Below the pieces are notes generated by a model. It was given only the letters and a program-made list of their open reading frames with translations. It searched no databases and was not told where the DNA came from. The position numbers were made by a program, and so were the translations under genes. This document shows positions 1 to 64,000 of a stretch of 64,000 nucleotides of DNA, one piece after another. Numbering within the stretch: position 1 is the stretch's first letter; every line of letters starts with the position of its first letter. Origin of the DNA: Planctomycetota bacterium. GTDB taxonomy: Bacteria > Planctomycetota > Phycisphaerae > Phycisphaerales > SM1A02. The DNA is taken from NCBI GenBank assembly GCA_003671075.1, contig QWPT01000001.1, forward strand, positions 1 through 64,000. Direction: 5' to 3'.

Positions 1-149
1 AGACTCGCCAGCCCAAACTCCGCCGGCGTCAACAGTCTCGCCAACACCAACATCGCAAACACGGTGACGAACTTGTTCGCAACCGTCTGCAGCGTCGTCC
101 ATGCCGACCCTGAAGCCGCCGCCGACGCAAAACCCGCCTTCCCAGGCAC
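1..149 (-). CDS. Polysaccharide flippase / lipopolysaccharide biosynthesis protein (Wzx-like), N-terminal part only
   Basis: The minus strand stays open from about 209 to the left edge, so the 3' part of the gene lies outside the window. The visible residues include WTTLQTVANKF, VLARLLTPAEFGLAS and a hydrophobic stretch between them. This is the usual first transmembrane helix of Wzx/MurJ-like polysaccharide exporters (MOP superfamily), where 'ARLLTPAEFGL' is highly typical. The start is uncertain. A GTG at 149 gives a short alanine-rich leader, and an in-frame ATG at 209 would overlap the end of the upstream sugar dehydrogenase. The role would be flipping lipid-linked glycan across the inner membrane. 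The neighbouring nucleotide-sugar dehydrogenase fits a surface-polysaccharide locus. Confidence 0.6.
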   Translation of the reverse strand, partial: MPGKAGFASAAASGSAWTTLQTVANKFVTVFAMLVLARLLTPAEFGLAS

Positions 150-174
150 GGGCTCGTCGGCTGGTGCGCTGGCG

Positions 175-1521
175 TCAGGCGCGGACAAGCCGCGCCCCCA
201 TGTCCACATCAAACGCACGCATCGCATCGCGAGTATCGATCACCAGCTTCGCGTGCTTGGCAAGCAGCGCATAGTCGACGGTCGAATGCGCAGTGCTGAT
301 GAGCACGCAGTCGTAAGTCGCAATCGTCGCCGCGCTCAGCGCAACCGATGTCATCTGAAGATCATGCTTGCGTCCCGCCCAAGTCGCGGGCACCAGTGGA
401 TCGAAGTAGTCAACATGCGCGCCCTTCTGAAGGCACAGCTCGATGAGTTCGAACGACGGGCTCTCGCGCACATCATCGATGTCGGCCTTGTAAGCAAGTC
501 CAACCACCAAAATCCGCGAGCCCTTCATCGGCTTGGCTTGATCATTCAGCGCACGCACCATGCGGTCCACAACATAGTGCGGCATCGATGTGTTGATCTC
601 GCCAGCAAGCTCGATGAATCGCGTGGACAGCCCGTATTCGCGCGCTTTCCAAGTGAGGTAAAAGGGATCGATCGGAATGCAGTGGCCGCCAAGACCTGGC
701 CCTGGGAAAAACGGCATGAAGCCGAATGGCTTGGTGCTCGCCGCGCGCACAACTTCCCAAACATCGATGCCCATCGCGTCAAGCACGATCTTCATCTCAT
801 TGACCAGCGCGATGTTCACGGAGCGAAAGATGTTCTCGAGCAGCTTTGCGCTTTCGGCGACTTCCGCGCTCGAAACGGGAACGACCGTGGTCACGCCCTT
901 GCGATACACGGCGGCGGCGAGATCAGTCGAAACCGCGTCGAGGCCGCCGACCAACTTCGGGATCGTGCTCGTCGAATGAGACTTGCGTCCCGGATCCTCG
1001 CGCTCGGGACTAAAAGCGCCGAACACATCGCGTCCGAGCACGAGCGACTTCCCGCGCTCGCTGGCTGCCGCGAATATCGCCGGCATCATGTCGTCGCGCG
1101 TCGTGCGCGGATAGGTCGTTGACTCGAGGATCACGAGTTGCCCCGCCCGCAGCGTTGTCCCGATCGCCTTCGCGGTCTGCAGGATGTACGAGATGTCCGG
1201 CTCCCAATGCTTCCCGAGCGGAGTCGGCACGCAGATGATGATGACATCCGCCTCGCCCAACCTGCTGAAATCAGTGGTGCCCTCGAAGCGCTTGCTGTCG
1301 CGCAGCGTCGTCACCAATTCGTTGCCGAGGTGTACGAGATAGTTTCGTCCCGCACCGATCGCGTCGATCTTGGACTGGTCGATGTCGAAGCCGATGATCG
1401 GCAGGCCACCTTGATGCAGTGCGTGTGCGAGCGGAAGGCCAACATAGCCGAGCCCGATGATGCCGACCTTTGCGCGGCAATCCTCGATGCGGGAAAGCAA
1501 GTCGGCGGCGACGCTATTCAT
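175..1521 (-). CDS. wbpA: UDP-N-acetyl-D-glucosamine 6-dehydrogenase (WbpA-type nucleotide-sugar dehydrogenase)
   Basis: This 448-residue enzyme oxidises the C6 hydroxyl of a UDP-sugar with two NAD+, giving a uronic acid for surface polysaccharide. The N-terminal Rossmann motif GIIGLGYVGLPLA is visible. So are the family signatures VPTPLG, ESTTYP and FSPEREDPG, and the catalytic cysteine in GLGGHCIPIDP. The C-terminal domain (VVGLAYKADIDDVRESPS) binds UDP. ESTTYP with SPEREDPG favours the WbpA (UDP-GlcNAc) branch over UDP-glucose dehydrogenase. I chose the ATG at 1521 because the domain begins about 28 residues later; the open frame goes on to 1617 without family similarity. It is the last complete gene of a minus-strand group with fliD and fliS, followed by a flippase. 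The exact sugar substrate is inferred. Confidence 0.85.
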   Translation of the reverse strand: MNSVAADLLSRIEDCRAKVGIIGLGYVGLPLAHALHQGGLPIIGFDIDQSKIDAIGAGRNYLVHLGNELVTTLRDSKRFEGTTDFSRLGEADVIIICVPTPLGKHWEPDISYILQTAKAIGTTLRAGQLVILESTTYPRTTRDDMMPAIFAAASERGKSLVLGRDVFGAFSPEREDPGRKSHSTSTIPKLVGGLDAVSTDLAAAVYRKGVTTVVPVSSAEVAESAKLLENIFRSVNIALVNEMKIVLDAMGIDVWEVVRAASTKPFGFMPFFPGPGLGGHCIPIDPFYLTWKAREYGLSTRFIELAGEINTSMPHYVVDRMVRALNDQAKPMKGSRILVVGLAYKADIDDVRESPSFELIELCLQKGAHVDYFDPLVPATWAGRKHDLQMTSVALSAATIATYDCVLISTAHSTVDYALLAKHAKLVIDTRDAMRAFDVDMGARLVRA

Positions 1522-1656
1522 GATCTCGGCCAACGGAGCTCCTCGGCAACTGTCACAACCGCTCGCCCGGATCACGAACCCATCGTCGAAAATCCACAGG
1601 CCATCGGACGCCCGCAATCTACTCTGATTCGCGGCGCGCGTTGTTGCTCGTTGCCG

Positions 1657-2136
1657 TCAGCCCTGAATCGACATCGTTCCGCGCGGTTGGTCGCCCCCGC
1701 CGGTCGGACCGACGCGGGGCAGCACGCGCATACCGGCCGCGCTGATGTTCTCGCGCGCCAGTTCATCGAGGCAGAGCTGCCAAGTCTCCCGTTCGAAGCG
1801 CAGTAGTTTCAGCACCTCGTCGACAAGCTCAGGGTCCCTGCTCATATTCGCCTCAACGAGGCTCTTGTAGATAAAGGTGTAGAGGGCCGACAGTCTCACG
1901 CAAAGCTCGGGCGCCTGTTCGGGCCGCAGCGCGTTCATGAGCTCCATGATGATGGCCTGCGCCTTGGTGGTCCCTTCGAAGGCAAGTTCGAAATTGCGTT
2001 CGGCATAGCCGCGGCGAACCTGCTCGCCAAAGCGAATGGCGCCATCAAGAAGCATCAGACGCAACTCCGCAGGAGTCGCCGTGAGCACCTTGGTCTTGAG
2101 ATACGCCTGGGATCCGTGGGTTTGTTGCGAGGACAT
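1657..2136 (-). CDS. fliS: Flagellar export chaperone FliS
   Basis: This 159-residue, mostly helical cytoplasmic protein keeps flagellin unpolymerised until export through the flagellar type III apparatus. The N-terminal pattern QAYLKTKVLTATPAELRLMLLDGAI is the FliS hallmark, and the four-helix core (residues about 8-125) follows. A longer than usual C-terminal tail (MRVLPRVGPTGGG) may be flexible. It lies 44 bases downstream of fliD on the same strand, the usual fliD-fliS order, so co-transcription is likely. No flagellin gene is in the window. Confidence 0.92.
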   Translation of the reverse strand: MSSQQTHGSQAYLKTKVLTATPAELRLMLLDGAIRFGEQVRRGYAERNFELAFEGTTKAQAIIMELMNALRPEQAPELCVRLSALYTFIYKSLVEANMSRDPELVDEVLKLLRFERETWQLCLDELARENISAAGMRVLPRVGPTGGGDQPRGTMSIQG

Positions 2137-2180
2137 CGTGATGTGTATCGGATGAACGGAGTTCCGACTTCTGCTCCCGG

Positions 2181-5100
2181 CTAACGGAAGTTGGCGGAGA
2201 GCGAACCAAGCGACGATTGTTGCGACTGAAGTTTGGCGAGTGCGGTTTCCATCGCCGAAAACTGCGCCTCGTAACGCACGCGCCGCGACTCGAGACGAGT
2301 GTCGAAGCGGGAGATGCGGTCCTGCAGTCCGTCGAGCTGCTCCTGGAAATTGCGATTGGCAATCGTGGTCACGCCGTCGACAGAGTTGGTGAGTTTCTTC
2401 AGAACCTGGTCGAAGAGGTCGCCAAATCCGAGCTTCGAATAAGTCGTGACTGGGCTCGAGTTCACAATCGTCACGCCGCCGACAGTCGAGCTCGACGAGG
2501 TCGCCGCAACCTCGAAGCCTGTGAACAATTCCTCGACTGCCGCAGGATCTGTGTCGTAGGCGGTCTTGAACTTCTCTTCGTCGAACACCAGTTGGCCGTC
2601 TTTGCCGAAGCGGATGCCAACTTGCGAGAGATAGCGGTAGCGCCCCTCGACACCCTTCGCCGGACCCTGCGCGGTCTGGACCAGTTGCTGGCGCAACCGT
2701 GCCACCGTCGAGTTTCCCAGCAGCGGTCCGCGCTTCTCCGACTCTGGATCGTACTTATCGTATTCGCTGATCCGCGCCAACGCATCGTTCACTGTGGTGA
2801 CAAGCTTCGTCACATCGGTCTTGATGCGCTCGAAGTCACGCGAAACTTCCACCACCGTCGTACCGCCCGACTTCTTCGCCTCGACCTCGAGTCCAGACAC
2901 GATGTCCTTGAATGAATTCGTCGAGCTGGTGAACAGAAAGCTGGTCGCCGGATTTCCCGTACCGAGAAACAGCGAAGCATCACGGCCCTCGACGGCGCGA
3001 ACAAGACCAAGGTCGACATCGCCGGTATCAACCAGAAGCTGGCCAAGCGTTCCACCGACGCTCGATGCAAGACTCAATCGAAACGGCGTCGTGCCCGCGC
3101 CCGCATTCACGATAGACGCGTTCACGCTGAACTTCGCGTTGTTGATCTTCGCCACGACATCATTGAGCGTATCGGTGACGTTGAGATCAATCGTCTTCTC
3201 GAGCGAACCCTCGATATCGTCGCCAGCACGCGCCGCAGTGCCGAGAATTCCAATGCCTCGCGCAACCGATCCAGAAACATCGATCACCGACATCGGGTTG
3301 ATCGCCGAGCCCGTGTTGGTATCGATCAAATCGATGCCATCGCCAGTGTCATTGAGTCGCGCCTCAACGAAGAGTCCGCGCGAGTTGATCTCGCTGATCA
3401 CATCGTAAACGGTCACTGCGTCGCTGCCCACATCAACAACCGCACTGTCTCCAGTCGAGTCGGTGATGCGGAATGTTCCCGTGCCCACGCCCTTGCCAAA
3501 TCCAAGCGATGCGAGTGTGGTGCCGAGTGCGAGATGGCGTCGATCGAGATCGTCGCCGCGAATCGCAGTGCCACTCACCGTGCCTTCAAGCCCAAGCGCG
3601 GTTGCGCCGTTGCCGGTGATGGTGAGCGCTCCAGTTCCACCGCTGCTGTCGCGTGCCACGAGTGAACGCCCGCTATCGCCGACCGAAATCTCGATATCAA
3701 CGCCAGCAGCAACGGCGCCGGCGTTCACCGCGCGCACGAGTGAATCAAGTGTGTCGTGACTTGTGAAGTCGGTGAAGGAGAAGGTCGCACCCGATCGGTC
3801 GGTCAGCGAGATCGCGGTCGGCGATGCGAGTCCGGATCCACCGTGCAGATTGTCGTTCCGCACCGTCTCGATGCCCGCAGCCACACGCCATCCTTCGGCA
3901 GAGCCCGTTCCCACCGCGCGATAGAGACCGAGGTCGCGCGCGGTGCGCTGCCCGACAGCCGCGCCGAAGCTTGAACCATCGGTTGTACCTGCCACCACAT
4001 CGATCGACGATGTCGCCGCAACAGACAGCGCGATCCCCGTACCCGACGCGTTGACCGATGCCGTCACCAGACCATTGGTCTGTTCGTGGATGCGATCAAA
4101 GAGATTCTGCACCGTCGCGGCGCGCGGCGTCGCAACCTTGTTTCGAATCGTCGAACCCGTGATGATGTTGGATGTCGCGCCAGTAGGCCCAGTGAAAATG
4201 CCGAGGTCCTTCGCCGCGCGTTCGCTGTTTGGTCCAGCGGCGAGCACCTTGGGAACTCCCGCGCCACCGAGGGAATCGGTCAAAACGAAGTTGGTCCCGC
4301 TTGCGCCAAGACTCAGCACAACTTGTCCCGCGGCGACCGATCCATCGAGTTCAGAATTGACGCGAGCAATCAACTCGCCGACCGTCGTGACCGCGGGATC
4401 CTGCACTTGGCCATCAACAATGACGGCGCCGAGGTTCACGCCAACACTCACGCCCGACGATGTCACGATGGTGAAGTCGTCGGCATCAGTGGAATTGATG
4501 CGGATGCCAGTACCGTTGTTGAGATCGCTCAACTTGGTCGCGGCCGTAATCGGTTCGTCCTTGCGTCCGAGCGAAATGTCGTAGTTCGTTCCATCCACAA
4601 CCAGGCGGAAGTCCGCGACATTGTCGCGAATGAGCACACCAGCCCCGTCATTGAGCGATGCCAGGCCAGTGTTCACGCCGATCTGATTGAGTTGCACGCC
4701 CGTCACCGAGCCGCCCGCGTAGGTTCCGTCGATTCCAAAGTCAGTCGCGATCGAACCAGCGCCGACATCTTCGATCTTGAGCGCCGCCGCTCCCCCGCTG
4801 TCATCACGAATAGACAAGCGCTCGTTCACGACCGACGCGGTGATTCCAACGCCTTCGGCCGCGTTGATGCGTTCCACCACCTCGGAAAGCGTGACCGCCG
4901 TCGAAAGATCGACCGTTGCCGTGCGCGCCAGTCCGTCGGTGAACTTGATCGATCCGCGCGAGATACCCGCGCCACCACGAAGCTCCGCAAGCGACGCGTC
5001 GCGATTCAACGAGGCATCGCCCCACTCAACGGTCATTGAGTCCAAGCCAAGCGGAGTCGCGTTCTTGGTGGCAAAACCTCGCGACAAAAGCTGGCTCGTC

Positions 5101-5417
5101 GACACCATGCGGCCAACGGTAAAGCTGTAGCTTCCCGGCGGCGTGGCCGACGACGCCTTCGCCGTCAGGACCGTCTCATCCGCCGAAACTGCGTTCATCG
5201 TCTGAAACGTCTTGCCGACCCGCAGCCCGGCCGCGGAGTTCTTGAGGTTCAGAAGGCGTGCGTTCACATCGAGCAGAGCCGTCTTGGACCCTTGGATCGC
5301 GGCCAACCGACGCTGAATCGGAATCTTGCCACGGGCCTCAAGACCGAGCAGCTGCTCGATGATCTGGGCTGAATTGATGCCACTGACGAGTCCTACGCCA
5401 GATGTGATGCCAGACAT
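2181..5417 (-). CDS. fliD: Flagellar filament cap protein FliD (hook-associated protein 2), unusually long
   Basis: FliD caps the growing flagellum and directs flagellin folding. The start at 5417 (MSGITSGVGLVSGINS) has GGAG about 8 bases upstream and gives 1078 residues; the frame extends to 5447 but has no family match there. FliD_N covers about residues 5-110 (INSAQIIEQLLGLEARGK). FliD_C covers about 815-1078 and ends in a coiled coil (FDTRLESRRVRYEAQFSAM). Typical FliD is 400-700 residues. The extra 600-700 residues here are a run of beta-rich units, each with a 'T-L-V-x-x-I/V-N' motif such as TLDSLVRAVN, TVYDVISEIN and TLNDVVAKIN. These resemble the flagellin hook IN motif. At least six units are visible, so the cap probably carries a long exposed, variable stalk domain. 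Confidence 0.9.
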   Translation of the reverse strand: MSGITSGVGLVSGINSAQIIEQLLGLEARGKIPIQRRLAAIQGSKTALLDVNARLLNLKNSAAGLRVGKTFQTMNAVSADETVLTAKASSATPPGSYSFTVGRMVSTSQLLSRGFATKNATPLGLDSMTVEWGDASLNRDASLAELRGGAGISRGSIKFTDGLARTATVDLSTAVTLSEVVERINAAEGVGITASVVNERLSIRDDSGGAAALKIEDVGAGSIATDFGIDGTYAGGSVTGVQLNQIGVNTGLASLNDGAGVLIRDNVADFRLVVDGTNYDISLGRKDEPITAATKLSDLNNGTGIRINSTDADDFTIVTSSGVSVGVNLGAVIVDGQVQDPAVTTVGELIARVNSELDGSVAAGQVVLSLGASGTNFVLTDSLGGAGVPKVLAAGPNSERAAKDLGIFTGPTGATSNIITGSTIRNKVATPRAATVQNLFDRIHEQTNGLVTASVNASGTGIALSVAATSSIDVVAGTTDGSSFGAAVGQRTARDLGLYRAVGTGSAEGWRVAAGIETVRNDNLHGGSGLASPTAISLTDRSGATFSFTDFTSHDTLDSLVRAVNAGAVAAGVDIEISVGDSGRSLVARDSSGGTGALTITGNGATALGLEGTVSGTAIRGDDLDRRHLALGTTLASLGFGKGVGTGTFRITDSTGDSAVVDVGSDAVTVYDVISEINSRGLFVEARLNDTGDGIDLIDTNTGSAINPMSVIDVSGSVARGIGILGTAARAGDDIEGSLEKTIDLNVTDTLNDVVAKINNAKFSVNASIVNAGAGTTPFRLSLASSVGGTLGQLLVDTGDVDLGLVRAVEGRDASLFLGTGNPATSFLFTSSTNSFKDIVSGLEVEAKKSGGTTVVEVSRDFERIKTDVTKLVTTVNDALARISEYDKYDPESEKRGPLLGNSTVARLRQQLVQTAQGPAKGVEGRYRYLSQVGIRFGKDGQLVFDEEKFKTAYDTDPAAVEELFTGFEVAATSSSSTVGGVTIVNSSPVTTYSKLGFGDLFDQVLKKLTNSVDGVTTIANRNFQEQLDGLQDRISRFDTRLESRRVRYEAQFSAMETALAKLQSQQSSLGSLSANFR

Positions 5418-5471
5418 GCGCGTTCTCCGAGGAGGTCGGCGGTGCACGCAACCAGCGTGCCAACCCCTGCT

Positions 5472-5681
5472 TCAGGCCACATCCCTCATCGGCTCGTTGC
5501 CCTGGTCTGCTTGGCAGTCGGACGATGACGGGGTTGATGCCCACCTCGGAACGAGCAAATCGCGTCGACGCAGTTCCAACACGTCCCCGGCCCAACACAC
5601 CAACACCCTCTGAAACATGTGTTGCGCGTTCGCAACGTGTCTTGCCATCACTGCCTGCTCGAAGTCGATTGGTGAACTCAT
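5472..5681 (-). CDS. Possible small protein upstream of fliD (69 residues, unknown)
   Basis: The ATG at 5681 has GGAG seven bases upstream and opens a 69-residue frame that stops 54 bases before fliD. The first half (IDFEQAVMARHVANAQHMF) could form an amphipathic helix. The second half is rich in Arg, Ser and Asp and looks disordered. Small flagellar chaperones and FlaG-like proteins often sit here, but no such family can be recognised. It may be chance coding in a GC-rich leader. The frame extends to 5792 without a good site. Confidence 0.35.
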   Translation of the reverse strand: MSSPIDFEQAVMARHVANAQHMFQRVLVCWAGDVLELRRRDLLVPRWASTPSSSDCQADQGNEPMRDVA

Positions 5682-5792
5682 CGATGCGCTCCGTTTCGGC
5701 GCCACGCGGGTTTGCGAGGCGGCGTGCGAAGCGATCGTCAAAATGGTGGGGTTACTCAAGCAGGGCTGAGAAAAACGCCGAAGAAAGACCAA

Positions 5793-5814
5793 GCGCCGAT
5801 AAACGTGGCGGCGC
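5793..5814 (-). terminator. Weak candidate terminator downstream of parB
   Basis: GCGCCG and CGGCGC form a six-base-pair stem around a ten-base loop. Read on the minus strand it is followed by a T-rich stretch (TTGGTCTTTCTT and, further on, TTTTT). The stem is short and the T tract interrupted, so this is only a candidate. Confidence 0.25.
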
Positions 5815-5878
5815 AGACCTCTCCTGCCCTATGGGCGGTACTAGGTCGACAAAACATCTTGGTGATAGGCGGTATATT

Positions 5879-5897
5879 ATGGGTCAAATTGACCCAT
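5879..5897. promoter_or_regulatory. Perfect 19-base palindrome, operator-like
   Basis: ATGGGTCAAATTGACCCAT has nine-base arms around a single central base. It lies ten bases past the parB stop codon, next to an AT-rich patch (GGTATATTAT). A symmetric site of this length is typical of a dimeric repressor operator, but it could also be a small hairpin at the parB transcript end. No regulator can be named. Confidence 0.3.
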
Positions 5898-5906
5898 TTA
5901 TGCCAT

Positions 5907-6935
5907 TCAACGGCTTCCGAATCCCATCTTGAGCATGAGCCCGTCGAACTGGTCAAGGTTGTAGAACTCTATAGTGAGTCTTCCCGACCCCTTCTTGCGC
6001 CCAAGTTGCAGTGATACGCGGGTTCCGAGATGTTCCGCGAGCTGCCGCTCCAGGTCTGTGACATTGGCGTCACGCGCCGAGGGATCAGTAGAAGACGTTT
6101 TTGGGCTGGCTTCGCTGATCGGGCGACCACCCTTCAGCGCGACCTGAACCCGCCTCTCGAGTTCACGAACCGACCACTCCTCCGCTATCGCCTTCGCCGC
6201 AAACATGGCGCGAGCGCCAATGTCCGTGACGCCCAACAAGGCTTTCGCATGACCTTGGCTGAGCCTTCCCGAGCGAACTAGGTCAGCTGTGCCGCCATCA
6301 AGGTCGCTGAGCCGCAACAAGTTGGTGATCGAAGCACGATCCAATCCAACCTTGTCCGCGACTTCCTGGTGAGTAAGCGAGAACTCCTGAGCAAGCCGGC
6401 GAAGCGCATGTGCGCGATCCATCGGGTTGAGGTCCTCGCGCTGGATGTTTTCGACGAGCGCCAACTCCGCGGCCAGCTGATCATCGACCACCTTGACCAA
6501 CGCTGGAATCGTCTTCAGGCCTATCAGTTTGGCAGCCCGCCAACGGCGCTCACCCGCCACCAGCTCATATCCATTGAGGCGGGGCCGCACCATGATTGGC
6601 TGCATGAGTCCAGCGCTCTGAATGGACGCCGCCAAAGTCGAAAGCGAGGCCTCATCGAAATCCGTGCGCGGCTGACGACGATTGGGAACGATCTGGTCAA
6701 CGGCAATATCGCGCAGCGCCATGGTTGAGCCATCAGCAGCCTGCTCGTGATCGGCGGGCTCAAAAGCGGGAGGCTCCATAGAAACCGGCGCCATCGGCGC
6801 GCGCAACTGCGGGACAAACGACCGAGCGGCAGGGGCCCCGGGAACCTGAATTTGTACAGGCGACCCAAGAAGGGCATTCAAACCACGCCCAAGCTTGCGA
6901 ACTGGGCCTTTTTGCGATGGATCCTGATTCACCAT
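5907..6935 (-). CDS. parB: Chromosome partitioning protein ParB
   Basis: This 342-residue CTP-dependent DNA clamp loads at parS and slides along the origin region for segregation. The N-terminal KLGRGLNALLG is the ParA-interacting peptide typical of chromosomal ParB. The CTP-binding ParB/sulfiredoxin-like domain (about residues 72-165) carries GERRWRAA and ENIQREDLNPMD. A helix-turn-helix follows (LTHQEVADKVGLDRASITNLL), and the C-terminal dimerisation domain ends the protein. The ATG at 6935 has GGAG six bases upstream. One parS copy ends within 20 bases of the start and a second lies 95 bases further out. The usual partner parA is not adjacent: the upstream gene is a divergent membrane glycosyltransferase. 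Confidence 0.95.
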   Translation of the reverse strand: MVNQDPSQKGPVRKLGRGLNALLGSPVQIQVPGAPAARSFVPQLRAPMAPVSMEPPAFEPADHEQAADGSTMALRDIAVDQIVPNRRQPRTDFDEASLSTLAASIQSAGLMQPIMVRPRLNGYELVAGERRWRAAKLIGLKTIPALVKVVDDQLAAELALVENIQREDLNPMDRAHALRRLAQEFSLTHQEVADKVGLDRASITNLLRLSDLDGGTADLVRSGRLSQGHAKALLGVTDIGARAMFAAKAIAEEWSVRELERRVQVALKGGRPISEASPKTSSTDPSARDANVTDLERQLAEHLGTRVSLQLGRKKGSGRLTIEFYNLDQFDGLMLKMGFGSR

Positions 6936-6954
6936 TGATCACTCCAGTTGTAGA

Positions 6955-6970
6955 TGTTCCCCGTGGAACA
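6955..6970. promoter_or_regulatory. parS: parS centromere site, copy 1
   Basis: TGTTCCCCGTGGAACA differs at one position from the perfect palindrome TGTTCCACGTGGAACA and is close to the widely conserved chromosomal parS (TGTTTCACGTGAAACA). It lies 20 bases upstream of the parB start, so ParB loading here may also repress parB. Confidence 0.88.
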
Positions 6971-7049
6971 GTCCATGTTTATCCCTTGCCACACAGTTAA
7001 TGTCAACAACGCGCCCTAGAAAATCTGCCCGATCAAGCCCACACACCAA

Positions 7050-7065
7050 TGTTCCCCGTGGAACA
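7050..7065. promoter_or_regulatory. parS: parS centromere site, copy 2
   Basis: This is the same 16 bases as the copy at 6955, exactly 95 bases away and 36 bases before the GTG of the divergent gene. The two sites therefore bracket the shared parB/glycosyltransferase promoter region. Confidence 0.88.
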
Positions 7066-7101
7066 TGGTTATAAGACTATTATGTCTGTTACCATCGTTC
7101 G

Positions 7102-9156
7102 GTGGTCAAACACAGACTTCTCATCGCGCTCCTGCTCGTTGCCCTCACCTTCACAGCGCATGTGCTTGCGCTCTCTGCTGGGTGGATTTGGGATGACAAC
7201 GACTACATCACCGCCAACCAACTTATTCAATCGTCTGATGGAATATCAACCATCTGGATGCCTGGGGCGACGCCTCAATACTACCCGTTGGTCTTCACTG
7301 GATTTTGGATCGAACACGCGCTCGTAGGACTCGAGCCGACGCTCTATCACCTCGACAACATTCTGCTGCACGCCGCATCTGTGCTGCTGCTTTGGCGCGT
7401 GCTTGTGCAGCTTGGCGTTGTTCATGCCTTCTGGATCGCTGCGCTTTTCGCGGTTCATCCGATGAGTGTCGAAACTGTTGCCTGGGCTACCGAACGCAAG
7501 AACACGCAGTCGCTCTTCTTCGCGCTGGCCTCGATTCTCTGCTTTGTCCATGCGATGCGCGCCACCCGTCCGCGCGCGCGAGGACTTCATATCGCCGCGT
7601 TCATGCTCTTCGTGTGCGCATTGCTCTCGAAGACGACTGCGGTATTCGTGGCGCCGGTGCTGGTGTGTATTGCGTTGCAGCAACGGCGAAGCATCACGCC
7701 GCGCTTTGCGATGATCGTGCTTCCTTACTTCGTGATCGGTGGCGCGCTTGGACTCTTCACCGCGTTCATCGAGAAGGCGCATGTCGGAGCAACGGGCGCA
7801 GAGTTCGACCTCACGCTTATCGAGCGCGTGCTGCTCGCGTCGCGCAACATCGTTTTCTACATCACGCACTTCGTGTTTCCAAGCGAACAGATATTCGTGT
7901 ATCCGCGCTTTGCGATCAACGCGTCATCGATGACTGAGTGGATTGCCTTTGCGCTGATGTTCGTGCTCGCGGCTACGGCGGTGCGTGATTGGCGCCGATC
8001 ACGCGCGCCCGCACTCATCTTGCTTTGGCTGTGCGCAGCGCTCTTTCCCGCGCTCGGCTTCTTTGATGTGTGGCCTTTCCGATTCTCCTATGTCGCTGAT
8101 CACTTCGCCTACGCGGCGATGCCTGCGCTTGCGACTGGTTCGGTGCTCCTACTCTGGTCGATCGTGCGGAGCTTCAATGGAAACCCCCGCATCGTGCCAT
8201 GCCTACTCGGTATCGCCGTTGCGGCGTGTGTGCCGTTGTCGTGGATCGCAAGCGACAAATACGCAGGCGTCGAGGAGTTGTGGCGTGACACCATCGCGCG
8301 CAACCCCAGCGCTTGGCTCGCGCACAACAATCTCGCGTCCGAACTTCTCGAACAGACGAGTGATGCGGGAGCGGCAGGGGATGTGAAGCGGGTTGAGGCG
8401 CTGGCGACAGAGGCGCTTGAACACGCGACCATCGCCTACATGCTCAAGCCTGATGAACTCACGCATGCGTCGAATCAAAGCGAGGCGCTACGCCTCTTGG
8501 GAAAGTTCGACGACGCACTCACTGCGATCGATACGGCCATCGCTACCGCTCCCAACTTCGTCGAGTTTCAGTGGATGCGCGGCCGGCTTCTTGAGCAGAT
8601 GGGTCGATTGGACGAGGCGCGCGCGGGCTATATGGCCGCGACCAATGATGAACACGCCCTCAGCATTGAGCGCGATGCACGGCGATCGTTGGTCGGACTA
8701 GCGGTTCAGCGCAAGGACTTTGCTGATGCGCTGCTGCATCAGCAGCGCGTAGTTGTCTTGAGCCCCAGGGACGCAGACGCGATCGCAAATCTGGGCGCGC
8801 TGCTCAATGCCAATGGCGATGAGCAGGGCGCCCGTCGGGAGTTTTTGCGCGCGTTGAGCAACGGCGGAGAATTTTCGAGTGAAACCGCGTTCGTCACGAC
8901 TGCGGTGCGCTATCTGCGGCTCGCGATCAGCAGTCCGCTGAGTCCTGATGAAATGCAGTCTGCACAAGCGCTTGCAACACGAATGGCTGCGGGCGCGCCG
9001 GGCGATCCATCGCTGCGATTCATTGGGCTTGCACTTGAACTTCGCGCAGGAAATGTCGCAGCGCGGCTTCCGCTTCAAACGATCGAACACGACGCACGCG
9101 CCGCAGATGCCACGGCGTTCGCCGACGAGATTGCCGCATTTCTGCGCGCCAACTAA
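7102..9156 (+). CDS. TMTC-like membrane glycosyltransferase with C-terminal TPRs
   Basis: This 684-residue protein has a GT-C type membrane half (residues about 1-400, roughly ten helices) and a tetratricopeptide half (about 410-680). The first extracytoplasmic loop carries WDDNDYI, matching the acidic catalytic motif of TMTC and ArnT-like mannosyltransferases that use lipid-linked sugar donors. HPMSVETVAWATERKN is also characteristic of this group. The TPRs (YAEAL-like units such as LLGKFDDALTAIDTAI and QMGRLDEARAGY) probably hold the acceptor protein. The likely role is O-glycosylation of exported proteins; donor and target are unknown. The start is a GTG at 7102. It is divergent from parB, with parS inside the shared upstream region. 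Confidence 0.75.
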   Translation: MVKHRLLIALLLVALTFTAHVLALSAGWIWDDNDYITANQLIQSSDGISTIWMPGATPQYYPLVFTGFWIEHALVGLEPTLYHLDNILLHAASVLLLWRVLVQLGVVHAFWIAALFAVHPMSVETVAWATERKNTQSLFFALASILCFVHAMRATRPRARGLHIAAFMLFVCALLSKTTAVFVAPVLVCIALQQRRSITPRFAMIVLPYFVIGGALGLFTAFIEKAHVGATGAEFDLTLIERVLLASRNIVFYITHFVFPSEQIFVYPRFAINASSMTEWIAFALMFVLAATAVRDWRRSRAPALILLWLCAALFPALGFFDVWPFRFSYVADHFAYAAMPALATGSVLLLWSIVRSFNGNPRIVPCLLGIAVAACVPLSWIASDKYAGVEELWRDTIARNPSAWLAHNNLASELLEQTSDAGAAGDVKRVEALATEALEHATIAYMLKPDELTHASNQSEALRLLGKFDDALTAIDTAIATAPNFVEFQWMRGRLLEQMGRLDEARAGYMAATNDEHALSIERDARRSLVGLAVQRKDFADALLHQQRVVVLSPRDADAIANLGALLNANGDEQGARREFLRALSNGGEFSSETAFVTTAVRYLRLAISSPLSPDEMQSAQALATRMAAGAPGDPSLRFIGLALELRAGNVAARLPLQTIEHDARAADATAFADEIAAFLRAN

Positions 9157-9191
9157 TTGCTACATTCCGCGCGTCTAGATGTTCTGGACAT

Positions 9192-9291
9192 GCGCGCGGT
9201 TCCGAAGGCGGTGTGAATCCGTCACGAAGGCGTCACCGTGAACCACCTCGGGTTAATCCGTGGTGGGACAGTCGGGTCGAGTTCCGCGCGC
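9192..9291 (+). ncRNA. Putative cobalamin riboswitch-like leader
   Basis: The stretch is closed by GCGCGC at 9192-9197 pairing with GCGCGC at 9286-9291. Inside, CGGTGTGAATCCGTCAC followed by GCGTCACCGTGA parallels the cobalamin riboswitch core (GGTG..AATCC....GCCACTGTGA). A hairpin (CCACC/GGTGG) follows, and then GACAGTCGGG, which partly resembles the B12 box AGYCAGG. The B12-box match is imperfect, so this may be a diverged or short class. It lies upstream of an exported anchored protein. A covariance-model search (Rfam RF00174) would settle it. Confidence 0.5.
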
Positions 9292-9421
9292 AATGACTTC
9301 CTGCCTCCGCTCCTGGGGCTTTGGTGAAGTGCCGCTGTGCGCGTGTTTCTACCGCGCATCACGCACAACCATCGCACAGAAGGCTCCCGGGGCAGTCCGT
9401 TTGTTTTGCCGCGCAGGAGAC

Positions 9422-9447
9422 GCGGCAGTTGCGGCCGCTTATGCCGC
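9422..9447 (+). promoter_or_regulatory. Hairpin just before the ribosome binding site
   Basis: GCGGCA (9422-9427) can pair with TGCCGC (9442-9447). The ribosome binding site AAGGAG starts at 9451. This could be the expression platform that links the upstream riboswitch-like element to translation. That is inference. Confidence 0.35.
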
Positions 9448-9464
9448 ATGAAGGAGTCGTGCAC

Positions 9465-9986
9465 ATGAAGTGCATCATTGGTTTCATTGTTCTTGCAGGA
9501 TGTTCCGCAACCGCATCAGCCGAACTGGTTGGTTCGTACACCGTTGGCAGTGGGGCGAGCTCCAGCCAACTGCTGTTTCAGTTCACCAACACCCACTCGT
9601 ATCTCTATGAGATCCGCTACGACGGCGCGCTCTTCGGCGATGACTTGCTGGCGATTGCTGCGGCGGCGCAGCCTGGGTTCTTCTCCTACCAAGTGACGTC
9701 GTTCAGCTTCGGCGATGCGCTGCTCAGCGTTTCAATCGGGGCGGATGTCGACACTGGGTTCGGCAACCCGCCCGACTACCTCGACTACTGGCACTACTGG
9801 ACCAAGGAGCTGGGCGATACAGCGTGGACCGAATCGTTCGTGGGCTTCGGCGACCGTGCGATCTCCAACGGATCGTGGGATGGCTGGGTGTTCAACAGTG
9901 CTGCGGCTCCGATGGCGGTGCCGACTCCAGGAGTATTGGCGGTCATGGCTGTTGCCGGATCACTGCGCCGAAGATCGCGCGCGTAA
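9465..9986 (+). CDS. Exported protein with PEP-CTERM-like anchor, possibly cobalamin or cobalt related
   Basis: The ATG at 9465 is supported by AAGGAG eight bases upstream and a clean signal peptide (CIIGFIVLAGCSATASA). The mature part is about 135 residues. It ends in a sorting signal: VPTPG, a short hydrophobic helix and RRRSR, the PEP-CTERM-like pattern. The segment YWHYWTK...W...GDRAISNGSWDGWVFN resembles, from memory, a small domain of 'YW-YW...G-VDGW-F' proteins found near cobalt and cobalamin transport genes. With the riboswitch-like leader this suggests surface capture of B12 or cobalt. The sequence pattern is direct; the function is inference. It could equally be an ordinary surface protein. 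Confidence 0.6.
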   Translation: MKCIIGFIVLAGCSATASAELVGSYTVGSGASSSQLLFQFTNTHSYLYEIRYDGALFGDDLLAIAAAAQPGFFSYQVTSFSFGDALLSVSIGADVDTGFGNPPDYLDYWHYWTKELGDTAWTESFVGFGDRAISNGSWDGWVFNSAAAPMAVPTPGVLAVMAVAGSLRRRSRA

Positions 9987-9994
9987 ACACCAGC

Positions 9995-12900
9995 TCACTT
10001 CAGCGTCGACAAATAGGCGACCACATCGCGGATCTCCGCGTCAGTGAGGATTGTCTGCATCGACGGCATTGCGCTCGTGCCCGCGTTGGCGAAACCTACA
10101 GCGATCTTCTCATTTGGATTGATGAGTGAGTGAAGTAGGTAGCGCGTGTCGCCACGAGTCGCGACGCCGTCGAGCGCCGGCGCAGCATTTCCGCCTGTGC
10201 CAGTGACGGCATGACATTTCACGCAGACGGCGCTCTGGTGATAGAGAACGATGTCGCGCCCGCGCGTTGGGTCGCCACCGGCGACTGCGAGTGCGTCGTA
10301 GCGCGCGAGTGCATCGCTGGCCAGTGGCGCTCGCCAATTGTCGATCGAAGTTCGAACTGAACCAGCTCGACGATCCTTGCCCGCGTCAAAGACATCGAGG
10401 CTGAGTGCGGGATCGAGCGTGCCGCGCTCGAGTTCGGCTGCAAGCAGAGCGAGCGCGGCCTCGGCTTCATCGCCCATCGTGGCGAGATCATGCACTGCGC
10501 GCTGTCGTTCGAAGATATCGCCGTGCATGGACGCATCGGCCAGTGAGGGCAGGGCGCGGGCGTCATTGCGGCGAACAAGCATCGTGCGCGCTTCGGCGCG
10601 GAGTTCAGGCGAGTTGGATTCGAGTGCGGCGCGAAGTGCCTGCTCAATGCGATCGCCCTTATCGCTCGCGAGCGCGCGCAGGCTCGAAACCCGCTCGGCG
10701 GCGGGCAATTTGGCGTCATTCACCGCGCGCAGCGAGGCGGCGGGATCGAGCGAGATTCCGATCTTGGCCGCGGCCTCGCTTACCGCATTGCGAACGACCG
10801 GATCGGCACTCTCCGCCAATGGCGCGAGCTTGCGCGAAAGAACGCTCTTGAAGGAATCGGCGTCGCGCGTACTTACGTCAATGACGCGATATGCACCGTT
10901 GACCCGATTGCGCACGGTTGGCTTGGTCCAGGCCGCGAGTGCATCGAGTGCCTCAAGGCGCATGGGCGTCGGATTCGCGGGAGAGAGCGTGAAATCACAG
11001 AGAAGAGTCGCGGTGGCGGTGTTGCCCTCGGCTAGACAAGCCTCAATCGCGCGGCGCATGTGGGGAAACTCGCTTCGATCAACCGGCTTCATGCCAATAG
11101 GCTGCTCACTGACGCCGCTCGGAAGTTTCCACGCGATGCCGAGGTGATCACCACCGCCGCCCTCCGCATGCAGCGCGAGGATCGCGTACTTCTGGCCCTT
11201 CTCAAGATGAATGGGCTTCGATGTTTGGCCTGGCTGCGAATCAAATATGCCGGGTTCGGAGTAGCCTTCGACCTTGGCGACCTCGATCAGTGTCGCGGGA
11301 TCTTCTGATGTTCCAACGCTGAGCACGGAGTCGTCATCGCTGCCGATCGAGAACAGATAGTCGCCCGTCTCTGGCGCCTCGACCACGCCGCGCATGCGCG
11401 AGATGTAGCTGTTGCCGATGTTGCGCTTGCCTTCGCCGATGGTGAGCTCGAAGGTTTCGCTCGGAGGCTTCGCCATAATCGCGGCGTCGTTGAAGTCCGC
11501 AAGTGTTCCAGTGCGACCGAGGTTCCAAACTTCGCGCGTGAACTTGTGACCCAGCGGCGCGGCGTCCGGTGCGACGACGGTTTCGCCTGACGAAACAAAG
11601 CGGGCGAGTGATGCGGCGAGCTGCGGTCGCAACGCGTTCATAGGAATGTCGTTGATGGCGCGCGCGGCTTCGAGGCGAATCTTGCGCTCGGGATCATTGA
11701 GGAATGTTGCGATGCGCGGATCGCGAAGTTTGCGCATCGTCAGCACCGCGGCCATGCGCAACGACGCGACTGGCTCGCCACCAAGCTCGCCGATCTTCGC
11801 GCGGTCACCGATCCAAGCGAGCGCCTGCACGCCAGCGTGGCGGAGAAACGGATCGCTATCGGCGTTGACTGCGAGCATCGAAATGATCGAGGGCTGCTGC
11901 TCGCGCGCGCCAAGCTTGCCGAGGGCGAGAGCGGCGAAAGCGCGGACGCGCGCAGATTCATCGGCGCAGAGCTCGCCCAATTTTTCTGCAGCAAGACCGC
12001 AGCGTGCCTCGCCGAGCATGCGCGCGGCCTGTGCGCGCATCTCGTCGTCGCGATCGTCGAGAATCGGCAGCGCGAACCACGCGGGATCAAAGTCGCCCTC
12101 AATCCGCTGGCGATCGGATGGATTCGAATCGCGCAACTTCGCGCTCGCCTGCTGCCCGAGCGCCCAAATGGCGTGAATGCGCGCGGTGCGCTCAGTTGCG
12201 GATTGCGCGATGTCGCCGAGAAGTTCGGTGGTGGCAGATCCCCGCGCCGCAAGGGCGAACTGCGCGCGCATGCGCACACGGCGATCGGCGTGCGAAAGCA
12301 GCGCCGCAAGCTCGTCAGAATCGCGCTGGGCAAAGCCCTCTTTGAAAAGACGCGTGACCTCGCCGATGCGCGGATCTTTGATGCGCGCCGCGTCCCACAC
12401 CGCGTAGAGCTCGCCCTTCATGCCCGACTCCCAGCCGCCGCCCCAGTCGCTGATGTACATCTTGCCGTCGTAGCCGAAGTCGACATCGGTCGGCAAAACA
12501 TTGTCGACGAATGGGTGCTCGTCGACGACCTTGAAGCCAGCGCCCACTGGTTCGAGTCCGAGCGCAAGCACGCGCGAATAGCTGTCGCCGCCCAGAAAGT
12601 CGCAGAGAAAGAAGTGATCCTTGTAGCGATCAGGAAGTCCGAGGCCGGGATAGAAGACGAGGCCGGATGGCCCACTCGCAACATGGTCGAGCGGAGGAAG
12701 CGTCCAAGCGGGCTGCAGCGGCGAGAACTCGGTGGCCTTGTGCGGCGCGAGGTCCGGACGCAAATGCCAAATGCCTTCCTGATTCCACGGCCCGCGCTGA
12801 TTTGCGCCCTCAAGCGTTTGGTAGTCCATCGACCAACCAGTCTCGCCGCCCTCCATGCAATAAACGAAGCGTGCTTTGTCGCCACCGTCTGAGTTGTTGT

Positions 12901-13774
12901 CGCCGGTAAAGAGATTTCCGTAGTTGTCGAACGCGAGTTCCTGCGGATTGCGAAGGCCGGTGTAGAAGAGCTCGAGTTCGCTTCCATCGGGATTCATGCG
13001 AAAGACGGCGCCTGAGCGCGGGTCGTGCAGAAGTGCGCCGTCGGAAGTGGTGACGTGGTAGCCACGGTCGCCGATCGACCAGTAGATCTTGCCGTCGTAG
13101 CCGACGACAAGGCCGTGCATGTCGTGACCGCGCAGCGCAACGCGTACGCCGTAACCAGTCGAGTCCTTCATCTTGAACTCGGCGATACCGTCGCCATCCT
13201 TATCGTGCAGACGCCAGAGGTTCGGGATGTTGGTGTAGAAGATCTCGCCGTCGAGCGCGAGTATGCCCGCGCCCGATCCATCGAGCGGCTCGTTGAAGGG
13301 ACCGGCGTAGAGCGTGCGCGATTCGGGATTTCCGTCGCCATCCTTGTCGGCCAAGCGTGCAATGCGATCGTCGTACTTTGAGTAGTACGCCATGCCGCCC
13401 TCGCGCTTCGAGGCCCACTTCTCGTACATCTTCAGCCTGTCCTCGACCGACTCGCTCGCGATGTCGTCGAGCAGCCAAAACGCACTCGATCGATTGTCCT
13501 CGATGCCACGCTCCTGACGATCACTTTCGGCAAAGTAAAAGACGCCTTGCTCGTCGATGCAGAAGGCGACCGGATCGTCGATCAACGGATATGCGGCGAC
13601 GGTCGACTTCTCCAGACCGTCGACAGGCTTGATCTTGCAACCGGCGTCCACGGCAATGGGAGCAGGCGGCTTGGGCGCGACGCCTGATCCGTGTTCGGTC
13701 GGGGGCACCGCCAACGCGCTCGGCGCAAAGTAGGTGGCTGCGACAAGAGCGAACGGCGCGAACGGAGCGTGCAT
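9995..13774 (-). CDS. Planctomycete-type membrane-bound dehydrogenase with HEAT repeats, PA14-like insert and c-type haem domain
   Basis: This 1259-residue exported protein starts with a signal peptide (ALVAATYFAPSALA). Residues about 50-480 form a beta-propeller like soluble glucose or sorbosone dehydrogenases (LRNPQELAFDNYGNLFTGDNN). HEAT-like repeats follow at about 500-750 and again at 950-1150. A PA14-like sugar-binding insert lies between them, about 760-930 (YLFSIGSDDDSVLSV). The C-terminal cytochrome c domain has CVKCH at 1184-1188, with Met1236 or Met1239 as a likely second ligand. Such proteins probably oxidise a carbohydrate in the periplasm and pass electrons to the bound haem; the substrate is unknown. 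It starts nine bases after the zinc-ribbon gene upstream, so the two are probably co-transcribed. Confidence 0.85.
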   Translation of the reverse strand: MHAPFAPFALVAATYFAPSALAVPPTEHGSGVAPKPPAPIAVDAGCKIKPVDGLEKSTVAAYPLIDDPVAFCIDEQGVFYFAESDRQERGIEDNRSSAFWLLDDIASESVEDRLKMYEKWASKREGGMAYYSKYDDRIARLADKDGDGNPESRTLYAGPFNEPLDGSGAGILALDGEIFYTNIPNLWRLHDKDGDGIAEFKMKDSTGYGVRVALRGHDMHGLVVGYDGKIYWSIGDRGYHVTTSDGALLHDPRSGAVFRMNPDGSELELFYTGLRNPQELAFDNYGNLFTGDNNSDGGDKARFVYCMEGGETGWSMDYQTLEGANQRGPWNQEGIWHLRPDLAPHKATEFSPLQPAWTLPPLDHVASGPSGLVFYPGLGLPDRYKDHFFLCDFLGGDSYSRVLALGLEPVGAGFKVVDEHPFVDNVLPTDVDFGYDGKMYISDWGGGWESGMKGELYAVWDAARIKDPRIGEVTRLFKEGFAQRDSDELAALLSHADRRVRMRAQFALAARGSATTELLGDIAQSATERTARIHAIWALGQQASAKLRDSNPSDRQRIEGDFDPAWFALPILDDRDDEMRAQAARMLGEARCGLAAEKLGELCADESARVRAFAALALGKLGAREQQPSIISMLAVNADSDPFLRHAGVQALAWIGDRAKIGELGGEPVASLRMAAVLTMRKLRDPRIATFLNDPERKIRLEAARAINDIPMNALRPQLAASLARFVSSGETVVAPDAAPLGHKFTREVWNLGRTGTLADFNDAAIMAKPPSETFELTIGEGKRNIGNSYISRMRGVVEAPETGDYLFSIGSDDDSVLSVGTSEDPATLIEVAKVEGYSEPGIFDSQPGQTSKPIHLEKGQKYAILALHAEGGGGDHLGIAWKLPSGVSEQPIGMKPVDRSEFPHMRRAIEACLAEGNTATATLLCDFTLSPANPTPMRLEALDALAAWTKPTVRNRVNGAYRVIDVSTRDADSFKSVLSRKLAPLAESADPVVRNAVSEAAAKIGISLDPAASLRAVNDAKLPAAERVSSLRALASDKGDRIEQALRAALESNSPELRAEARTMLVRRNDARALPSLADASMHGDIFERQRAVHDLATMGDEAEAALALLAAELERGTLDPALSLDVFDAGKDRRAGSVRTSIDNWRAPLASDALARYDALAVAGGDPTRGRDIVLYHQSAVCVKCHAVTGTGGNAAPALDGVATRGDTRYLLHSLINPNEKIAVGFANAGTSAMPSMQTILTDAEIRDVVAYLSTLK

Positions 13775-13783
13775 TCACCCATG

Positions 13784-14962
13784 CTACCGCTCGGGCGGTG
13801 GCGCGATCGAACCACGGTTGCGACGAATCAGCTCGCCGAAGTACGGAGACGTTCCCATGTGCGCAAGCAACATCGACTCAAACGCCGTGCGTGAGCGGGG
13901 CAGATCGCCAGCCCGACCACTCTTGTGGAGGCGCTCGAGACCGAGGTCGTAGCACTCTCGGAAGAAGAGCCAGCCGTCGGTCGCGCGACCGGCGTAGACC
14001 AGATCAAGGAAACCACGGAGCGTCGGGGCCAAAATGAGGTCTCGCGAAAATCCATCCTCCACCGCGGTGTTGGCGATGCTGGACTTCAGTGCGGAAAGTT
14101 GCTCCGTCGAAGGAGCGTCAGCGGCGGTGGGATCAAGAAAGCGAAGGCCGGTTTGGCAAGCATGCGCGCGAAGCACCGGAACTGGACTAGCGACCCCCGC
14201 AGTCAGCCAGTAGCGATAGGTGACATCGGGTTGGACCCAAACGCCCGCTTGGAAGCTGCCATTCTCAAGAACCGCGATTGGGAGGAAGGCGCCGTCGGCA
14301 TCCGGGTTGAAGAGATAGGTCGTCGAGTAGCCACCAGAACCGCCAGTGTCGGAGCGGATCCAGAGTGAAGCGGTGGGAGGCGTTAGAAAAAACTCCCCAG
14401 CACTCGGGTGCAGCATGCGCGACCGATAGACGGTTCGTCCCCCAATCGACACCTCAACCAGGCCCTCAAAATCGTCGTCTGACCATCGTGGCGAGAAGAT
14501 CGTCACCGTTGAACTTGCGAATACATAGGTAGATTCAACCTTATACCGAGGCAGCACTAGCTTGATTATTGAGTTCCCATAGGCACTTCCAATGCAGAGC
14601 GATGCTCCAAGAAAGCATATTAAGAGTCCGATTGACTGTTTTAGAGGTGAATTGGCACTGGTTCGAACATCCCGGCGAGAGCGCAATTGCAGGCCACACT
14701 CGGGGCAAGTTTCCCCGACGGGGTCGTGTTGATTGTCGTGGTCGGGGACCAGTTGATGGGCGCAACGGCGACAGCGGGGAGGATGACGCCGTTGCCTCCA
14801 GAGCGTGGCAAGAAACACCGCCCCAAAGATGAGGAGCATCCAACCGCAACCCGTTAGGAAGGTCGACCCTACTATCACCAATCCTCTATCGGCAGTCCAA
14901 CTGCTGAGGGGCGAAATCGCGATGCGTGTCGCGATCCTGTTCACTGACTCGATGGCAACCAT
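13784..14962 (-). CDS. Membrane protein with N-terminal zinc ribbon, unknown
   Basis: The ATG at 14962 has GAGGGA upstream; a GTG at 14983 is the alternative. The 392-residue product begins with a membrane helix (about residues 27-52). A four-cysteine zinc ribbon follows (CRRCAHQL ... CPECGLQL), then a second helix (about 110-130), and about 250 residues probably outside the membrane. No catalytic motif is seen. Similar zinc-ribbon-plus-helix proteins are common in Phycisphaerae, and a shorter one lies at 18160. It lies immediately upstream of the haem dehydrogenase, which suggests, without proof, a related job. Confidence 0.6.
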   Translation of the reverse strand: MVAIESVNRIATRIAISPLSSWTADRGLVIVGSTFLTGCGWMLLIFGAVFLATLWRQRRHPPRCRRCAHQLVPDHDNQHDPVGETCPECGLQLRSRRDVRTSANSPLKQSIGLLICFLGASLCIGSAYGNSIIKLVLPRYKVESTYVFASSTVTIFSPRWSDDDFEGLVEVSIGGRTVYRSRMLHPSAGEFFLTPPTASLWIRSDTGGSGGYSTTYLFNPDADGAFLPIAVLENGSFQAGVWVQPDVTYRYWLTAGVASPVPVLRAHACQTGLRFLDPTAADAPSTEQLSALKSSIANTAVEDGFSRDLILAPTLRGFLDLVYAGRATDGWLFFRECYDLGLERLHKSGRAGDLPRSRTAFESMLLAHMGTSPYFGELIRRNRGSIAPPPER

Positions 14963-14997
14963 GATTGCCGATCCCTCAATCACGAAGGCATGAATTT

Positions 14998-15633
14998 ATG
15001 CTCGGTAAGGTCCTCACTGTCGGCGCCATTCTCTCGCTCGCAACGCTCGGTATTGCTGCGAACCAGCAGACCAAGCCCGCCAACCAGCCAACGGCGGCGC
15101 CGGTTGGTTCAGCAACTGCGGTCAATACCTTCCAGATCGACGACACCCATTCCTGCGCTTTGTTCCGCGTTCAGCACGCGAAGGCTGGTCAGTTCTGGGG
15201 ACGCATCAATGACGTGTCGGGCACCTTCACCATCGCTGATGATGTGACGAAAATGGCGTTCGCGGTCGACATCTCTGTTGAGAGCATCGATACCAGCGAG
15301 CCGAAGCTTGATGGCCATCTGAAGAGTGCGGACTTTTTTAACTCCATCGAGTTCCCAAAGCTGACCTTCAAATCAACCTCCGCCAAGAAGGGTTTGGATG
15401 GTTTGGTCGAGGTGGCGGGCGATCTCACCATGCACGGCGTTACCAAGCCGATCACCGCCATGATTGAGGTCACCGGCATGGCTGATATGGGAATGGGCGA
15501 ACGCGGCGGCGTCGAGGCCATCTTCACCGTCAAGCGCAGTGACTTCGGCATGAACTATGGCGTCGAAAAGGGAATGATCGGCGATAATGTCAAGGTGATG
15601 GTGAACCTTGAGGGCGTGAAGGCAAAGGGCTAA
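14998..15633 (+). CDS. YceI family periplasmic protein
   Basis: This 211-residue exported protein folds as a lipocalin-like beta barrel that binds a polyisoprenoid or similar lipid. The ATG at 14998 has GAAGG upstream and opens a signal peptide (VGAILSLATLGIAA). YceI features are clear: IDDTHSCALFRVQHA, the DVSGTF turn, HLKSADFF, FPKLTFKST and the final KVMVNLEGVKA strand. It stands alone, divergent from the zinc-ribbon gene, with a strong terminator about 110 bases downstream. Physiological ligand and role are unknown. Confidence 0.9.
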   Translation: MLGKVLTVGAILSLATLGIAANQQTKPANQPTAAPVGSATAVNTFQIDDTHSCALFRVQHAKAGQFWGRINDVSGTFTIADDVTKMAFAVDISVESIDTSEPKLDGHLKSADFFNSIEFPKLTFKSTSAKKGLDGLVEVAGDLTMHGVTKPITAMIEVTGMADMGMGERGGVEAIFTVKRSDFGMNYGVEKGMIGDNVKVMVNLEGVKAKG

Positions 15634-15742
15634 GCCAACAAGCGCGCCCCTGCCGGATATCTGCAAAAAGTCAGCGACGGCTTTGCAACCGATCGCCCGC
15701 CGACGGCGAAGCGCATTTGTCTTTCAAGGCATTTGTATCGCG

Positions 15743-15796
15743 CCGCTCGTCTGAAGCCACACGGCCCCGTGGTTCCAGACGAGCGGTGTCTTTTTT
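15743..15796 (+). terminator. Rho-independent terminator after yceI
   Basis: An 11-base perfect stem (CCGCTCGTCTG with CAGACGAGCGG, 15743-15753 and 15776-15786) extends inward with GCCAC/GTGG. It is followed by CTTTTTTGG. Stem plus T run is a classic intrinsic terminator for the plus strand. Confidence 0.8.
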
Positions 15797-15814
15797 GGTG
15801 CCTTGTTTCCGGCG

Positions 15815-15850
15815 TCTGTCTTCCCGTGTGTCTTCCCGTCTGTCTTCTCA
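15815..15850. repeat. Tandem 12-base repeat, three units
   Basis: The units TCTGTCTTCCCG, TGTGTCTTCCCG and TCTGTCTTCTCA follow each other without gaps. They are non-coding and lie just downstream of the terminator. Confidence 0.75.
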
Positions 15851-16078
15851 TGGCGAACCGCCATCGGGGACAAGTTGTCGACCATGCGGGATTTGAGCGG
15901 TCTCCCTTGCATTCAAGAATACGGTGCCTAGACTCTGCGCCGCTGCGAATGGAATCGCGGCGTTTTGGTCACGGACAGGTATAGCGCGCAACATCAGATC
16001 ATGTCGGGACGGAAATGCTCATGGTTCGGCCAATCAGTGGTCGCGCCGCGGTGCTTCGTGCGAACAGTGCATGAGGTA

Positions 16079-16126
16079 CATGTGAGAGTGCGTGTGAGAG
16101 AGCATGTGAGAGAGCATGTGAGAGCT
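16079..16126. repeat. Tandem 12-base repeat, four units
   Basis: CATGTGAGAGTG, CGTGTGAGAGAG, CATGTGAGAGAG and CATGTGAGAGCT lie end to end, and a partial fifth copy (ACATGTGAAG) follows. The array lies about 110 bases before the start of the RuvB-like gene, so regulator binding is possible, but slippage expansion explains it equally well. Confidence 0.8.
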
Positions 16127-16239
16127 ACATGTGAAGCGTTGAATGTTGCGTCTGTGCCTGATCTGGAGCGGAGTGGTCAGTGCTTGAGCAATGCACAACA
16201 AACGAACACGGCGAGTCGGGCCGTAGAGGAGATGGAGCC

Positions 16240-17418
16240 ATGCCAGACGATCCAACGAACGAAGATGCGCGAACGGAAAAGTCGGAGCGGGACGATGCCG
16301 TCAAGGCACCAGAAGTCACCACCAACAAGCCAGAAGATGGGAAGAAGGACCGGGAGTCGACGAAGGTCCCTCGCAAGATGAAAAAGCGAGAGGCCGCGAA
16401 GCTTGCTGACTCCACCAACATTGATTTCGCGGTTCCGACGCTGCGGCATTTCACTACCTACACCCGCATCACCCAAACCCTCGAGGGCTATCTGCTGGCG
16501 GCCATGCGCGAGAACCGCCGACTCGACCACATGTTGATCCACGGACGCCATGGGTCGGGAACCTCGACGCTCGCCCGCGCGCTGATTCGAGACTACGCGC
16601 CATCGCGTGTCGAAGAGTTCGATGCGCAAGGAGGCGTCTGCGCAACAAAGCTCAAGCGTGCGCTTGTAAGGGCAAACCGTCGAGGCGTGGTGTTCATCCG
16701 CCACATTGAACTGCTTGACGGGCAGTGCGCTCAGCTGGTTGCGAACTACATGGCGGGTAAGGCCATCGAACGCGAAGAACGCGCGGGGACTCAGCAGTCG
16801 ATGCGAGCGCCTTGGGAAAGCGCGATCGACAAAGAGATCGCCGAATCAGCTCGCATCCACGATGACGCAAAAACTCCATCAACAAATGCCGCCACCAGCA
16901 TCATGCCGGGTGGAACCATCATCGCAACCGCGCTGATGCCGAACCGACTTTCGTACTTGGTACGGACCAACATCCAGCAGTTGATCCACCTGCGCAACGA
17001 TCCGAAGGCGCTTCGCTGTGCAATGGTCCGCGTGTTGCGCCAACACGCACTCATGCTTGACACGAGTTGCTTCCAGCGCGTCGAGCGTGTGCTTTCGACG
17101 CTCATCGATGGCACGGAACAACTCGCGCGCGCTGTATTGGCGCGAGCGGGAATCGAATGTGTTTCAAAGATCGACGACGACCTGATGAAGTCGATCATTG
17201 AAGAAGACCTGCCAAATCGGATTCCTGACGGGCAATACGCTGCATCGCTGCGTGAGCATCTTGGAGGCCGAAAGATTCTGTCGGCAACGGTAGAAGAGGT
17301 CGAACGCATCGCGAACGAAACGCTTTGGGGGACGGTGGCCGCACAGGCGTCCATCTCAACCATGATTCGTGAGAACCGTGCTCGAAAGCGTACGGAGCAC
17401 CCGTCGGTTCCGTTTTGA
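16240..17418 (+). CDS. RuvB-like AAA+ protein lacking the catalytic ATPase residues
   Basis: The ATG at 16240 follows GGAG and gives 392 residues; the frame goes on upstream to 16180 without support. A charged, probably disordered leader (1-55) precedes a region that tracks RuvB closely. Residues 76-115 (RITQTLEGYLLAAMRENRRL then DHMLIHGRHGSGTSTLARAL) align with RuvB's LDHVLLYGPPGLGKTTLA. The Walker A lysine is Thr108 and the next threonine is Ser109. Walker B reads VVFIRHIELL, with Arg154 and His155 in place of Asp-Glu. The lid and C-terminal winged-helix regions remain recognisable. ATP hydrolysis is therefore unlikely, and a DNA-binding, partner-binding or regulatory role is more plausible. 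It converges on the next gene with only five bases between stop codons. A standard ruvB probably exists elsewhere. Confidence 0.7.
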   Translation: MPDDPTNEDARTEKSERDDAVKAPEVTTNKPEDGKKDRESTKVPRKMKKREAAKLADSTNIDFAVPTLRHFTTYTRITQTLEGYLLAAMRENRRLDHMLIHGRHGSGTSTLARALIRDYAPSRVEEFDAQGGVCATKLKRALVRANRRGVVFIRHIELLDGQCAQLVANYMAGKAIEREERAGTQQSMRAPWESAIDKEIAESARIHDDAKTPSTNAATSIMPGGTIIATALMPNRLSYLVRTNIQQLIHLRNDPKALRCAMVRVLRQHALMLDTSCFQRVERVLSTLIDGTEQLARAVLARAGIECVSKIDDDLMKSIIEEDLPNRIPDGQYAASLREHLGGRKILSATVEEVERIANETLWGTVAAQASISTMIRENRARKRTEHPSVPF

Positions 17419-17423
17419 ACGCT

Positions 17424-18041
17424 TCAATCAGATGATGCGTAGCCGATCGCTGGTTGATCCTCAGGATTGGTGTAGGTGGAAGCGCTTGCGCCTGTCGTAG
17501 AGCAGGTGGAATCGGTGGCGGAATAGATGGCGGAGTTCATGGCAGAGTTCGTGGCAGAGTTCGTGGCAGAGTTCATGGCGGAATCTTCGGTCGAAGTTCG
17601 GGTGGTAGCCGGGCAGTAAGACTCTGGAAATGGCACGGTGCATGCACGCATTTGCTCGCTACGACTTTCGTTGGTCTCGACATCGCACTCCACAATCCAA
17701 AGCGCTTCGTGTTCCATGAGTGCTGACCAATCGCCGACGAGCTCATCGAGCTCGTCGGCTTTCATTTGCTGCGCTGGCCACGCGCCGAAGCGCTTGACCA
17801 CACGATCGCGCAGTTCGGGGTCGCGCGCACATTCCCGAGTTGCAACAGCTGCCAACCGCAGTTCGGCGAGGTCGCGGGTTGCGTGTGCAGTAAAGTCGAT
17901 TCCGAAACGGTGTTGGTACGCGGCCACGAACACCGTCGCAATCGTTGCCTCTCGACGCGCGACCGCTGCGGCCACGGCGTCGGCCATGTCCTGATAGAGC
18001 GTGTTCGCACACTCCTTATCCCTCTTGGTAAAGACGATCAT
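17424..18041 (-). CDS. Unknown protein with C-terminal Asn-Ser-Ala repeat tail
   Basis: The ATG at 18041 has AGGGGG upstream and gives 205 residues; the frame runs to 18083. Residues about 1-130 look like a helical soluble domain (KECANTLYQDMADAVAAAVA; ELDELVGDWSALMEHEALW). The tail holds a four-residue repeat (NSAM/NSAT, about six units) encoded by a 12-base DNA repeat, then a Ser/Thr-rich end. There is no signal peptide and no recognised family. It converges with the RuvB-like gene. The tail length probably varies between strains by slippage. Confidence 0.55.
   Translation of the reverse strand: MIVFTKRDKECANTLYQDMADAVAAAVARREATIATVFVAAYQHRFGIDFTAHATRDLAELRLAAVATRECARDPELRDRVVKRFGAWPAQQMKADELDELVGDWSALMEHEALWIVECDVETNESRSEQMRACTVPFPESYCPATTRTSTEDSAMNSATNSATNSAMNSAIYSATDSTCSTTGASASTYTNPEDQPAIGYASSD
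17517..17588. repeat. Coding tandem 12-base repeat, six units
   Basis: Six contiguous units based on GGCAGAGTTCGT lie inside the unknown gene on the minus strand and encode the NSAM/NSAT tail. The two middle units are identical and the outer ones diverge. The unit is a multiple of three, so changes in copy number keep the frame. Confidence 0.85.
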
Positions 18042-18159
18042 TCTTGTTCCCCCTTTTTTTAACACCAATGTTTTGACGCCCACTTGTCCTGCGGCGTCAC
18101 GCGAGGCTAACCGCGTCTCGATCAGCTTCCTGATTTCACAACATTCTTACGCGCGAATT

Positions 18160-18783
18160 TTAGAGAGGAAGCCCGAGCATCTCGCGCGCCTCGCGCCAGC
18201 GACTCCAGCGATCGTCCTTCGAACCTCGGAGGTAGAGGACAGGCGTGGTGCCGACAACTCCGCCGAGCGAGGAGCGACGACGGATCAACTGCAATTGTGA
18301 GACCGCGCCAATCAGCGAATCGGCGCAGGCGATGCGTGAGATCTCTTCGCGTGCAATGAATACACGCGAGGTGCGCTCGCGGATCTCTATGCCGCTCGGA
18401 TGAATTATCCACACGACCGACTTCGGTCCATGCTCAGCGCTGCGCTTGTGGTTGGCTCGCCCAAAAATTCGGTATCCGATGATCAGTGATGAAATCAATA
18501 TCGAGACAAAGAGGAAGACATGAAACGCATCAACCTGCGTTGCAACAACGCCGCCGCCCATCGCACGACGGGGAAATAGGAACTGCGCACCGAGGAAAAG
18601 TAGTGCGAACACCGCGAAGGCGAAGATTGGAAGGAGCGCTGATTCTGAGGTGCGCCGGACGCCGATCAGGACCACGCAACCCGCGAGTCCATCCGCTCCA
18701 CACTCAGGGCAGAGCGCTTCGGACGCGATACCCATACGGCTGTAGCCGCAAGCTGGACAGGTGACCTCCTGAGCGATTGTCAT
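18160..18783 (-). CDS. Small membrane protein with N-terminal zinc ribbon, unknown
   Basis: This 207-residue protein begins with a zinc ribbon (CPACGYSRMG ... CPECGADG). Two membrane helices follow (about residues 50-68 and 85-108), then about 95 cytoplasmic residues (VVWIIHPSGIEIRER; FIAREEISRI) that look like a bacterial PH-like beta domain. It lies between the unknown repeat-tailed gene and lgt on the same strand, without tight coupling. It is a second example, shorter and different, of the zinc-ribbon-membrane architecture seen at 13784. Confidence 0.6.
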   Translation of the reverse strand: MTIAQEVTCPACGYSRMGIASEALCPECGADGLAGCVVLIGVRRTSESALLPIFAFAVFALLFLGAQFLFPRRAMGGGVVATQVDAFHVFLFVSILISSLIIGYRIFGRANHKRSAEHGPKSVVWIIHPSGIEIRERTSRVFIAREEISRIACADSLIGAVSQLQLIRRRSSLGGVVGTTPVLYLRGSKDDRWSRWREAREMLGLPL

Positions 18784-18840
18784 AACCGCACTTTAGCTCC
18801 TGATCCTATTGAGGAAAGGCGGAGCGGTCCGGCGCGCACA

Positions 18841-19839
18841 TCATCGAGGCTTCCAAACCAAACCGCCGATCGGCTGCGCTTTGCGCGACAACGCGAAGAA
18901 CGCTGCGCCCACGGCGACCATCGATATCGACAACACCATCGGCAGCGTCAAACCGCCGAGCATCGCCACACCTTCATCAGGCTCGCGGAATTGCTCGGTT
19001 GCGTAGCGAAGCACGCCGTAACTTGCGAAGAAGATCGCGCACATCGTTCCCGCGCGGCGCGGCGCCAACCATGCGAGCGACATCACAAGAAGCGGGCACG
19101 GGCCTTCGGCGATGGCCTGAAAAAATTGGCTTGGATAGTACGCAGTGAGCACGGGCGCGATGGTTTGGGTCACCAGGTCGTGCGCGGCGCTGGCATGATC
19201 GTAATTGGTGGCGATCATCCACTCGATGAACCGCCCGTCGGGCATGCGCTCGGTCGCGGGCGCGATGGCGCGCAGCGGCTCGAGTTGCGCGGGGATCGCG
19301 ACGAAACTCTCGAGCTGGTGCGGATACTTCACGCTCCACCACGGCGCGTTGGCCTGCATGTCGGCGGGAAGCGCGCGGCCCCAAAGTTCGCCATTCACCC
19401 AGTTGGCGAGTCGGCCGAACATGAGTCCCCACGGAACGACAAAGACCACCGCATCTCCGACGGCGAGGATCGACAGTTTTTCGCGGCGCGCAAACACGAT
19501 CACTGCAATCGCCACACCAACGACTCCGCCATGGCTCGACATCCCGCCCTTGTGAATCTCCAGCACGCCCCAGTAAGGGAAGTTGCTAGTGAAATGGGAG
19601 ATGAGATGTGGCTCGTATAAAATGCAGTGACCGAGGCGACCGCCGACGATGACGCCGACGACGGCGCTGGTGAGCAAATCGCCGACCTGACGCGGGTTCA
19701 TCGGAATGCGACCAGAGATCGCGAGCCAACGCATGATGACCCAGCCGAGCAGGAAGCCTGATAGATAGGCCGTGCCATACCAGCGCGGACCTAGGCCAGG
19801 AGAGAACTCGAACACAAACGGATCGAGGGAGTGGAGCAT
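18841..19839 (-). CDS. lgt: Prolipoprotein diacylglyceryl transferase
   Basis: Lgt moves the diacylglyceryl group of phosphatidylglycerol to the lipobox cysteine of prolipoproteins, the first step of lipoprotein maturation. The 332-residue protein from the ATG at 19839 has about seven membrane helices. The family motifs are present: GGRLGHCILY, GGMSSHGG with the essential histidine, and the signature GRLANWVNGELWGR. A loop of about 90 residues after the signature (YPHQLES to PVLTAYYPSQ) is longer than in enterobacterial Lgt. It is divergent from trpD, with 72 bases between the starts. Confidence 0.93.
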   Translation of the reverse strand: MLHSLDPFVFEFSPGLGPRWYGTAYLSGFLLGWVIMRWLAISGRIPMNPRQVGDLLTSAVVGVIVGGRLGHCILYEPHLISHFTSNFPYWGVLEIHKGGMSSHGGVVGVAIAVIVFARREKLSILAVGDAVVFVVPWGLMFGRLANWVNGELWGRALPADMQANAPWWSVKYPHQLESFVAIPAQLEPLRAIAPATERMPDGRFIEWMIATNYDHASAAHDLVTQTIAPVLTAYYPSQFFQAIAEGPCPLLVMSLAWLAPRRAGTMCAIFFASYGVLRYATEQFREPDEGVAMLGGLTLPMVLSISMVAVGAAFFALSRKAQPIGGLVWKPR

Positions 19840-19911
19840 CGACTCGGCGAGCAGCGCGACCATGCGCGAATGCTACGGGATCGCGTGCCGCTGGTGCGCT
19901 ACTCTGCGGAT

Positions 19912-20973
<1,062 letters not shown>

Positions 20974-21136
20974 GGACTGCGGATCGACGCGCACGTTGGT
21001 GGACAGAATAATTTGGGGAGAGTGTCGTACCTTCGCGGTGCTTCGTTTTTCGCGAGTAGGTTGTGCGCTGTGTAAATGGATGAAGTGAGAGATTGAGGCG
21101 GGTCCCAAGTTTGATACGGGGGCGGCAGGACTACAC

Positions 21137-24100
21137 ATGAACGACCAACGGGAAAATGAATCCAGTGCGGACGGCGATGCCATGCCCGGTCCGAGTCTGC
21201 GTGAACGCGCGCGTGCGTGCGATCCGCAGCCGATGGTGCCACTCGCGACATGCGTTTTCGCGGGAGGTTTGTGGATCGGATGCGCGTTGGCGCAGACAAG
21301 CGGATTCGCAAGAGTCGCGCTCGCTGAAGCGGCGCGTCCATTAGCGTTGGCGTTGCTCATTGTGGCGATGGCGGCAGGAATGGTGCTGGTTGGATTAGGT
21401 GTATGGATGGCATTCGGACGCGTGAAGAAGGATGAACTTGGAAACAAGAAGGCGGCGGAAAAGAAAGTGTGGAGTGGAAAGGTTGGGAGTGTGAGCGTCG
21501 ACGACGCAGCAGAGGTCCATTGGTCGAAGTTCGCGCTGCTACTGCTGTTGATCGCGCTCTGTGCCGGCACACTTGGTGCGGGGATGCGGTTTGATCAGGT
21601 CATCGAACAGGCGATGGTGCCGATTGTGATGACGGATGGAGGAGTTGGTGGAGGGGTTGGTGGAGGGATTGGCGGCGCGGTTGGCGGCGCGGCGTACACA
21701 GCGACTGCGATGACCGAAGGCCAGCTCGTGACCGTTGAGGCGACTGTTGCGAGTGGGTTTACTTCGATCGGATTCGGCTCCGACATCCTCGCAAAGTACT
21801 TCCGTAAGCCACCGAAGCATCAGTGTCTGATGCGCGACATCGAGTTCATTGGCGATGATGGCGCGCGCATCAACATGCCAACAGGGGCGTTCCTCTCGAT
21901 CAGCGTTCTTGAGCAACCTCCTCCTTGGAAAGTCGGAGATCGGCTGTCCATCGTGGGAAAGTTCATGCCGATCGCGCGCAGTGTTGTGCCGTCGACAATC
22001 GACTTCACGGAAGTCGCGGCCCGACGCGGGCTCATAGGTTCTTTGGTGGTTGAGTCTGAAAATCTGGCGACCATGGTTGCGCAATGGCGGTCGAGAACAC
22101 CGATTGGCGATTGGTTCGCACGTGCACGGGAATCGTTGCGCGGAAGAATGCGAGAGGCGTTGTTGGCCGGGGTTCCCGGTGCTGGAGGAGAGAGTGGAAT
22201 CCGCTCGATGCTGGTCGCGCTTGTCTTAGGCGATGTCGAGGACGGATATCGATCGATCGAGAATAGCTTTCGCGCTGTCGGGCTATCTCACATCTTGGCG
22301 ATATCAGGATTCAACCTCGCGGTGCTTGGATGGGTGGTCGCATGGATGGCGGGGTTGTTCATCCGCGACGAACGTTGGCGCGCGGCACCGGTTGCGATGG
22401 CCGCACTGATCGCGCTTTGGGTGATGGCGCCGGCGGCGAGCGCGATGCGTTCGGCGTTGATGGCGGTCCTCGGCGCGAGCGGATGCGTATTGAAACGCGA
22501 TTGGAACGGCGACGCAATCCTTGCCTTCGCGGCGATCGCCATGCTGCTTCATGATCCATCCGCCGCGCTCGGTCCAGGGTTTCAATTGAGCTTTCTCTGC
22601 GTGATCGCGTTGAGAAAGCTCGCGCCCGCCATCCGCACGCGATGGCTTGCTTGGATGCCTGCCGACGACAGGCGTCAAGATCATCCTGCGTGGATCGCGC
22701 TCAGCGGAGAGTACGCATCACGCGCGATCGCTGCGGGACTCGCGGCATTCTTCGCGAGCGTTCCGGTTGTTCTTGTGCAGTTTGGTTCGCTGCAACCATT
22801 CGGAACTCTGCTCACATTTCTCTGCACGCCACTCTCGACGGTCACGCTCGCGATCGCATATCCAAAGGCAATCATCGGTGCGATCTGGCCTCCGCTCACG
22901 ATTCCGGTCGGACCAATTCTCTGGATCTCCGCCTGGCTGCAAGTTGAGTTGGTCGAGCGATCGATCACGGCAGGCGGAGGCACGGTGCAAGTTGGATCGA
23001 TCGCTTCGTGGACCGGCGTGGCGATGATGGTGTTGCTCTTCGCAGCATTCCTCAGCAACGCACGTGTCTGGCGCGTTGCAGCGTGGGGTGCGATCGGGGT
23101 CATCACTGTCAGCCTGCTGAGCGGGCAACACCATGCGCAAAGGCCACGGTTTGAAATCACGATGCTCGCCGTCGGCGATGGTTCGGCGTATGTGGTGCGA
23201 AGTGGTGGATCAACGGTGCTCTTCGATGGCGGATCGAGCTCAACGGGGAGCGTCGCCGCGCGTGCGTTGCTTCCAATGATCGGCCGTGAGAGCTCCAACA
23301 GGATCGACGCGATAATCGTCTCGCATCCAAATCTTGACCACTTCAGCGCGCTACTTGATGTGGCACGGTACGCGCGGGTAGGTGAGTTGATTGTGCACCC
23401 ATCGTTTGTTGACGCGGCTCGCCGCATGCCAGCGGTCGATGCGTTCATAGACGGTGTGAAAGGAATGGGTGTGCGGGTGCGCGAGGTATCCGCAGGAGAC
23501 TCAGTGCGCATTGGAAAGATGACATGGACCTTCGTCTGGCCCGATGCGAACTTTAGGTCTTCCCATGACAACGACCTGTCGTTGGTGGTGCGCGCTACCC
23601 ATGACTCGGGCGCGCGCGCACTCTTTTGTGGCGACATCGAAACGGAACCTGCTGCACGGATCTCGGCGAGCGCCCGCAACAACCGGCTCAACATCTCGTG
23701 TGATGTGCTCGAGCTTCCACACCACGGCAGTTGGCGGGAGGCTGTCGTGGACTACATCGAAACTGCGGCGCCATCGATCATCTTGCAATCGACGGCCCGA
23801 CGGCGCTTCGATGCCGATCGTTTCGCGCCCCACCTTTCACCAACAACCTTCAGGTTCGTCACTTGCCGCGATGGAACGGTTCGGATCACACTTGGCGAAG
23901 ATGGAAGGCTTCATACGACTGCTTGGGACAGCGAGGCAATGGGTGGTTGGCGGCCGATGGGCGTTTCGTCACTGCGCGACAATGATGAAACAGGCGCGAT
24001 CAAGCTCAATCCTGTCACCGGCGATGCCATTTCCGCCATCGGTGATCCGCATCTCGAGTGTCGTGGCGTTCGCAGCCGACTCCCTGATCGAAATCGGGAT

Positions 24101-26593
24101 ACGACGATGATTAGCGTCAAGAACGAATCGCTCACTGTGGGTCGAACCAAACGTGAAGTCGACCTCTACGCGCGCGTCCATCGGCGCAGGCTCGGACAAG
24201 GCGATCTCGCAAGAGAACACGATCGCGCTACCACTCTTGGCTACAGAAGGAGGAAGTTCGTAACGAGCGGTCAACGGTCCCGCGAATTCGATCAAGGCGA
24301 GCCCGAGCAACGCGCGCGCGCTCGAACCGATATGGCTGGCGTTGGCGATGGCGTAATGAAAACTACCGGTCGGCACCTTGATCGATGGCTTTCCGAGAAC
24401 CGCCAGCGGAAGCAATCGCGATGGATAAAGGAGACCTGCGACTGGATTGGCGGCGCTGTTGTCGGTCGTCATCGTTGGACGAACGCCAAGAAGCAGCGGA
24501 TCGGACAGACGGAATCCCCATCCTTTGACGATGTCAAACTGGAGTTCGTCACCATCGACGACCGACCCGTCAACCGCCCAGATCCGTGCGCCCGACTTTC
24601 GTTCGCTGGTCTGCTTTGCTTGCGCGTCGGATCCGTCGGGAGTCCGGGCAAACGCGATGGCTGCAATTCGATCATTGGAAAGCTTGCGCCGTTCGGAACC
24701 AGCTTGCCCCGCTGGCGATTCGTTCGACGCAATTGGCTCGAAAGCGATGTCGGAGCCGAGCGACTCGACAAAGCCTGTGGTGGTATCGCCGTTGAGAAAG
24801 AGAACCGTGTCGCCATCCTCACGTCGAGTTGGCGTCAGCGACCCACGGAACCGAATCGACGCGACCTGTTCCATGGACAGCGGAATCGCGCCGATCCAAC
24901 GGTGATCCCAATAGTTCCTGTCGAGCGCTGCACGAAAATTCCCAGGCAGGCGCTGGCCATCATTAGTTTCGAGAAGTCCGAAAGAGATCGGAGCTGGGGC
25001 GGTGAGGTTGCTGTCGGCGTCCACTCCACCAACCGCGATGGTGCGCTGTGTGATGAAGGCAATGACATCGCTGCAAGGAAGAACGCGCTCGGTTGCACTG
25101 TTGGCTTCGATGACCGACCAACGGTCCGCGTCAATGGAGTGAAGCTTGCCGGCAATCCATCGGCCATCGGTGGAAAGAACCCGAACCAACGCGTCACTCT
25201 CAGCATGAGCGGACTGCGACCAAGCCACGGGAACCAACAGCAGCAGCGAAGCGAGAACCGCCTCGGCGCAACAACGCGAGGGATTTCGTCGGAGCCTGTT
25301 TTTGCGCATCAAGCGTTGCGTTGTTTGATTCGACATGTTCGGGAAACACTAGCGCTGGAAGATTGGGAGGTATCGCTTAGGCATTTGCAGAACGATCATC
25401 GCCATTGCGGTCGCGTATGCGTTTCCGTTCTGCCCATCAGCCCACGACCCATCCGTGTTCTGGCGAGCAAGGAGCTCTTCGCGAATCGCCGGCCACCACG
25501 CGCGCCAATGCTCGCCACCAGCGAGATACATGGCCTGAACGGCGTAGTAGTGACCGTAGAAATAGTGGGGTTGCATGAAGTTCGCTCCCGCAGGTGCGCC
25601 GTTTCCCGCGCGCGGAAACGCGTTCTTCTTCAGGTAATCAAGACCGCGGGCGATGGACTCATCTTCATAAACACCCGCGTAATAAAGACTCGCGATGCCC
25701 GCCGCTGTGCGCGGCCACTGCGAGCCTCCCTGGTCGCGCATGTAGCGAAACCCACCGTCGGGATTCTGGCACTCGCGCACATAACGCACCGCCTCGTCGA
25801 TGGTGGATTTGGGCACCTTCACGCCCGCGTTGCGAGCACTGCGAAGTCCCATGATCTGACAGATGGTCATCGAGACATCCGCATCAGCGGGAACAGGGTT
25901 GTAGCGCCAGCCGCCTTCATCGTTCTGGCTAGCGACGATCAACTGAACAGCACGAACGAGCGCGTCGCGAACGCGGTCATCGTCGTTGTTCATGCCGTAA
26001 ATCTCGCCGAGGAAGAGCGTGGCGAAACCGTGACCGTACATCGGACCGTGAGTCTCGTCGGAAACGAGCAAGCCCGTTTCACTCGCGTGGGCGAGAACGA
26101 AGTCGAGGGTCTTCTGGACGCAGTCGCCGAAATCGCCGCGTCCAGGGACATTCCCGTCGGCCATGAAAGATATCGCGCAGAGGCTCGACACTCCGATGTG
26201 TTCGCCGTACCGACCTTCGCCGAACGAGCCATCTGGCTTCTGTTGCCGGCGCAGATACTCAAAGCCTCGGCGAACCGCATCTTCGAGTCTTGGCGTGATC
26301 TCAGAATCCACTGGTGCGTTCTCCGCACCTGCATCTGCCTTCTTACGCTCGGTGGTCGATGGGTCGACAGGGTTGGTCTGGGCCTTCGGCGCGCTGGTGT
26401 CGGCTGCTTTGGATTCAACTTTGGGTGGAGCTGTGGGCGCAGCGACTTCCTGTGGGGAAGCGGTCGCGGCCTGTGGACTCGCATCCGCGGTCCACCGACC
26501 TTCAAACAGCGACGACTGCATTGCGAGCGATGCCAACATAAACGCGGTCATCGCAGAACTCATCGTGATGCTTCCTCAGCGAGCCTGCGGTAG
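21137..26593 (+). CDS. comEC: ComEC/Rec2 family DNA-uptake channel protein; open frame extends far beyond the family domain
   Basis: The first about 930 codons (to about 23930) are a complete ComEC. There are N-terminal helices, an OB-like domain, the competence core (LVLGDVEDGYRSIENSFRAVG, then LSHILAISGFNLAVLGWVV), several more helices, and a metallo-beta-lactamase-like domain. That domain has SHPNLDHFSA, LFCGDIE and ELPHHGSW. The role would be passage of single strands through the inner membrane. No stop follows: the frame continues to 26593, antisense to two convincing minus-strand genes, and that tail shows no domain. In another frame a stop lies at 23983-23985, so a one-base error or mutation near the end could explain the read-through. 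A glycine-rich run (GGVGGGVGGGIGG) lies near residue 170. Confidence 0.7.
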   Translation: MNDQRENESSADGDAMPGPSLRERARACDPQPMVPLATCVFAGGLWIGCALAQTSGFARVALAEAARPLALALLIVAMAAGMVLVGLGVWMAFGRVKKDELGNKKAAEKKVWSGKVGSVSVDDAAEVHWSKFALLLLLIALCAGTLGAGMRFDQVIEQAMVPIVMTDGGVGGGVGGGIGGAVGGAAYTATAMTEGQLVTVEATVASGFTSIGFGSDILAKYFRKPPKHQCLMRDIEFIGDDGARINMPTGAFLSISVLEQPPPWKVGDRLSIVGKFMPIARSVVPSTIDFTEVAARRGLIGSLVVESENLATMVAQWRSRTPIGDWFARARESLRGRMREALLAGVPGAGGESGIRSMLVALVLGDVEDGYRSIENSFRAVGLSHILAISGFNLAVLGWVVAWMAGLFIRDERWRAAPVAMAALIALWVMAPAASAMRSALMAVLGASGCVLKRDWNGDAILAFAAIAMLLHDPSAALGPGFQLSFLCVIALRKLAPAIRTRWLAWMPADDRRQDHPAWIALSGEYASRAIAAGLAAFFASVPVVLVQFGSLQPFGTLLTFLCTPLSTVTLAIAYPKAIIGAIWPPLTIPVGPILWISAWLQVELVERSITAGGGTVQVGSIASWTGVAMMVLLFAAFLSNARVWRVAAWGAIGVITVSLLSGQHHAQRPRFEITMLAVGDGSAYVVRSGGSTVLFDGGSSSTGSVAARALLPMIGRESSNRIDAIIVSHPNLDHFSALLDVARYARVGELIVHPSFVDAARRMPAVDAFIDGVKGMGVRVREVSAGDSVRIGKMTWTFVWPDANFRSSHDNDLSLVVRATHDSGARALFCGDIETEPAARISASARNNRLNISCDVLELPHHGSWREAVVDYIETAAPSIILQSTARRRFDADRFAPHLSPTTFRFVTCRDGTVRITLGEDGRLHTTAWDSEAMGGWRPMGVSSLRDNDETGAIKLNPVTGDAISAIGDPHLECRGVRSRLPDRNRDTTMISVKNESLTVGRTKREVDLYARVHRRRLGQGDLAREHDRATTLGYRRRKFVTSGQRSREFDQGEPEQRARARTDMAGVGDGVMKTTGRHLDRWLSENRQRKQSRWIKETCDWIGGAVVGRHRWTNAKKQRIGQTESPSFDDVKLEFVTIDDRPVNRPDPCARLSFAGLLCLRVGSVGSPGKRDGCNSIIGKLAPFGTSLPRWRFVRRNWLESDVGAERLDKACGGIAVEKENRVAILTSSWRQRPTEPNRRDLFHGQRNRADPTVIPIVPVERCTKIPRQALAIISFEKSERDRSWGGEVAVGVHSTNRDGALCDEGNDIAARKNALGCTVGFDDRPTVRVNGVKLAGNPSAIGGKNPNQRVTLSMSGLRPSHGNQQQQRSENRLGATTRGISSEPVFAHQALRCLIRHVRETLALEDWEVSLRHLQNDHRHCGRVCVSVLPISPRPIRVLASKELFANRRPPRAPMLATSEIHGLNGVVVTVEIVGLHEVRSRRCAVSRARKRVLLQVIKTAGDGLIFINTRVIKTRDARRCARPLRASLVAHVAKPTVGILALAHITHRLVDGGFGHLHARVASTAKSHDLTDGHRDIRISGNRVVAPAAFIVLASDDQLNSTNERVANAVIVVVHAVNLAEEERGETVTVHRTVSLVGNEQARFTRVGENEVEGLLDAVAEIAASRDIPVGHERYRAEARHSDVFAVPTFAERAIWLLLPAQILKASANRIFESWRDLRIHWCVLRTCICLLTLGGRWVDRVGLGLRRAGVGCFGFNFGWSCGRSDFLWGSGRGLWTRIRGPPTFKQRRLHCERCQHKRGHRRTHRDASSASLR
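23969..25336 (-). CDS. Exported protein of unknown function, last gene of the MoxR operon
   Basis: This 455-residue protein has a signal peptide (CCAEAVLASLLLLVPVAWSQSAHA) after a basic start. The mature part looks beta-rich. It includes two similar stretches about handling a 'gene expression-like' SH3/Sm barrel pattern (STDGRWIAGKLHSIDADRW; LETNDGQRLPGNFRAALDR). A C-terminal jelly-roll-like region follows (VEVDFTFGSTHSERFVLDAN). No catalytic motif is seen. It starts 12 bases after the preceding gene, so it is almost certainly in the operon. Its whole length is antisense to the extended comEC frame; its signal peptide and coupling make it the more credible coding strand. Confidence 0.65.
   Translation of the reverse strand: MSNQTTQRLMRKNRLRRNPSRCCAEAVLASLLLLVPVAWSQSAHAESDALVRVLSTDGRWIAGKLHSIDADRWSVIEANSATERVLPCSDVIAFITQRTIAVGGVDADSNLTAPAPISFGLLETNDGQRLPGNFRAALDRNYWDHRWIGAIPLSMEQVASIRFRGSLTPTRREDGDTVLFLNGDTTTGFVESLGSDIAFEPIASNESPAGQAGSERRKLSNDRIAAIAFARTPDGSDAQAKQTSERKSGARIWAVDGSVVDGDELQFDIVKGWGFRLSDPLLLGVRPTMTTDNSAANPVAGLLYPSRLLPLAVLGKPSIKVPTGSFHYAIANASHIGSSARALLGLALIEFAGPLTARYELPPSVAKSGSAIVFSCEIALSEPAPMDARVEVDFTFGSTHSERFVLDANHRRIPISIRESAANATTLEMRITDGGNGIAGDRIELDRACFIIVAQ
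25349..26563 (-). CDS. Prenyltransferase/squalene-cyclase-fold repeat protein, probably exported
   Basis: This 404-residue protein has a short hydrophobic start, a Pro/Ala/Lys-rich linker (about 30-95), and then an alpha-alpha barrel of terpene-cyclase-type repeats. Repeated helix ends read QQKPDGSFGEG, QNDEGGWRYNP, QNPDGGFRYM and QNTDGSWADGQ, a QW-motif-like series. The acidic DXDD motif of real squalene cyclases is absent, so binding is more likely than cyclisation. Planctomycetes often carry such proteins in MoxR/VWA operons. Its ATG overlaps the stop of the upstream gene by four bases (26560-26563). Confidence 0.72.
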   Translation of the reverse strand: MSSAMTAFMLASLAMQSSLFEGRWTADASPQAATASPQEVAAPTAPPKVESKAADTSAPKAQTNPVDPSTTERKKADAGAENAPVDSEITPRLEDAVRRGFEYLRRQQKPDGSFGEGRYGEHIGVSSLCAISFMADGNVPGRGDFGDCVQKTLDFVLAHASETGLLVSDETHGPMYGHGFATLFLGEIYGMNNDDDRVRDALVRAVQLIVASQNDEGGWRYNPVPADADVSMTICQIMGLRSARNAGVKVPKSTIDEAVRYVRECQNPDGGFRYMRDQGGSQWPRTAAGIASLYYAGVYEDESIARGLDYLKKNAFPRAGNGAPAGANFMQPHYFYGHYYAVQAMYLAGGEHWRAWWPAIREELLARQNTDGSWADGQNGNAYATAMAMIVLQMPKRYLPIFQR

Positions 26594-27387
26594 TACTCGC
26601 GGGTGAGTCGCTCATAGATCGTGGAGACACGGTCGCGGCGGCCTTGCAGCACGAGTTCACGCACGCGCTCGGGGAGCTGTCCCCACTCAATGCGAGATTC
26701 CGTGAGCTCCTGTCCATCGACGACGACATCGTCGCGAGACTGGTTCTTATCGCCATCCGATGGCTGGCTCGACCCTGCCTTGGCGCTCCCTGGCTTCGGC
26801 TGGCCTTGCTTCTGTTCTTGACCGTTCTTCTCACCTGGATCTTTCTTCTGATCCTTCTTTGATGACTGCTGCTTCTTCGAACTCGATGACTTCTTCTTCT
26901 GCTGCTTCTGCGCCTCATCAAGAAGGCGGTCAAGCGTCCGCACGACATCCTCTTGAATGCGTTGGGTACCGAGCCCCGGATCCTTCGCGTCAGTCAACCG
27001 ATCGGAGGCGTTCTTCATTCCCTCGATGGCGCGCTGGACAAGGTCCTGCATCGTTGCCTCATCGAGTGATTGTGCGAGTCGCTTCTCCTGCGCGCGACGA
27101 GCGGAATCCTCTGCGCTCGTGCTTCCGGCAGTTGCTTCAGGAACGCCGAGCAGATCATCGAGTGACCTTGGTTCAGATCCCGGCGATTGCTTAGCAGGGG
27201 GAGTCGCACCGGTCGGTGGCTCTATCGGCGGCGGGGTAGATGGCGCGGTCACTGGCGCAGTCGCCGGCGGATCACCCAAAGCCACCGACCAGGCGGCATT
27301 GTTGGAGCCGAGCAATCCGATCGAAACAATGATGGTGGTCAGTGGAAACATTTGGTGCACCATGCAACGAGAGTATCGGTGTGTCAT
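26560..27387 (-). CDS. Exported lysine-rich protein of the MoxR operon, unknown
   Basis: This 275-residue protein has an N-terminal hydrophobic segment (about 14-36) and a Pro/Thr-rich linker. A helical segment follows (EDSARRAQEKRLAQSLDEAT to DRLLDEAQKQQ), then a very Lys/Gln/Ser-rich disordered stretch (about 160-215), and a short conserved-looking tail (RIEWGQLPERVRELVLQGRR). The tail resembles the C-terminal piece often seen after DUF4175-like proteins in planctomycetes. Four-base ATGA overlaps on both sides indicate translational coupling. Function is unknown. Confidence 0.6.
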   Translation of the reverse strand: MTHRYSRCMVHQMFPLTTIIVSIGLLGSNNAAWSVALGDPPATAPVTAPSTPPPIEPPTGATPPAKQSPGSEPRSLDDLLGVPEATAGSTSAEDSARRAQEKRLAQSLDEATMQDLVQRAIEGMKNASDRLTDAKDPGLGTQRIQEDVVRTLDRLLDEAQKQQKKKSSSSKKQQSSKKDQKKDPGEKNGQEQKQGQPKPGSAKAGSSQPSDGDKNQSRDDVVVDGQELTESRIEWGQLPERVRELVLQGRRDRVSTIYERLTREYYRRLAEEASR

Positions 27388-30300
27388 TGAACACCTCGGC
27401 GCGAATCCAATGAATTTCCCACAGACAAGCTTGGGCGTGGTGCGCTTGGAGGAACGGATGGGGGAACGGACGGGGGAACAGGCGGGGTAATCGTCGGTCC
27501 TGACTCCTTCGGCGAGATCTTCTCGGCGATCTTCGAGCCGAGTTCCACGATCCGCTGTTGGCGCACGGCGATTTCGGCAAGGCGCTGCGAGCGCGTAGTG
27601 ACATCCAATTCCGACGCACGCTCCGCGAACAACCGTGTCCGTTTGGCCAATGAATCCTGCATCGCTCTCAGCAACTTGATCTCGGCGGCCGGCGGCACTG
27701 CGCCACCCGACTGACCTCCGCTTCCACCGCTATCGCCACCCTGATCCGCCTCCTGCTCGCCGAATTTATCCTCGTCCTTCTTCGGTGCATCGTTCTCATC
27801 GAGTGCAACGACGATCGCGCTCAGCGACGCCACGGCGTCGTCTTCACTGGGCATCGCCTCGGCGGGCCGCCCTCCGCTCAGGCTCGCTTTCGCTTCGGTC
27901 AACGCGGCGTCGATGGCATCGTGCATCTCCACGAGTGCGTCGGATCCCTGCACATCCTCTTCCTTGGCTCGGAGTTCAGCGATTGCCAAGCGCAGTTCTT
28001 CCTGCGCGGTTCCCAGTCGCCGACTCTCAATCAACTCGCGACGTCCGAGCACCGCCGCATCTGCCGGCACGATCTTCTCGACAGATCCGCGCAATGCCGC
28101 CTGACGCTCCAGAAAATCGCGGTACTTCACCAGCAACTCTTCGCGCTTCTCCTCTTCCGCACGCTCCTCGGCGCGATCGGCAGCCTGCTCGGCATCGACC
28201 AGCGCGTCGTTGAGTGATTTCAGAGCCGAATCGACCGCGAGGGTTGTGTCATTTCGATCGAACGGATCGCCGCGAAGATTCCCCGCGACCTTGGCGAGAC
28301 TTCCTGCCGCACCATCGAGCGTGCGCGCCACTCGGGCGGCCTCTCGACCAGTCGCCCGCGCGTCGCTGGCAACACCACGCGTGTTCTGCGACAACTTGCC
28401 CGCGCCAAGAGCGGCACGCTCGCGTTGCGCGTCTGCATCAGCGTCGTTTCCGTCTCCGGCCGCCGCCACTTCGTCGCGCACATTCTCAGCGTCTTTGATG
28501 AGCCGTCGAATCGAATCCGCAAGCGACTCCAATTGCCGCGCGAGTTCCTCGGCCTGAACCTTTCGATCCTCGTTGAGTGCCTCAGCTGCTTTTTGCAGCG
28601 CCGACGCCGCGCGATCTTGCGCCTGCTTTGATTGGGCAAGGCGATTCTGACTCGAGTCCTTGGCGGCCTGCTCCAACTCCTCGCGGACCTTGCCGTCCTC
28701 AGCCGCCTTGGCCGCTTCCTCGAGCGCGCGCGACTGTTGTGGATCTGCATCCTTCAACGCCTGCGAACGCTCCTTGAGTTCCTGCACGACCTGCTCAGCC
28801 TCGGTGGCTTCCTGCTGCTGCTTGTCGGCGAGTGCATCGATCTCCGCGCGTGCGTCGGGCGAAAGTTCCTCGCGCCCTTCACCATTGGAACGCCGCGCAG
28901 CCTGATCGGTTTCGCGCGCGGATTGGCGAACCTTGTTGGCGAGTGCATCTAGACGGCGCTTGGCAAGCCAAGAATCCTCATCGCGATCAAGCAACGCGAC
29001 GAGATCCTCAAGCTCCGCGCGCACAGCGTCCTGAAGTTCCGCTGCTGATTTGGCAGCGGCTGTGGCTGCATCCTTGGCAGTAGCCTGATCCTGGCCAGTC
29101 TTGCTTTCAGCAGCAACCTTCTGCTCGCGCGCACGCTCCACCGCCCCGCTTGCTTCGGCGCTGCGAGATTCCGCGGCCGCCGTCAGCTCACGGGCCTGCT
29201 CGGCGAGCTCCGACAACACGCCGTTCGCGCGATCATTCTTCTCGAGTCGAGCGATCGCCTGCTCGGTTGCTTCGCGCATACGCGCCGCACCTTCGGTCAC
29301 CGCAGCCTGCAATTCAGCGAGTCCGCGCTCGGACGGATCACGCTCGACGGCGTCGCGCGCCTTTGCCTGGCGCTCATCCACGCGCATCGCGTCGCGACGC
29401 ACGCCGGCAAACACACCGCGGATCTGCCGCTCGAACTCATCATCGCCAACAATGCGCAAGATCCGCGGCGCGCTGCGCACACGCTCGTGAGCCGGCTGAA
29501 CGCTGCCGCCATCAAACGCGTCTTGTGCATAAGCGCGAAGGACGATGGAGTCGCCCGCGGACAATTTGAGTTTCGCAATATCGAGCATGCGCTCCACGCT
29601 CGCCTCGGCGGCCGCACCTTCCTCGCCGTTCACGCCAGCCATCACCTGCGCCGGCTCCTCAAACACCATGCTCTCCACCGAATCCTTGCCAATACGCGTC
29701 GCGATCTCGATACCTGCCTTCGCAAGCCCGATGTCGTCACGCGCATCGGCGCGCATCGCGATCTGCGCGTCAACAACGACCGACTCATCCTGAACTGGCT
29801 CGACGATGGTCGCCGAGGGCGGGCGATCAGCAATGGTGTCGAACGCGAGAATGATCTCATTCTCTCCGGCAATGCCGTCGGAATCGATAAGCGTCAGCGC
29901 AAGCCGCGTCGCCTCGACCGCCGTACATGAAACCGTCCAGTGAGCACCGTCCGCTTCATCGACCACAATCGTCACCGGCATCGTCGTCGCGCCGGGTTCG
30001 GCACCACTCGATGACACTTGCTTCAACGGCGAATGAGCGGGATCAAACGCGAGTGCGCGTGTCATCCTGAGATCAAAGACAATCTGACTGCCGGCGAGAA
30101 TCGGATCACGAAGAATGCCGCGCGAGCCACTGCAATCGCCCAAGTCTTCAACGCGCAACTGAACTGCGCGCGCCGCGTAGGCCGGCGGTTCGATCCGCGC
30201 CTGCGCCGATGCAATCGCTGGCGGCGCGACCAATCGCACCGTAGCAATCTCCGTGGTCGCATCGCTGGTCATAAAGCGCACCTCGATGCGCTCGCCATCC

Positions 30301-31154
30301 GCATCAACGAAACGCTCGAATTCGCCCGACGGTTGACGAGCAAGGCCAACCTCAATCCAATCGCCAACAACGCCATCGCGAGTCACGCGATACTCCGCGC
30401 GCACGCGTTCACGCTCGGCCTCGCCTTCGGTCATGCGCGCACGCAGCGCAAGCGGACGGCCGCGCGCAGCAACCGATCCGTCGACGATCATTCCCGCCAA
30501 CGCCGTGCGCGCCGGCCACACCGCATCACTCCAAGGCATCAGCACGCGACGCGCCGCAATCGAAGCAGTGTCCGGCTCAACAATCGCAAATCCAATCGCT
30601 GATCCAACGCAGAGCAACGCCGCCGCGAAGCGCGTTCCCATCGGCTTCCAACGAATCACCTTGCCAAGCGACGCGCCGCTCGAGCGGTCCTCGGCATCGC
30701 GAATCGCCCGAGCCGCGAGCGCACTTCCGCGAGCTGCGCCCGACAATTCAAACTCGACAGCGGATGCAAGCTTGCCTTGCAACTCAGGACGCATGCGCTC
30801 GATGCGCAGTGCAATATCCACTGGTTGCGGCCTGAATCGAAACGCGGGCAACACGACCTTGCGCACGTCGACAAACATGAAACCGGCGATCACCGCCAGC
30901 ATAATTCCCCGCAAAACGCCTGGAAATCGCACGACCGCATCAACGGCCGCCACGCCCATCACACTCGCAAAAAACAACACCACCAGCGCCGCCACCGCGC
31001 CCGTAATGCGCAGCACCCGCGCGCGTCCAGCAAGTCGAACTACGGTGCGCACCATCTCTGATCGAACTAGCTCTGATCGAACCAGCTCCGAACCCGCCGC
31101 ATTTCTCATGCCGCCTGGTTGAGCACCATTGTTGTCGTCGAATTCGTTCGTCAT
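27384..31154 (-). CDS. Large membrane-anchored coiled-coil protein (DUF4175-like) of the MoxR operon
   Basis: This 1256-residue protein has two or three N-terminal membrane helices (about 50-110 and near 165-185), then a beta-rich extracytoplasmic region (about 190-490). Long heptad-patterned coiled coils run from about 560 to 1130 and are very rich in Ala, Glu, Arg and Gln (for example EQARELTAAAESRSAEA, RQLESLADSIRRLI). The C-terminus has Gly/Ser/Pro tracts. The layout matches the DUF4175-like proteins that follow BatA/VWA genes in planctomycetes; no enzymatic motif is visible. Near its start, SELVRSELVRSEMVR is a small duplicated segment. The start lies 19 bases after the upstream gene. 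Confidence 0.65.
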   Translation of the reverse strand: MTNEFDDNNGAQPGGMRNAAGSELVRSELVRSEMVRTVVRLAGRARVLRITGAVAALVVLFFASVMGVAAVDAVVRFPGVLRGIMLAVIAGFMFVDVRKVVLPAFRFRPQPVDIALRIERMRPELQGKLASAVEFELSGAARGSALAARAIRDAEDRSSGASLGKVIRWKPMGTRFAAALLCVGSAIGFAIVEPDTASIAARRVLMPWSDAVWPARTALAGMIVDGSVAARGRPLALRARMTEGEAERERVRAEYRVTRDGVVGDWIEVGLARQPSGEFERFVDADGERIEVRFMTSDATTEIATVRLVAPPAIASAQARIEPPAYAARAVQLRVEDLGDCSGSRGILRDPILAGSQIVFDLRMTRALAFDPAHSPLKQVSSSGAEPGATTMPVTIVVDEADGAHWTVSCTAVEATRLALTLIDSDGIAGENEIILAFDTIADRPPSATIVEPVQDESVVVDAQIAMRADARDDIGLAKAGIEIATRIGKDSVESMVFEEPAQVMAGVNGEEGAAAEASVERMLDIAKLKLSAGDSIVLRAYAQDAFDGGSVQPAHERVRSAPRILRIVGDDEFERQIRGVFAGVRRDAMRVDERQAKARDAVERDPSERGLAELQAAVTEGAARMREATEQAIARLEKNDRANGVLSELAEQARELTAAAESRSAEASGAVERAREQKVAAESKTGQDQATAKDAATAAAKSAAELQDAVRAELEDLVALLDRDEDSWLAKRRLDALANKVRQSARETDQAARRSNGEGREELSPDARAEIDALADKQQQEATEAEQVVQELKERSQALKDADPQQSRALEEAAKAAEDGKVREELEQAAKDSSQNRLAQSKQAQDRAASALQKAAEALNEDRKVQAEELARQLESLADSIRRLIKDAENVRDEVAAAGDGNDADADAQRERAALGAGKLSQNTRGVASDARATGREAARVARTLDGAAGSLAKVAGNLRGDPFDRNDTTLAVDSALKSLNDALVDAEQAADRAEERAEEEKREELLVKYRDFLERQAALRGSVEKIVPADAAVLGRRELIESRRLGTAQEELRLAIAELRAKEEDVQGSDALVEMHDAIDAALTEAKASLSGGRPAEAMPSEDDAVASLSAIVVALDENDAPKKDEDKFGEQEADQGGDSGGSGGQSGGAVPPAAEIKLLRAMQDSLAKRTRLFAERASELDVTTRSQRLAEIAVRQQRIVELGSKIAEKISPKESGPTITPPVPPSVPPSVPPSAPRPSLSVGNSLDSRRGVQ

Positions 31155-31173
31155 GCTTCATTACCGCGGCTAC

Positions 31174-33486
31174 TTAGACAAGCCGCAGCAACCTCCTTCC
31201 GATCCACTCAAGACCAAGAAGTAGGATGATCGCCGCGAGCGCTGCCGGAGTATCCCACAGTGCTTTGAGCACACTCTCATCGGTTTCCCGCGCACGGCGG
31301 GGAAGAAGGTCCGGCAGCGTCGAGATCGTCTGAGCGTCGAGAGTCTGTCCGCCAGTGCGCTTCGAAAGTTCGGCGAGCGCTTCGTGATCGGCATCGCCGC
31401 GGCGCAACTCGTCATCGCGACGCACCACTTCAAACGCGCTTTCCACGCGGCCAAAGGACGGATCGATCGCCACGGCGCGAAATGCGCCGATCTTCTCGAC
31501 AGGCACCGTCGCGGTTGCGCTGGCACCATCGCGGGCAAGATCCACACGCGCGATCGCCACACCGTCGACACCGATGATCTCCACCGGCATCGACGCGCCG
31601 CCGTCCTGGGCCGAAACCTCGTCGACAAACCGCAGCGTCACCACCACTGATTCGCCGGGAGCGACACGCGCTGGCTCGACCGTCATCGTCGCACGCTCGT
31701 CGCCATGGGCGAGCGACTCGCGCGCGAGCAGTCGCACCAACGGAATCCAGAACCGTTCGGGATAGCGTTCGCCTTGGCCGTAACGCCAGCGCCAGATTTC
31801 ATCGGTCGCCACAAAGATCACTTCACCCGCGCCGAAACGCATGCGCATGACAGCCGCAGAAGGTTCGGCGGCGGAAGTTCCAATTCCCTCCGCAGTCGCC
31901 AGCACTTCCGCGGTCGGCTTCAATCTGCTTCGCGGCACATGCTGCACATAGCGCAAGCGTGGCCACTGCAGATCCAAGTTGGTGAGGACATCAGGCCACC
32001 CATCATCGTCTTCCGACAAACGCAGCACGCCCAAACGCTCGGCCACCGTTGTCGGCCGAAGAATGCTCGCGCCTACGCGCGGCTCCAGCGCCAGTGGTGG
32101 ACGGAAGGGAAAGAGATCCGCGAGCGGCGTCGACTCCCACGATGCAGGTGTCGAGCGTTCGCCCGCGATCCACAACAAACCCGCGCCGCGCTCACTCACT
32201 TCGCTGCGCACAATCGCAAGCTGGTCTGGTGAGAAAAACCCGCTCGGTACATCGCCGAACACGAAGAGGTCGTACTTGGCGAACTCCTCCTTGGTCCGCG
32301 GCAGGCGCGAGATCGGCATGTTGCCCTCCTGCGCGAAATCGCGGTCGGCGGAAAGCAGCATGATCGAACTCTCTACATCTTTTTCCCGCGTCAGCAGGTT
32401 TTTGAAGTAGCGATATTCCCAGCGCGACGAGCCTTCAACATAAAGCACGCGCAACGGGCGATCGATGAACTCGACCGCAAGATCGCGGGTGTTGTTCTCC
32501 TGCACCAAATCGACATGCGGACTGTTGTCGCTTCCCGACACCAGTTCAACACGCCACTTGCGCGCGCCCGCTGCGTCGGCAGTCGCGTCAAGAACAACAA
32601 TTTGTTCGCCAACGCCGTCGCCAATTTCCTTGCGCGCCAGTTCCGCGCCGCTCACCGTGTCGACCAAGCGCACTGCAATCGCGCCAACGATCCCTCCGCG
32701 ATCCACCCGCACTTCCACCGGCAATCGATCGCGCACAAACGCGCGCGCAGGCGCAGCAGTCGCCACAATCGCGCCATCGCCAATGCGTGCGCTCGATCCA
32801 AGCGCAACCGTGAAGATCCGCACCGAATCGCGCTCGAGCAATCGCAGCGTCTCCGGCGAAACCGCAACCGCTGATCGTCCATCGCTCAACACCAGCACGC
32901 CACTCAGCGGCTTGCCCGCACTGCGCGTCAACGCCTGTCGCAGCGCCGCATCGATATCGGTGCGCTCGCCCTCGGCGGCGCCAAGCGCGTCAGCGACCTT
33001 CGTCCCCACCACCGCGAGCGAGAACGCGCCGCCGCTAAAACCAACGAAATCGATCTCCTTGCTGAGCGCGATCTGACCGAGCATTCCTTCCGACGATCGA
33101 AGGAGTTCGGTCAACTGTTTTTCGCGCGTGACCTTTCCGGGCGCATCGGAAATCGAAAGCGAACGGCTGCGGTCGACCAACACAACTAAGCGGTCTGGCT
33201 CAACGCGGGTGCGCTCGAAGCGCGCGCTCGGCCCAGATATCAGCAATGCCAGTAACAACAGCACACTCGCGCGCAATACAACGAGAGCAACTCGCAGCGC
33301 GCGCCGCCATGACTTTGTTGCGCCTTGGAGCCTGCGATAGCTCCACATCGCAATCGCCACCGCAGCCATCGCAGCCAACAGCCACGCCCACGCGGGCATT
33401 GGACGGGAAAACACGACACTGACCGAACCTGAATCGACCGGCACCTCGCCCGACACGATCCACTCGATGAATCCGCGGCCGTTCAT
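31174..33486 (-). CDS. VWA and glutamine-amidotransferase-like membrane protein (BatA-operon type)
   Basis: This 770-residue protein has two N-terminal helices (about 30-50 and 66-85) and a von Willebrand A-like domain (about 98-230). Its metal site reads DRSRS (VVLVDRSRSLSIS). A beta-sandwich region is followed by a class I amidotransferase-like domain (about 335-600; RVLYVEGSSRWEYRYFKNLL), which lacks an obvious catalytic cysteine. A final membrane helix (about 745-762) ends the protein. It probably forms part of a membrane complex whose assembly is helped by the MoxR ATPase. Its ATG overlaps the BatA-like gene by four bases. Confidence 0.75.
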   Translation of the reverse strand: MNGRGFIEWIVSGEVPVDSGSVSVVFSRPMPAWAWLLAAMAAVAIAMWSYRRLQGATKSWRRALRVALVVLRASVLLLLALLISGPSARFERTRVEPDRLVVLVDRSRSLSISDAPGKVTREKQLTELLRSSEGMLGQIALSKEIDFVGFSGGAFSLAVVGTKVADALGAAEGERTDIDAALRQALTRSAGKPLSGVLVLSDGRSAVAVSPETLRLLERDSVRIFTVALGSSARIGDGAIVATAAPARAFVRDRLPVEVRVDRGGIVGAIAVRLVDTVSGAELARKEIGDGVGEQIVVLDATADAAGARKWRVELVSGSDNSPHVDLVQENNTRDLAVEFIDRPLRVLYVEGSSRWEYRYFKNLLTREKDVESSIMLLSADRDFAQEGNMPISRLPRTKEEFAKYDLFVFGDVPSGFFSPDQLAIVRSEVSERGAGLLWIAGERSTPASWESTPLADLFPFRPPLALEPRVGASILRPTTVAERLGVLRLSEDDDGWPDVLTNLDLQWPRLRYVQHVPRSRLKPTAEVLATAEGIGTSAAEPSAAVMRMRFGAGEVIFVATDEIWRWRYGQGERYPERFWIPLVRLLARESLAHGDERATMTVEPARVAPGESVVVTLRFVDEVSAQDGGASMPVEIIGVDGVAIARVDLARDGASATATVPVEKIGAFRAVAIDPSFGRVESAFEVVRRDDELRRGDADHEALAELSKRTGGQTLDAQTISTLPDLLPRRARETDESVLKALWDTPAALAAIILLLGLEWIGRRLLRLV

Positions 33487-35801
33487 GTGCGGCCTCCTGA
33501 TGACGAGATGGACGACGACGAAGACATGGCCGGTTCGCTTCGCGCCCGCACTCGCACGCGTCCCACGATTGAAACTGTCTCGTCAGTCGATGACGCGCTT
33601 GGCAAAGAAGCGTGGGAAAAAAGCCTACTCAGAACTCCCTCGATCAACAGCAGCGCGAGCGCGATCACCAACAGCATGAACGACCAGTCCGCTTCCGATG
33701 GAACCTGCGCGGTAGTTTCATTCGATTCACTCGAGCGAAACCGCACATCGCCAAGAGGCGCCAAGGCCGCGCGCACCGAATCGGGCGCATTGGGCGCAAG
33801 CGCGATGCTCGCTGGCCGCACATTCGACGCCACCATCGCGCCCGCATCGGAACGCCAGATTCCTGCGCGCTCCACCAGGTTCGTGCTCACGCCGTCCTGT
33901 CCAATCGCCAGCGTGGTTGTCGTGTTGCCTTCGGTCGCGCGCGGCTGAATCGTGGCTTCGTGACGCATGATCGCCAGCGCTTCGCCCGACATCCGCTCGC
34001 CCACCGCGACTTCGTTTCGACCCGCCGCCATCTGAATACCAGCGCGCACAATCTCTTGCAGCAGCGGCACCATCAACGGCTTCACTGGAAGATTCGTCCA
34101 GATGAGTTCTGGTGCGGTGGAAAAACCAATGACCATTCCACGCTCAACTCGACCATCGTCGCGACGCGGCGCCTGCGCAACAACCAACGGCGAACCGTCT
34201 GCGTTCACCAGCACCACTTCGCCCTTGGAGAAACCACTGAGTGCGACCGTGCGCTTGGTTTCGATGGGCGCGACCAATGCCGAAAGTTCCGGCGCGATCG
34301 ACGACAACAGACTTGACGGTGGCTGCTCCTCGGCAAGTCGCAGCGGTGGATCGTGATCGACAGCTTCCGCAGCAACGCGCAGAGGAACCGACAACTTCGA
34401 GAAGACGACTTGACCCCAGGTTTGCGCGATCGATTCGCCCGCAGGAATCACGACCACAACACCGCCGCTCAAGGCAAACTTACCAATCGCATCGCACGCC
34501 GACGGAGAGAGCAGATCGGGCCGCGCAAGCACAACGGCATCCAGCCCGAGCAACGCGCGCCCATCACATGCCGATGGATCGATGTCACGCACACGCATGC
34601 CCGATCCGACCGAAGGCGAAAGCGCGCGTGAAATCCACAACGACGACGGCACTCGCTCGAGTTCCGATGCATCAAGCGATGTCCGCCGTCCAACCACGCC
34701 GATCTCGAGTTCGCTGCGCACATCAACGGCAGCAAAGCCCTCATTTCCCGTGGAAAGGTTGTCATCCTCGATGTGAACCTCGACACCGATCTTTCGCGTG
34801 CCCGCCACCTGCGCCGCTGGCAGCAGTTGGAAATCAATGGTCGCCTCCGACTGACCCTTTTCCCACAGCACCGCGCGCTCGGGCGCCGCAGACATGCCGG
34901 TTCCTGTTGCACGCACGAAAGTCTGACCTGCCTCAAGCGACGCGCCTTCGCGTGCGATCAATGCGCGCACCAGCACCGCCGCGCCGGATGGAGCAGGCCG
35001 AGCATCGATATGCACAACCCGCGCATCACTCGGCGAATCTTGGGCGGGAAGCAGCGCGATGATCTCGATACGCGGCGTGCTCGACGCGGCGTCGGTGCCA
35101 GCGCTTGCGTCACTCTTGGCCTGAAAAGCGCCAACGGTATTTGCTGTATTCGCGACGGAAATGCTGCTGACATCGGTCAAGCTCGCACGGCGAAACGCAC
35201 TTGCCAACACAACGCGCGCGACCTCTCCCGACGCACTTCCGTCGAGGCGCGCAGCGTTGATCGTGGCCAGCGCCAACATGAAGGCATCCTTCAACTCGCT
35301 CGGCGTTTGCGCAGGCTCGATGCGCGAGAGCGCTTGCTCGATCGCGGCGGTATCAACCGTTGGCGCCAACACCAGCGTCGGACTCTGCGACGCCAACACG
35401 ATGCCCACGCGATCACGAATCTCGCTCTGCGCCAACATCGTCCGCACTTCGTCGATCACGCGAACGAGTTCGCTCTCGCTCCCGCCGCGCAATGCGCTCG
35501 AAGCGCCGTTGTCGATCACCACCATCACCAGCCGCCGCGCCTGTCCGCCGCCAACGCTCGTACCGAAGATCGGCACCGCAATGGCAAGCCCCGCCGCGAG
35601 CAACATCAAGCAACGCAAAGTCAGCACGATCCAGTGCTCGAATTGAAGCCGACGATTGGTGCGACGCACCGCTTCGCGCAGCAGTTCCATTGCCGCCCAC
35701 TCGATCGACACGCGCCTGCGCCGAAACAGCAGATGGATGATGATCGGCAGCGCCACCGCAGCAACGCCCGCCCACGCGATCGCCGGATGAAGGAAACTCA
35801 T
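33483..35801 (-). CDS. BatA-domain membrane protein with VWA-like region
   Basis: This 772-residue protein opens with the classic BatA N-terminus: FLHPAIAWAGVAAVALPIII, RRRRVSIEWAAMELLREA and a second helix. A VWA-like domain follows, with a degenerate metal site (DNGASS instead of DxSxS). Long beta-rich extracytoplasmic regions follow, then a C-terminal membrane helix (WSFMLLVIALALLLIEG). Such proteins form the membrane part of MoxR-DUF58-VWA systems linked to envelope stress and aerotolerance. Four-base ATGA overlaps with both neighbours imply coupled translation. Confidence 0.8.
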   Translation of the reverse strand: MSFLHPAIAWAGVAAVALPIIIHLLFRRRRVSIEWAAMELLREAVRRTNRRLQFEHWIVLTLRCLMLLAAGLAIAVPIFGTSVGGGQARRLVMVVIDNGASSALRGGSESELVRVIDEVRTMLAQSEIRDRVGIVLASQSPTLVLAPTVDTAAIEQALSRIEPAQTPSELKDAFMLALATINAARLDGSASGEVARVVLASAFRRASLTDVSSISVANTANTVGAFQAKSDASAGTDAASSTPRIEIIALLPAQDSPSDARVVHIDARPAPSGAAVLVRALIAREGASLEAGQTFVRATGTGMSAAPERAVLWEKGQSEATIDFQLLPAAQVAGTRKIGVEVHIEDDNLSTGNEGFAAVDVRSELEIGVVGRRTSLDASELERVPSSLWISRALSPSVGSGMRVRDIDPSACDGRALLGLDAVVLARPDLLSPSACDAIGKFALSGGVVVVIPAGESIAQTWGQVVFSKLSVPLRVAAEAVDHDPPLRLAEEQPPSSLLSSIAPELSALVAPIETKRTVALSGFSKGEVVLVNADGSPLVVAQAPRRDDGRVERGMVIGFSTAPELIWTNLPVKPLMVPLLQEIVRAGIQMAAGRNEVAVGERMSGEALAIMRHEATIQPRATEGNTTTTLAIGQDGVSTNLVERAGIWRSDAGAMVASNVRPASIALAPNAPDSVRAALAPLGDVRFRSSESNETTAQVPSEADWSFMLLVIALALLLIEGVLSRLFSHASLPSASSTDETVSIVGRVRVRARSEPAMSSSSSISSSGGRT

Positions 35802-36784
35802 CCGCCGCGCCTCCCGGTGAAACTCATGCGCCGATCGAGAACCTCTGCGAGCACAGGGCCGACCGACTCATGCGTGTCGCACACCAGTGCATCGGCACCG
35901 AACGAACGCGCCAATCGATCAACTGCATCGACATGCTCACGCAGCAACGCGAGATACGCCGCACGCACCGCGCGTGGATCGGTCTCAATTGCATCGCCAC
36001 CTTCAAGTCCCTCGAAACGCGCTGGAGAATCGAAATCAAAGCGCAGCTCAGCGCGATCAAGCGTTTGCACCAGCATCGCGTCATGGCCGCGATGGGCAAG
36101 CCGCGCGATCGCTGGCCGCAACTCGTCGATGGGCATCAAGAAGTCCGACACGATGACGAAGAGCGCGCGGTTGGTCACTCGAGCCATCATCTGGTCGATG
36201 GAACGGCCGATCTGCGCGCGTCCGTTCACGGGACCAGTGCTGAGCGCGCCGACGATCGCGCGCCACTGATCGCGCTGACTGGAACGCTTGACCTGTACGC
36301 GCACCTCTTCATCAAACAGCGCAAGCCCAACGCGGTCGCCCTGATGCAGACACATGTAGCCGACGGCCGCGGCAGTTGCGGTCGCGTGATCGAACTTCGT
36401 CCACTTGCCGGTGCCGCGGCTGGCATCGGTGCCACCCCAACCCTTCTTCACATCAAGCGTGCCGTAGCGCATCGAACTCGATCGATCGACCATCACCAGC
36501 ACATCGAGATTGGTCTCCTGCACATAGCGCTTGACATAGAGCTTGTCGGTGCGCGCAAAGACTTTCCAATCGATCTGACGAATGCTGTCGCCGGGCGCGT
36601 ATTGCCTGTGTTCAGCGAACTCAACCGCGAGTCCCTGGTACGGCGAGCGGTGCATTCCGCTCATCACGCCCTCAACGATCATGCGCGCGCGCAGCTCGAA
36701 AGGCAGCAGTTGGCCGAGCGTCTCGGGAGCAAGGTATTGCTCCGCACGCATCGAACGATCGGCTGGCTGCCGCGAATTCGCCAA
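35798..36784 (-). CDS. DUF58 domain protein
   Basis: This 328-residue cytosolic protein carries the DUF58 core with the signature YAPGDSIRQIDWKVFARTDKLYVKRY. A VWA-like region follows with the metal-binding DRSSSM (about residue 100). DUF58 proteins are the usual partners of MoxR ATPases. I favour the TTG at 36784 because GGAG lies eight bases before it; an ATG at 36751 is the alternative. It starts 30 bases after moxR and overlaps the BatA gene by four bases. Confidence 0.87.
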   Translation of the reverse strand: MANSRQPADRSMRAEQYLAPETLGQLLPFELRARMIVEGVMSGMHRSPYQGLAVEFAEHRQYAPGDSIRQIDWKVFARTDKLYVKRYVQETNLDVLVMVDRSSSMRYGTLDVKKGWGGTDASRGTGKWTKFDHATATAAAVGYMCLHQGDRVGLALFDEEVRVQVKRSSQRDQWRAIVGALSTGPVNGRAQIGRSIDQMMARVTNRALFVIVSDFLMPIDELRPAIARLAHRGHDAMLVQTLDRAELRFDFDSPARFEGLEGGDAIETDPRAVRAAYLALLREHVDAVDRLARSFGADALVCDTHESVGPVLAEVLDRRMSFTGRRGG

Positions 36785-36814
36785 GGAAAAGGCTCCAATA
36801 TTGCAGTCGGCGAC

Positions 36815-37948
36815 TTAGCGCGCGACCGCGTCGAGAGAACGAGCGGAGCCTTCGTTGCGCACCGCGTCGAGAATGAGCCGCACGACATCGTCACCCTTCA
36901 CGCCATCGGCCTCGGCGTTGAAGTTCGTCACGATGCGGTGGCGCATGACGGGCAGCGCGATCGCGTGCACATGATCAACCGTCGCGTGCGTGGCGCCTTC
37001 GAGCAAGGCCTTCGCCTTCGCCGCAAGCACGAGGAACTGACTCGCGCGTGGACCAGCACCCCAGGCGAGGTAGTCGCGACAAACCTTGAGCGCCTGCCCA
37101 TCCTCGCGGACACGCGTGGCACGGACGATGTGAATCGCATGACGCACAACATGCTCGGCCACCGGAATCTCGCGCACGAGCGCCTGCATGCGAATGATGT
37201 CTTCCGCAGTCAAAACCGGCGCAGGCTCGGACAAACCCGACGAAGTCGTGCGGGTCACAATCTCGATCTCCTCAGCCTCGGTCGGATAGCTCACGCGAAT
37301 GTTCATCATGAAGCGATCGAGCTGCGCCTCAGGCAGCGGGTAAGTGCCCTCTTGCTCGATTGGATTCTGCGTGGCAAGCACGAAGAATGGATTGGGCAAC
37401 TTGTACTGCACGCCATTGGCCGTGACCTGTCGCTCCTGCATCGCCTCGAGCAGCGCGGCCTGCGTCTTGGGCGGCGTGCGGTTGATTTCATCGGCAAGCA
37501 CGATGTTGGCGAAGATCGGACCTTTGACAAAGCGCAAACCGCGCGAGCCTGTGGCCTTGTCTTCCTGGATGACCTCAGTGCCGGTCATGTCGCTGGGCAT
37601 GAGGTCGGGGGTGAATTGAACACGCGAAAAATGCAGGCTCAGCGTCTTGGCCAGACTTGAAACCAGCAGCGTCTTGGCCAAACCAGGCACGCCTTCGACC
37701 ACTGCGTGTCCACCGCAAAGAATCGCCAACATCGCCTGTTCAACGACCTCGTCCTGCCCAACGATGGCGCGATGGATCTCGGTGCGCACATGATCAATCG
37801 CACGGCGGACCTCGCCCACCGCGGCAACTTGATCGGTCCAAGTGGGGGAAAGGGCGGCGACACTTGGCGCTCGTCTAGAACCCTGCGAAGGAGTGGGGTG
37901 AGCGCCAGAATTGGCAGCGTGAGCGTGCGTGTCGTTTGATTCGGGCAT
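36815..37948 (-). CDS. moxR: MoxR family AAA+ ATPase
   Basis: This 377-residue chaperone-like ATPase is the first gene of the operon. Walker A GVPGLAKT is at 86-93 and Walker B IVLADEINR at about 149-157. The MoxR signature LLEAMQERQVT and the sensor NPIEQEGTYPLPEAQLDRF are clear. It probably remodels or loads cofactors into the VWA proteins encoded downstream. The ATG at 37948 gives a low-complexity N-terminal 35 residues; the open frame continues to 38065, where it overlaps the divergent mutM start and is unlikely to be used. Confidence 0.92.
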   Translation of the reverse strand: MPESNDTHAHAANSGAHPTPSQGSRRAPSVAALSPTWTDQVAAVGEVRRAIDHVRTEIHRAIVGQDEVVEQAMLAILCGGHAVVEGVPGLAKTLLVSSLAKTLSLHFSRVQFTPDLMPSDMTGTEVIQEDKATGSRGLRFVKGPIFANIVLADEINRTPPKTQAALLEAMQERQVTANGVQYKLPNPFFVLATQNPIEQEGTYPLPEAQLDRFMMNIRVSYPTEAEEIEIVTRTTSSGLSEPAPVLTAEDIIRMQALVREIPVAEHVVRHAIHIVRATRVREDGQALKVCRDYLAWGAGPRASQFLVLAAKAKALLEGATHATVDHVHAIALPVMRHRIVTNFNAEADGVKGDDVVRLILDAVRNEGSARSLDAVAR

Positions 37949-38038
37949 GGAGACTCTCAGTACCGATCCGCAACGCCAACGATGCGCGCCGCCGAACCTG
38001 CGAGTATAGAGATCAACGCCCTTCATCCGCCGTGATCT

Positions 38039-38959
38039 ATGCCCGAACTGCCCGAAGTCGAACATCTCCGCCGCTCACTCGAGCCCGCGATCATCGGCGC
38101 CCGTTGCGTGTCCGTTTCGATTCGCCGCAAGAGCGTCATCACGCTCGCCGATGGTTCGGCGCGCAACGATGCCGCGTACCAACACGCTTTGCTCGTTGGT
38201 TCAACCATCCACGCCACCCATCGACGAGGCAAGCAGATGGCGATCGAGTCGAGTCGGGCAACTGGTGGCCGCGTCCTTGTCGTGCAGCTGGGTATGACCG
38301 GCGGCGTGACCGTTGAACAATCTGCCGAGCAGTCCGCCGCCGTGCGTGGAATGAGCGCGCGCCATCGACATGTCGTTTGGGAAATCGAACCTCCGAACGC
38401 TCCCCGCGGAACCCGTTGGAAGCTCGCCTTCCGTGACCCGCGTCGCTTCGGTGGCTTGACCGCCTACCCGTCACTTGAGGCGCTGCTCGCCGCTTGGGCG
38501 GAACTCGGCCCAGACGCCCTCGATATTCAGCCAAACCGACTCATTCAAGCCCTCGCCAAGAGCCGTAGACCCATCAAGGCGGCGCTGCTGGACCAATCGG
38601 TCATTGCCGGGGTTGGAAACATCTACGCCGACGAGAGCCTGTTTGCCGCCGGCATCCACCCGCTGCGCGAGGGGGCCGGCCTCAGCAGCCCTGAAGTCAC
38701 CCTTCTCGCCACCGAACTGCGCCGCATCCTGAGCCACGCGGTCGCCGCCGGCGGTTCCACCCTCCGTGACTACAAAGACGCCTTTGGCAAGGCCGGCACG
38801 GCGGTTCAGGTGCACGCTGTCTACGGTCGCGAGGGCCAACCCTGCACGCGCTGCTCGGCGCCGCTCCTCGGCATCCGACTCCAAGGCCGAGCGACGGTGT
38901 TTTGCCAGAGTTGCCAAGACTTATCCACACGGCCGACCGCACTTTCTCGCCCGCGATAG
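38039..38959 (+). CDS. mutM: Formamidopyrimidine-DNA glycosylase
   Basis: MutM excises oxidised purines such as 8-oxoguanine and cuts the abasic strand. After Met removal, Pro2 is the nucleophile and Glu3 the general acid (MPELPEVE). The conserved lysine is in GKQMAIES, the helix-two-turn-helix carries SVIAGVGNIYADE, and the zinc finger uses Cys269, Cys272, Cys289 and Cys292. At 306 residues it is slightly longer than usual because of loops (about residues 100-110). A perfect DnaA box (38921-38929) lies inside its last codons. It is divergent from moxR. Confidence 0.95.
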   Translation: MPELPEVEHLRRSLEPAIIGARCVSVSIRRKSVITLADGSARNDAAYQHALLVGSTIHATHRRGKQMAIESSRATGGRVLVVQLGMTGGVTVEQSAEQSAAVRGMSARHRHVVWEIEPPNAPRGTRWKLAFRDPRRFGGLTAYPSLEALLAAWAELGPDALDIQPNRLIQALAKSRRPIKAALLDQSVIAGVGNIYADESLFAAGIHPLREGAGLSSPEVTLLATELRRILSHAVAAGGSTLRDYKDAFGKAGTAVQVHAVYGREGQPCTRCSAPLLGIRLQGRATVFCQSCQDLSTRPTALSRPR

Positions 38960-39335
38960 GTGACCGTGCCTCCCATTGGTTCTCGACCAGCGCAATGTGT
39001 GAGCGTCGTGACTCTCGGACGAACAATCGTGTGGTGTTCGTTCAGATCTGGAGTGGATAGACCATGAACAGACCATGAAGAAGTATCTCTTCTTACCTAG
39101 TAAGGAGTCCTGTCCATCTGTGGATGAAGCACGAGCGTCGATTGGAAGGCTTTATTGCGCAAGTGTTTGCGCCAGCATCTCCCCCGTGGACACCTGACAT
39201 CTAACTGTCGATTGCCGCCTACCGTCGACTTCCATTGGGCCCAGCGCTCGGCAGATTGACTTCAGAGTCACCCGCGCTCGCCAACGCCTGTCTCCTGCGG
39301 GCGAGCGCGAGACAGTCATCAACAAGATCTCCACA
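38921..39335. other. oriC: DnaA-box cluster next to dnaA, candidate replication origin
   Basis: TTATCCACA is perfect at 38921-38929. TGTGGATGA at 39119-39127 is a reverse box with one mismatch. AGTGGATAG at 39052-39060 and ATCTCCACA at 39327-39335 have two mismatches each. Between them lie two copies of AGACCATGAA 11 bases apart (near 39058 and 39069), a moderately AT-rich patch with AAGAAG-N5-CTTCTT (39078-39094), and a ten-base inverted repeat (39272-39309). The 404 bases between mutM and dnaA (38960-39363) hold no convincing gene. parB and parS lie 32 kb away, which fits an origin-proximal position. The AT-rich patch is small, so this is only a candidate. Confidence 0.45.
39272..39309. repeat. 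Ten-base inverted repeat downstream of dnaA
   Basis: CGCGCTCGCC (39272-39281) and GGCGAGCGCG (39300-39309) pair perfectly around an 18-base loop. There is no T run. It could slow transcription leaving dnaA or form a structure within the candidate origin. Confidence 0.5.
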
Positions 39336-39363
39336 TGAAAAGTGGCACTGGCTGCGAGCGGGT

Positions 39364-40752
39364 TTAGCGCTCGGATCGCTGCAGCAGATCTTGTTCGATT
39401 CGCCCAACTTCGGCCTGGAGTTTGCCGTCGGCGCGCGACTTCTCTTCGATCGTCCGCACCGCGTGCATGACGGTGGTGTGGTCACGACCACCGAAGTACC
39501 CGCCGATTTCCTCTAGGGAAAATCGGGTGTGCTTGCGAGCGAGGAACATGCAGACCTGGCGAGGCATCGCGATCGATTTATGCCGGCGTTTTGAAAGTAG
39601 ATCCGTGAGCTTCACATCGTAGAAGCGGGTCACGCTGTCGATGATCGATTGCAGACCAGGGGCATTTCCACTGCGCGAGGAGTTCTCGCTGTCGAGCGCC
39701 TGCTTGGCGAGTTCGAGTGAAATCGGAAGCTTGGCCGCCATGGCAAACCCGCGAACCGTGGTGAGCGCGCCTTCGAGCTCGCGGATGTTGGTGTCGACTT
39801 TGGCGGCGATGTACGACGGCACATCTTCCGGAAGCACGATTCCGTGCAGCGTCGCCTTGGACTTGATGATCGCAACCCGCGTTTCAAAGCACGGTCGCTC
39901 AATGCGCGCGACGAGCCCAGCGGCGAACCGGCTCGTCAGCCGCTCTTCGAGATCAGGAATCTCGGTCGGCGCCGCGTCGGAACTCAGAATGATCTGCTTC
40001 CCAAGCTGGTAGAGCGCGTTGAAGGTGTGGAAGAACTCTTCCTGCGTCTGCTCGCGCTTGGACAGAAAGTGGATGTCGTCGATCACCAGCACATCGGCGG
40101 TGCGAAAACGGTTGCGGAAATCGTTCATTCTGCCCGCACGCACCGCCTCATGGAACAGGTCCATGAACGAGTTGCAGGAGATGTAGCAAAGGCGCAAACT
40201 TGGCTGTGCGCGCAGCAATTCCTGGCAAACGGCGTGGAGCAGGTGGGTCTTGCCCAGTCCAACTCCGCCATGAATGAAGTACGGGTTGTAGGCGCGGCCC
40301 GGTTGCGCGGCGACGGCCTGCGCGGCCGCATGAGCGAGGCGGTTGCCTGGACCGACGACGAACGAGTCGAAGTTGTAGTCGGGGCTGAGGAGCATCTGCT
40401 CGTCGAGCCAAGCTGGACGGTCTGGCGAATCATCGCCTCGATGAGCAGCGGAAACACCTGAACCGTTCGCGGGAAATGGCACGCGCGGGTCGAACTTCGC
40501 GTCGTCGTCCGGGCTGACGAAGCGGACCACCAGCAGCCGCCCACTCACATTTTGCGCGGCCTCGGTGAAGTGGGTTCCGCAGCAGCGTTGCAGATATCGC
40601 AGTTGCACCGGCTCGCGCACCACAAGCCGTAGCACACCGTCGCGAATCTCCGACGGCTCGATGTCGTCGAACCAGTGCCGACAAATGTCGGAATGATTCT
40701 TCCGCAGATAGTCGACGAGCGACTCGCGAAAGGCTGGTTCGATCTTCTGCAT
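39364..40752 (-). CDS. dnaA: Chromosomal replication initiator DnaA
   Basis: DnaA binds DnaA boxes, melts oriC and loads the helicase. The 462-residue protein has an N-terminal domain I (about 1-85), a short linker, the AAA+ domain with Walker A GGVGLGKT (162-169) and Walker B VLVIDDIHFL (near 224), and the C-terminal DNA-binding domain with the signature GGRDHTTVMHAVRTI. No dnaN, recF or gyrB lies beside it, unlike the common bacterial order. Downstream, between dnaA and mutM, lies a cluster of DnaA boxes. Confidence 0.96.
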   Translation of the reverse strand: MQKIEPAFRESLVDYLRKNHSDICRHWFDDIEPSEIRDGVLRLVVREPVQLRYLQRCCGTHFTEAAQNVSGRLLVVRFVSPDDDAKFDPRVPFPANGSGVSAAHRGDDSPDRPAWLDEQMLLSPDYNFDSFVVGPGNRLAHAAAQAVAAQPGRAYNPYFIHGGVGLGKTHLLHAVCQELLRAQPSLRLCYISCNSFMDLFHEAVRAGRMNDFRNRFRTADVLVIDDIHFLSKREQTQEEFFHTFNALYQLGKQIILSSDAAPTEIPDLEERLTSRFAAGLVARIERPCFETRVAIIKSKATLHGIVLPEDVPSYIAAKVDTNIRELEGALTTVRGFAMAAKLPISLELAKQALDSENSSRSGNAPGLQSIIDSVTRFYDVKLTDLLSKRRHKSIAMPRQVCMFLARKHTRFSLEEIGGYFGGRDHTTVMHAVRTIEEKSRADGKLQAEVGRIEQDLLQRSER

Positions 40753-40799
40753 AACGACTCCGATTTTGCCACGCGAAGAGTGTCGAGACTTTCAGCACA

Positions 40800-40919
40800 T
40801 CAACTCGTCGCGGCCATGAGCCAGATCAACAAGTACAACGCGAAGAACACATCGACACACGAATATTTTTCACCACGAACCGTTGCGTCCCACCGCAGCG
40901 ACTCGTCCCGACCAAACAT
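40800..40919 (-). CDS. Possible 39-residue membrane protein upstream of dnaA
   Basis: An ATG at 40919 opens 39 codons (MFGRDESLRWDATVRGEKYS followed by a single hydrophobic helix, VDVFFALYLLIWLMAATS). The charged start and one helix are the typical shape of a small membrane protein. The ribosome site is weak (CAGG next to the ATG). It lies between two minus-strand genes, 47 bases before dnaA. It could be chance coding within the dnaA leader. Confidence 0.35.
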   Translation of the reverse strand: MFGRDESLRWDATVRGEKYSCVDVFFALYLLIWLMAATS

Positions 40920-41018
40920 CCTGACGGGGCGCGGACGATAGGGGGTCATGCTCAGTGCGTCAACGGACCAAAGCAGAACCCTCTCCCCGCGTTGTAATCG
41001 AAGATTTCAGCGTCGCGC

Positions 41019-42044
41019 CTACTCGACAGCGTTCGGAATATCCTCTTGACTTTCGCGCGGCAATTCCTCTGCGGGTGGCGCAGGTGGTTTGTTCGCGTCC
41101 TCCGCTGCCGCAACTTGCGCGTCATAGCGTGCGCGGTTTGAGCGATGGTCCATCAACAAGTGGATGCGACCAGCATCGGCGCCAGCAAGTTGCTCGATGC
41201 GCTCGCGCGCATAGTGAATAGTCGTGCGCCGCGAAACATGCACCAGCACGATCGCTTCAGCTTTCCACACCGGCAGCATTCGAATGATGTCATCGATATG
41301 CAGATGCATGCCCGTTCGCGCGCGATCATTGTGATCAGGCTCGAAGAATGTGCATTCGGCGATGACGATCTTGGCGTCGGCGAATTCATCACGCACGAGG
41401 TACTCGCCAGGCGCGGTGTCGCCGGTATAGGCGATCAGCGGAATGTCCATTTGTCGCGTGATTTCAGTGCCACGCGTGCGCAGCTCACGCAACTTCTCTT
41501 GCGGAAGATCGCGGAACTCCTCCTTGAGTTTGCTGCGCCGTTCAAGCACAGAGAAACCAAGGCTCGGGACGGTGTGCCGCGTTTCAATTGCGCGCAGACG
41601 AATATTATTCTTGAGCTCGAGATCCTTCTCTGGCTCAAGTGCGACGATCTCAAACGGCGTCTTCTGTCGCTCGAGCGGCTCCCACGCACGCATCATGCCC
41701 CGCAGCGATTGCTCGAGCTCCGGATGACATACGCATCGACCCACTGGAACACGCGGCTTGCCGTCGGGCTTGTCGGGCAGATGAGTCTCGCCGCCGATCT
41801 TCTGGAAAGATCGTTGGCTGAACCAGTAGGGAAGTCCGCCGAGATGGTCCATGTGCGCGTGCGAAAGCGCGATGGTCGGAACGCTGAGCACTGCTCGCGT
41901 GCATTGTCCGATGTCGAACGCAACATCAAGCTCAGGGATTTGAATGACGGTTTGTTCGCCGGCAACGCTGATTCCCTGCACGCGATAGGGCGGGAGATAG
42001 AGAAAGCCAAGCTGGCCCTCTCGGGCGGGGGGGCTGGGAAGCAC
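41019..42044 (-). CDS. MBL-fold metallo-hydrolase (RNase Z-like)
   Basis: This 341-residue metallo-beta-lactamase-fold enzyme carries HAHMDHLGG (the HxHxDH zinc site), a downstream ETRHTVPSLG histidine, AYTGDTAPGE and a late HVSRR. The order resembles ribonuclease Z-like tRNA 3' processing or phosphodiesterase proteins. The long loop after the zinc site (KPDGKPRVPVGRCVCHPELE) is like plant-type and cyanobacterial relatives. A GTG at 42044 is chosen for AAGGAG eight bases upstream. The C-terminal tail is Pro/Glu-rich. The actual substrate is not certain. Confidence 0.8.
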   Translation of the reverse strand: MLPSPPAREGQLGFLYLPPYRVQGISVAGEQTVIQIPELDVAFDIGQCTRAVLSVPTIALSHAHMDHLGGLPYWFSQRSFQKIGGETHLPDKPDGKPRVPVGRCVCHPELEQSLRGMMRAWEPLERQKTPFEIVALEPEKDLELKNNIRLRAIETRHTVPSLGFSVLERRSKLKEEFRDLPQEKLRELRTRGTEITRQMDIPLIAYTGDTAPGEYLVRDEFADAKIVIAECTFFEPDHNDRARTGMHLHIDDIIRMLPVWKAEAIVLVHVSRRTTIHYARERIEQLAGADAGRIHLLMDHRSNRARYDAQVAAAEDANKPPAPPAEELPRESQEDIPNAVE

Positions 42045-42242
42045 GGGCGGAACTCCTTCGTCAGCGCTTTCGCGCGGACGGGGTGCGGATAAGAACGGAC
42101 AAGGTATTGCGATGATGTCCCGCGGTCAACGGGTGTTGTGGATGTTCCGTCTGTGCGGATTGCGCGGACGCTTGGGGTATCGGAACCCGTCTGTCCCAAC
42201 AGCACTCGGAAGTGTCGTGGGCATGTGGACGATGCAACGCCC

Positions 42243-42638
42243 ATGGACGACGCAGGAAACAGGCCACTTGGTCCGCGCAACCTCGGCGAAATGGAGCCGG
42301 GAAACCGCATGTTGTTGCTGGTCGAGGATCTCGATCGCAAGTTGCGCTCGCTTTCCGGCGCGCTCGACGCGCGCGACGAACACGATCTTCGTCAACTGGC
42401 CTACAACCTCGCCGAGGCCGCGCGGGAGGATCTCGACTGCGATCTGATCGGACTCGACGACGATGACGACGGTTTGCTCGACGAAATGCAGCTTTCGAGC
42501 GTGACCGAACGCGCGGACGACCTCATCGCATTTTGCCGTGCGGCGTTGGAGAACTGCGAGCAGGAGTATTGCAACGAATCTTCGCTCGATCAGGAACTCG
42601 AAGACCCCGAATCTGAGCGCGGAGTCGACGAAGCATGA
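42243..42638 (+). CDS. Small acidic helical protein coupled to the diguanylate cyclase gene
   Basis: The frame is open from 42138; I take the ATG at 42243, giving 131 residues, but ATGs further in are possible. The core (LLLVEDLDRKLRSLSGALDA; HDLRQLAYNLAEAAREDLD; DDLIAFCRAALENCEQEY) is helical and reminiscent of histidine-phosphotransfer proteins, though no clear phospho-histidine signature is seen. It is very acidic (DDDDDGLLDE). Its stop overlaps the next ATG by four bases, so it is made together with the response-regulator cyclase and may be its partner. Function is unknown. Confidence 0.5.
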   Translation: MDDAGNRPLGPRNLGEMEPGNRMLLLVEDLDRKLRSLSGALDARDEHDLRQLAYNLAEAAREDLDCDLIGLDDDDDGLLDEMQLSSVTERADDLIAFCRAALENCEQEYCNESSLDQELEDPESERGVDEA

Positions 42639-43573
42639 ATCCAGCGGCGCTCACTCCTGACGCCCGATCTCGTGTGCCGCGCATACTCGCCGTCGACGAC
42701 TCCGAGCTCATGCACCGCCTCCTGCGTACTCGCCTGCAACTTGAGCAGGTCGAGATCCATTGCGCACTTACTGGCGAACAGGGCCTACGCATGGCGGCTG
42801 AACTTCAGCCCGAAGTCATGCTGCTCGACATTGATCTCGAGGGCATCGATGGCTTTGAAGTTCTGCAGCGACTCAAAGAAGATCCGCGCACCCGCGACAT
42901 CGCTGTGATTTTCATCAGCGCCAGTTGCGAAACCATGGACCGAGTGCGTTGCCTTGATCTTGGTGCAGTGGACTTTATTCCCAAGCCATTTGAGATGGCG
43001 GAACTCAAGGCGCGCGTCCGTTCGGCAATCCGGGTGCAGCAACTGTTGCGCATGCTTTCACAGCGCGCGCAGCTCGATGGACTCACCGCACTCTGGAACC
43101 GCGCGTACTTCGACCAGCGTCTTGCCGCCGAATTCGGCGAATCGCGGCGGCACAATCGACCACTTTCGCTTGTGCTGTGCGACATCGATCACTTCAAGAA
43201 TGTGAACGACCGATTCGGTCATCCGTTCGGCGATGAAGTGCTCGCGCTCTTCTCTACGATTCTCACCGGCGGCCGCGCCAGCGACATTCCTTGCCGTTAT
43301 GGCGGCGAGGAATTCGGGGTGATCCTTCCCGCGACCATGATCGGCGAGGCCATCGAGGTTTCCGAGCGATTTCGTCGTGCGTTCGAAGAGCACCAGTGGC
43401 GCCGTCATCCCGAGCTCGTGCTGACGGCGAGCTTTGGCGTTGCCGACCTCACTTCGATGCCGATCAGCACTTCGCCCGCCGACCTTCTTGCCCTCGCCGA
43501 CGCAGCGCTCTACGCAGCCAAGCGTGGTGGACGCAACCGCGTTTCGGTCAACAGTCTTCCACTCGCCGCCTAA
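42635..43573 (+). CDS. Response-regulator diguanylate cyclase (REC-GGDEF)
   Basis: This 312-residue protein makes cyclic di-GMP under phosphorylation control. The receiver domain (15-135) has the acidic pair Asp21-Asp22, phospho-acceptor Asp65 (LLDIDL) and Lys117. The GGDEF domain (about 145-310) has the active site GGEEF at 223-227 and the product-inhibition site RASD at 214-217. It should therefore be active and subject to feedback. It overlaps the preceding small acidic gene by four bases and is followed after 41 bases by recO. Confidence 0.92.
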   Translation: MNPAALTPDARSRVPRILAVDDSELMHRLLRTRLQLEQVEIHCALTGEQGLRMAAELQPEVMLLDIDLEGIDGFEVLQRLKEDPRTRDIAVIFISASCETMDRVRCLDLGAVDFIPKPFEMAELKARVRSAIRVQQLLRMLSQRAQLDGLTALWNRAYFDQRLAAEFGESRRHNRPLSLVLCDIDHFKNVNDRFGHPFGDEVLALFSTILTGGRASDIPCRYGGEEFGVILPATMIGEAIEVSERFRRAFEEHQWRRHPELVLTASFGVADLTSMPISTSPADLLALADAALYAAKRGGRNRVSVNSLPLAA

Positions 43574-43614
43574 GTGCGCAACACGGCGCGTGCGCGCTGT
43601 GAGACAATCGACCG

Positions 43615-44358
43615 GTGCCGACCGTCGTCGATCAAGCCATCTGTATCCGCCAATGGGACTGGTCCGAGACCAGCCAGACCGTGAGCATGTTCTGTCGAAA
43701 CTACGGAATGATGCGCGGGCTCGCCAAAGGTGCACGGCGTGAACGCGGAAGTTTTTCCGGCGGGATCGGCATGCTCGCGCGCGGTGAGGTTGTTGCCGTG
43801 GTCAAGCCCGAGCGTGAGTTGCAGACGCTGACCCACTGGACGCTTCTGCAGATGTTCCGTCGCCCGCACGACGACCTCGAGACGAATCTCTACGCGCTTT
43901 CGATGGCCGAACTCATCCAACGGTTTTTGCCGCCTGCAGCGCCGCACCAAGGGTTGTTTGACGCCATGCTTCTCGCGCTCGAGCGGCTCGAGGAAGGGGA
44001 GCGGCCTGCGCCGGAGTTCCTGCGCTTCTTCTTCACATTGCTGCGTGAAACTGGCCACGAGCCCCGCACCGAAGCAGAGGGAATTCCTGGTTCGTGCCTA
44101 GCCTTCGATGCCGAGGATGGCGGAATCGTTGATTTTCGCGCCTTTCCACGGGCTTGGCGCATGCGGCCTGAAACTGCGATGACCCTTGCTCATGTTGCGC
44201 GCGGCGAGCCCGCTGATCTTTGCGATCCCGACGCTGTCGATCGCGCAATTCGCCTACTTATCGCCTACGCCCGCACGATCGTCAACGACGAGTTGGTGAC
44301 GCCGACCCTCGCGGTCACACCGCGGCCGCGTCGGCGTGCGCTCGGCGAACAATCCTGA
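43615..44358 (+). CDS. recO: DNA repair protein RecO
   Basis: RecO helps load RecA onto SSB-coated single strands in the RecFOR pathway. The 247-residue product has an N-terminal OB fold (QAICIRQWDWSETSQTVSMF; RGLAKGARRERGSF; ARGEVVAVVKPERELQTL) and a helical C-terminal region. The zinc-binding cysteines found in some RecO proteins are not evident. The start is a GTG at 43615. Confidence 0.82.
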   Translation: MPTVVDQAICIRQWDWSETSQTVSMFCRNYGMMRGLAKGARRERGSFSGGIGMLARGEVVAVVKPERELQTLTHWTLLQMFRRPHDDLETNLYALSMAELIQRFLPPAAPHQGLFDAMLLALERLEEGERPAPEFLRFFFTLLRETGHEPRTEAEGIPGSCLAFDAEDGGIVDFRAFPRAWRMRPETAMTLAHVARGEPADLCDPDAVDRAIRLLIAYARTIVNDELVTPTLAVTPRPRRRALGEQS

Positions 44359-44436
44359 GCGAAGTCGACCAAGGTCCGAAACTCCGCTGAACAAAGGCCC
44401 GTGGGATTCCGATGCATTGGAAGTCCCGAGCCAACT

Positions 44437-45948
44437 ATGTCCCAAGTTCCAATTGAGCGCGTGCTTTGTTCACCAAACCTTCCGACGCTTCCCGTCGTGG
44501 CTATGCGCGTGCTCGAACTCACCGCGCGCGCAGATGTCTCGTTGCGGGAGATTGCCGCGGTCATCGAGAACGATCCCGCCATTGCCTCGAAGGTCATTCG
44601 CACGATCAACTCGAGTTTCTACGGCCTGACCCATCGCTGCGGCTCAATTCAGCAGGCGCTTGCATTCCTCGGTTTGCAAACGGTCAAGGCGCTCGTGCTC
44701 GGATTCAGCCTCGCGCACTCGATCGACGGCGGCGGCTCTGACGAGGTGAGCTTCGACTTCCTGAGTTACTGGCGACGCTCGATTTATTCCGCAGCGGCCG
44801 CCCGCGAGATTGCGTTGCTGCACAAGCGCTGCGATCCCGACGAGGCGTTCATGGCGTCGTTGATACAGGACATCGGCATGGTCGCGCTTTGGCGCGCGTA
44901 CGGCGACCGCTATCTGCAAGTCATTGACCTGATCAAGGGCGATCACCGCCGACTCTGCGCGGTCGAAGCGCGGTCGTTTGAAATCGATCATGCGATCGTC
45001 AGCAGTGAGATGGTTGCGCGCTGGCGATTTCCTGAGGAAGTGGTGAACGCCGTGCGCTGTCACCACCGTTCTTTCGAGGCTGATTCGCAGTGTGCCGCGC
45101 TTGCGCGCACGATCGAACTCGCGGGAACCGCAGCATCAGTGCTGACGCAACGCACCGGCGACTCCGAGGTCGCGCGATTTCGCCGCGACGGGCAAGAGTG
45201 GTTCGATCTGCGTCCAGGTCCACTCACACTGCTGCTGCAAAAAATTGCTGATCGCGCCGACGAACTTTCGCATGCGTTCGGATTGGAAACCGGGGCGATG
45301 CCCGATGTCGCGGCGATCTTGGTGCGGGCAGCGCAGATTAGGCGTGATCAACAATTGGTCGAACCGATCATCGAGGCCGACACCTGCGATGTTGTCGACC
45401 ACGGTTCGATTTCCTTGGCGACGATTCCCGACGCGCGCGCCTTCGGTGATGATCTTCAAGCTTCGTTTGTGGCGAATGGTCGCCGCGCAGGCATCGGCGT
45501 GCTGTTGATTGGCATCGATCGTGCTCGTGCGGTGCAGGAAGGCTTTGGCGCGCGGGCCGTTGAAGCAGCAATGACCCACGCCGCGCAGCGCGTGCGCGAA
45601 CTCGCGCCGGCAGCATCACGCATCTATCGCTTTGTTGGCGCCGAACTGGCGGTGCTCGTGCCTGAAGCTGAGATCGAGGATCTCTGCCGAATCGCTGAGT
45701 CGATCCGCCGCGCCATCTCCATGCTCGCCGTTCCGTTTGAGCACGCGACGGAGAAGTCATTTCCGTCGACTGTTTCCATCGGCGTCGCTATCTACGAACC
45801 CTCCGGTGAGATTCGCAGCGCAAGTGGCATCGAAACGCCAGATCAGCTCGTGAGCGGCGCGATGTTCGCGCTTGCGGCCGGCCGACGCATCCGCAACCGC
45901 GTCATCGTTTTCCGCCGCGATCTCAAAGTCGAAACCGACGGTCGCTAA
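44437..45948 (+). CDS. HDOD domain protein with degenerate GGDEF-like C-terminus
   Basis: This 503-residue cytosolic protein begins with an HDOD domain (about 5-215), with LPTLPVVAMRVLELTAR, then IENDPAIASKVIRTINSSFY and the late QDIGMVALWR and EIDHAIVSSEMVARW. HDOD proteins lack the HD catalytic pair and act as signalling adaptors. The C-terminal 170 residues follow a GGDEF fold but read FVGAELAVLV where the active site should be, so no cyclase activity is expected. The ATG at 44437 is used; the frame continues upstream to 44401. It probably belongs with the REC-GGDEF gene in motility or adhesion control. Confidence 0.83.
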   Translation: MSQVPIERVLCSPNLPTLPVVAMRVLELTARADVSLREIAAVIENDPAIASKVIRTINSSFYGLTHRCGSIQQALAFLGLQTVKALVLGFSLAHSIDGGGSDEVSFDFLSYWRRSIYSAAAAREIALLHKRCDPDEAFMASLIQDIGMVALWRAYGDRYLQVIDLIKGDHRRLCAVEARSFEIDHAIVSSEMVARWRFPEEVVNAVRCHHRSFEADSQCAALARTIELAGTAASVLTQRTGDSEVARFRRDGQEWFDLRPGPLTLLLQKIADRADELSHAFGLETGAMPDVAAILVRAAQIRRDQQLVEPIIEADTCDVVDHGSISLATIPDARAFGDDLQASFVANGRRAGIGVLLIGIDRARAVQEGFGARAVEAAMTHAAQRVRELAPAASRIYRFVGAELAVLVPEAEIEDLCRIAESIRRAISMLAVPFEHATEKSFPSTVSIGVAIYEPSGEIRSASGIETPDQLVSGAMFALAAGRRIRNRVIVFRRDLKVETDGR

Positions 45949-45957
45949 ACCTGCGAT

Positions 45958-47274
45958 TCACTCTGCGATCTCGAGACTTGCATTCGAGTCAACCAAAGTC
46001 TCGTCGTCGGCATCGTCCACACTCTTCGCCTCTGGCGCCGGCATCACAACGATCTTCACCGTCGGCACCAGTGGAAATTTCTCGACGCATCGGCGGATCT
46101 CCGCCAGACTGACGGTCGAAATGCGTTCAACTTCGTCCTCAAGCGGAATGTACTCCGCGCCGTAACCCCAGAGCGTTCCGAGGCGAAACATGCGTCCGCT
46201 TGGTCGTTCCGCCGCCGCGGCTGCGCCAGTGGAAATGCGACTGCAGGCGCGAAGCAGATCATCGTCGGTGAGCGAGGTCACGATCGCATCGAGCTCACGA
46301 CGAAGGATCTTCTCGATCTCGTCGATCTTGTCGGGATCGCAAACGGCGAAGAGCGTCGAGTCGCCAAGGCCATCGTGGCCGTCGTAGCACGAGCTTGCCT
46401 CTTCGGCGATGCCCGACTCAACAAGCGCCCAGTGCAGGCGCGAACCATCGCCGCCACCAAGCACATGCATGAGAATGCCTGCGGCGTAACGCAAATCATC
46501 CTGAATCGAAGGTCCGGGCATCGACAACAACACATACGCCCGTGCGGTGTTCTTCAACTCCAAGATCGCCTCAGCGCGGCCAGGAGTCCAAGGTGGGTAG
46601 ACACGCGTCGGAGTCGCAGGCTTCCAGTGTCCGCAGAGCCTCGATGCCTCACTCACTAGTTCGTCGAAATCGAGGTTTCCCGCGGCAACCAGTGCGGCGT
46701 TGTCGGGGGTGTAGCGTTGATCGAAATAGCCAGCCATCTGCTCAAGGCTCAGCGCGGCGACGGAATCTTTGGTTCCCAGTACGCGGTGCGCAAGAGGATG
46801 TCCCGCGTAAAGCTGCTCCATCATCACTTCGATGCCGACCCAGAAAGGCTGGTCGGCGTACATTGCGATTTCCTCGAGGATGACAGCCTTTTCCTCGTCG
46901 AAATCGGATTGGCGCAGCGCGGGGCGAAGGATGTCGGCAAGGATTTCAAGCGCACCATGGGCGCGGTCGGGCAACACATGCGCGTGGTAGGCGGTCAACT
47001 CGCTGGTGGTAAATGCATTTTGCGCGGCCCCGAGTTCGTCGAAGTCCCGGTTCACTTCTTCAGCGCGTCGCTTGGCGGTTCCCTTAAACATCATGTGCTC
47101 AAGAAAGTGCGAGACGCCCATAAGTTCGGTCGGCTCATCGCGTGCGCCCGTCTTCACAAAAAAACCAATGGCGGCGGTGTGCGCGGTGGGGTCGATCTCA
47201 GCCTGGATCTCGAGACCATTTGGAAGGCGCGCGGTCCGGTGGGAAATCATTGGCTGACTCGACTTCTGGTTCAT
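45958..47274 (-). CDS. M16 family zinc peptidase
   Basis: This 438-residue protein is a pitrilysin-type metallopeptidase with the inverted zinc motif HFLEH at residues 56-60 and the third ligand in the downstream EEKAVILEEIAMYADQPF. It is single length, like processing peptidase subunits. No signal peptide is seen. The C-terminal half carries the usual inactive repeat (GDSTLFAVCDPDKIDEIE). It is divergent from lipA, with 48 bases between starts. Confidence 0.9.
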   Translation of the reverse strand: MNQKSSQPMISHRTARLPNGLEIQAEIDPTAHTAAIGFFVKTGARDEPTELMGVSHFLEHMMFKGTAKRRAEEVNRDFDELGAAQNAFTTSELTAYHAHVLPDRAHGALEILADILRPALRQSDFDEEKAVILEEIAMYADQPFWVGIEVMMEQLYAGHPLAHRVLGTKDSVAALSLEQMAGYFDQRYTPDNAALVAAGNLDFDELVSEASRLCGHWKPATPTRVYPPWTPGRAEAILELKNTARAYVLLSMPGPSIQDDLRYAAGILMHVLGGGDGSRLHWALVESGIAEEASSCYDGHDGLGDSTLFAVCDPDKIDEIEKILRRELDAIVTSLTDDDLLRACSRISTGAAAAAERPSGRMFRLGTLWGYGAEYIPLEDEVERISTVSLAEIRRCVEKFPLVPTVKIVVMPAPEAKSVDDADDETLVDSNASLEIAE

Positions 47275-47322
47275 AGACGGGAAAGTCTAACGAGCGGTCG
47301 GATCCCCTACACTGCGACTTCC

Positions 47323-48426
47323 ATGGTTTCCCCGAGTCCAGAACAGCCCGTAAATCCGCAGAATCCATCGGCCGACGCCGTTGCCCGCACTGTTGCGCGC
47401 CATCCGCGTCCGCTTGGTGGAGACACCCAACGATCCGCTGGCGCGTCGCGACTCGAGCTCACATCTCTCGTGATCAACAATCGCGAGGAGCCCATCAACC
47501 ACCTCCGCATTCAGCGCAAGCCCGACTGGCTGCGCGCGCGAGTGCCGGGTGGAGAGGGTTACGAGCGGCTGAAGTCGATCATTGATGAGCACAAGTTGCA
47601 CACCGTTTGCCAAGAGGCGTCGTGCCCCAACATGGGCGAGTGCTGGGGCCGCGGCACGGCAACGATCATGATTCTCGGCGACATCTGCACGCGCGCGTGT
47701 GGTTTCTGCAACATCAAAACCGGCAAGCCGGCCACGCTCGATCTCGACGAGCCGCGTCGCGTTGCTGCATCGCTGAAACTGATGAAGCTCAAGCATGTCG
47801 TCATCACCAGTGTGAACCGCGACGAACTTTCCGATGGCGGTGCGAACATCTGGGCTGAGACGGTTCGCCGCGTGCATGATGCCTGCCCCGAGATGTCGGT
47901 TGAGATTCTGGTCGGTGATTTCCAAGGCGACGAGAAGGCGATACAGACCGTCTGCGACGCGCGACCAGAGATCATCTCGCACAACATGGAGACGGTTCGC
48001 CGCATGCACGCCGCGGTACGACCACAGGCGAAATACGAGCGATCACTGGCGGTGCTCCAGCAATTCAAGGCGAGCGGCCTGGTCACGAAAACGGGAATCA
48101 TGCTCGGCATTGGCGAGCATGACAACGAGGTGCTCGAGTTGTTGAGCGATGTGCGAACCGCGAGCGACGCCGACATCATCACCATCGGTCAATACCTGCA
48201 GCCGACGCGCAATCACCTTCCGATCGATCGCTGGGTGCATCCTGATCAATTCGCGATGTTCCGCGTCGAGGCGCTGGCGCGTGGTTTTAAGGTTTGCGAA
48301 AGCGGGCCACTGGTTCGCTCGAGCTACCACGCCGAGGAGCAGGCAGCGATGCTGTCTGGTGCGGCGAAGGACACTCACGACAATATGAATGTGCTCATTG
48401 CCAAGGGACGCGCCACGCGTCAGTGA
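47323..48426 (+). CDS. lipA: Lipoyl synthase
   Basis: LipA inserts two sulfurs into protein-bound octanoyl groups. The 367-residue radical SAM protein has the auxiliary cluster cysteines Cys96, Cys101 and Cys107 (CQEASCPNMGEC) and the radical SAM cluster Cys122, Cys126 and Cys129 (CTRACGFC). The C-terminal RSSYHAEEQ with its essential serine is present. An N-terminal extension of about 60 residues is low in conservation. The open frame continues far upstream but only over M16 antisense sequence. Its end overlaps the next, convergent gene by seven bases. Confidence 0.95.
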   Translation: MVSPSPEQPVNPQNPSADAVARTVARHPRPLGGDTQRSAGASRLELTSLVINNREEPINHLRIQRKPDWLRARVPGGEGYERLKSIIDEHKLHTVCQEASCPNMGECWGRGTATIMILGDICTRACGFCNIKTGKPATLDLDEPRRVAASLKLMKLKHVVITSVNRDELSDGGANIWAETVRRVHDACPEMSVEILVGDFQGDEKAIQTVCDARPEIISHNMETVRRMHAAVRPQAKYERSLAVLQQFKASGLVTKTGIMLGIGEHDNEVLELLSDVRTASDADIITIGQYLQPTRNHLPIDRWVHPDQFAMFRVEALARGFKVCESGPLVRSSYHAEEQAAMLSGAAKDTHDNMNVLIAKGRATRQ

Positions 48427-49583
48427 GCTGCGGGAGCGTGCGCTGCTGGTGGCTTTTCTGCAGTCTTTTCGGCAGGAGCGTGCGCGCCCGCGCTTGCCGC
48501 AGCGGGCTGGGCGGCAGTGGGCGGTTGAATGGCGGCAAGAATTCTGATCGGTGCGACAACAGGAGTTTGCGCCGCACGATTGGCCATCCACCAAGCAGCG
48601 GGCGTCCACACAACCAAGGTGAGGGTGGCGATGCTGAGCATCATCCGAGCTGATGCTGGGATAGCGTGCATCGGTGCGGCCAACGCTCGCAGTGGAAGCG
48701 AAATCAGCGTAAAGAACAGGCGAATGCGCGGCTTTGCGTCGTTCGCGGCGACATCCGGGGCGACATCCGCGGCGACACGCGCGCGCGCCGCGCCATCACC
48801 GCCAGAGACAACAGGCGCGCTCACACTTGGAGCCATGGTTGAAACATCAACCGGCTGCGCATGGGTCCCGGCGATGTTCGCGTCCACGCTTTTCGCGCTC
48901 GCACTTGTTTGGTTCGTGATGAGCGTTTCGGCTTTGGTCGGCGTCGCCACCGCAGCGGAAACATCAGGAGCTTTCTCGGGACTCGCACCGAACGCCGCGT
49001 CGCTGTTTGCATCAGCTTTGGCATGAACTCCCGGCGCCGGCGCCACAACATTCGCCGCTTGAAGGTCGCGTTCCTCGCGTCGAACTTCGGACGGGAGCTC
49101 TCTCGCAGCGCCGTCGAAATTCGACAGCGGATTGGTAATCGCGGCGGATGCAAACGACGGGACCATCGCGCGGCTGGTACCGAAAGCCTCGATGAGCGCG
49201 CGATTGACCTCTTCCTCCTGCCCACTCAGCACACGCTCGTCAAACACCGAGCGCAGCGCGCTATCGATGTCACCGTTGGCGTCCTTCAACAGAGAGTCAG
49301 CGTCATCCGAAAGCGCGGCGTCGATCTCTTGCATCAAAGGGTCGACAGATGCTTGTTCGAGCGCCTGCTCTGCAATCTTGCGATCAACTGGTTGGATGGA
49401 ATCGGCTTCGACGCTCTCGCCAGAAAGCAGTGCTTGGATCTGCCTCTCCAAGTCGGAAAAGTCATCGCTCGCGGCGGCTGGCGTCGGTGCCTGGGTGTCG
49501 GCGATGAGCTTGTCGATATCGATACCGATGTCATTTTCGACAGGGGCGGCGGCTGGCGCGGAGCTCGGAATCGGCTGTTCCAT
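48420..49583 (-). CDS. Acidic single-helix membrane protein, unknown
   Basis: This 387-residue protein has an acidic N-terminal region (IDIDKLIADTQAP; SDDFSDLERQIQALLSGE; QEIDAALSDDADSLLKDANG), a long Ala/Pro/Val-rich disordered linker, and one helix near residues 315-335 (LSIATLTLVVWTPAAWWMA). A second Ala/Pro-rich tail follows. It has no signal peptide and no recognised domain. The N-terminal IDKLIADT...FSDLE pattern is reminiscent of cytosolic interaction motifs repeated in planctomycete proteins. The start at 49583 faces the next gene. Confidence 0.55.
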   Translation of the reverse strand: MEQPIPSSAPAAAPVENDIGIDIDKLIADTQAPTPAAASDDFSDLERQIQALLSGESVEADSIQPVDRKIAEQALEQASVDPLMQEIDAALSDDADSLLKDANGDIDSALRSVFDERVLSGQEEEVNRALIEAFGTSRAMVPSFASAAITNPLSNFDGAARELPSEVRREERDLQAANVVAPAPGVHAKADANSDAAFGASPEKAPDVSAAVATPTKAETLITNQTSASAKSVDANIAGTHAQPVDVSTMAPSVSAPVVSGGDGAARARVAADVAPDVAANDAKPRIRLFFTLISLPLRALAAPMHAIPASARMMLSIATLTLVVWTPAAWWMANRAAQTPVVAPIRILAAIQPPTAAQPAAASAGAHAPAEKTAEKPPAAHAPAAH

Positions 49584-49726
49584 TGCTTCGTTATCGACGG
49601 GAAAATGCAGGGACTCAACTCAAATCAGGCGCAGCGCTCCGAAGCGCATTTGCGGCGCACCTGGTGGTCATCCAGTTGGATGCGCAAAGCGCGATATCGG
49701 GCGGTACGTAAGGGACGCGCGACGTG

Positions 49727-49761
49727 TCCGATTGCGGCGCGACATATCCGATTGCGGCGCG
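49727..49761. repeat. Short direct repeat before the transglutaminase-like gene
   Basis: TCCGATTGCGGCGCG occurs at 49727-49741 and 49747-49761, a 20-base period with two differences between full units. It lies in the divergent promoter region between the acidic membrane gene and the transglutaminase-like gene. Confidence 0.6.
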
Positions 49762-49786
49762 GCTTGCCCTACGCCACAATCCGCCC

Positions 49787-51328
49787 ATGCTGCTCGCCAC
49801 GACCGTATTGCTCCTTGCCATCACATCCGCGCAAACCGCAGCCGATCCAAAGTCGGATGTGTACGCCGGTCCCATCGCTAAGGCGCTGGAGAAGGCCGGA
49901 CCCAACCGCGCCGAGATCGAGTCATTCCTCGCCCGCGCCGATGGAACAGGTGATGCGCAGAAGCGCGACGCGGCGCGCTGGCTCGTTGCCAACATGGATG
50001 GTCATGGCTTTGCGGTGATCGAACTCACCACCACCGACGGAACGCGGCTCGAGTTCGACGCGCTCAACTACAAGTCGCTCACCGAGGCAAAGGCTGCGTT
50101 CGACGCGATAGAGGCGAAGAATCCTGGCTGCGATTTCCGCAAGATTCGTTTCGACAGCGATCTCGAACACGCCAGCGCCGACTTTCTGTTCGCGCACCTC
50201 GACGAGGCCTTTGGAACTTGGCGCACCATGCCATGGGCAAAGCCGATTCGTTACGAGGTGTTCCGCGACTTCATCCTTCCCTATCGTGGAAGCAACGAGC
50301 CGCTCGGGCTGTGGCGTACACCGGCACGAACGCGGCTTGCCGAAATATGTCGTGAAAACGAGGGCGAAACCGATGTCCGCGCCTTTGGCGAGAAGGTTCG
50401 CGCCAATGTGCATCCGTGGACCGGCTTCACAGATCTCTTCTACATGCATCCCACCGATCAGAGTTACGCCGAGATGTGCGAACGCAAGCTCGGTCGTTGC
50501 GAGGACATCACCAACATGATTTCCTTTGGCATGCGGTCGGTGGGAGCGATCTGCGCGAGTGACTACACGCCGTGGTGGGCCGCCAGCGACAACAATCACG
50601 CATGGGAAGTTGTGCTCGACGCCAACGGTCAGGGTCATGCTGGGCTCGCGGGCCGCGCCGCCAAGGTGTATCGCAAGACCTTCGCGCATCAACCCGACAG
50701 CCTCGCGGCGATGAAGCGTGAGGAAGAAACGGTGCCGAAATGGCTTTCTTCCTCGCACTATGTCGATGTCACGGCGCAATACCAGACAACAAGCGCCCCG
50801 ACGATCACGCTCGCACGCGCGCCCGAAGGTCAGCGATTTGCCTACATCGCGGTGTTTAACGGCGGCTCGTGGAAACCAATCGACTGGGCCAACATCACAC
50901 AAGGCCAAGCAAAATTTCATGCGATTGGTCGCAACATTTGCTACTTGCCCATGATTCATGTTGGTGAGGCCGACGAGCCAGCAGGTGCGCCGTTCGTCAT
51001 CGATCTCGATGGAATCGTGCACACACTTGCCGCGACCGCGGGCGCATCCAACAGCACAAGCCTGATTGCGTCCACGACCAAACCCGACATCACCGATCCC
51101 GACACGGGCGCGCTGCGGGCACGAACGATCGTGAAGCCCGATGCGGCCTTCGAGCTGTTTCTCTGGAAAGACGGCGCATGGAAATCGATCGGCCGCATCG
51201 AGCGCGGCGAAACCGCGCACGCGTTTGAAAACCTGCCTAGCGACGGGCTGTATTGGCTGGTGGAGGATGGCTCGGAAAAGCTAGAGCGCATCTTCACCAT
51301 CGTTGAGGGCAAGCAGGTTTTTTGGTGA
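49787..51328 (+). CDS. Exported transglutaminase-like protein
   Basis: The ATG at 49787 begins a signal peptide (MLLATTVLLLAITSAQTAA), giving 513 residues. The transglutaminase-like core lies at about 200-290, with the cysteine in GRCEDITNM and the histidine in DNNHAWEVVL; a following Asp may complete the triad. The C-terminal part has two beta-sandwich-like regions. Such enzymes cleave or cross-link peptide or amide bonds outside the cytoplasm. It is translationally coupled to a carbohydrate deacetylase (overlap at 51325-51328), suggesting work on glycopeptides or the envelope. The start of its open frame upstream has no signal peptide. Confidence 0.78.
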   Translation: MLLATTVLLLAITSAQTAADPKSDVYAGPIAKALEKAGPNRAEIESFLARADGTGDAQKRDAARWLVANMDGHGFAVIELTTTDGTRLEFDALNYKSLTEAKAAFDAIEAKNPGCDFRKIRFDSDLEHASADFLFAHLDEAFGTWRTMPWAKPIRYEVFRDFILPYRGSNEPLGLWRTPARTRLAEICRENEGETDVRAFGEKVRANVHPWTGFTDLFYMHPTDQSYAEMCERKLGRCEDITNMISFGMRSVGAICASDYTPWWAASDNNHAWEVVLDANGQGHAGLAGRAAKVYRKTFAHQPDSLAAMKREEETVPKWLSSSHYVDVTAQYQTTSAPTITLARAPEGQRFAYIAVFNGGSWKPIDWANITQGQAKFHAIGRNICYLPMIHVGEADEPAGAPFVIDLDGIVHTLAATAGASNSTSLIASTTKPDITDPDTGALRARTIVKPDAAFELFLWKDGAWKSIGRIERGETAHAFENLPSDGLYWLVEDGSEKLERIFTIVEGKQVFW

Positions 51329-52167
51329 GCGCAGGCCCACGGTTGATCGTCAATGTCGACGACCTCGGCTTGCATCCGGCGGTGCGTCGTGCGGTGGAGG
51401 CGTGCGCGGCGCAGGGCACGGTGACGAGCGCAAGTGTGCTGGCGAATGGTCCCGATCAAGACGCGGTGCGACCGTATCCTGGCCTCACGCTGGGTGCGCA
51501 TCTCAACATTCTTCGTGGTGCACCGCTTTCGCCGCCGAGGGAAGTCACATCGCTTGTTGGTGAAAACGGCTTATTTTTAGGCAGTTTTTCCCAACTCGCC
51601 TTTCGCGCCCTGCGCGGTCAACTTCAGTTGGAGCAGGTTCGCCTGGAGTGGTCGCGTCAAGTCGCGTTCCTCGGCGAGCGCGGGCTCACACTCTCGCACA
51701 TCGACAGTGAGCAGCACACCCACTGTCTTCCTGGACTTTTTTCCATTGCCTGTGAAGTCGCGCATGAGCATCGCATCGGTTGGGTCCGACGCAGCGACGA
51801 GCGCTTTGGCAACACGCACTTCACCACCGCCGCGCTGCGCCGCGCACTGCTGCGCGTGCTCTGTACCCGTGCGCATGCGAGCCTGAATATCCGCACGACC
51901 GACGCGGTGTGGGGCATCACTGAGCAAGGATCTGCGTTTACCGCCCAGTCTTGCACACAGGCGCTCAAGGGCATTGGTCCGAGGACCATCGAGGTCATTT
52001 GCCACCCTGGCGATCAACGCGATGGCGATCCGGCCCTTCCTGCGTCGTTCGGTAGGATGCGCGTCCACCAGTGGTGGGAGCCCGAGTTGCGCAGTTTGCT
52101 CGATGGCTCGTGGACCGCCGCTGCGGTCGCCAACGGCTGGCGTCTCGCGGGGTTCGACAAGTCCTGA
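51325..52167 (+). CDS. YdjC/ChbG/HpnK family carbohydrate deacetylase
   Basis: This 280-residue enzyme carries the YdjC signature: VNVDDLGLHPAV, with the metal-binding Asp pair, then LGAHLNI and HIDSEQHTH, and CHPGD near the end. It removes N-acetyl groups from an oligosaccharide or glycolipid. The GTG at 51325 overlaps the preceding stop by four bases; a TTG at 51322 is the alternative. The next gene, a GT2 transferase, begins one base after its stop. Confidence 0.87.
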   Translation: MSAGPRLIVNVDDLGLHPAVRRAVEACAAQGTVTSASVLANGPDQDAVRPYPGLTLGAHLNILRGAPLSPPREVTSLVGENGLFLGSFSQLAFRALRGQLQLEQVRLEWSRQVAFLGERGLTLSHIDSEQHTHCLPGLFSIACEVAHEHRIGWVRRSDERFGNTHFTTAALRRALLRVLCTRAHASLNIRTTDAVWGITEQGSAFTAQSCTQALKGIGPRTIEVICHPGDQRDGDPALPASFGRMRVHQWWEPELRSLLDGSWTAAAVANGWRLAGFDKS

Positions 52168-52168
52168 C

Positions 52169-53155
52169 ATGATCGCGCAGATCCCGATGCCAACCGCCAC
52201 CACGCACCCGATCGAGATTTCCGTCGTTGCCCCCGTCTACAACGAGGAACTTTGCATCGAGGAGTTCATGCGCCGCACTGACGCTGCTCTTCGCGCGACC
52301 GGACTGAGTCACGAAATCGTCATCGTCTCCGACGGATCAACCGACGCCACCGATCGCCTCCTGCGTGAGGGCGCCGCGCGATATCCAGCCTTGCGCGCGA
52401 TTCTGCTCGCGCGCAACATCGGGCAGTGCGGCGCGCTCTACGCGGGAATCCAGCATGCGCGTGGTCGCGTGATCGTCGTCACCGACGGCGATTTGCAGCA
52501 CAAGCCCGAGGACATCATCGTTCTCTACACCAAGCTACAGGAAGGCTTCACACTGGTTTCGGGCAATCGCGCTGGGCGCAAGGAATCGCTTCTTACCAAG
52601 CGTATTCCTAGCCGCATCGCCAACTGGCTTCTGCGGCAAGTCACTGGTTGTGAGATTCGGGACATGGGCGGATTCAAGGCGCTTGACGGCGATATGGCGC
52701 GATCGCTGCGCTTGCGCCCAGGACATCATCGATTGCTTCCCGCGCTGGTTCACATGCGCGGTGGTTCCACGGCGGAACTGTGGATCGAGTGCCAGGAGCG
52801 ATTCGCCGGCAAGAGTCACTACGGTCTCTCGCGCTCGTTCGATGTCATCTTTGATGTGCTCATGCTCGGCTTCCAAGCGAGCTTCAAAGCTAGGCCGCTC
52901 TATCTATTCGGCCGCATCGGCGTGATGCTTCTTCTCGTCGACTGCATCGTGATGCCGTGGCTGCTCTGGGAGAAGTTCGCTCATGGCGTTGACATGGGCA
53001 CGCGTCCGCCGTTTCTGGTGGCGATCATGTTCTTTCTTTCCGCGCTGTTCGTTCTCGCAATCGGATTCGTGCTCGAATTGCTGACCGATGCGAACAACGC
53101 CATTGGTGCGAGCAAGCCATATGTGGTGCGCGAACGCATAGACGGTCAAGGCTGA
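52169..53155 (+). CDS. GT2 glycosyltransferase (dolichol-phosphate mannose synthase / ArnC type)
   Basis: This 328-residue GT-A enzyme transfers a sugar to undecaprenyl phosphate. Visible motifs are VVAPVYNEE, SDGSTDAT, the donor-binding TDGDLQHKPEDI, and SHYGLSRSFDV near the membrane. Two C-terminal helices follow (about 250-270 and 285-310). It ends the coupled trio of transglutaminase-like, deacetylase and GT2 genes. The product probably supplies lipid-linked sugar for glycans or for GT-C enzymes. Its end overlaps the convergent phosphatase gene by ten bases. Confidence 0.9.
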   Translation: MIAQIPMPTATTHPIEISVVAPVYNEELCIEEFMRRTDAALRATGLSHEIVIVSDGSTDATDRLLREGAARYPALRAILLARNIGQCGALYAGIQHARGRVIVVTDGDLQHKPEDIIVLYTKLQEGFTLVSGNRAGRKESLLTKRIPSRIANWLLRQVTGCEIRDMGGFKALDGDMARSLRLRPGHHRLLPALVHMRGGSTAELWIECQERFAGKSHYGLSRSFDVIFDVLMLGFQASFKARPLYLFGRIGVMLLLVDCIVMPWLLWEKFAHGVDMGTRPPFLVAIMFFLSALFVLAIGFVLELLTDANNAIGASKPYVVRERIDGQG

Positions 53156-55923
53156 GCGAGCATTTTCAGGTCGATGGTTCGCTCATGAAACACGCGTCCA
53201 TCGGATGCGACAAAGCGCGCGGTGACCGAGCTGGCGGTCATAGTCTCACGGGCATCGAGCAGCAGAAACGCGTTGGGAATGCCAGCGTCGAACACCACTT
53301 CAGGACCAGTGACCGCCGCATCATTATGCACACGCGCGTGCAGCGGGCTGGTGACGAACTCAACGAGGTCGTATCCAACAACATCCTTGGTTGGATGCAC
53401 AACGACGCGCGAGCGATGCACATCACCAGAAACCAGCACGACTCCGCTCGCCTTGGTCTCGCGGATTAAGCGCTGAAATCGCATGAATTCATGCGGATAC
53501 GCGCCCCAATAGTCGGGTTTGAGTGGACGCACTCGACTGTTCCAAACCATGCCGCTGGCAAAGACCTTGACGGGCGCAGTGCTCGCGCGCAATTTTTCCT
53601 CAACCCATTTCCACTGCATTTCGCCGAGCAGTGTTGGCTTGGTTGGATCATCGCGAGACGGCTCGGTCTTGGCGAACCAACGCGCGTCGAGCAGAAAAAC
53701 TTCGACGGGGCCAGAGCGAAACGATGTGAACAAGCCATCGACGCCTTGTCCCGCGTGTTCAAGCGGTCGGTACTCGAGAAAGGCACGGCGGCTCTGTTCG
53801 CGGCCGGGGAGCCGACCATCGGTGTCGTTGCGACCGAAATCGTGGTCGTCCCAGGTGGCGACTGTCGGAATCATCGCCGTCAGCGCCTCGAAAGAATCAA
53901 CGCTCGCGAAAGCGCGATGGCGCGCACGCTGCGCGGAAAGCTCGGTGCTGTCGATGTACGGAGTGTCGCCGAGCAGAACGAGCGCATCGGGCGATTGCCG
54001 CGCGATCTGACGCCAGACCAACGCCGTTGAATCGTCGATGTCAGCGCACGAACCAAAGGCGATGCGGGTGCGCGGGGTTTCGCTCGACCAGGTCGTGAAC
54101 GCGCCCCGCGCCAACACTGCGCCATCAGCCACCCGCGCGATGGTGTAGCGATAGCCAGTGCCAGCGCTCAGATGTTCGAACTTGAAACGCACGGTGCCGT
54201 CACGATCAGCTTCAGGCACCGCGAGAACAGTGTGTTCCGCGAGCGTCGCATCAGCCTCGCCGCCATCGCTCTCGAATATGCAGCGAAGTTGCGCACCATC
54301 AGTGGTGGTCGCACTGGAAATGCCCGCGCGCATCCAAACCGTCGCCTCGGTTTCTGACTGCAGAAAAACCGCCGGTCCGCAATCGAACACGGCAACCATC
54401 GGTCGCAGCACCAGAGAGATTTCGTCGGCGTATCCATCACACACACCTTCGGAACGCTCGAATCGCACGGTGATTTCGGCAACACGCGCACCGATCGGCA
54501 CCACGCCTCCTGCGCGACGCAGGAGAAATGCCGTCGGCGCCTCGATGGCGAACGCGGCGGCGCGATCTTCCATGGTTACGGCTTCGAGTTGATTGCGCGC
54601 AATTTCGCCGCCGCGCGCGTCAAGCCAGCGCAACTCAAGCCACGCGACATCGCGTTGCTTTGCGAATCCTCCGAGCCACGCCGAGAACTCGAACGGCACA
54701 CGCGCCGCGTCGATCTCCGCGGCGGCGGCGCCGAGATCGATGCGTTGAGAGATACGCGACTCACCGGCATCTCCGCCGAAGAAGAAGTTGCTCCCACGCT
54801 GCATTGGTCCAGGCGTTTCGCTGGTGGGAAAGTCTTTCTGCGCGCCGTACGCAAGCGTGGACACCGCGCCCCAGTCCTTCCATCCGGCAACACCTCGATT
54901 GCCTTCAATATTGGCTGCTGCCGAAGCGAATTCGGCATCACCATTCACCACGAGATTGTGTCCGAACAGTTTCTCCGCCCCGACATCTCGGGCGAGACCA
55001 ACCGCGTGCGAGTCGAGGTCCCACGCTCGATCAATGGTGATTCCAAGGTGTGCGAACGCTGTCGCCACTACATCGCATTGGTTCACTGTGGCGCGCAACG
55101 CGCCTTTCGCTGCGCTGTCGCCCGAGACGATGAAGGCGACCTCGCGATGCTCCTGAATATCGCGCCCATGATTGAGATCGATCGTTCCGCCGTGATCGCT
55201 GGTCAGGATCACCAGCCAGTCTTCGCGGTCGAAGTTTGCCCTCGACTCGATGGCCGTCATCACGCGGCCAACCAACACATCGGCTGCTTCGATCGCCGCG
55301 CGATATCCTGGAACTGCGCGATGAAATCCAAGGGCATGACCGACTTCGTCGACATTTCCTACATAAAAGAAGGTGAGATCGATTCCGTCGTCCTTACTCA
55401 GCGCCGCCACACAAGCTTCGGTTTGCGGCGCGTCGTTCTTCGGATCCTGAAGCGAAAGGCGTACATCGATCGGATCGTTCGCCAGGATGCGCTCGCCGAT
55501 CGGCCCCCAGTTACCGAAGTACGCGGTGCGGATCGTTGGTCGCGCGCGCTTGGCCAGTGTGAAGACGGACGGAAAGCGCTCGTAATCGGTGATGAGAAAT
55601 CGATTGTCGATCGAACGGTGCTTGTCTGGCCACACGCCGCAGAGAATCGTCGACCAACCTGGCCCTGAAACCGTGTGAGCTGAGGTCGAGGCCTCGAGTG
55701 TGACGCAACCGTTGGCAATGAGGGCATCAATCGCGGGAGTATCGGTGGCCATCAGCGCGTCGGGCCGGAGACCGTCAATGCCGATGATGAGCACCTTCGC
55801 TCGACGCGTTGGTTTTGTCTCATGGATATTCGTTGCATTGCCATCGCTGGGAGTCAGCGCGGCAGCGCAAAAAAGCAACGCGATCACAGCGGGAATCATG
55901 CGACGCAGCGTAGCGCGCAACAC
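53146..55923 (-). CDS. Two-phosphatase fusion: type I phosphodiesterase/NPP domain plus PhoD-like metallophosphatase
   Basis: This 925-residue exported protein joins two unrelated phosphatase folds. Residues about 40-300 belong to the alkaline phosphatase/NPP superfamily (VLIIGIDGLRPD; nucleophile region HTVSGPGWSTILCG; LTSDHGGTIDLNHG). A middle of about 310-600 is beta-rich, with carbohydrate-binding and fibronectin-like character. Residues about 610-900 are PhoD-like, with AFGSCADIDD, LLGDTPYIDS, WDDHDFGRNDTDG, LDARWF and SGDVHRSRV. The start may be the GTG at 55923, which gives a positively charged signal peptide, or the ATG at 55899. Both active sites look intact. The substrate is probably an extracellular phosphodiester or phosphomonoester. 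Confidence 0.82.
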   Translation of the reverse strand: MLRATLRRMIPAVIALLFCAAALTPSDGNATNIHETKPTRRAKVLIIGIDGLRPDALMATDTPAIDALIANGCVTLEASTSAHTVSGPGWSTILCGVWPDKHRSIDNRFLITDYERFPSVFTLAKRARPTIRTAYFGNWGPIGERILANDPIDVRLSLQDPKNDAPQTEACVAALSKDDGIDLTFFYVGNVDEVGHALGFHRAVPGYRAAIEAADVLVGRVMTAIESRANFDREDWLVILTSDHGGTIDLNHGRDIQEHREVAFIVSGDSAAKGALRATVNQCDVVATAFAHLGITIDRAWDLDSHAVGLARDVGAEKLFGHNLVVNGDAEFASAAANIEGNRGVAGWKDWGAVSTLAYGAQKDFPTSETPGPMQRGSNFFFGGDAGESRISQRIDLGAAAAEIDAARVPFEFSAWLGGFAKQRDVAWLELRWLDARGGEIARNQLEAVTMEDRAAAFAIEAPTAFLLRRAGGVVPIGARVAEITVRFERSEGVCDGYADEISLVLRPMVAVFDCGPAVFLQSETEATVWMRAGISSATTTDGAQLRCIFESDGGEADATLAEHTVLAVPEADRDGTVRFKFEHLSAGTGYRYTIARVADGAVLARGAFTTWSSETPRTRIAFGSCADIDDSTALVWRQIARQSPDALVLLGDTPYIDSTELSAQRARHRAFASVDSFEALTAMIPTVATWDDHDFGRNDTDGRLPGREQSRRAFLEYRPLEHAGQGVDGLFTSFRSGPVEVFLLDARWFAKTEPSRDDPTKPTLLGEMQWKWVEEKLRASTAPVKVFASGMVWNSRVRPLKPDYWGAYPHEFMRFQRLIRETKASGVVLVSGDVHRSRVVVHPTKDVVGYDLVEFVTSPLHARVHNDAAVTGPEVVFDAGIPNAFLLLDARETMTASSVTARFVASDGRVFHERTIDLKMLAQP

Positions 55924-55955
55924 GGAATTCGCGCACTTCGCCGTACACTTCTCCC

Positions 55956-58541
55956 ATGCGTTTCCGTCCTTGCGGCCTCGTCATTTTCTCGTTCGCAACC
56001 GCCGTCGCCTGCGTGACGACCACGCTCGCGCAGAACGGCGATCGTGTTGGTGAGACGCAAGGCGAATTGCCCGCAGCGTGGCAAACGACTTCTGCGCCCA
56101 TCCGCAGCGCCATCGACGAACTCGCCACTTTCGACATCGTGGATGGATACGAAATCCAACTCGTCGCTAGCGAGCCATTGGTCGAAGCGCCTGTGGCCAT
56201 CAAGTTCGGCGCCGATGGTCGCATGTGGGTTGTGGAGATGCGCGGATACATGCGCGACGCCAACGGCGCGGGCGAAACTGAACGCCTCGGTCGCATCAAG
56301 GTTCTCACCGACACCGACGGCGATGGAACGATGGACAAGGCAGTGATCTTTCTCGACGGTCTCGTGATGCCCCGTGCCATTGCTGAGTGGCGCGATGGAT
56401 TGCTTGTGGTCGAGCCGCCGCATCTTCTGTTTTGCCGCGACACCGATGGCGACGGAAAGGCCGACGAATCGCGCATTCTCGCCAGCGGTTTCGCGGGGCA
56501 GGAAAACCCTGAGCACGCGGGTAACGGCTTGTGTTTCACACTCGACAACACATTCACCTGTTCGCAACATCCGTTTCGTTTTGTGCCCAACGGAGACACG
56601 CTGCTTGCTGAGCCGGTTTCGCCGCATGGACAGTGGGGAATCAGTGAGGATGCGGTTGGGCGACTCTATTACTCGCCGAACTCTGATCCGCTTCTGGTGG
56701 ATCTGTTGCCCAAGCAATACGCAACGCGCAACGAGAATCAGAAGAGTTTCGAAGGCGTGCCTACGCGTGCCGCGACCGACATGCGCGTGTATCCGTCGCA
56801 TTTCACGCCTGGTGTGAATCGCGCGTATCAGAAGGGTGTGCTCAAGGATGGAAAGCTGGCGACCTTCACTGGCGCATGCAGCCCGCTGATCTATGAAGGT
56901 GTTGCGATGGAGGAGATGCGCGGATGTGCTCTTGTCTGCGAAGTTGCGGGAAATCTCGTGCATCGCTACCGACTGAGCGAGATAAGTTTCGACAACGCCG
57001 ACAAGGTCGTCGCGACGCCCGCTGACGGCAATCGGTCTTTCTGGACATCGACCGATGAACGCTTTCGCCCAGTCTTCTGCACCGCCGGCGCCGATGGCGC
57101 TGTGTATGTCGCGGACATGTATCGAGGCATCATCCAACATCGAAACTTCATGACGACATTTCTTCGCAAGCAGGTCGATGCGCGCGGGCTTGCCCAACCT
57201 GTCGATGCCGGTCGCATTTGGCGAGTCGTTCGCAAGGGATCCGGCGCACCGAAACCTGTCGGCGACCTTTCGAAGATGACCGGCGTGCAACTGGCTGGCG
57301 CACTTCTCAGCGGCGAGAAGCCGATGCGCGAAACGGCGCGACGATTGATCGTGGAGTCGCGCGACGCGGCGGCGATCGAAGCGGTGCGCGCCCAACTCGC
57401 CGATGCAGTTCCATCGCACATCAAACTCGAACTCCTTTGGACACTCGCCGGTTGCAATGCGATCAATCGTGCGACCATCGAAGGCCTTGTCAGTGACTTC
57501 AGCGCGACGAGCGATCCGATCATCCGCGTCCATGCGATTCGAATCGCGGAGCGCACGCTCACACAAGTGGAAATCGCTGGAATTCTCGCCCGTGCTATCG
57601 AAGACGCCGACCGCCCAGTTCGAGTGCAGGCCGTTCTGACCGCGGGAGCGCTCGATCCTGAACTGCGGATGCCGATCCTCGAGGCCGGACTGCGCGGCGA
57701 TCTCTCTTCGCGCGAGATGCGCAGTGCCGCGATATCGTCGCTTGTTGGCGCTGAACAAGCCCTGCTCGATTCCATCATCGCGGGCGCACTGCTTGACACC
57801 GACTCAGTTGCTGCGCGTGCATTCACCAACGAACTCACCGACATGCTTCTCGATGATGGCGGCGACTTGCGTGGTGGCCGTCCGTTGCCGGACATGCTGC
57901 GTGGAACTCTGTCGTCCATTGCGGCGGTCGCCCATCAGCGCCCTTGGCTGGCCAAGGCCATGCTCGAGCGCGTCGCTGCCAAACAACATCTCAACGCCAA
58001 GGAACCGTTGCAATTGGTGTCGAACTACCAGCCCGCCGGTTGGTTGACCATGCTCGATGCGAACAGCCCGGAGCTGCAACTCGCGGTTTCCATCGATCGA
58101 AACATCTTCTGGCCAGGACGCGAGGATGTCTCCTTTGTGGCGCCGAAGCTCGCGAAGACAGCGTCGATGTCATTCGAGGATTTTGGCAAGCGTCTCTTCT
58201 CCAACTGCATGAGTTGCCACCAAGCCAACGGCCGCGGCCTTCCGCCCGTTTATCCTCCGTTGCGCGCAAGTGAAATTGTGCTCGGCGATCCGTCGACGCT
58301 GGTGAAGATTCTGCTGTACGGGCTCGAGGGAAAGATCGAGGTTGATGGACAGTCGTACAACCAGGTCATGCCTGCCGCGCCGATGAAGTCCGACGAGGAG
58401 ATCGCTGCAGTGCTCAGCTATGTCCGCAGCGCGTGGGGGAACAATGCTGGTCCGGTGGATGCCGCGCTCGTCGCCAAGATTCGCGAAGAGAACAAGGGGC
58501 GTAACCGATCGTTCACCGCGAAAGAACTGGGCTTGAATTGA
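55956..58541 (+). CDS. Planctomycete-type membrane-bound dehydrogenase with c-type haem domain
   Basis: This 861-residue exported protein has a signal peptide (CGLVIFSFATAVACVTTTLA) and a beta-propeller at about 60-430 (DGRMWVVEMRGYM; GLVMPRAIAEW; AVYVADMYRGIIQHR). HEAT-like helical repeats follow at about 450-700. The C-terminal cytochrome domain has CMSCH at 751-755 and a likely axial Met near 805. It lacks the PA14-like insert of its relative at 9995, so the two probably act on different sugars or alcohols. It is divergent from the phosphatase fusion, with 32 bases between starts. Confidence 0.88.
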   Translation: MRFRPCGLVIFSFATAVACVTTTLAQNGDRVGETQGELPAAWQTTSAPIRSAIDELATFDIVDGYEIQLVASEPLVEAPVAIKFGADGRMWVVEMRGYMRDANGAGETERLGRIKVLTDTDGDGTMDKAVIFLDGLVMPRAIAEWRDGLLVVEPPHLLFCRDTDGDGKADESRILASGFAGQENPEHAGNGLCFTLDNTFTCSQHPFRFVPNGDTLLAEPVSPHGQWGISEDAVGRLYYSPNSDPLLVDLLPKQYATRNENQKSFEGVPTRAATDMRVYPSHFTPGVNRAYQKGVLKDGKLATFTGACSPLIYEGVAMEEMRGCALVCEVAGNLVHRYRLSEISFDNADKVVATPADGNRSFWTSTDERFRPVFCTAGADGAVYVADMYRGIIQHRNFMTTFLRKQVDARGLAQPVDAGRIWRVVRKGSGAPKPVGDLSKMTGVQLAGALLSGEKPMRETARRLIVESRDAAAIEAVRAQLADAVPSHIKLELLWTLAGCNAINRATIEGLVSDFSATSDPIIRVHAIRIAERTLTQVEIAGILARAIEDADRPVRVQAVLTAGALDPELRMPILEAGLRGDLSSREMRSAAISSLVGAEQALLDSIIAGALLDTDSVAARAFTNELTDMLLDDGGDLRGGRPLPDMLRGTLSSIAAVAHQRPWLAKAMLERVAAKQHLNAKEPLQLVSNYQPAGWLTMLDANSPELQLAVSIDRNIFWPGREDVSFVAPKLAKTASMSFEDFGKRLFSNCMSCHQANGRGLPPVYPPLRASEIVLGDPSTLVKILLYGLEGKIEVDGQSYNQVMPAAPMKSDEEIAAVLSYVRSAWGNNAGPVDAALVAKIREENKGRNRSFTAKELGLN

Positions 58542-58562
58542 TGAGTTGCGAAGGCCGCTGCC

Positions 58563-59021
58563 TTAGTCCCGCGTGATCTCGACATACTCAACGCCGGCCT
58601 CGGCGAGCAGATCGCGGCTCTTGCGGAGGTTCTCCATCCAGTGTTCGTCGCCCGCGCCGCTGGAATAGGTCACCACGCGCACAATGCCTGATTGGATGAT
58701 GGAAAGCGTGCAATGCACGCAGGGAGCGAAGCTCGCGTAGATCGTTGAGCCGAGCGGAGTCACGCCGTTTCGTGCGCATTGCACGATCGCGTTCATCTCC
58801 GCATGGCAGATCAGGTCGTACTTCACCGGACGCTCAAGGCGCTCGGGTCGGTCTTCGATTCCGCGCGGCAAGCCGTTGAATCCAGTGGCGACGATCTGTC
58901 GGGCCGGACTCACGATGACCGCACCAACTCCGCGCGACGGATCTTTCGACCAACGGGCGATCGTGTCGGAGAGCTCGAGAAAACGGCGGTCCCATCGGAC
59001 AGTGCGCGCAGGATCATGCAT
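58563..59021 (-). CDS. Deoxycytidylate (dCMP) deaminase
   Basis: This 152-residue enzyme converts dCMP to dUMP, feeding thymidylate synthesis. The zinc ligands and general acid are visible: His73 and Glu75 (CHAEMNAI), Cys101 and Cys104 (APCVHC). The substrate-binding NGLPRGIEDRPER follows the usual dCMP pattern. It lies downstream of the subtilase gene on the same strand, 32 bases after its stop, but functional linkage is doubtful. Confidence 0.9.
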   Translation of the reverse strand: MHDPARTVRWDRRFLELSDTIARWSKDPSRGVGAVIVSPARQIVATGFNGLPRGIEDRPERLERPVKYDLICHAEMNAIVQCARNGVTPLGSTIYASFAPCVHCTLSIIQSGIVRVVTYSSGAGDEHWMENLRKSRDLLAEAGVEYVEITRD

Positions 59022-59053
59022 GCGGGGAATGTAGCCGCTCGCCTTCGCTCAAC

Positions 59054-60526
59054 TCACCAAGCGTCGAGCAGGATTGAGAGGTCGCGTGCATCAACCCGTC
59101 CGTCAGCGTTGAGATCGCTGCGAATGAAAGTCGGGGCTTGTCCCCATGCATTCAACAACACAGAGAGGTCAAGCGAGTTCACGAAACCATCGGTGTTCAA
59201 GTCGCCACGGCGCGCTGCCGGTGGATTCTCAAGGACGGCGCCGCTCGCGGAAATCCGTGCGATGCCAAGGAGCCCAGCGTGGTTCGGATTGCTCGGAACG
59301 ATGGGCATACCGGAGTCTGCCAGCACGCCGTAGACACGATTCAGGATCGTCGGAGGCAACGCGGTCGCGCTCGGCCAGTCAGGACGCTGAGAGCGAACGA
59401 GCGCCACGGTTCCTGAGATGAACGCGTTCGAAAAGGATGTTCCCTCCCAGACCGCGAAATTGCCGCCAGGCACGGGGCCGATGATGCACTCCGAGAGGAC
59501 TGGAACGCCGTTCACCATGTTGGAATCGCCAGGAGCGGCGAAGTCGAGGCGGATCTCGAGATTTGAGAATGGCGCCTTCTGGTCGTTCCAATCGCACGCC
59601 GACACGCCGAGTGCATTCGAGTCGCAAGCGGGGAACTCGCGCGGATCCTCGGTGTTGCGGTTGCCAGCGGCGCCACAGACGATGACTCCACGAGTCGACG
59701 CTTCGAGCACCACGTCCTCGAGTGCCTTCGAGTGATAGATCTCGCCAACGCTCATGTTCACCACATGCGCGCCGCGATCGATCGACCACGCCAACGCTTG
59801 CGCGATGCGGAAGGTGTTGCCACGACCATCACTGTCCAGCGCACGCGCCGAAATGATCATTGCTTCAGGTGCGACGAGATGTATGAGGCCGGCGACGAAG
59901 GTTCCGTGGCCATATTGTTCGTTGGGAACACCGTCGCCATCGCTGTCGGAGCCGTCGGCGATGTCACTCCAGGTGGTCGCGCCCGGCACAAAGCTCGCGC
60001 CAGTGGTGCTGACCATTCCGCCGAACACGGGATGCGATGTATCGATGCCAGTGTCGATGACCGACACGAGAATGCCCGCGCCGCGCGAACGCGCATGTGC
60101 AAGGTCGATGCCGAGCATCGGCGATGAATACTGGTCGAAAAAGGTGTTCGCGTTGACGCCGACACCAGAGAGCCAAAGGCTGTCAGTGTTGCCCTCGCCG
60201 GTCTGGCCGACATAGTTCAACTCTGTCCAGCTGAGAGTGCCTTGCGCAACGAGTCCGTTGAGCAGAAGGTCGACATCGTGGGGATTCTGGAATTCGTTCA
60301 GTTGGTAGGACAGCAGATAAATCGGCCGTCCATCAATCTGGTCGATGATCCCAACACCCTGAAACTGCTTCGAAAGCGCGGAGATTGTCTGCGCCAACGC
60401 CTTCGGATTGGCCGTTCGGACGATGGCCTCTCCCGGCACCAGCGGAAAAGTAGGCAACCCGCATGCTGCTGCGTGACTTGCCAAGAAGACGGCGACCGCC
60501 GTGGAGATAGATTGAATGTTGATCAT
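59054..60526 (-). CDS. Secreted S8 subtilisin-like peptidase with dockerin-type repeats
   Basis: The ATG at 60526 overlaps the stop of the CHAT gene by four bases and opens a signal peptide (SISTAVAVFLASHAAA), 490 residues in all. The catalytic triad is Asp158 (VIDTGID), His207 (GHGTFVAG) and Ser364 (GTSFSNAF), with oxyanion Asn289. An N-terminal prodomain-like stretch precedes it. The acidic loop SDSDGDGVPNE binds calcium. The last 50 residues are two dockerin-type calcium motifs (GDLNTDGFVN and DLNADGRVDA), a common planctomycete ending. It should be an active extracellular protease. It is coupled to a caspase-like gene, which is unusual. Confidence 0.9.
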   Translation of the reverse strand: MINIQSISTAVAVFLASHAAACGLPTFPLVPGEAIVRTANPKALAQTISALSKQFQGVGIIDQIDGRPIYLLSYQLNEFQNPHDVDLLLNGLVAQGTLSWTELNYVGQTGEGNTDSLWLSGVGVNANTFFDQYSSPMLGIDLAHARSRGAGILVSVIDTGIDTSHPVFGGMVSTTGASFVPGATTWSDIADGSDSDGDGVPNEQYGHGTFVAGLIHLVAPEAMIISARALDSDGRGNTFRIAQALAWSIDRGAHVVNMSVGEIYHSKALEDVVLEASTRGVIVCGAAGNRNTEDPREFPACDSNALGVSACDWNDQKAPFSNLEIRLDFAAPGDSNMVNGVPVLSECIIGPVPGGNFAVWEGTSFSNAFISGTVALVRSQRPDWPSATALPPTILNRVYGVLADSGMPIVPSNPNHAGLLGIARISASGAVLENPPAARRGDLNTDGFVNSLDLSVLLNAWGQAPTFIRSDLNADGRVDARDLSILLDAW

Positions 60527-63330
60527 GAAAGTGACCCAGTTACGACGAAGGGTGCCCACCACGAAGGATGGCTCCATTTCCTGAGCGAAGCAAGTGTGGC
60601 AGAACGAAGTGCCGCGGATGGCCGTGTTCCTAGCGAGAATTGGAGATGAAAGGCAGTTGATATTTCAAGCGCCGCGTGATCTCGGACTGACCATAGGCCA
60701 GCCACAAGACAGCGAGCGCCTGCGGCGAGGAATGCGCGGCTGATACCAGCGAGTTCGTCACCCGCGTCGACCGAGTTGCGTCCAGTCTCGCAGCCTGCGA
60801 GAAATACGACTTGGGCATCGAGATCAAGGTCGACGATATCGCGTACCGGCATCCACCCGTCGGCGAGCTTGAGCCCAGACGCGTTGGGAAGGGCACCGAT
60901 AAAGCGCCCGTGGCAAGCGAAGTGAACCATCGATCGGCCGCGCACAGCTTCTCGGACACGCGCGATGGTCGCGGAAGATCCTTCGAGTACATCAGTGCTG
61001 CGCTGGGCGGCAAGCATCTTGGCCTCGGCATCGATCAGCGGAGCGAACTCGTCGGAAACCGCGATCACCAACGGCCGGTCGGTCGAGGCGCGGCGAAGCG
61101 AGCCATCAGCACAAGCAATCGAAGCACTCGGCGCGGTCTGAATCTCGAACCGCTCGATCAGATAACGCTCACCATCGAAGAGCGCCGAGAACGGCACCGC
61201 GTGGAGCGGACCGAAGGGCACGATCACAAGGCGCTTGGCCTCGTTGATGGAGGGATTCTGCTCGATAATCGGCAGCAACAGCATGTCGTGCAGCGTGCGC
61301 GAAAGCGCGTTCACTGCGCGAAGGCTGCGTGCGTCGGCACTGCGCACTCCGGCTCGGAGCTGGTAGAGGAGCTTGTCCACCAGTGGTCCAAGATCAGAGG
61401 CGTGTGCGATGCAACGCACCGACGAGAGAACGCCGTTCTGCGCAACGAAGGCCAGAAGCTCCTCGCCAGCGATGAAGTAGGCAACCATCGCGTCGTCCTT
61501 ATCGAGGCGCGCCAGCACTTGGCTGGTATTCATGGGTTTGGCAAACAGGTTTGCGACCCCATGCGCGTTCTGATTGCTGTCGAGCAGTCGTTCCAGTTCC
61601 TGCTCGGTGGAGCGAAGATCTTCGAGCAGCTCGGGCGAAACGCCGCGGCGCGTGCCGGGTTCGGAGGCGTCGCGCCCTACGCTCGCATGCAGCGTTGAAA
61701 GGCGCGCGCGCAGACGAATGACTTCGTCGTTGGCTTGCGTTGTTTCGCCGGCAACAGCGGTCGTACGGTCAATCGTGCGGAGCACGGCGTCAAGCAACAC
61801 GCGGCTGCGCGCACGCTCGACAGTCAGGAAGGCGTCGGCAATGCTCTTGGAATCGCCGCGGGCAAGGAGGTCGAGCGCCAGGTCCTCGTACACGCGCAGG
61901 CGCGACGAGGCGAAGGCGGAGCGCAGACGATCGGCGGCGAGAGATCCGCGGAGTTCCTCAGCGAGACCGATGGCGTGTGAAAGCGCGCTGATCGCGCGAT
62001 CAAGTCCACCAAGCGCGCGCTCGGAGTCCGCTTCAATGAGTGCGGCGTCGATTTCAACGGTGCGCACTCCAAGAGTCGATGCGCCGAGGCGGGCACTCTT
62101 GGCAGTATCAAGCGCTTTATTGTTGTTTCCCAGCGCGAGTTGGGCACGAGCTTCGCGCACCAAGGCGCGCGCGCTGTCGAGTGGGCTAGCGTCGCGCAAC
62201 GCGATGGCAGCGAGCGCGGCTGATTCAACAGGGTTTCCTTCGCGCAGCGCGAGCTCGCTTGCGACCAGCGCTGCGGCACGAATGCCACGCGCGTCGCCGA
62301 TTTCTTCAGCAATGGCGAGTGAACGCGCAGCGGCCGGCTTGGCCTCGCTTACACGCTCAGCGGCCGCTAACGCACGGGCGCGGACCAACAGTCCACGAGC
62401 CATTTCCGCCTTGAGTCCCTTGCTCGATGCTGTCGCCAACGCGGCATCAACCGACTCGAGCGCTTCGCCGTGGGCGCCAAGCACCGCAAGTGCCTCAGCC
62501 TCTTCAAGCAGCAGTCGTGCGTGATGACCAGGCGCAATGTCGGAGATCATCCGCGACGCGCGGGCGAACTCGCGCAGCGCATCGCCAAATCGACCTTCGC
62601 GGGCGAGGAGATCGGCGCGGTTTCCGATGACGACCGCGTGGGCAAGCGGAAGGTTGGAAAGAAGGCTTTCCGCGCGGTCGAATGCGCCGTGCGCTTGCGC
62701 CATGCGATCAAGCTGCAACAGCGTTTCGCCGAGCGTGTTTTCCACAGTGCCGCGTGCAGCGGACTCTGACTCGGGAATTCCCGACAAGGCCCGTTCAAGG
62801 CAAGCGATAGCGTCCTGTTGCTCGCCACGGATCTTGTGCACGTTTGCAATATTAAGTTCTGCCCGGGCCGCGAGATCAAGGCGGCCAGCGCCAACGAGCG
62901 CGTCGCGCGAGATGCGCCCGCGCTCAAGAGCGTCCGCTGTGCGTCCAAGCTTCGCCAGTGCGTGCATCGAAGCAACACCGGCGCGCGCCTTTTCAATTGG
63001 ATCGTTCGCCGCATCGGCTGCAGCCTGCGCCTCGTCAGCGCGGACCAGTGCCTCATCGAGGCGGCCGGAGTAGGCAAGCGCCGGAATCGTCGCACGCAGC
63101 GCACGCGCCACCGCAGACAGATTGTTGAGCGCGCGCGCAGTTGCCGCCAGCGCCTCACCGACGCTCAAGGCTCGGTCAGGTGCACCAGCCGCAATCCGCT
63201 CACATTCATCACCAAGGGCCAGCAGGGTTGCGGCCGCGCCACGCGCATCACGCGAAATTGCATCTGCGCGCATCGCTTGCGCGAGCGCCTCAAAGGCAGC
63301 AATATCGAGTGATTGCGGGTTGGAGTTCAT
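60523..63330 (-). CDS. TPR-CHAT caspase-like protease
   Basis: This 935-residue protein has a long array of TPR-like helical repeats (about residues 60-460; for example GRLDEALVRADEAQAAADAA and GRFGDALREFARASRM). A coiled stretch follows, then a C-terminal CHAT peptidase domain (about 620-935). The catalytic pair is His807 (FACHGRF) and Cys847 (LAGCETG), and both are intact. No signal peptide is seen, so it is probably cytosolic. Its start overlaps an upstream unknown gene, and its stop overlaps a secreted subtilase, both by four bases. Members of this class act in regulated proteolysis, cell death and defence, but the trigger here is unknown. Confidence 0.88.
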   Translation of the reverse strand: MNSNPQSLDIAAFEALAQAMRADAISRDARGAAATLLALGDECERIAAGAPDRALSVGEALAATARALNNLSAVARALRATIPALAYSGRLDEALVRADEAQAAADAANDPIEKARAGVASMHALAKLGRTADALERGRISRDALVGAGRLDLAARAELNIANVHKIRGEQQDAIACLERALSGIPESESAARGTVENTLGETLLQLDRMAQAHGAFDRAESLLSNLPLAHAVVIGNRADLLAREGRFGDALREFARASRMISDIAPGHHARLLLEEAEALAVLGAHGEALESVDAALATASSKGLKAEMARGLLVRARALAAAERVSEAKPAAARSLAIAEEIGDARGIRAAALVASELALREGNPVESAALAAIALRDASPLDSARALVREARAQLALGNNNKALDTAKSARLGASTLGVRTVEIDAALIEADSERALGGLDRAISALSHAIGLAEELRGSLAADRLRSAFASSRLRVYEDLALDLLARGDSKSIADAFLTVERARSRVLLDAVLRTIDRTTAVAGETTQANDEVIRLRARLSTLHASVGRDASEPGTRRGVSPELLEDLRSTEQELERLLDSNQNAHGVANLFAKPMNTSQVLARLDKDDAMVAYFIAGEELLAFVAQNGVLSSVRCIAHASDLGPLVDKLLYQLRAGVRSADARSLRAVNALSRTLHDMLLLPIIEQNPSINEAKRLVIVPFGPLHAVPFSALFDGERYLIERFEIQTAPSASIACADGSLRRASTDRPLVIAVSDEFAPLIDAEAKMLAAQRSTDVLEGSSATIARVREAVRGRSMVHFACHGRFIGALPNASGLKLADGWMPVRDIVDLDLDAQVVFLAGCETGRNSVDAGDELAGISRAFLAAGARCLVAGLWSVRDHAALEISTAFHLQFSLGTRPSAALRSATLASLRKWSHPSWWAPFVVTGSLS

Positions 63331-64000
63331 ACTGCTGCTCCTCCACGCATCGGCGCACTAGGGCCAAGCGGTAGGACGATGGTCGGATGCACGGTGCTGT
63401 CGACAGCGCGCGCGCTCACGACAACTTCGCATGATCCGATCGGCAGGTTGATCGCAAACATTCCAAGCGCATCGGTCGCATCGGTCGACAGGACGACGCC
63501 ATCAACATCGAGCACCGCGATGATCGCCTTCACAGGCATGTCGTCGCCACGCATCACTTCGCCGACCATCCGCACAATGCCGTCTTTGGCGATGGTGCGC
63601 TCTGCGCGAATCGTGATTTGCGCCGTGTCTACCACAGCTTCGAATACATCGGCTCCGTGGTCGTCACGCACGCCGGCCAGCGCAATTCCATTGTCGGGGT
63701 TGAGCCACTCGAGCACGACGGCGCCCGCGCGGTCGAAGACCTCGCCCAGCATCGTGATCGGCGAGCGCGATTCGGCGCGTCGCGTTGCAAGTCGAGCGCC
63801 AAGCGCCTTGGCTCGCATCACTGTTTCGGCCGACGGCTCGTGCAGCAGATCGCTCTTCATGGCAACTACGGCACTCGTGAAGCTGGAGAGCAACTTGGCA
63901 ACGCGTGGATCACGCGTCGCGGCCGATTGCACCTCGGCCATCAAGGCTGGTCCAGCGACGCCCGACGCGGCGTCCGCGATCTGTTCGATCGAGACTTTCC
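63327..64000 (-). CDS. Unknown protein upstream of the CHAT gene, truncated by the window edge
   Basis: The frame is open to the right edge, and no start is required inside the window, so the 5' end is probably missing. The visible part, over 220 residues, has a helical N-terminal half (KVSIEQIADAASG; AKLLSSFTSAVVAMKSDLL). A beta-rich C-terminal half (VEVMRGDDMPVKAIIAVLDV region; LGMFAINLPIGSCEVVV) resembles a carboxypeptidase-regulatory or Ig-like fold. It overlaps the CHAT gene by four bases. In planctomycetes the gene before such proteases often encodes an anti-sigma-like or regulatory protein, but that is inference here. Confidence 0.6.
   Translation of the reverse strand, partial: KVSIEQIADAASGVAGPALMAEVQSAATRDPRVAKLLSSFTSAVVAMKSDLLHEPSAETVMRAKALGARLATRRAESRSPITMLGEVFDRAGAVVLEWLNPDNGIALAGVRDDHGADVFEAVVDTAQITIRAERTIAKDGIVRMVGEVMRGDDMPVKAIIAVLDVDGVVLSTDATDALGMFAINLPIGSCEVVVSARAVDSTVHPTIVLPLGPSAPMRGGAAV

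Follow-up and report, generated by a model that had tools for sequence, protein, structure and literature searches.

Long overlapping genes have reportedly been described in Pseudomonas aeruginosa by Kreitmeier et al. Antisense overlapping genes have also been found in bacteria by ribosome profiling, with examples in E. coli O157:H7 (PMC9927249; reviewed in PMC7457138). The translation and function of long bacterial antisense frames are disputed, because selection at the amino-acid level is hard to tell from selection on the opposite gene. The frame of the HIV-1 antisense protein was detected through the depletion of synonymous codons that would create stops in it (Cassan et al. 2016, 'StopStatistics', as outlined in the OLGenie paper, PMC7531306). 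In the excludon, the 3' ends of convergent transcripts overlap, and a long mRNA also acts as antisense RNA on its convergent neighbours (PMC7154746).

The comEC locus described here has parallels to these systems. Like the bacterial antisense overlapping genes (PMC9927249, PMC7457138), it contains a long putative coding frame opposite an established gene, probably young and formed by overprinting. Unlike them, this frame extends a conserved gene in phase, runs across two entire genes (here m1 and m2) over 2.6-3.8 kb, lies codon-on-codon with them and displays pure stop depletion in 14 species without detectable amino-acid constraint. As far as the HIV-1 case is summarized in the OLGenie paper, the evidence is of the same kind, namely the absence of codons that would be silent in one gene but stops in the antisense gene. 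However, the HIV-1 frame is viral and in register sas12, whereas the comEC tail is in the codon-on-codon register, named sas13 in the nomenclature of PMC7531306, and has as controls other genes, a member of the genus in which the register is broken, and outgroups. As in an excludon, the comEC mRNA would serve as antisense RNA to the convergent m1 and m2, but the excludon overlap is untranslated (PMC7154746) and the comEC overlap would be translated throughout. Up to residue ~930 the product is an ordinary ComEC subject to purifying selection, like the ComEC/Rec2 DNA-uptake channel; unlike the ComEC of the other genera examined, the ComEC frame of this genus has a long tail.

The window, a stretch of 64,000 nucleotides from a planctomycete genome (G000), carries on its plus strand an open frame of 1818 aa at 21137-26593, with no stop until 26593. 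Its comEC body (21137..23929), the part common to other genera, was delimited by cross-genus alignment and contains a Competence domain (PF03772, residues 362-641, E 6e-35) and an MBL-fold domain (PF00753, residues 679-870, E 1.7e-12) in profile searches. The last of these Competence and metallo-beta-lactamase matches stop at residue ~870-890, and the cross-genus alignment stops at residue ~925-935, about position 23,930, which agrees with the initial annotation that ComEC similarity ends near 23930 in a frame open to 26593. The product scores above the cut-off of the domain model TIGR00360 and, with 134.8 bits against a cut-off of 190.05, below that of TIGR00361, the NCBIfam ComEC/Rec2 equivalog; it is a ComEC-family protein by its domains, not the curated equivalog. 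The junction from the conserved ComEC end to the m1 stop codon (23930..23968) has no in-frame stop. It is followed by a tail of 874 codons (23969..26590), codon-on-codon antisense to m1 and m2, and by the terminal TAG (26591..26593), which reads, in another register, across the conserved Tyr-Tyr pair of m3 and which no synonymous change in m3 can remove. Terminator-like sites around comEC, m1 and m2 numbered 7, with 6.5 expected by chance. Separately, we found no match to DprA (PF02481) in this genome, although it is present in 14 of the 16 genus members; the gap is probably due to incompleteness of the metagenome-assembled genome.

The tail faces two genes of a minus-strand operon. Predicted from its fold, m1 (23969..25336, minus strand) encodes a secreted beta-rich protein with a CBM51-like C-terminal sandwich, and m2 (25349..26563, minus strand) encodes an alpha-alpha toroid protein (squalene-cyclase/prenyltransferase-like) according to profile matches. 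The start of m2 is overlapped (ATGA) by m3 (26560..27387, minus strand), which together with m4 (27384..31154), of the same operon and strand, uses TCA normally and served as a control. Profile searches returned no family match for m1, though it is conserved in other genera and its AlphaFold model is confident (pLDDT 79). The C-terminal part of this model resembles a CBM51 carbohydrate-binding sandwich (PDB 2vmi, TM-score 0.68 by target). Pairwise dN/dS among the species of the genus is far under 1 for both genes. Taken with the domain match of m2 and the fold of m1, this confirms the earlier view that the antisense genes at 23969 and 25349 are real: both are genuine protein-coding genes.

We searched for comEC in 61 genomes, which are metagenome-assembled and incomplete; those of the genus come from lake-type metagenomes. 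The gene order trpD-comEC-><-m1-m2-m3-m4 is kept in the genus. comEC open frames measure 1399-2139 aa in most congeners, compared with about 840-1020 aa in most other genera; the short values inside the genus reflect a contig end (G008), a frame break within comEC (G009) and a restart (G010). In 13 of the 14 congeners that could be followed, comEC runs in frame through the convergent m1 and m2, and in the remaining one, G010, the tail is a separate, restarted frame. Tail length is 854-1260 codons across the 14 species. The longest belongs to G009 (L039), where m2 (2851-5088) carries an N-terminal insertion of ~300 residues, seemingly duplicated around a run of N, and the comEC tail is stop-free through the insertion. 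No tail like that of the genus was found in any ComEC of the other genera examined; there comEC ends normally, and m1 and m2 use TCA, TTA and CTA freely.

The initial annotation had offered a lost stop or a small hidden frameshift, and the +1 frame does stop at 23983-23985, as it had predicted. However, we give a negligible probability to a frameshift from sequencing or assembly, or to one recent loss of the stop, since other species at 42-63% ComEC identity share the same extended frame and keep it free of stops. A stop was indeed lost, apparently in the ancestor of the genus and not as an accident of one genome.

Two further observations concern comEC itself. In L046 (G031), which belongs to a related genus and shares the gene order, comEC already runs ~157 bp (9760-9917) antisense into the 3' end of m1, in a different register; the long overlap may have grown from such an ancestral state. 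In G002 and G011 (L032/L041), the dS of comEC is 0.20, against about 0.9-1.8 or saturation in the adjacent m1-m4, which suggests recent recombination or transfer of comEC between them.

Because the overlap is codon-on-codon, a plus-frame stop in the tail corresponds to a TCA, TTA or CTA codon in m1 or m2. In the window, none of these occurs among the 68 Ser and 66 Leu codons of the two genes, while neighbouring genes have them. The same holds for all 14 tail species, with TCA in 0 of 583 TCN Ser codons and TTA or CTA in 0 of 872 Leu codons; in the same species, the TCA share is 17% in m3+m4 and 10% in comEC/trpD/lgt. Based on the control rates of each genome, about 111 stop-equivalents would be expected in m1+m2, and none is observed; the expectation is still about 50 after removal of close relatives and of the two species with broken comEC frames. 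The tail frame contains 0.00 stops per 100 codons, the other two plus frames 1.8-4.7. Only m1 and m2 are empty of stop-equivalents among the well-sampled neighbouring genes, the other genes of the minus operon having 12-17% TCA. Congeners share 42-66% ComEC identity, apart from one pair at 90%, which places synonymous sites near saturation. Where a congener and the window both have Ser or Leu, the codon is the same in only 35-46% of cases, although the species are not fully independent.

It is conceivable that m1 and m2 avoid the three codons for reasons of their own, such as expression or tRNA supply, and that the open frame is a by-product. Chance yields long antisense open frames in G+C-rich genomes. 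In about 205 kb of the genome of the window, 79 called genes reach 300 codons or more; all three codons are absent from 5 of them, the longest run being 926 codons. A long codon-on-codon antisense frame is therefore unusual but not unique in this genome alone; across the genus it is far beyond chance. An artefact of codon usage nevertheless appears very improbable. The missing codons are only the three stop complements, and other A-ending codons are present close to control levels (GCA 15% in m1+m2 and 17% in controls, CCA 22% and 26%, ACA 15% and 16%, GGA 21% and 21%); ATA is not missing either. Moreover, m3 and m4 of the same operon use TCA normally, and the phase with comEC is conserved. 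m1 and m2 themselves use the three codons in other genera, in one member of the genus (G015), beyond the frame's own stop, and in L048 and L050, where comEC is not directly convergent on m1.

Between the ComEC match and the m1 stop lies a spacer of 0-90 nt, which has at least 10 distinct lengths and, wherever the fusion is unbroken, is always a multiple of 3; m1 and m2 are mutually in phase in all 14 species. The frame of nine species continues for about 30 nt past the m2 start and stops at the conserved Tyr codons of m3 in another register, so that it reaches about as far as synonymous changes can hold it open. In four others it ends within the 5' end of m2. From there to the m2 start, ~176 m2 codons contain 10 stop-equivalents, including the four terminating codons, and none lies upstream of the frame's end in these species.

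Two species serve as natural experiments. In G015, both the comEC-m1 and the m1-m2 registers are broken, and m1 and m2 contain 11 stop-equivalents where 11.5 are expected. We considered a truncated version of the tail in another register, but the stop-free run of 295 codons is unremarkable for a register in which 1-6 stops are present in other species. G015 is nested within the genus tree (bootstrap 90), which would make it a case of tail loss; the alternative that it branched before the tail arose has a p-AU of 0.07. In G010, comEC ends in TGA, and a TTG overlaps this stop (cccTTGAgcg) with GGGG 6 nt upstream. The tail frame reopens at this TTG and stays stop-free, with 0 stop-equivalents against 16.5 expected. 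A separate yet stop-free frame is what one would expect of an independent antisense gene inside m1 and m2, with its own start and simply in phase with comEC. However, we consider such a gene unlikely, because elsewhere no stop divides the tail from comEC, and the spacer keeps a phase that an independent gene would not need.

These codon counts show that selection holds an antisense extension of comEC open and in phase with comEC. The extension measures 854-1260 codons across the 14 species, one of which has it as a restarted frame. A frame under selection to stay open implies translation, and we infer that the tail would be translated by ribosomes arriving from comEC, because only a ribosome would single out these three codons in this one register, and because the depletion stops at the frame's own stop.

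The product itself bears little resemblance to a conventional protein. Searches of Pfam, NCBIfam and PDB gave no match to the tail, and its AlphaFold model, made with 14 species, has a pLDDT of 30, whereas m1, modelled from the same DNA and the same species, reaches 79; this led us to reject a known or folded protein. Nor could we find a conserved tail sequence: a synplot-like scan, pairwise dN/dS and an OLGenie-like ratio revealed nothing beyond control genes. The scan detected no excess synonymous-site constraint in m1 or m2 over control genes, with third positions saturated; these third positions, at which the tail codons begin, vary as freely as those of control genes. The OLGenie-like dNN/dNS was 0.71 for m1 and 0.69 for m2, against 0.71-0.84 in control genes, with overlapping ranges. 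The protein sequence found to be constrained at the overlap is that of m1 and m2, not that of the tail. The initial annotation had named a conserved extended tail in relatives, together with poorly conserved minus-strand genes, as what would speak against its reading; the openness of the tail is indeed conserved, but so are the minus-strand genes.

The tail is therefore not selected as an ordinary domain; what selection maintains is either translation without interruption or a tail that tolerates changes of sequence. The latter would mean that ComEC is made as a protein of ~1,800-2,100 residues, whose long, hydrophilic, probably disordered C-terminal extension tolerates almost any sequence. 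It could act as a spacer, a bristle or in weak binding, with only its length, and hence the absence of stops, conserved. This reading is in line with the in-frame fusion of 13 of the 14 species, whose spacers are multiples of 3, with the hydrophilic tails, which have few or no membrane-like stretches, and with a mild composition shift (fewer Arg, more Gly and Asp/Glu), which could reflect weak selection at the protein level. However, the length varies as given above, and the composition is accounted for by the opposite genes; since the shifts lie inside the range of control genes, we discarded a selected composition. A conserved basic DNA-binding tail was rejected on the net charge, which is not conserved and near zero in several species. 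The C-terminal DASSAxRR derives from the conserved end of m3, read in another register, and at least 4 species lack it, so we did not retain it as a functional C-terminus. The break in G010 would, furthermore, free the tail from ComEC; it could be an assembly indel, in which case this argument against an attached tail falls. All in all, we regard a sequence-tolerant protein tail as a serious rival, though rather less than probable.

Uninterrupted translation is favoured by us because the tail amino acids are without detectable constraint and do not look like a folded protein. In the mechanism that we consider quite probable as a whole, comEC would have lost its stop in the ancestor of the genus, and the frame would have entered the convergent m1 and m2 codon-on-codon and been kept open across them since. 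This is the sole antisense register in which a synonymous change in the opposite gene can remove every stop (TCA for Ser, TTA/CTA for Leu). Selection would then have cleared every TCA, TTA and CTA from m1 and m2 until the frame meets, in m3, the next stop that cannot be avoided. It is a little short of an even prospect that what matters is uninterrupted translation acting as a ribosome escort or translated 'excludon'. Ribosomes would escort the comEC transcript over m1 and m2 and shield its antisense part from Rho and from naked RNA pairing, and comEC expression would act on m1 and m2 as a translated 'excludon'. Rho, which suppresses antisense transcription (PMC5540618), was found in 15 of the 16 genomes. 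More tentatively, the frame may be held open for the act of translation itself, with the peptide as a sequence-free by-product. A benefit to the cell from the antisense transcript is conjecture.

For the dispute over long bacterial antisense frames, the codon-on-codon register provides a clean test, in which only translation of the antisense frame would bar three synonymous codons. At this locus, they are absent in 14 species and are back beyond the frame's own stop and where the register is lost. The comEC locus separates selection for being translated from selection for protein sequence, and makes the question directly testable.
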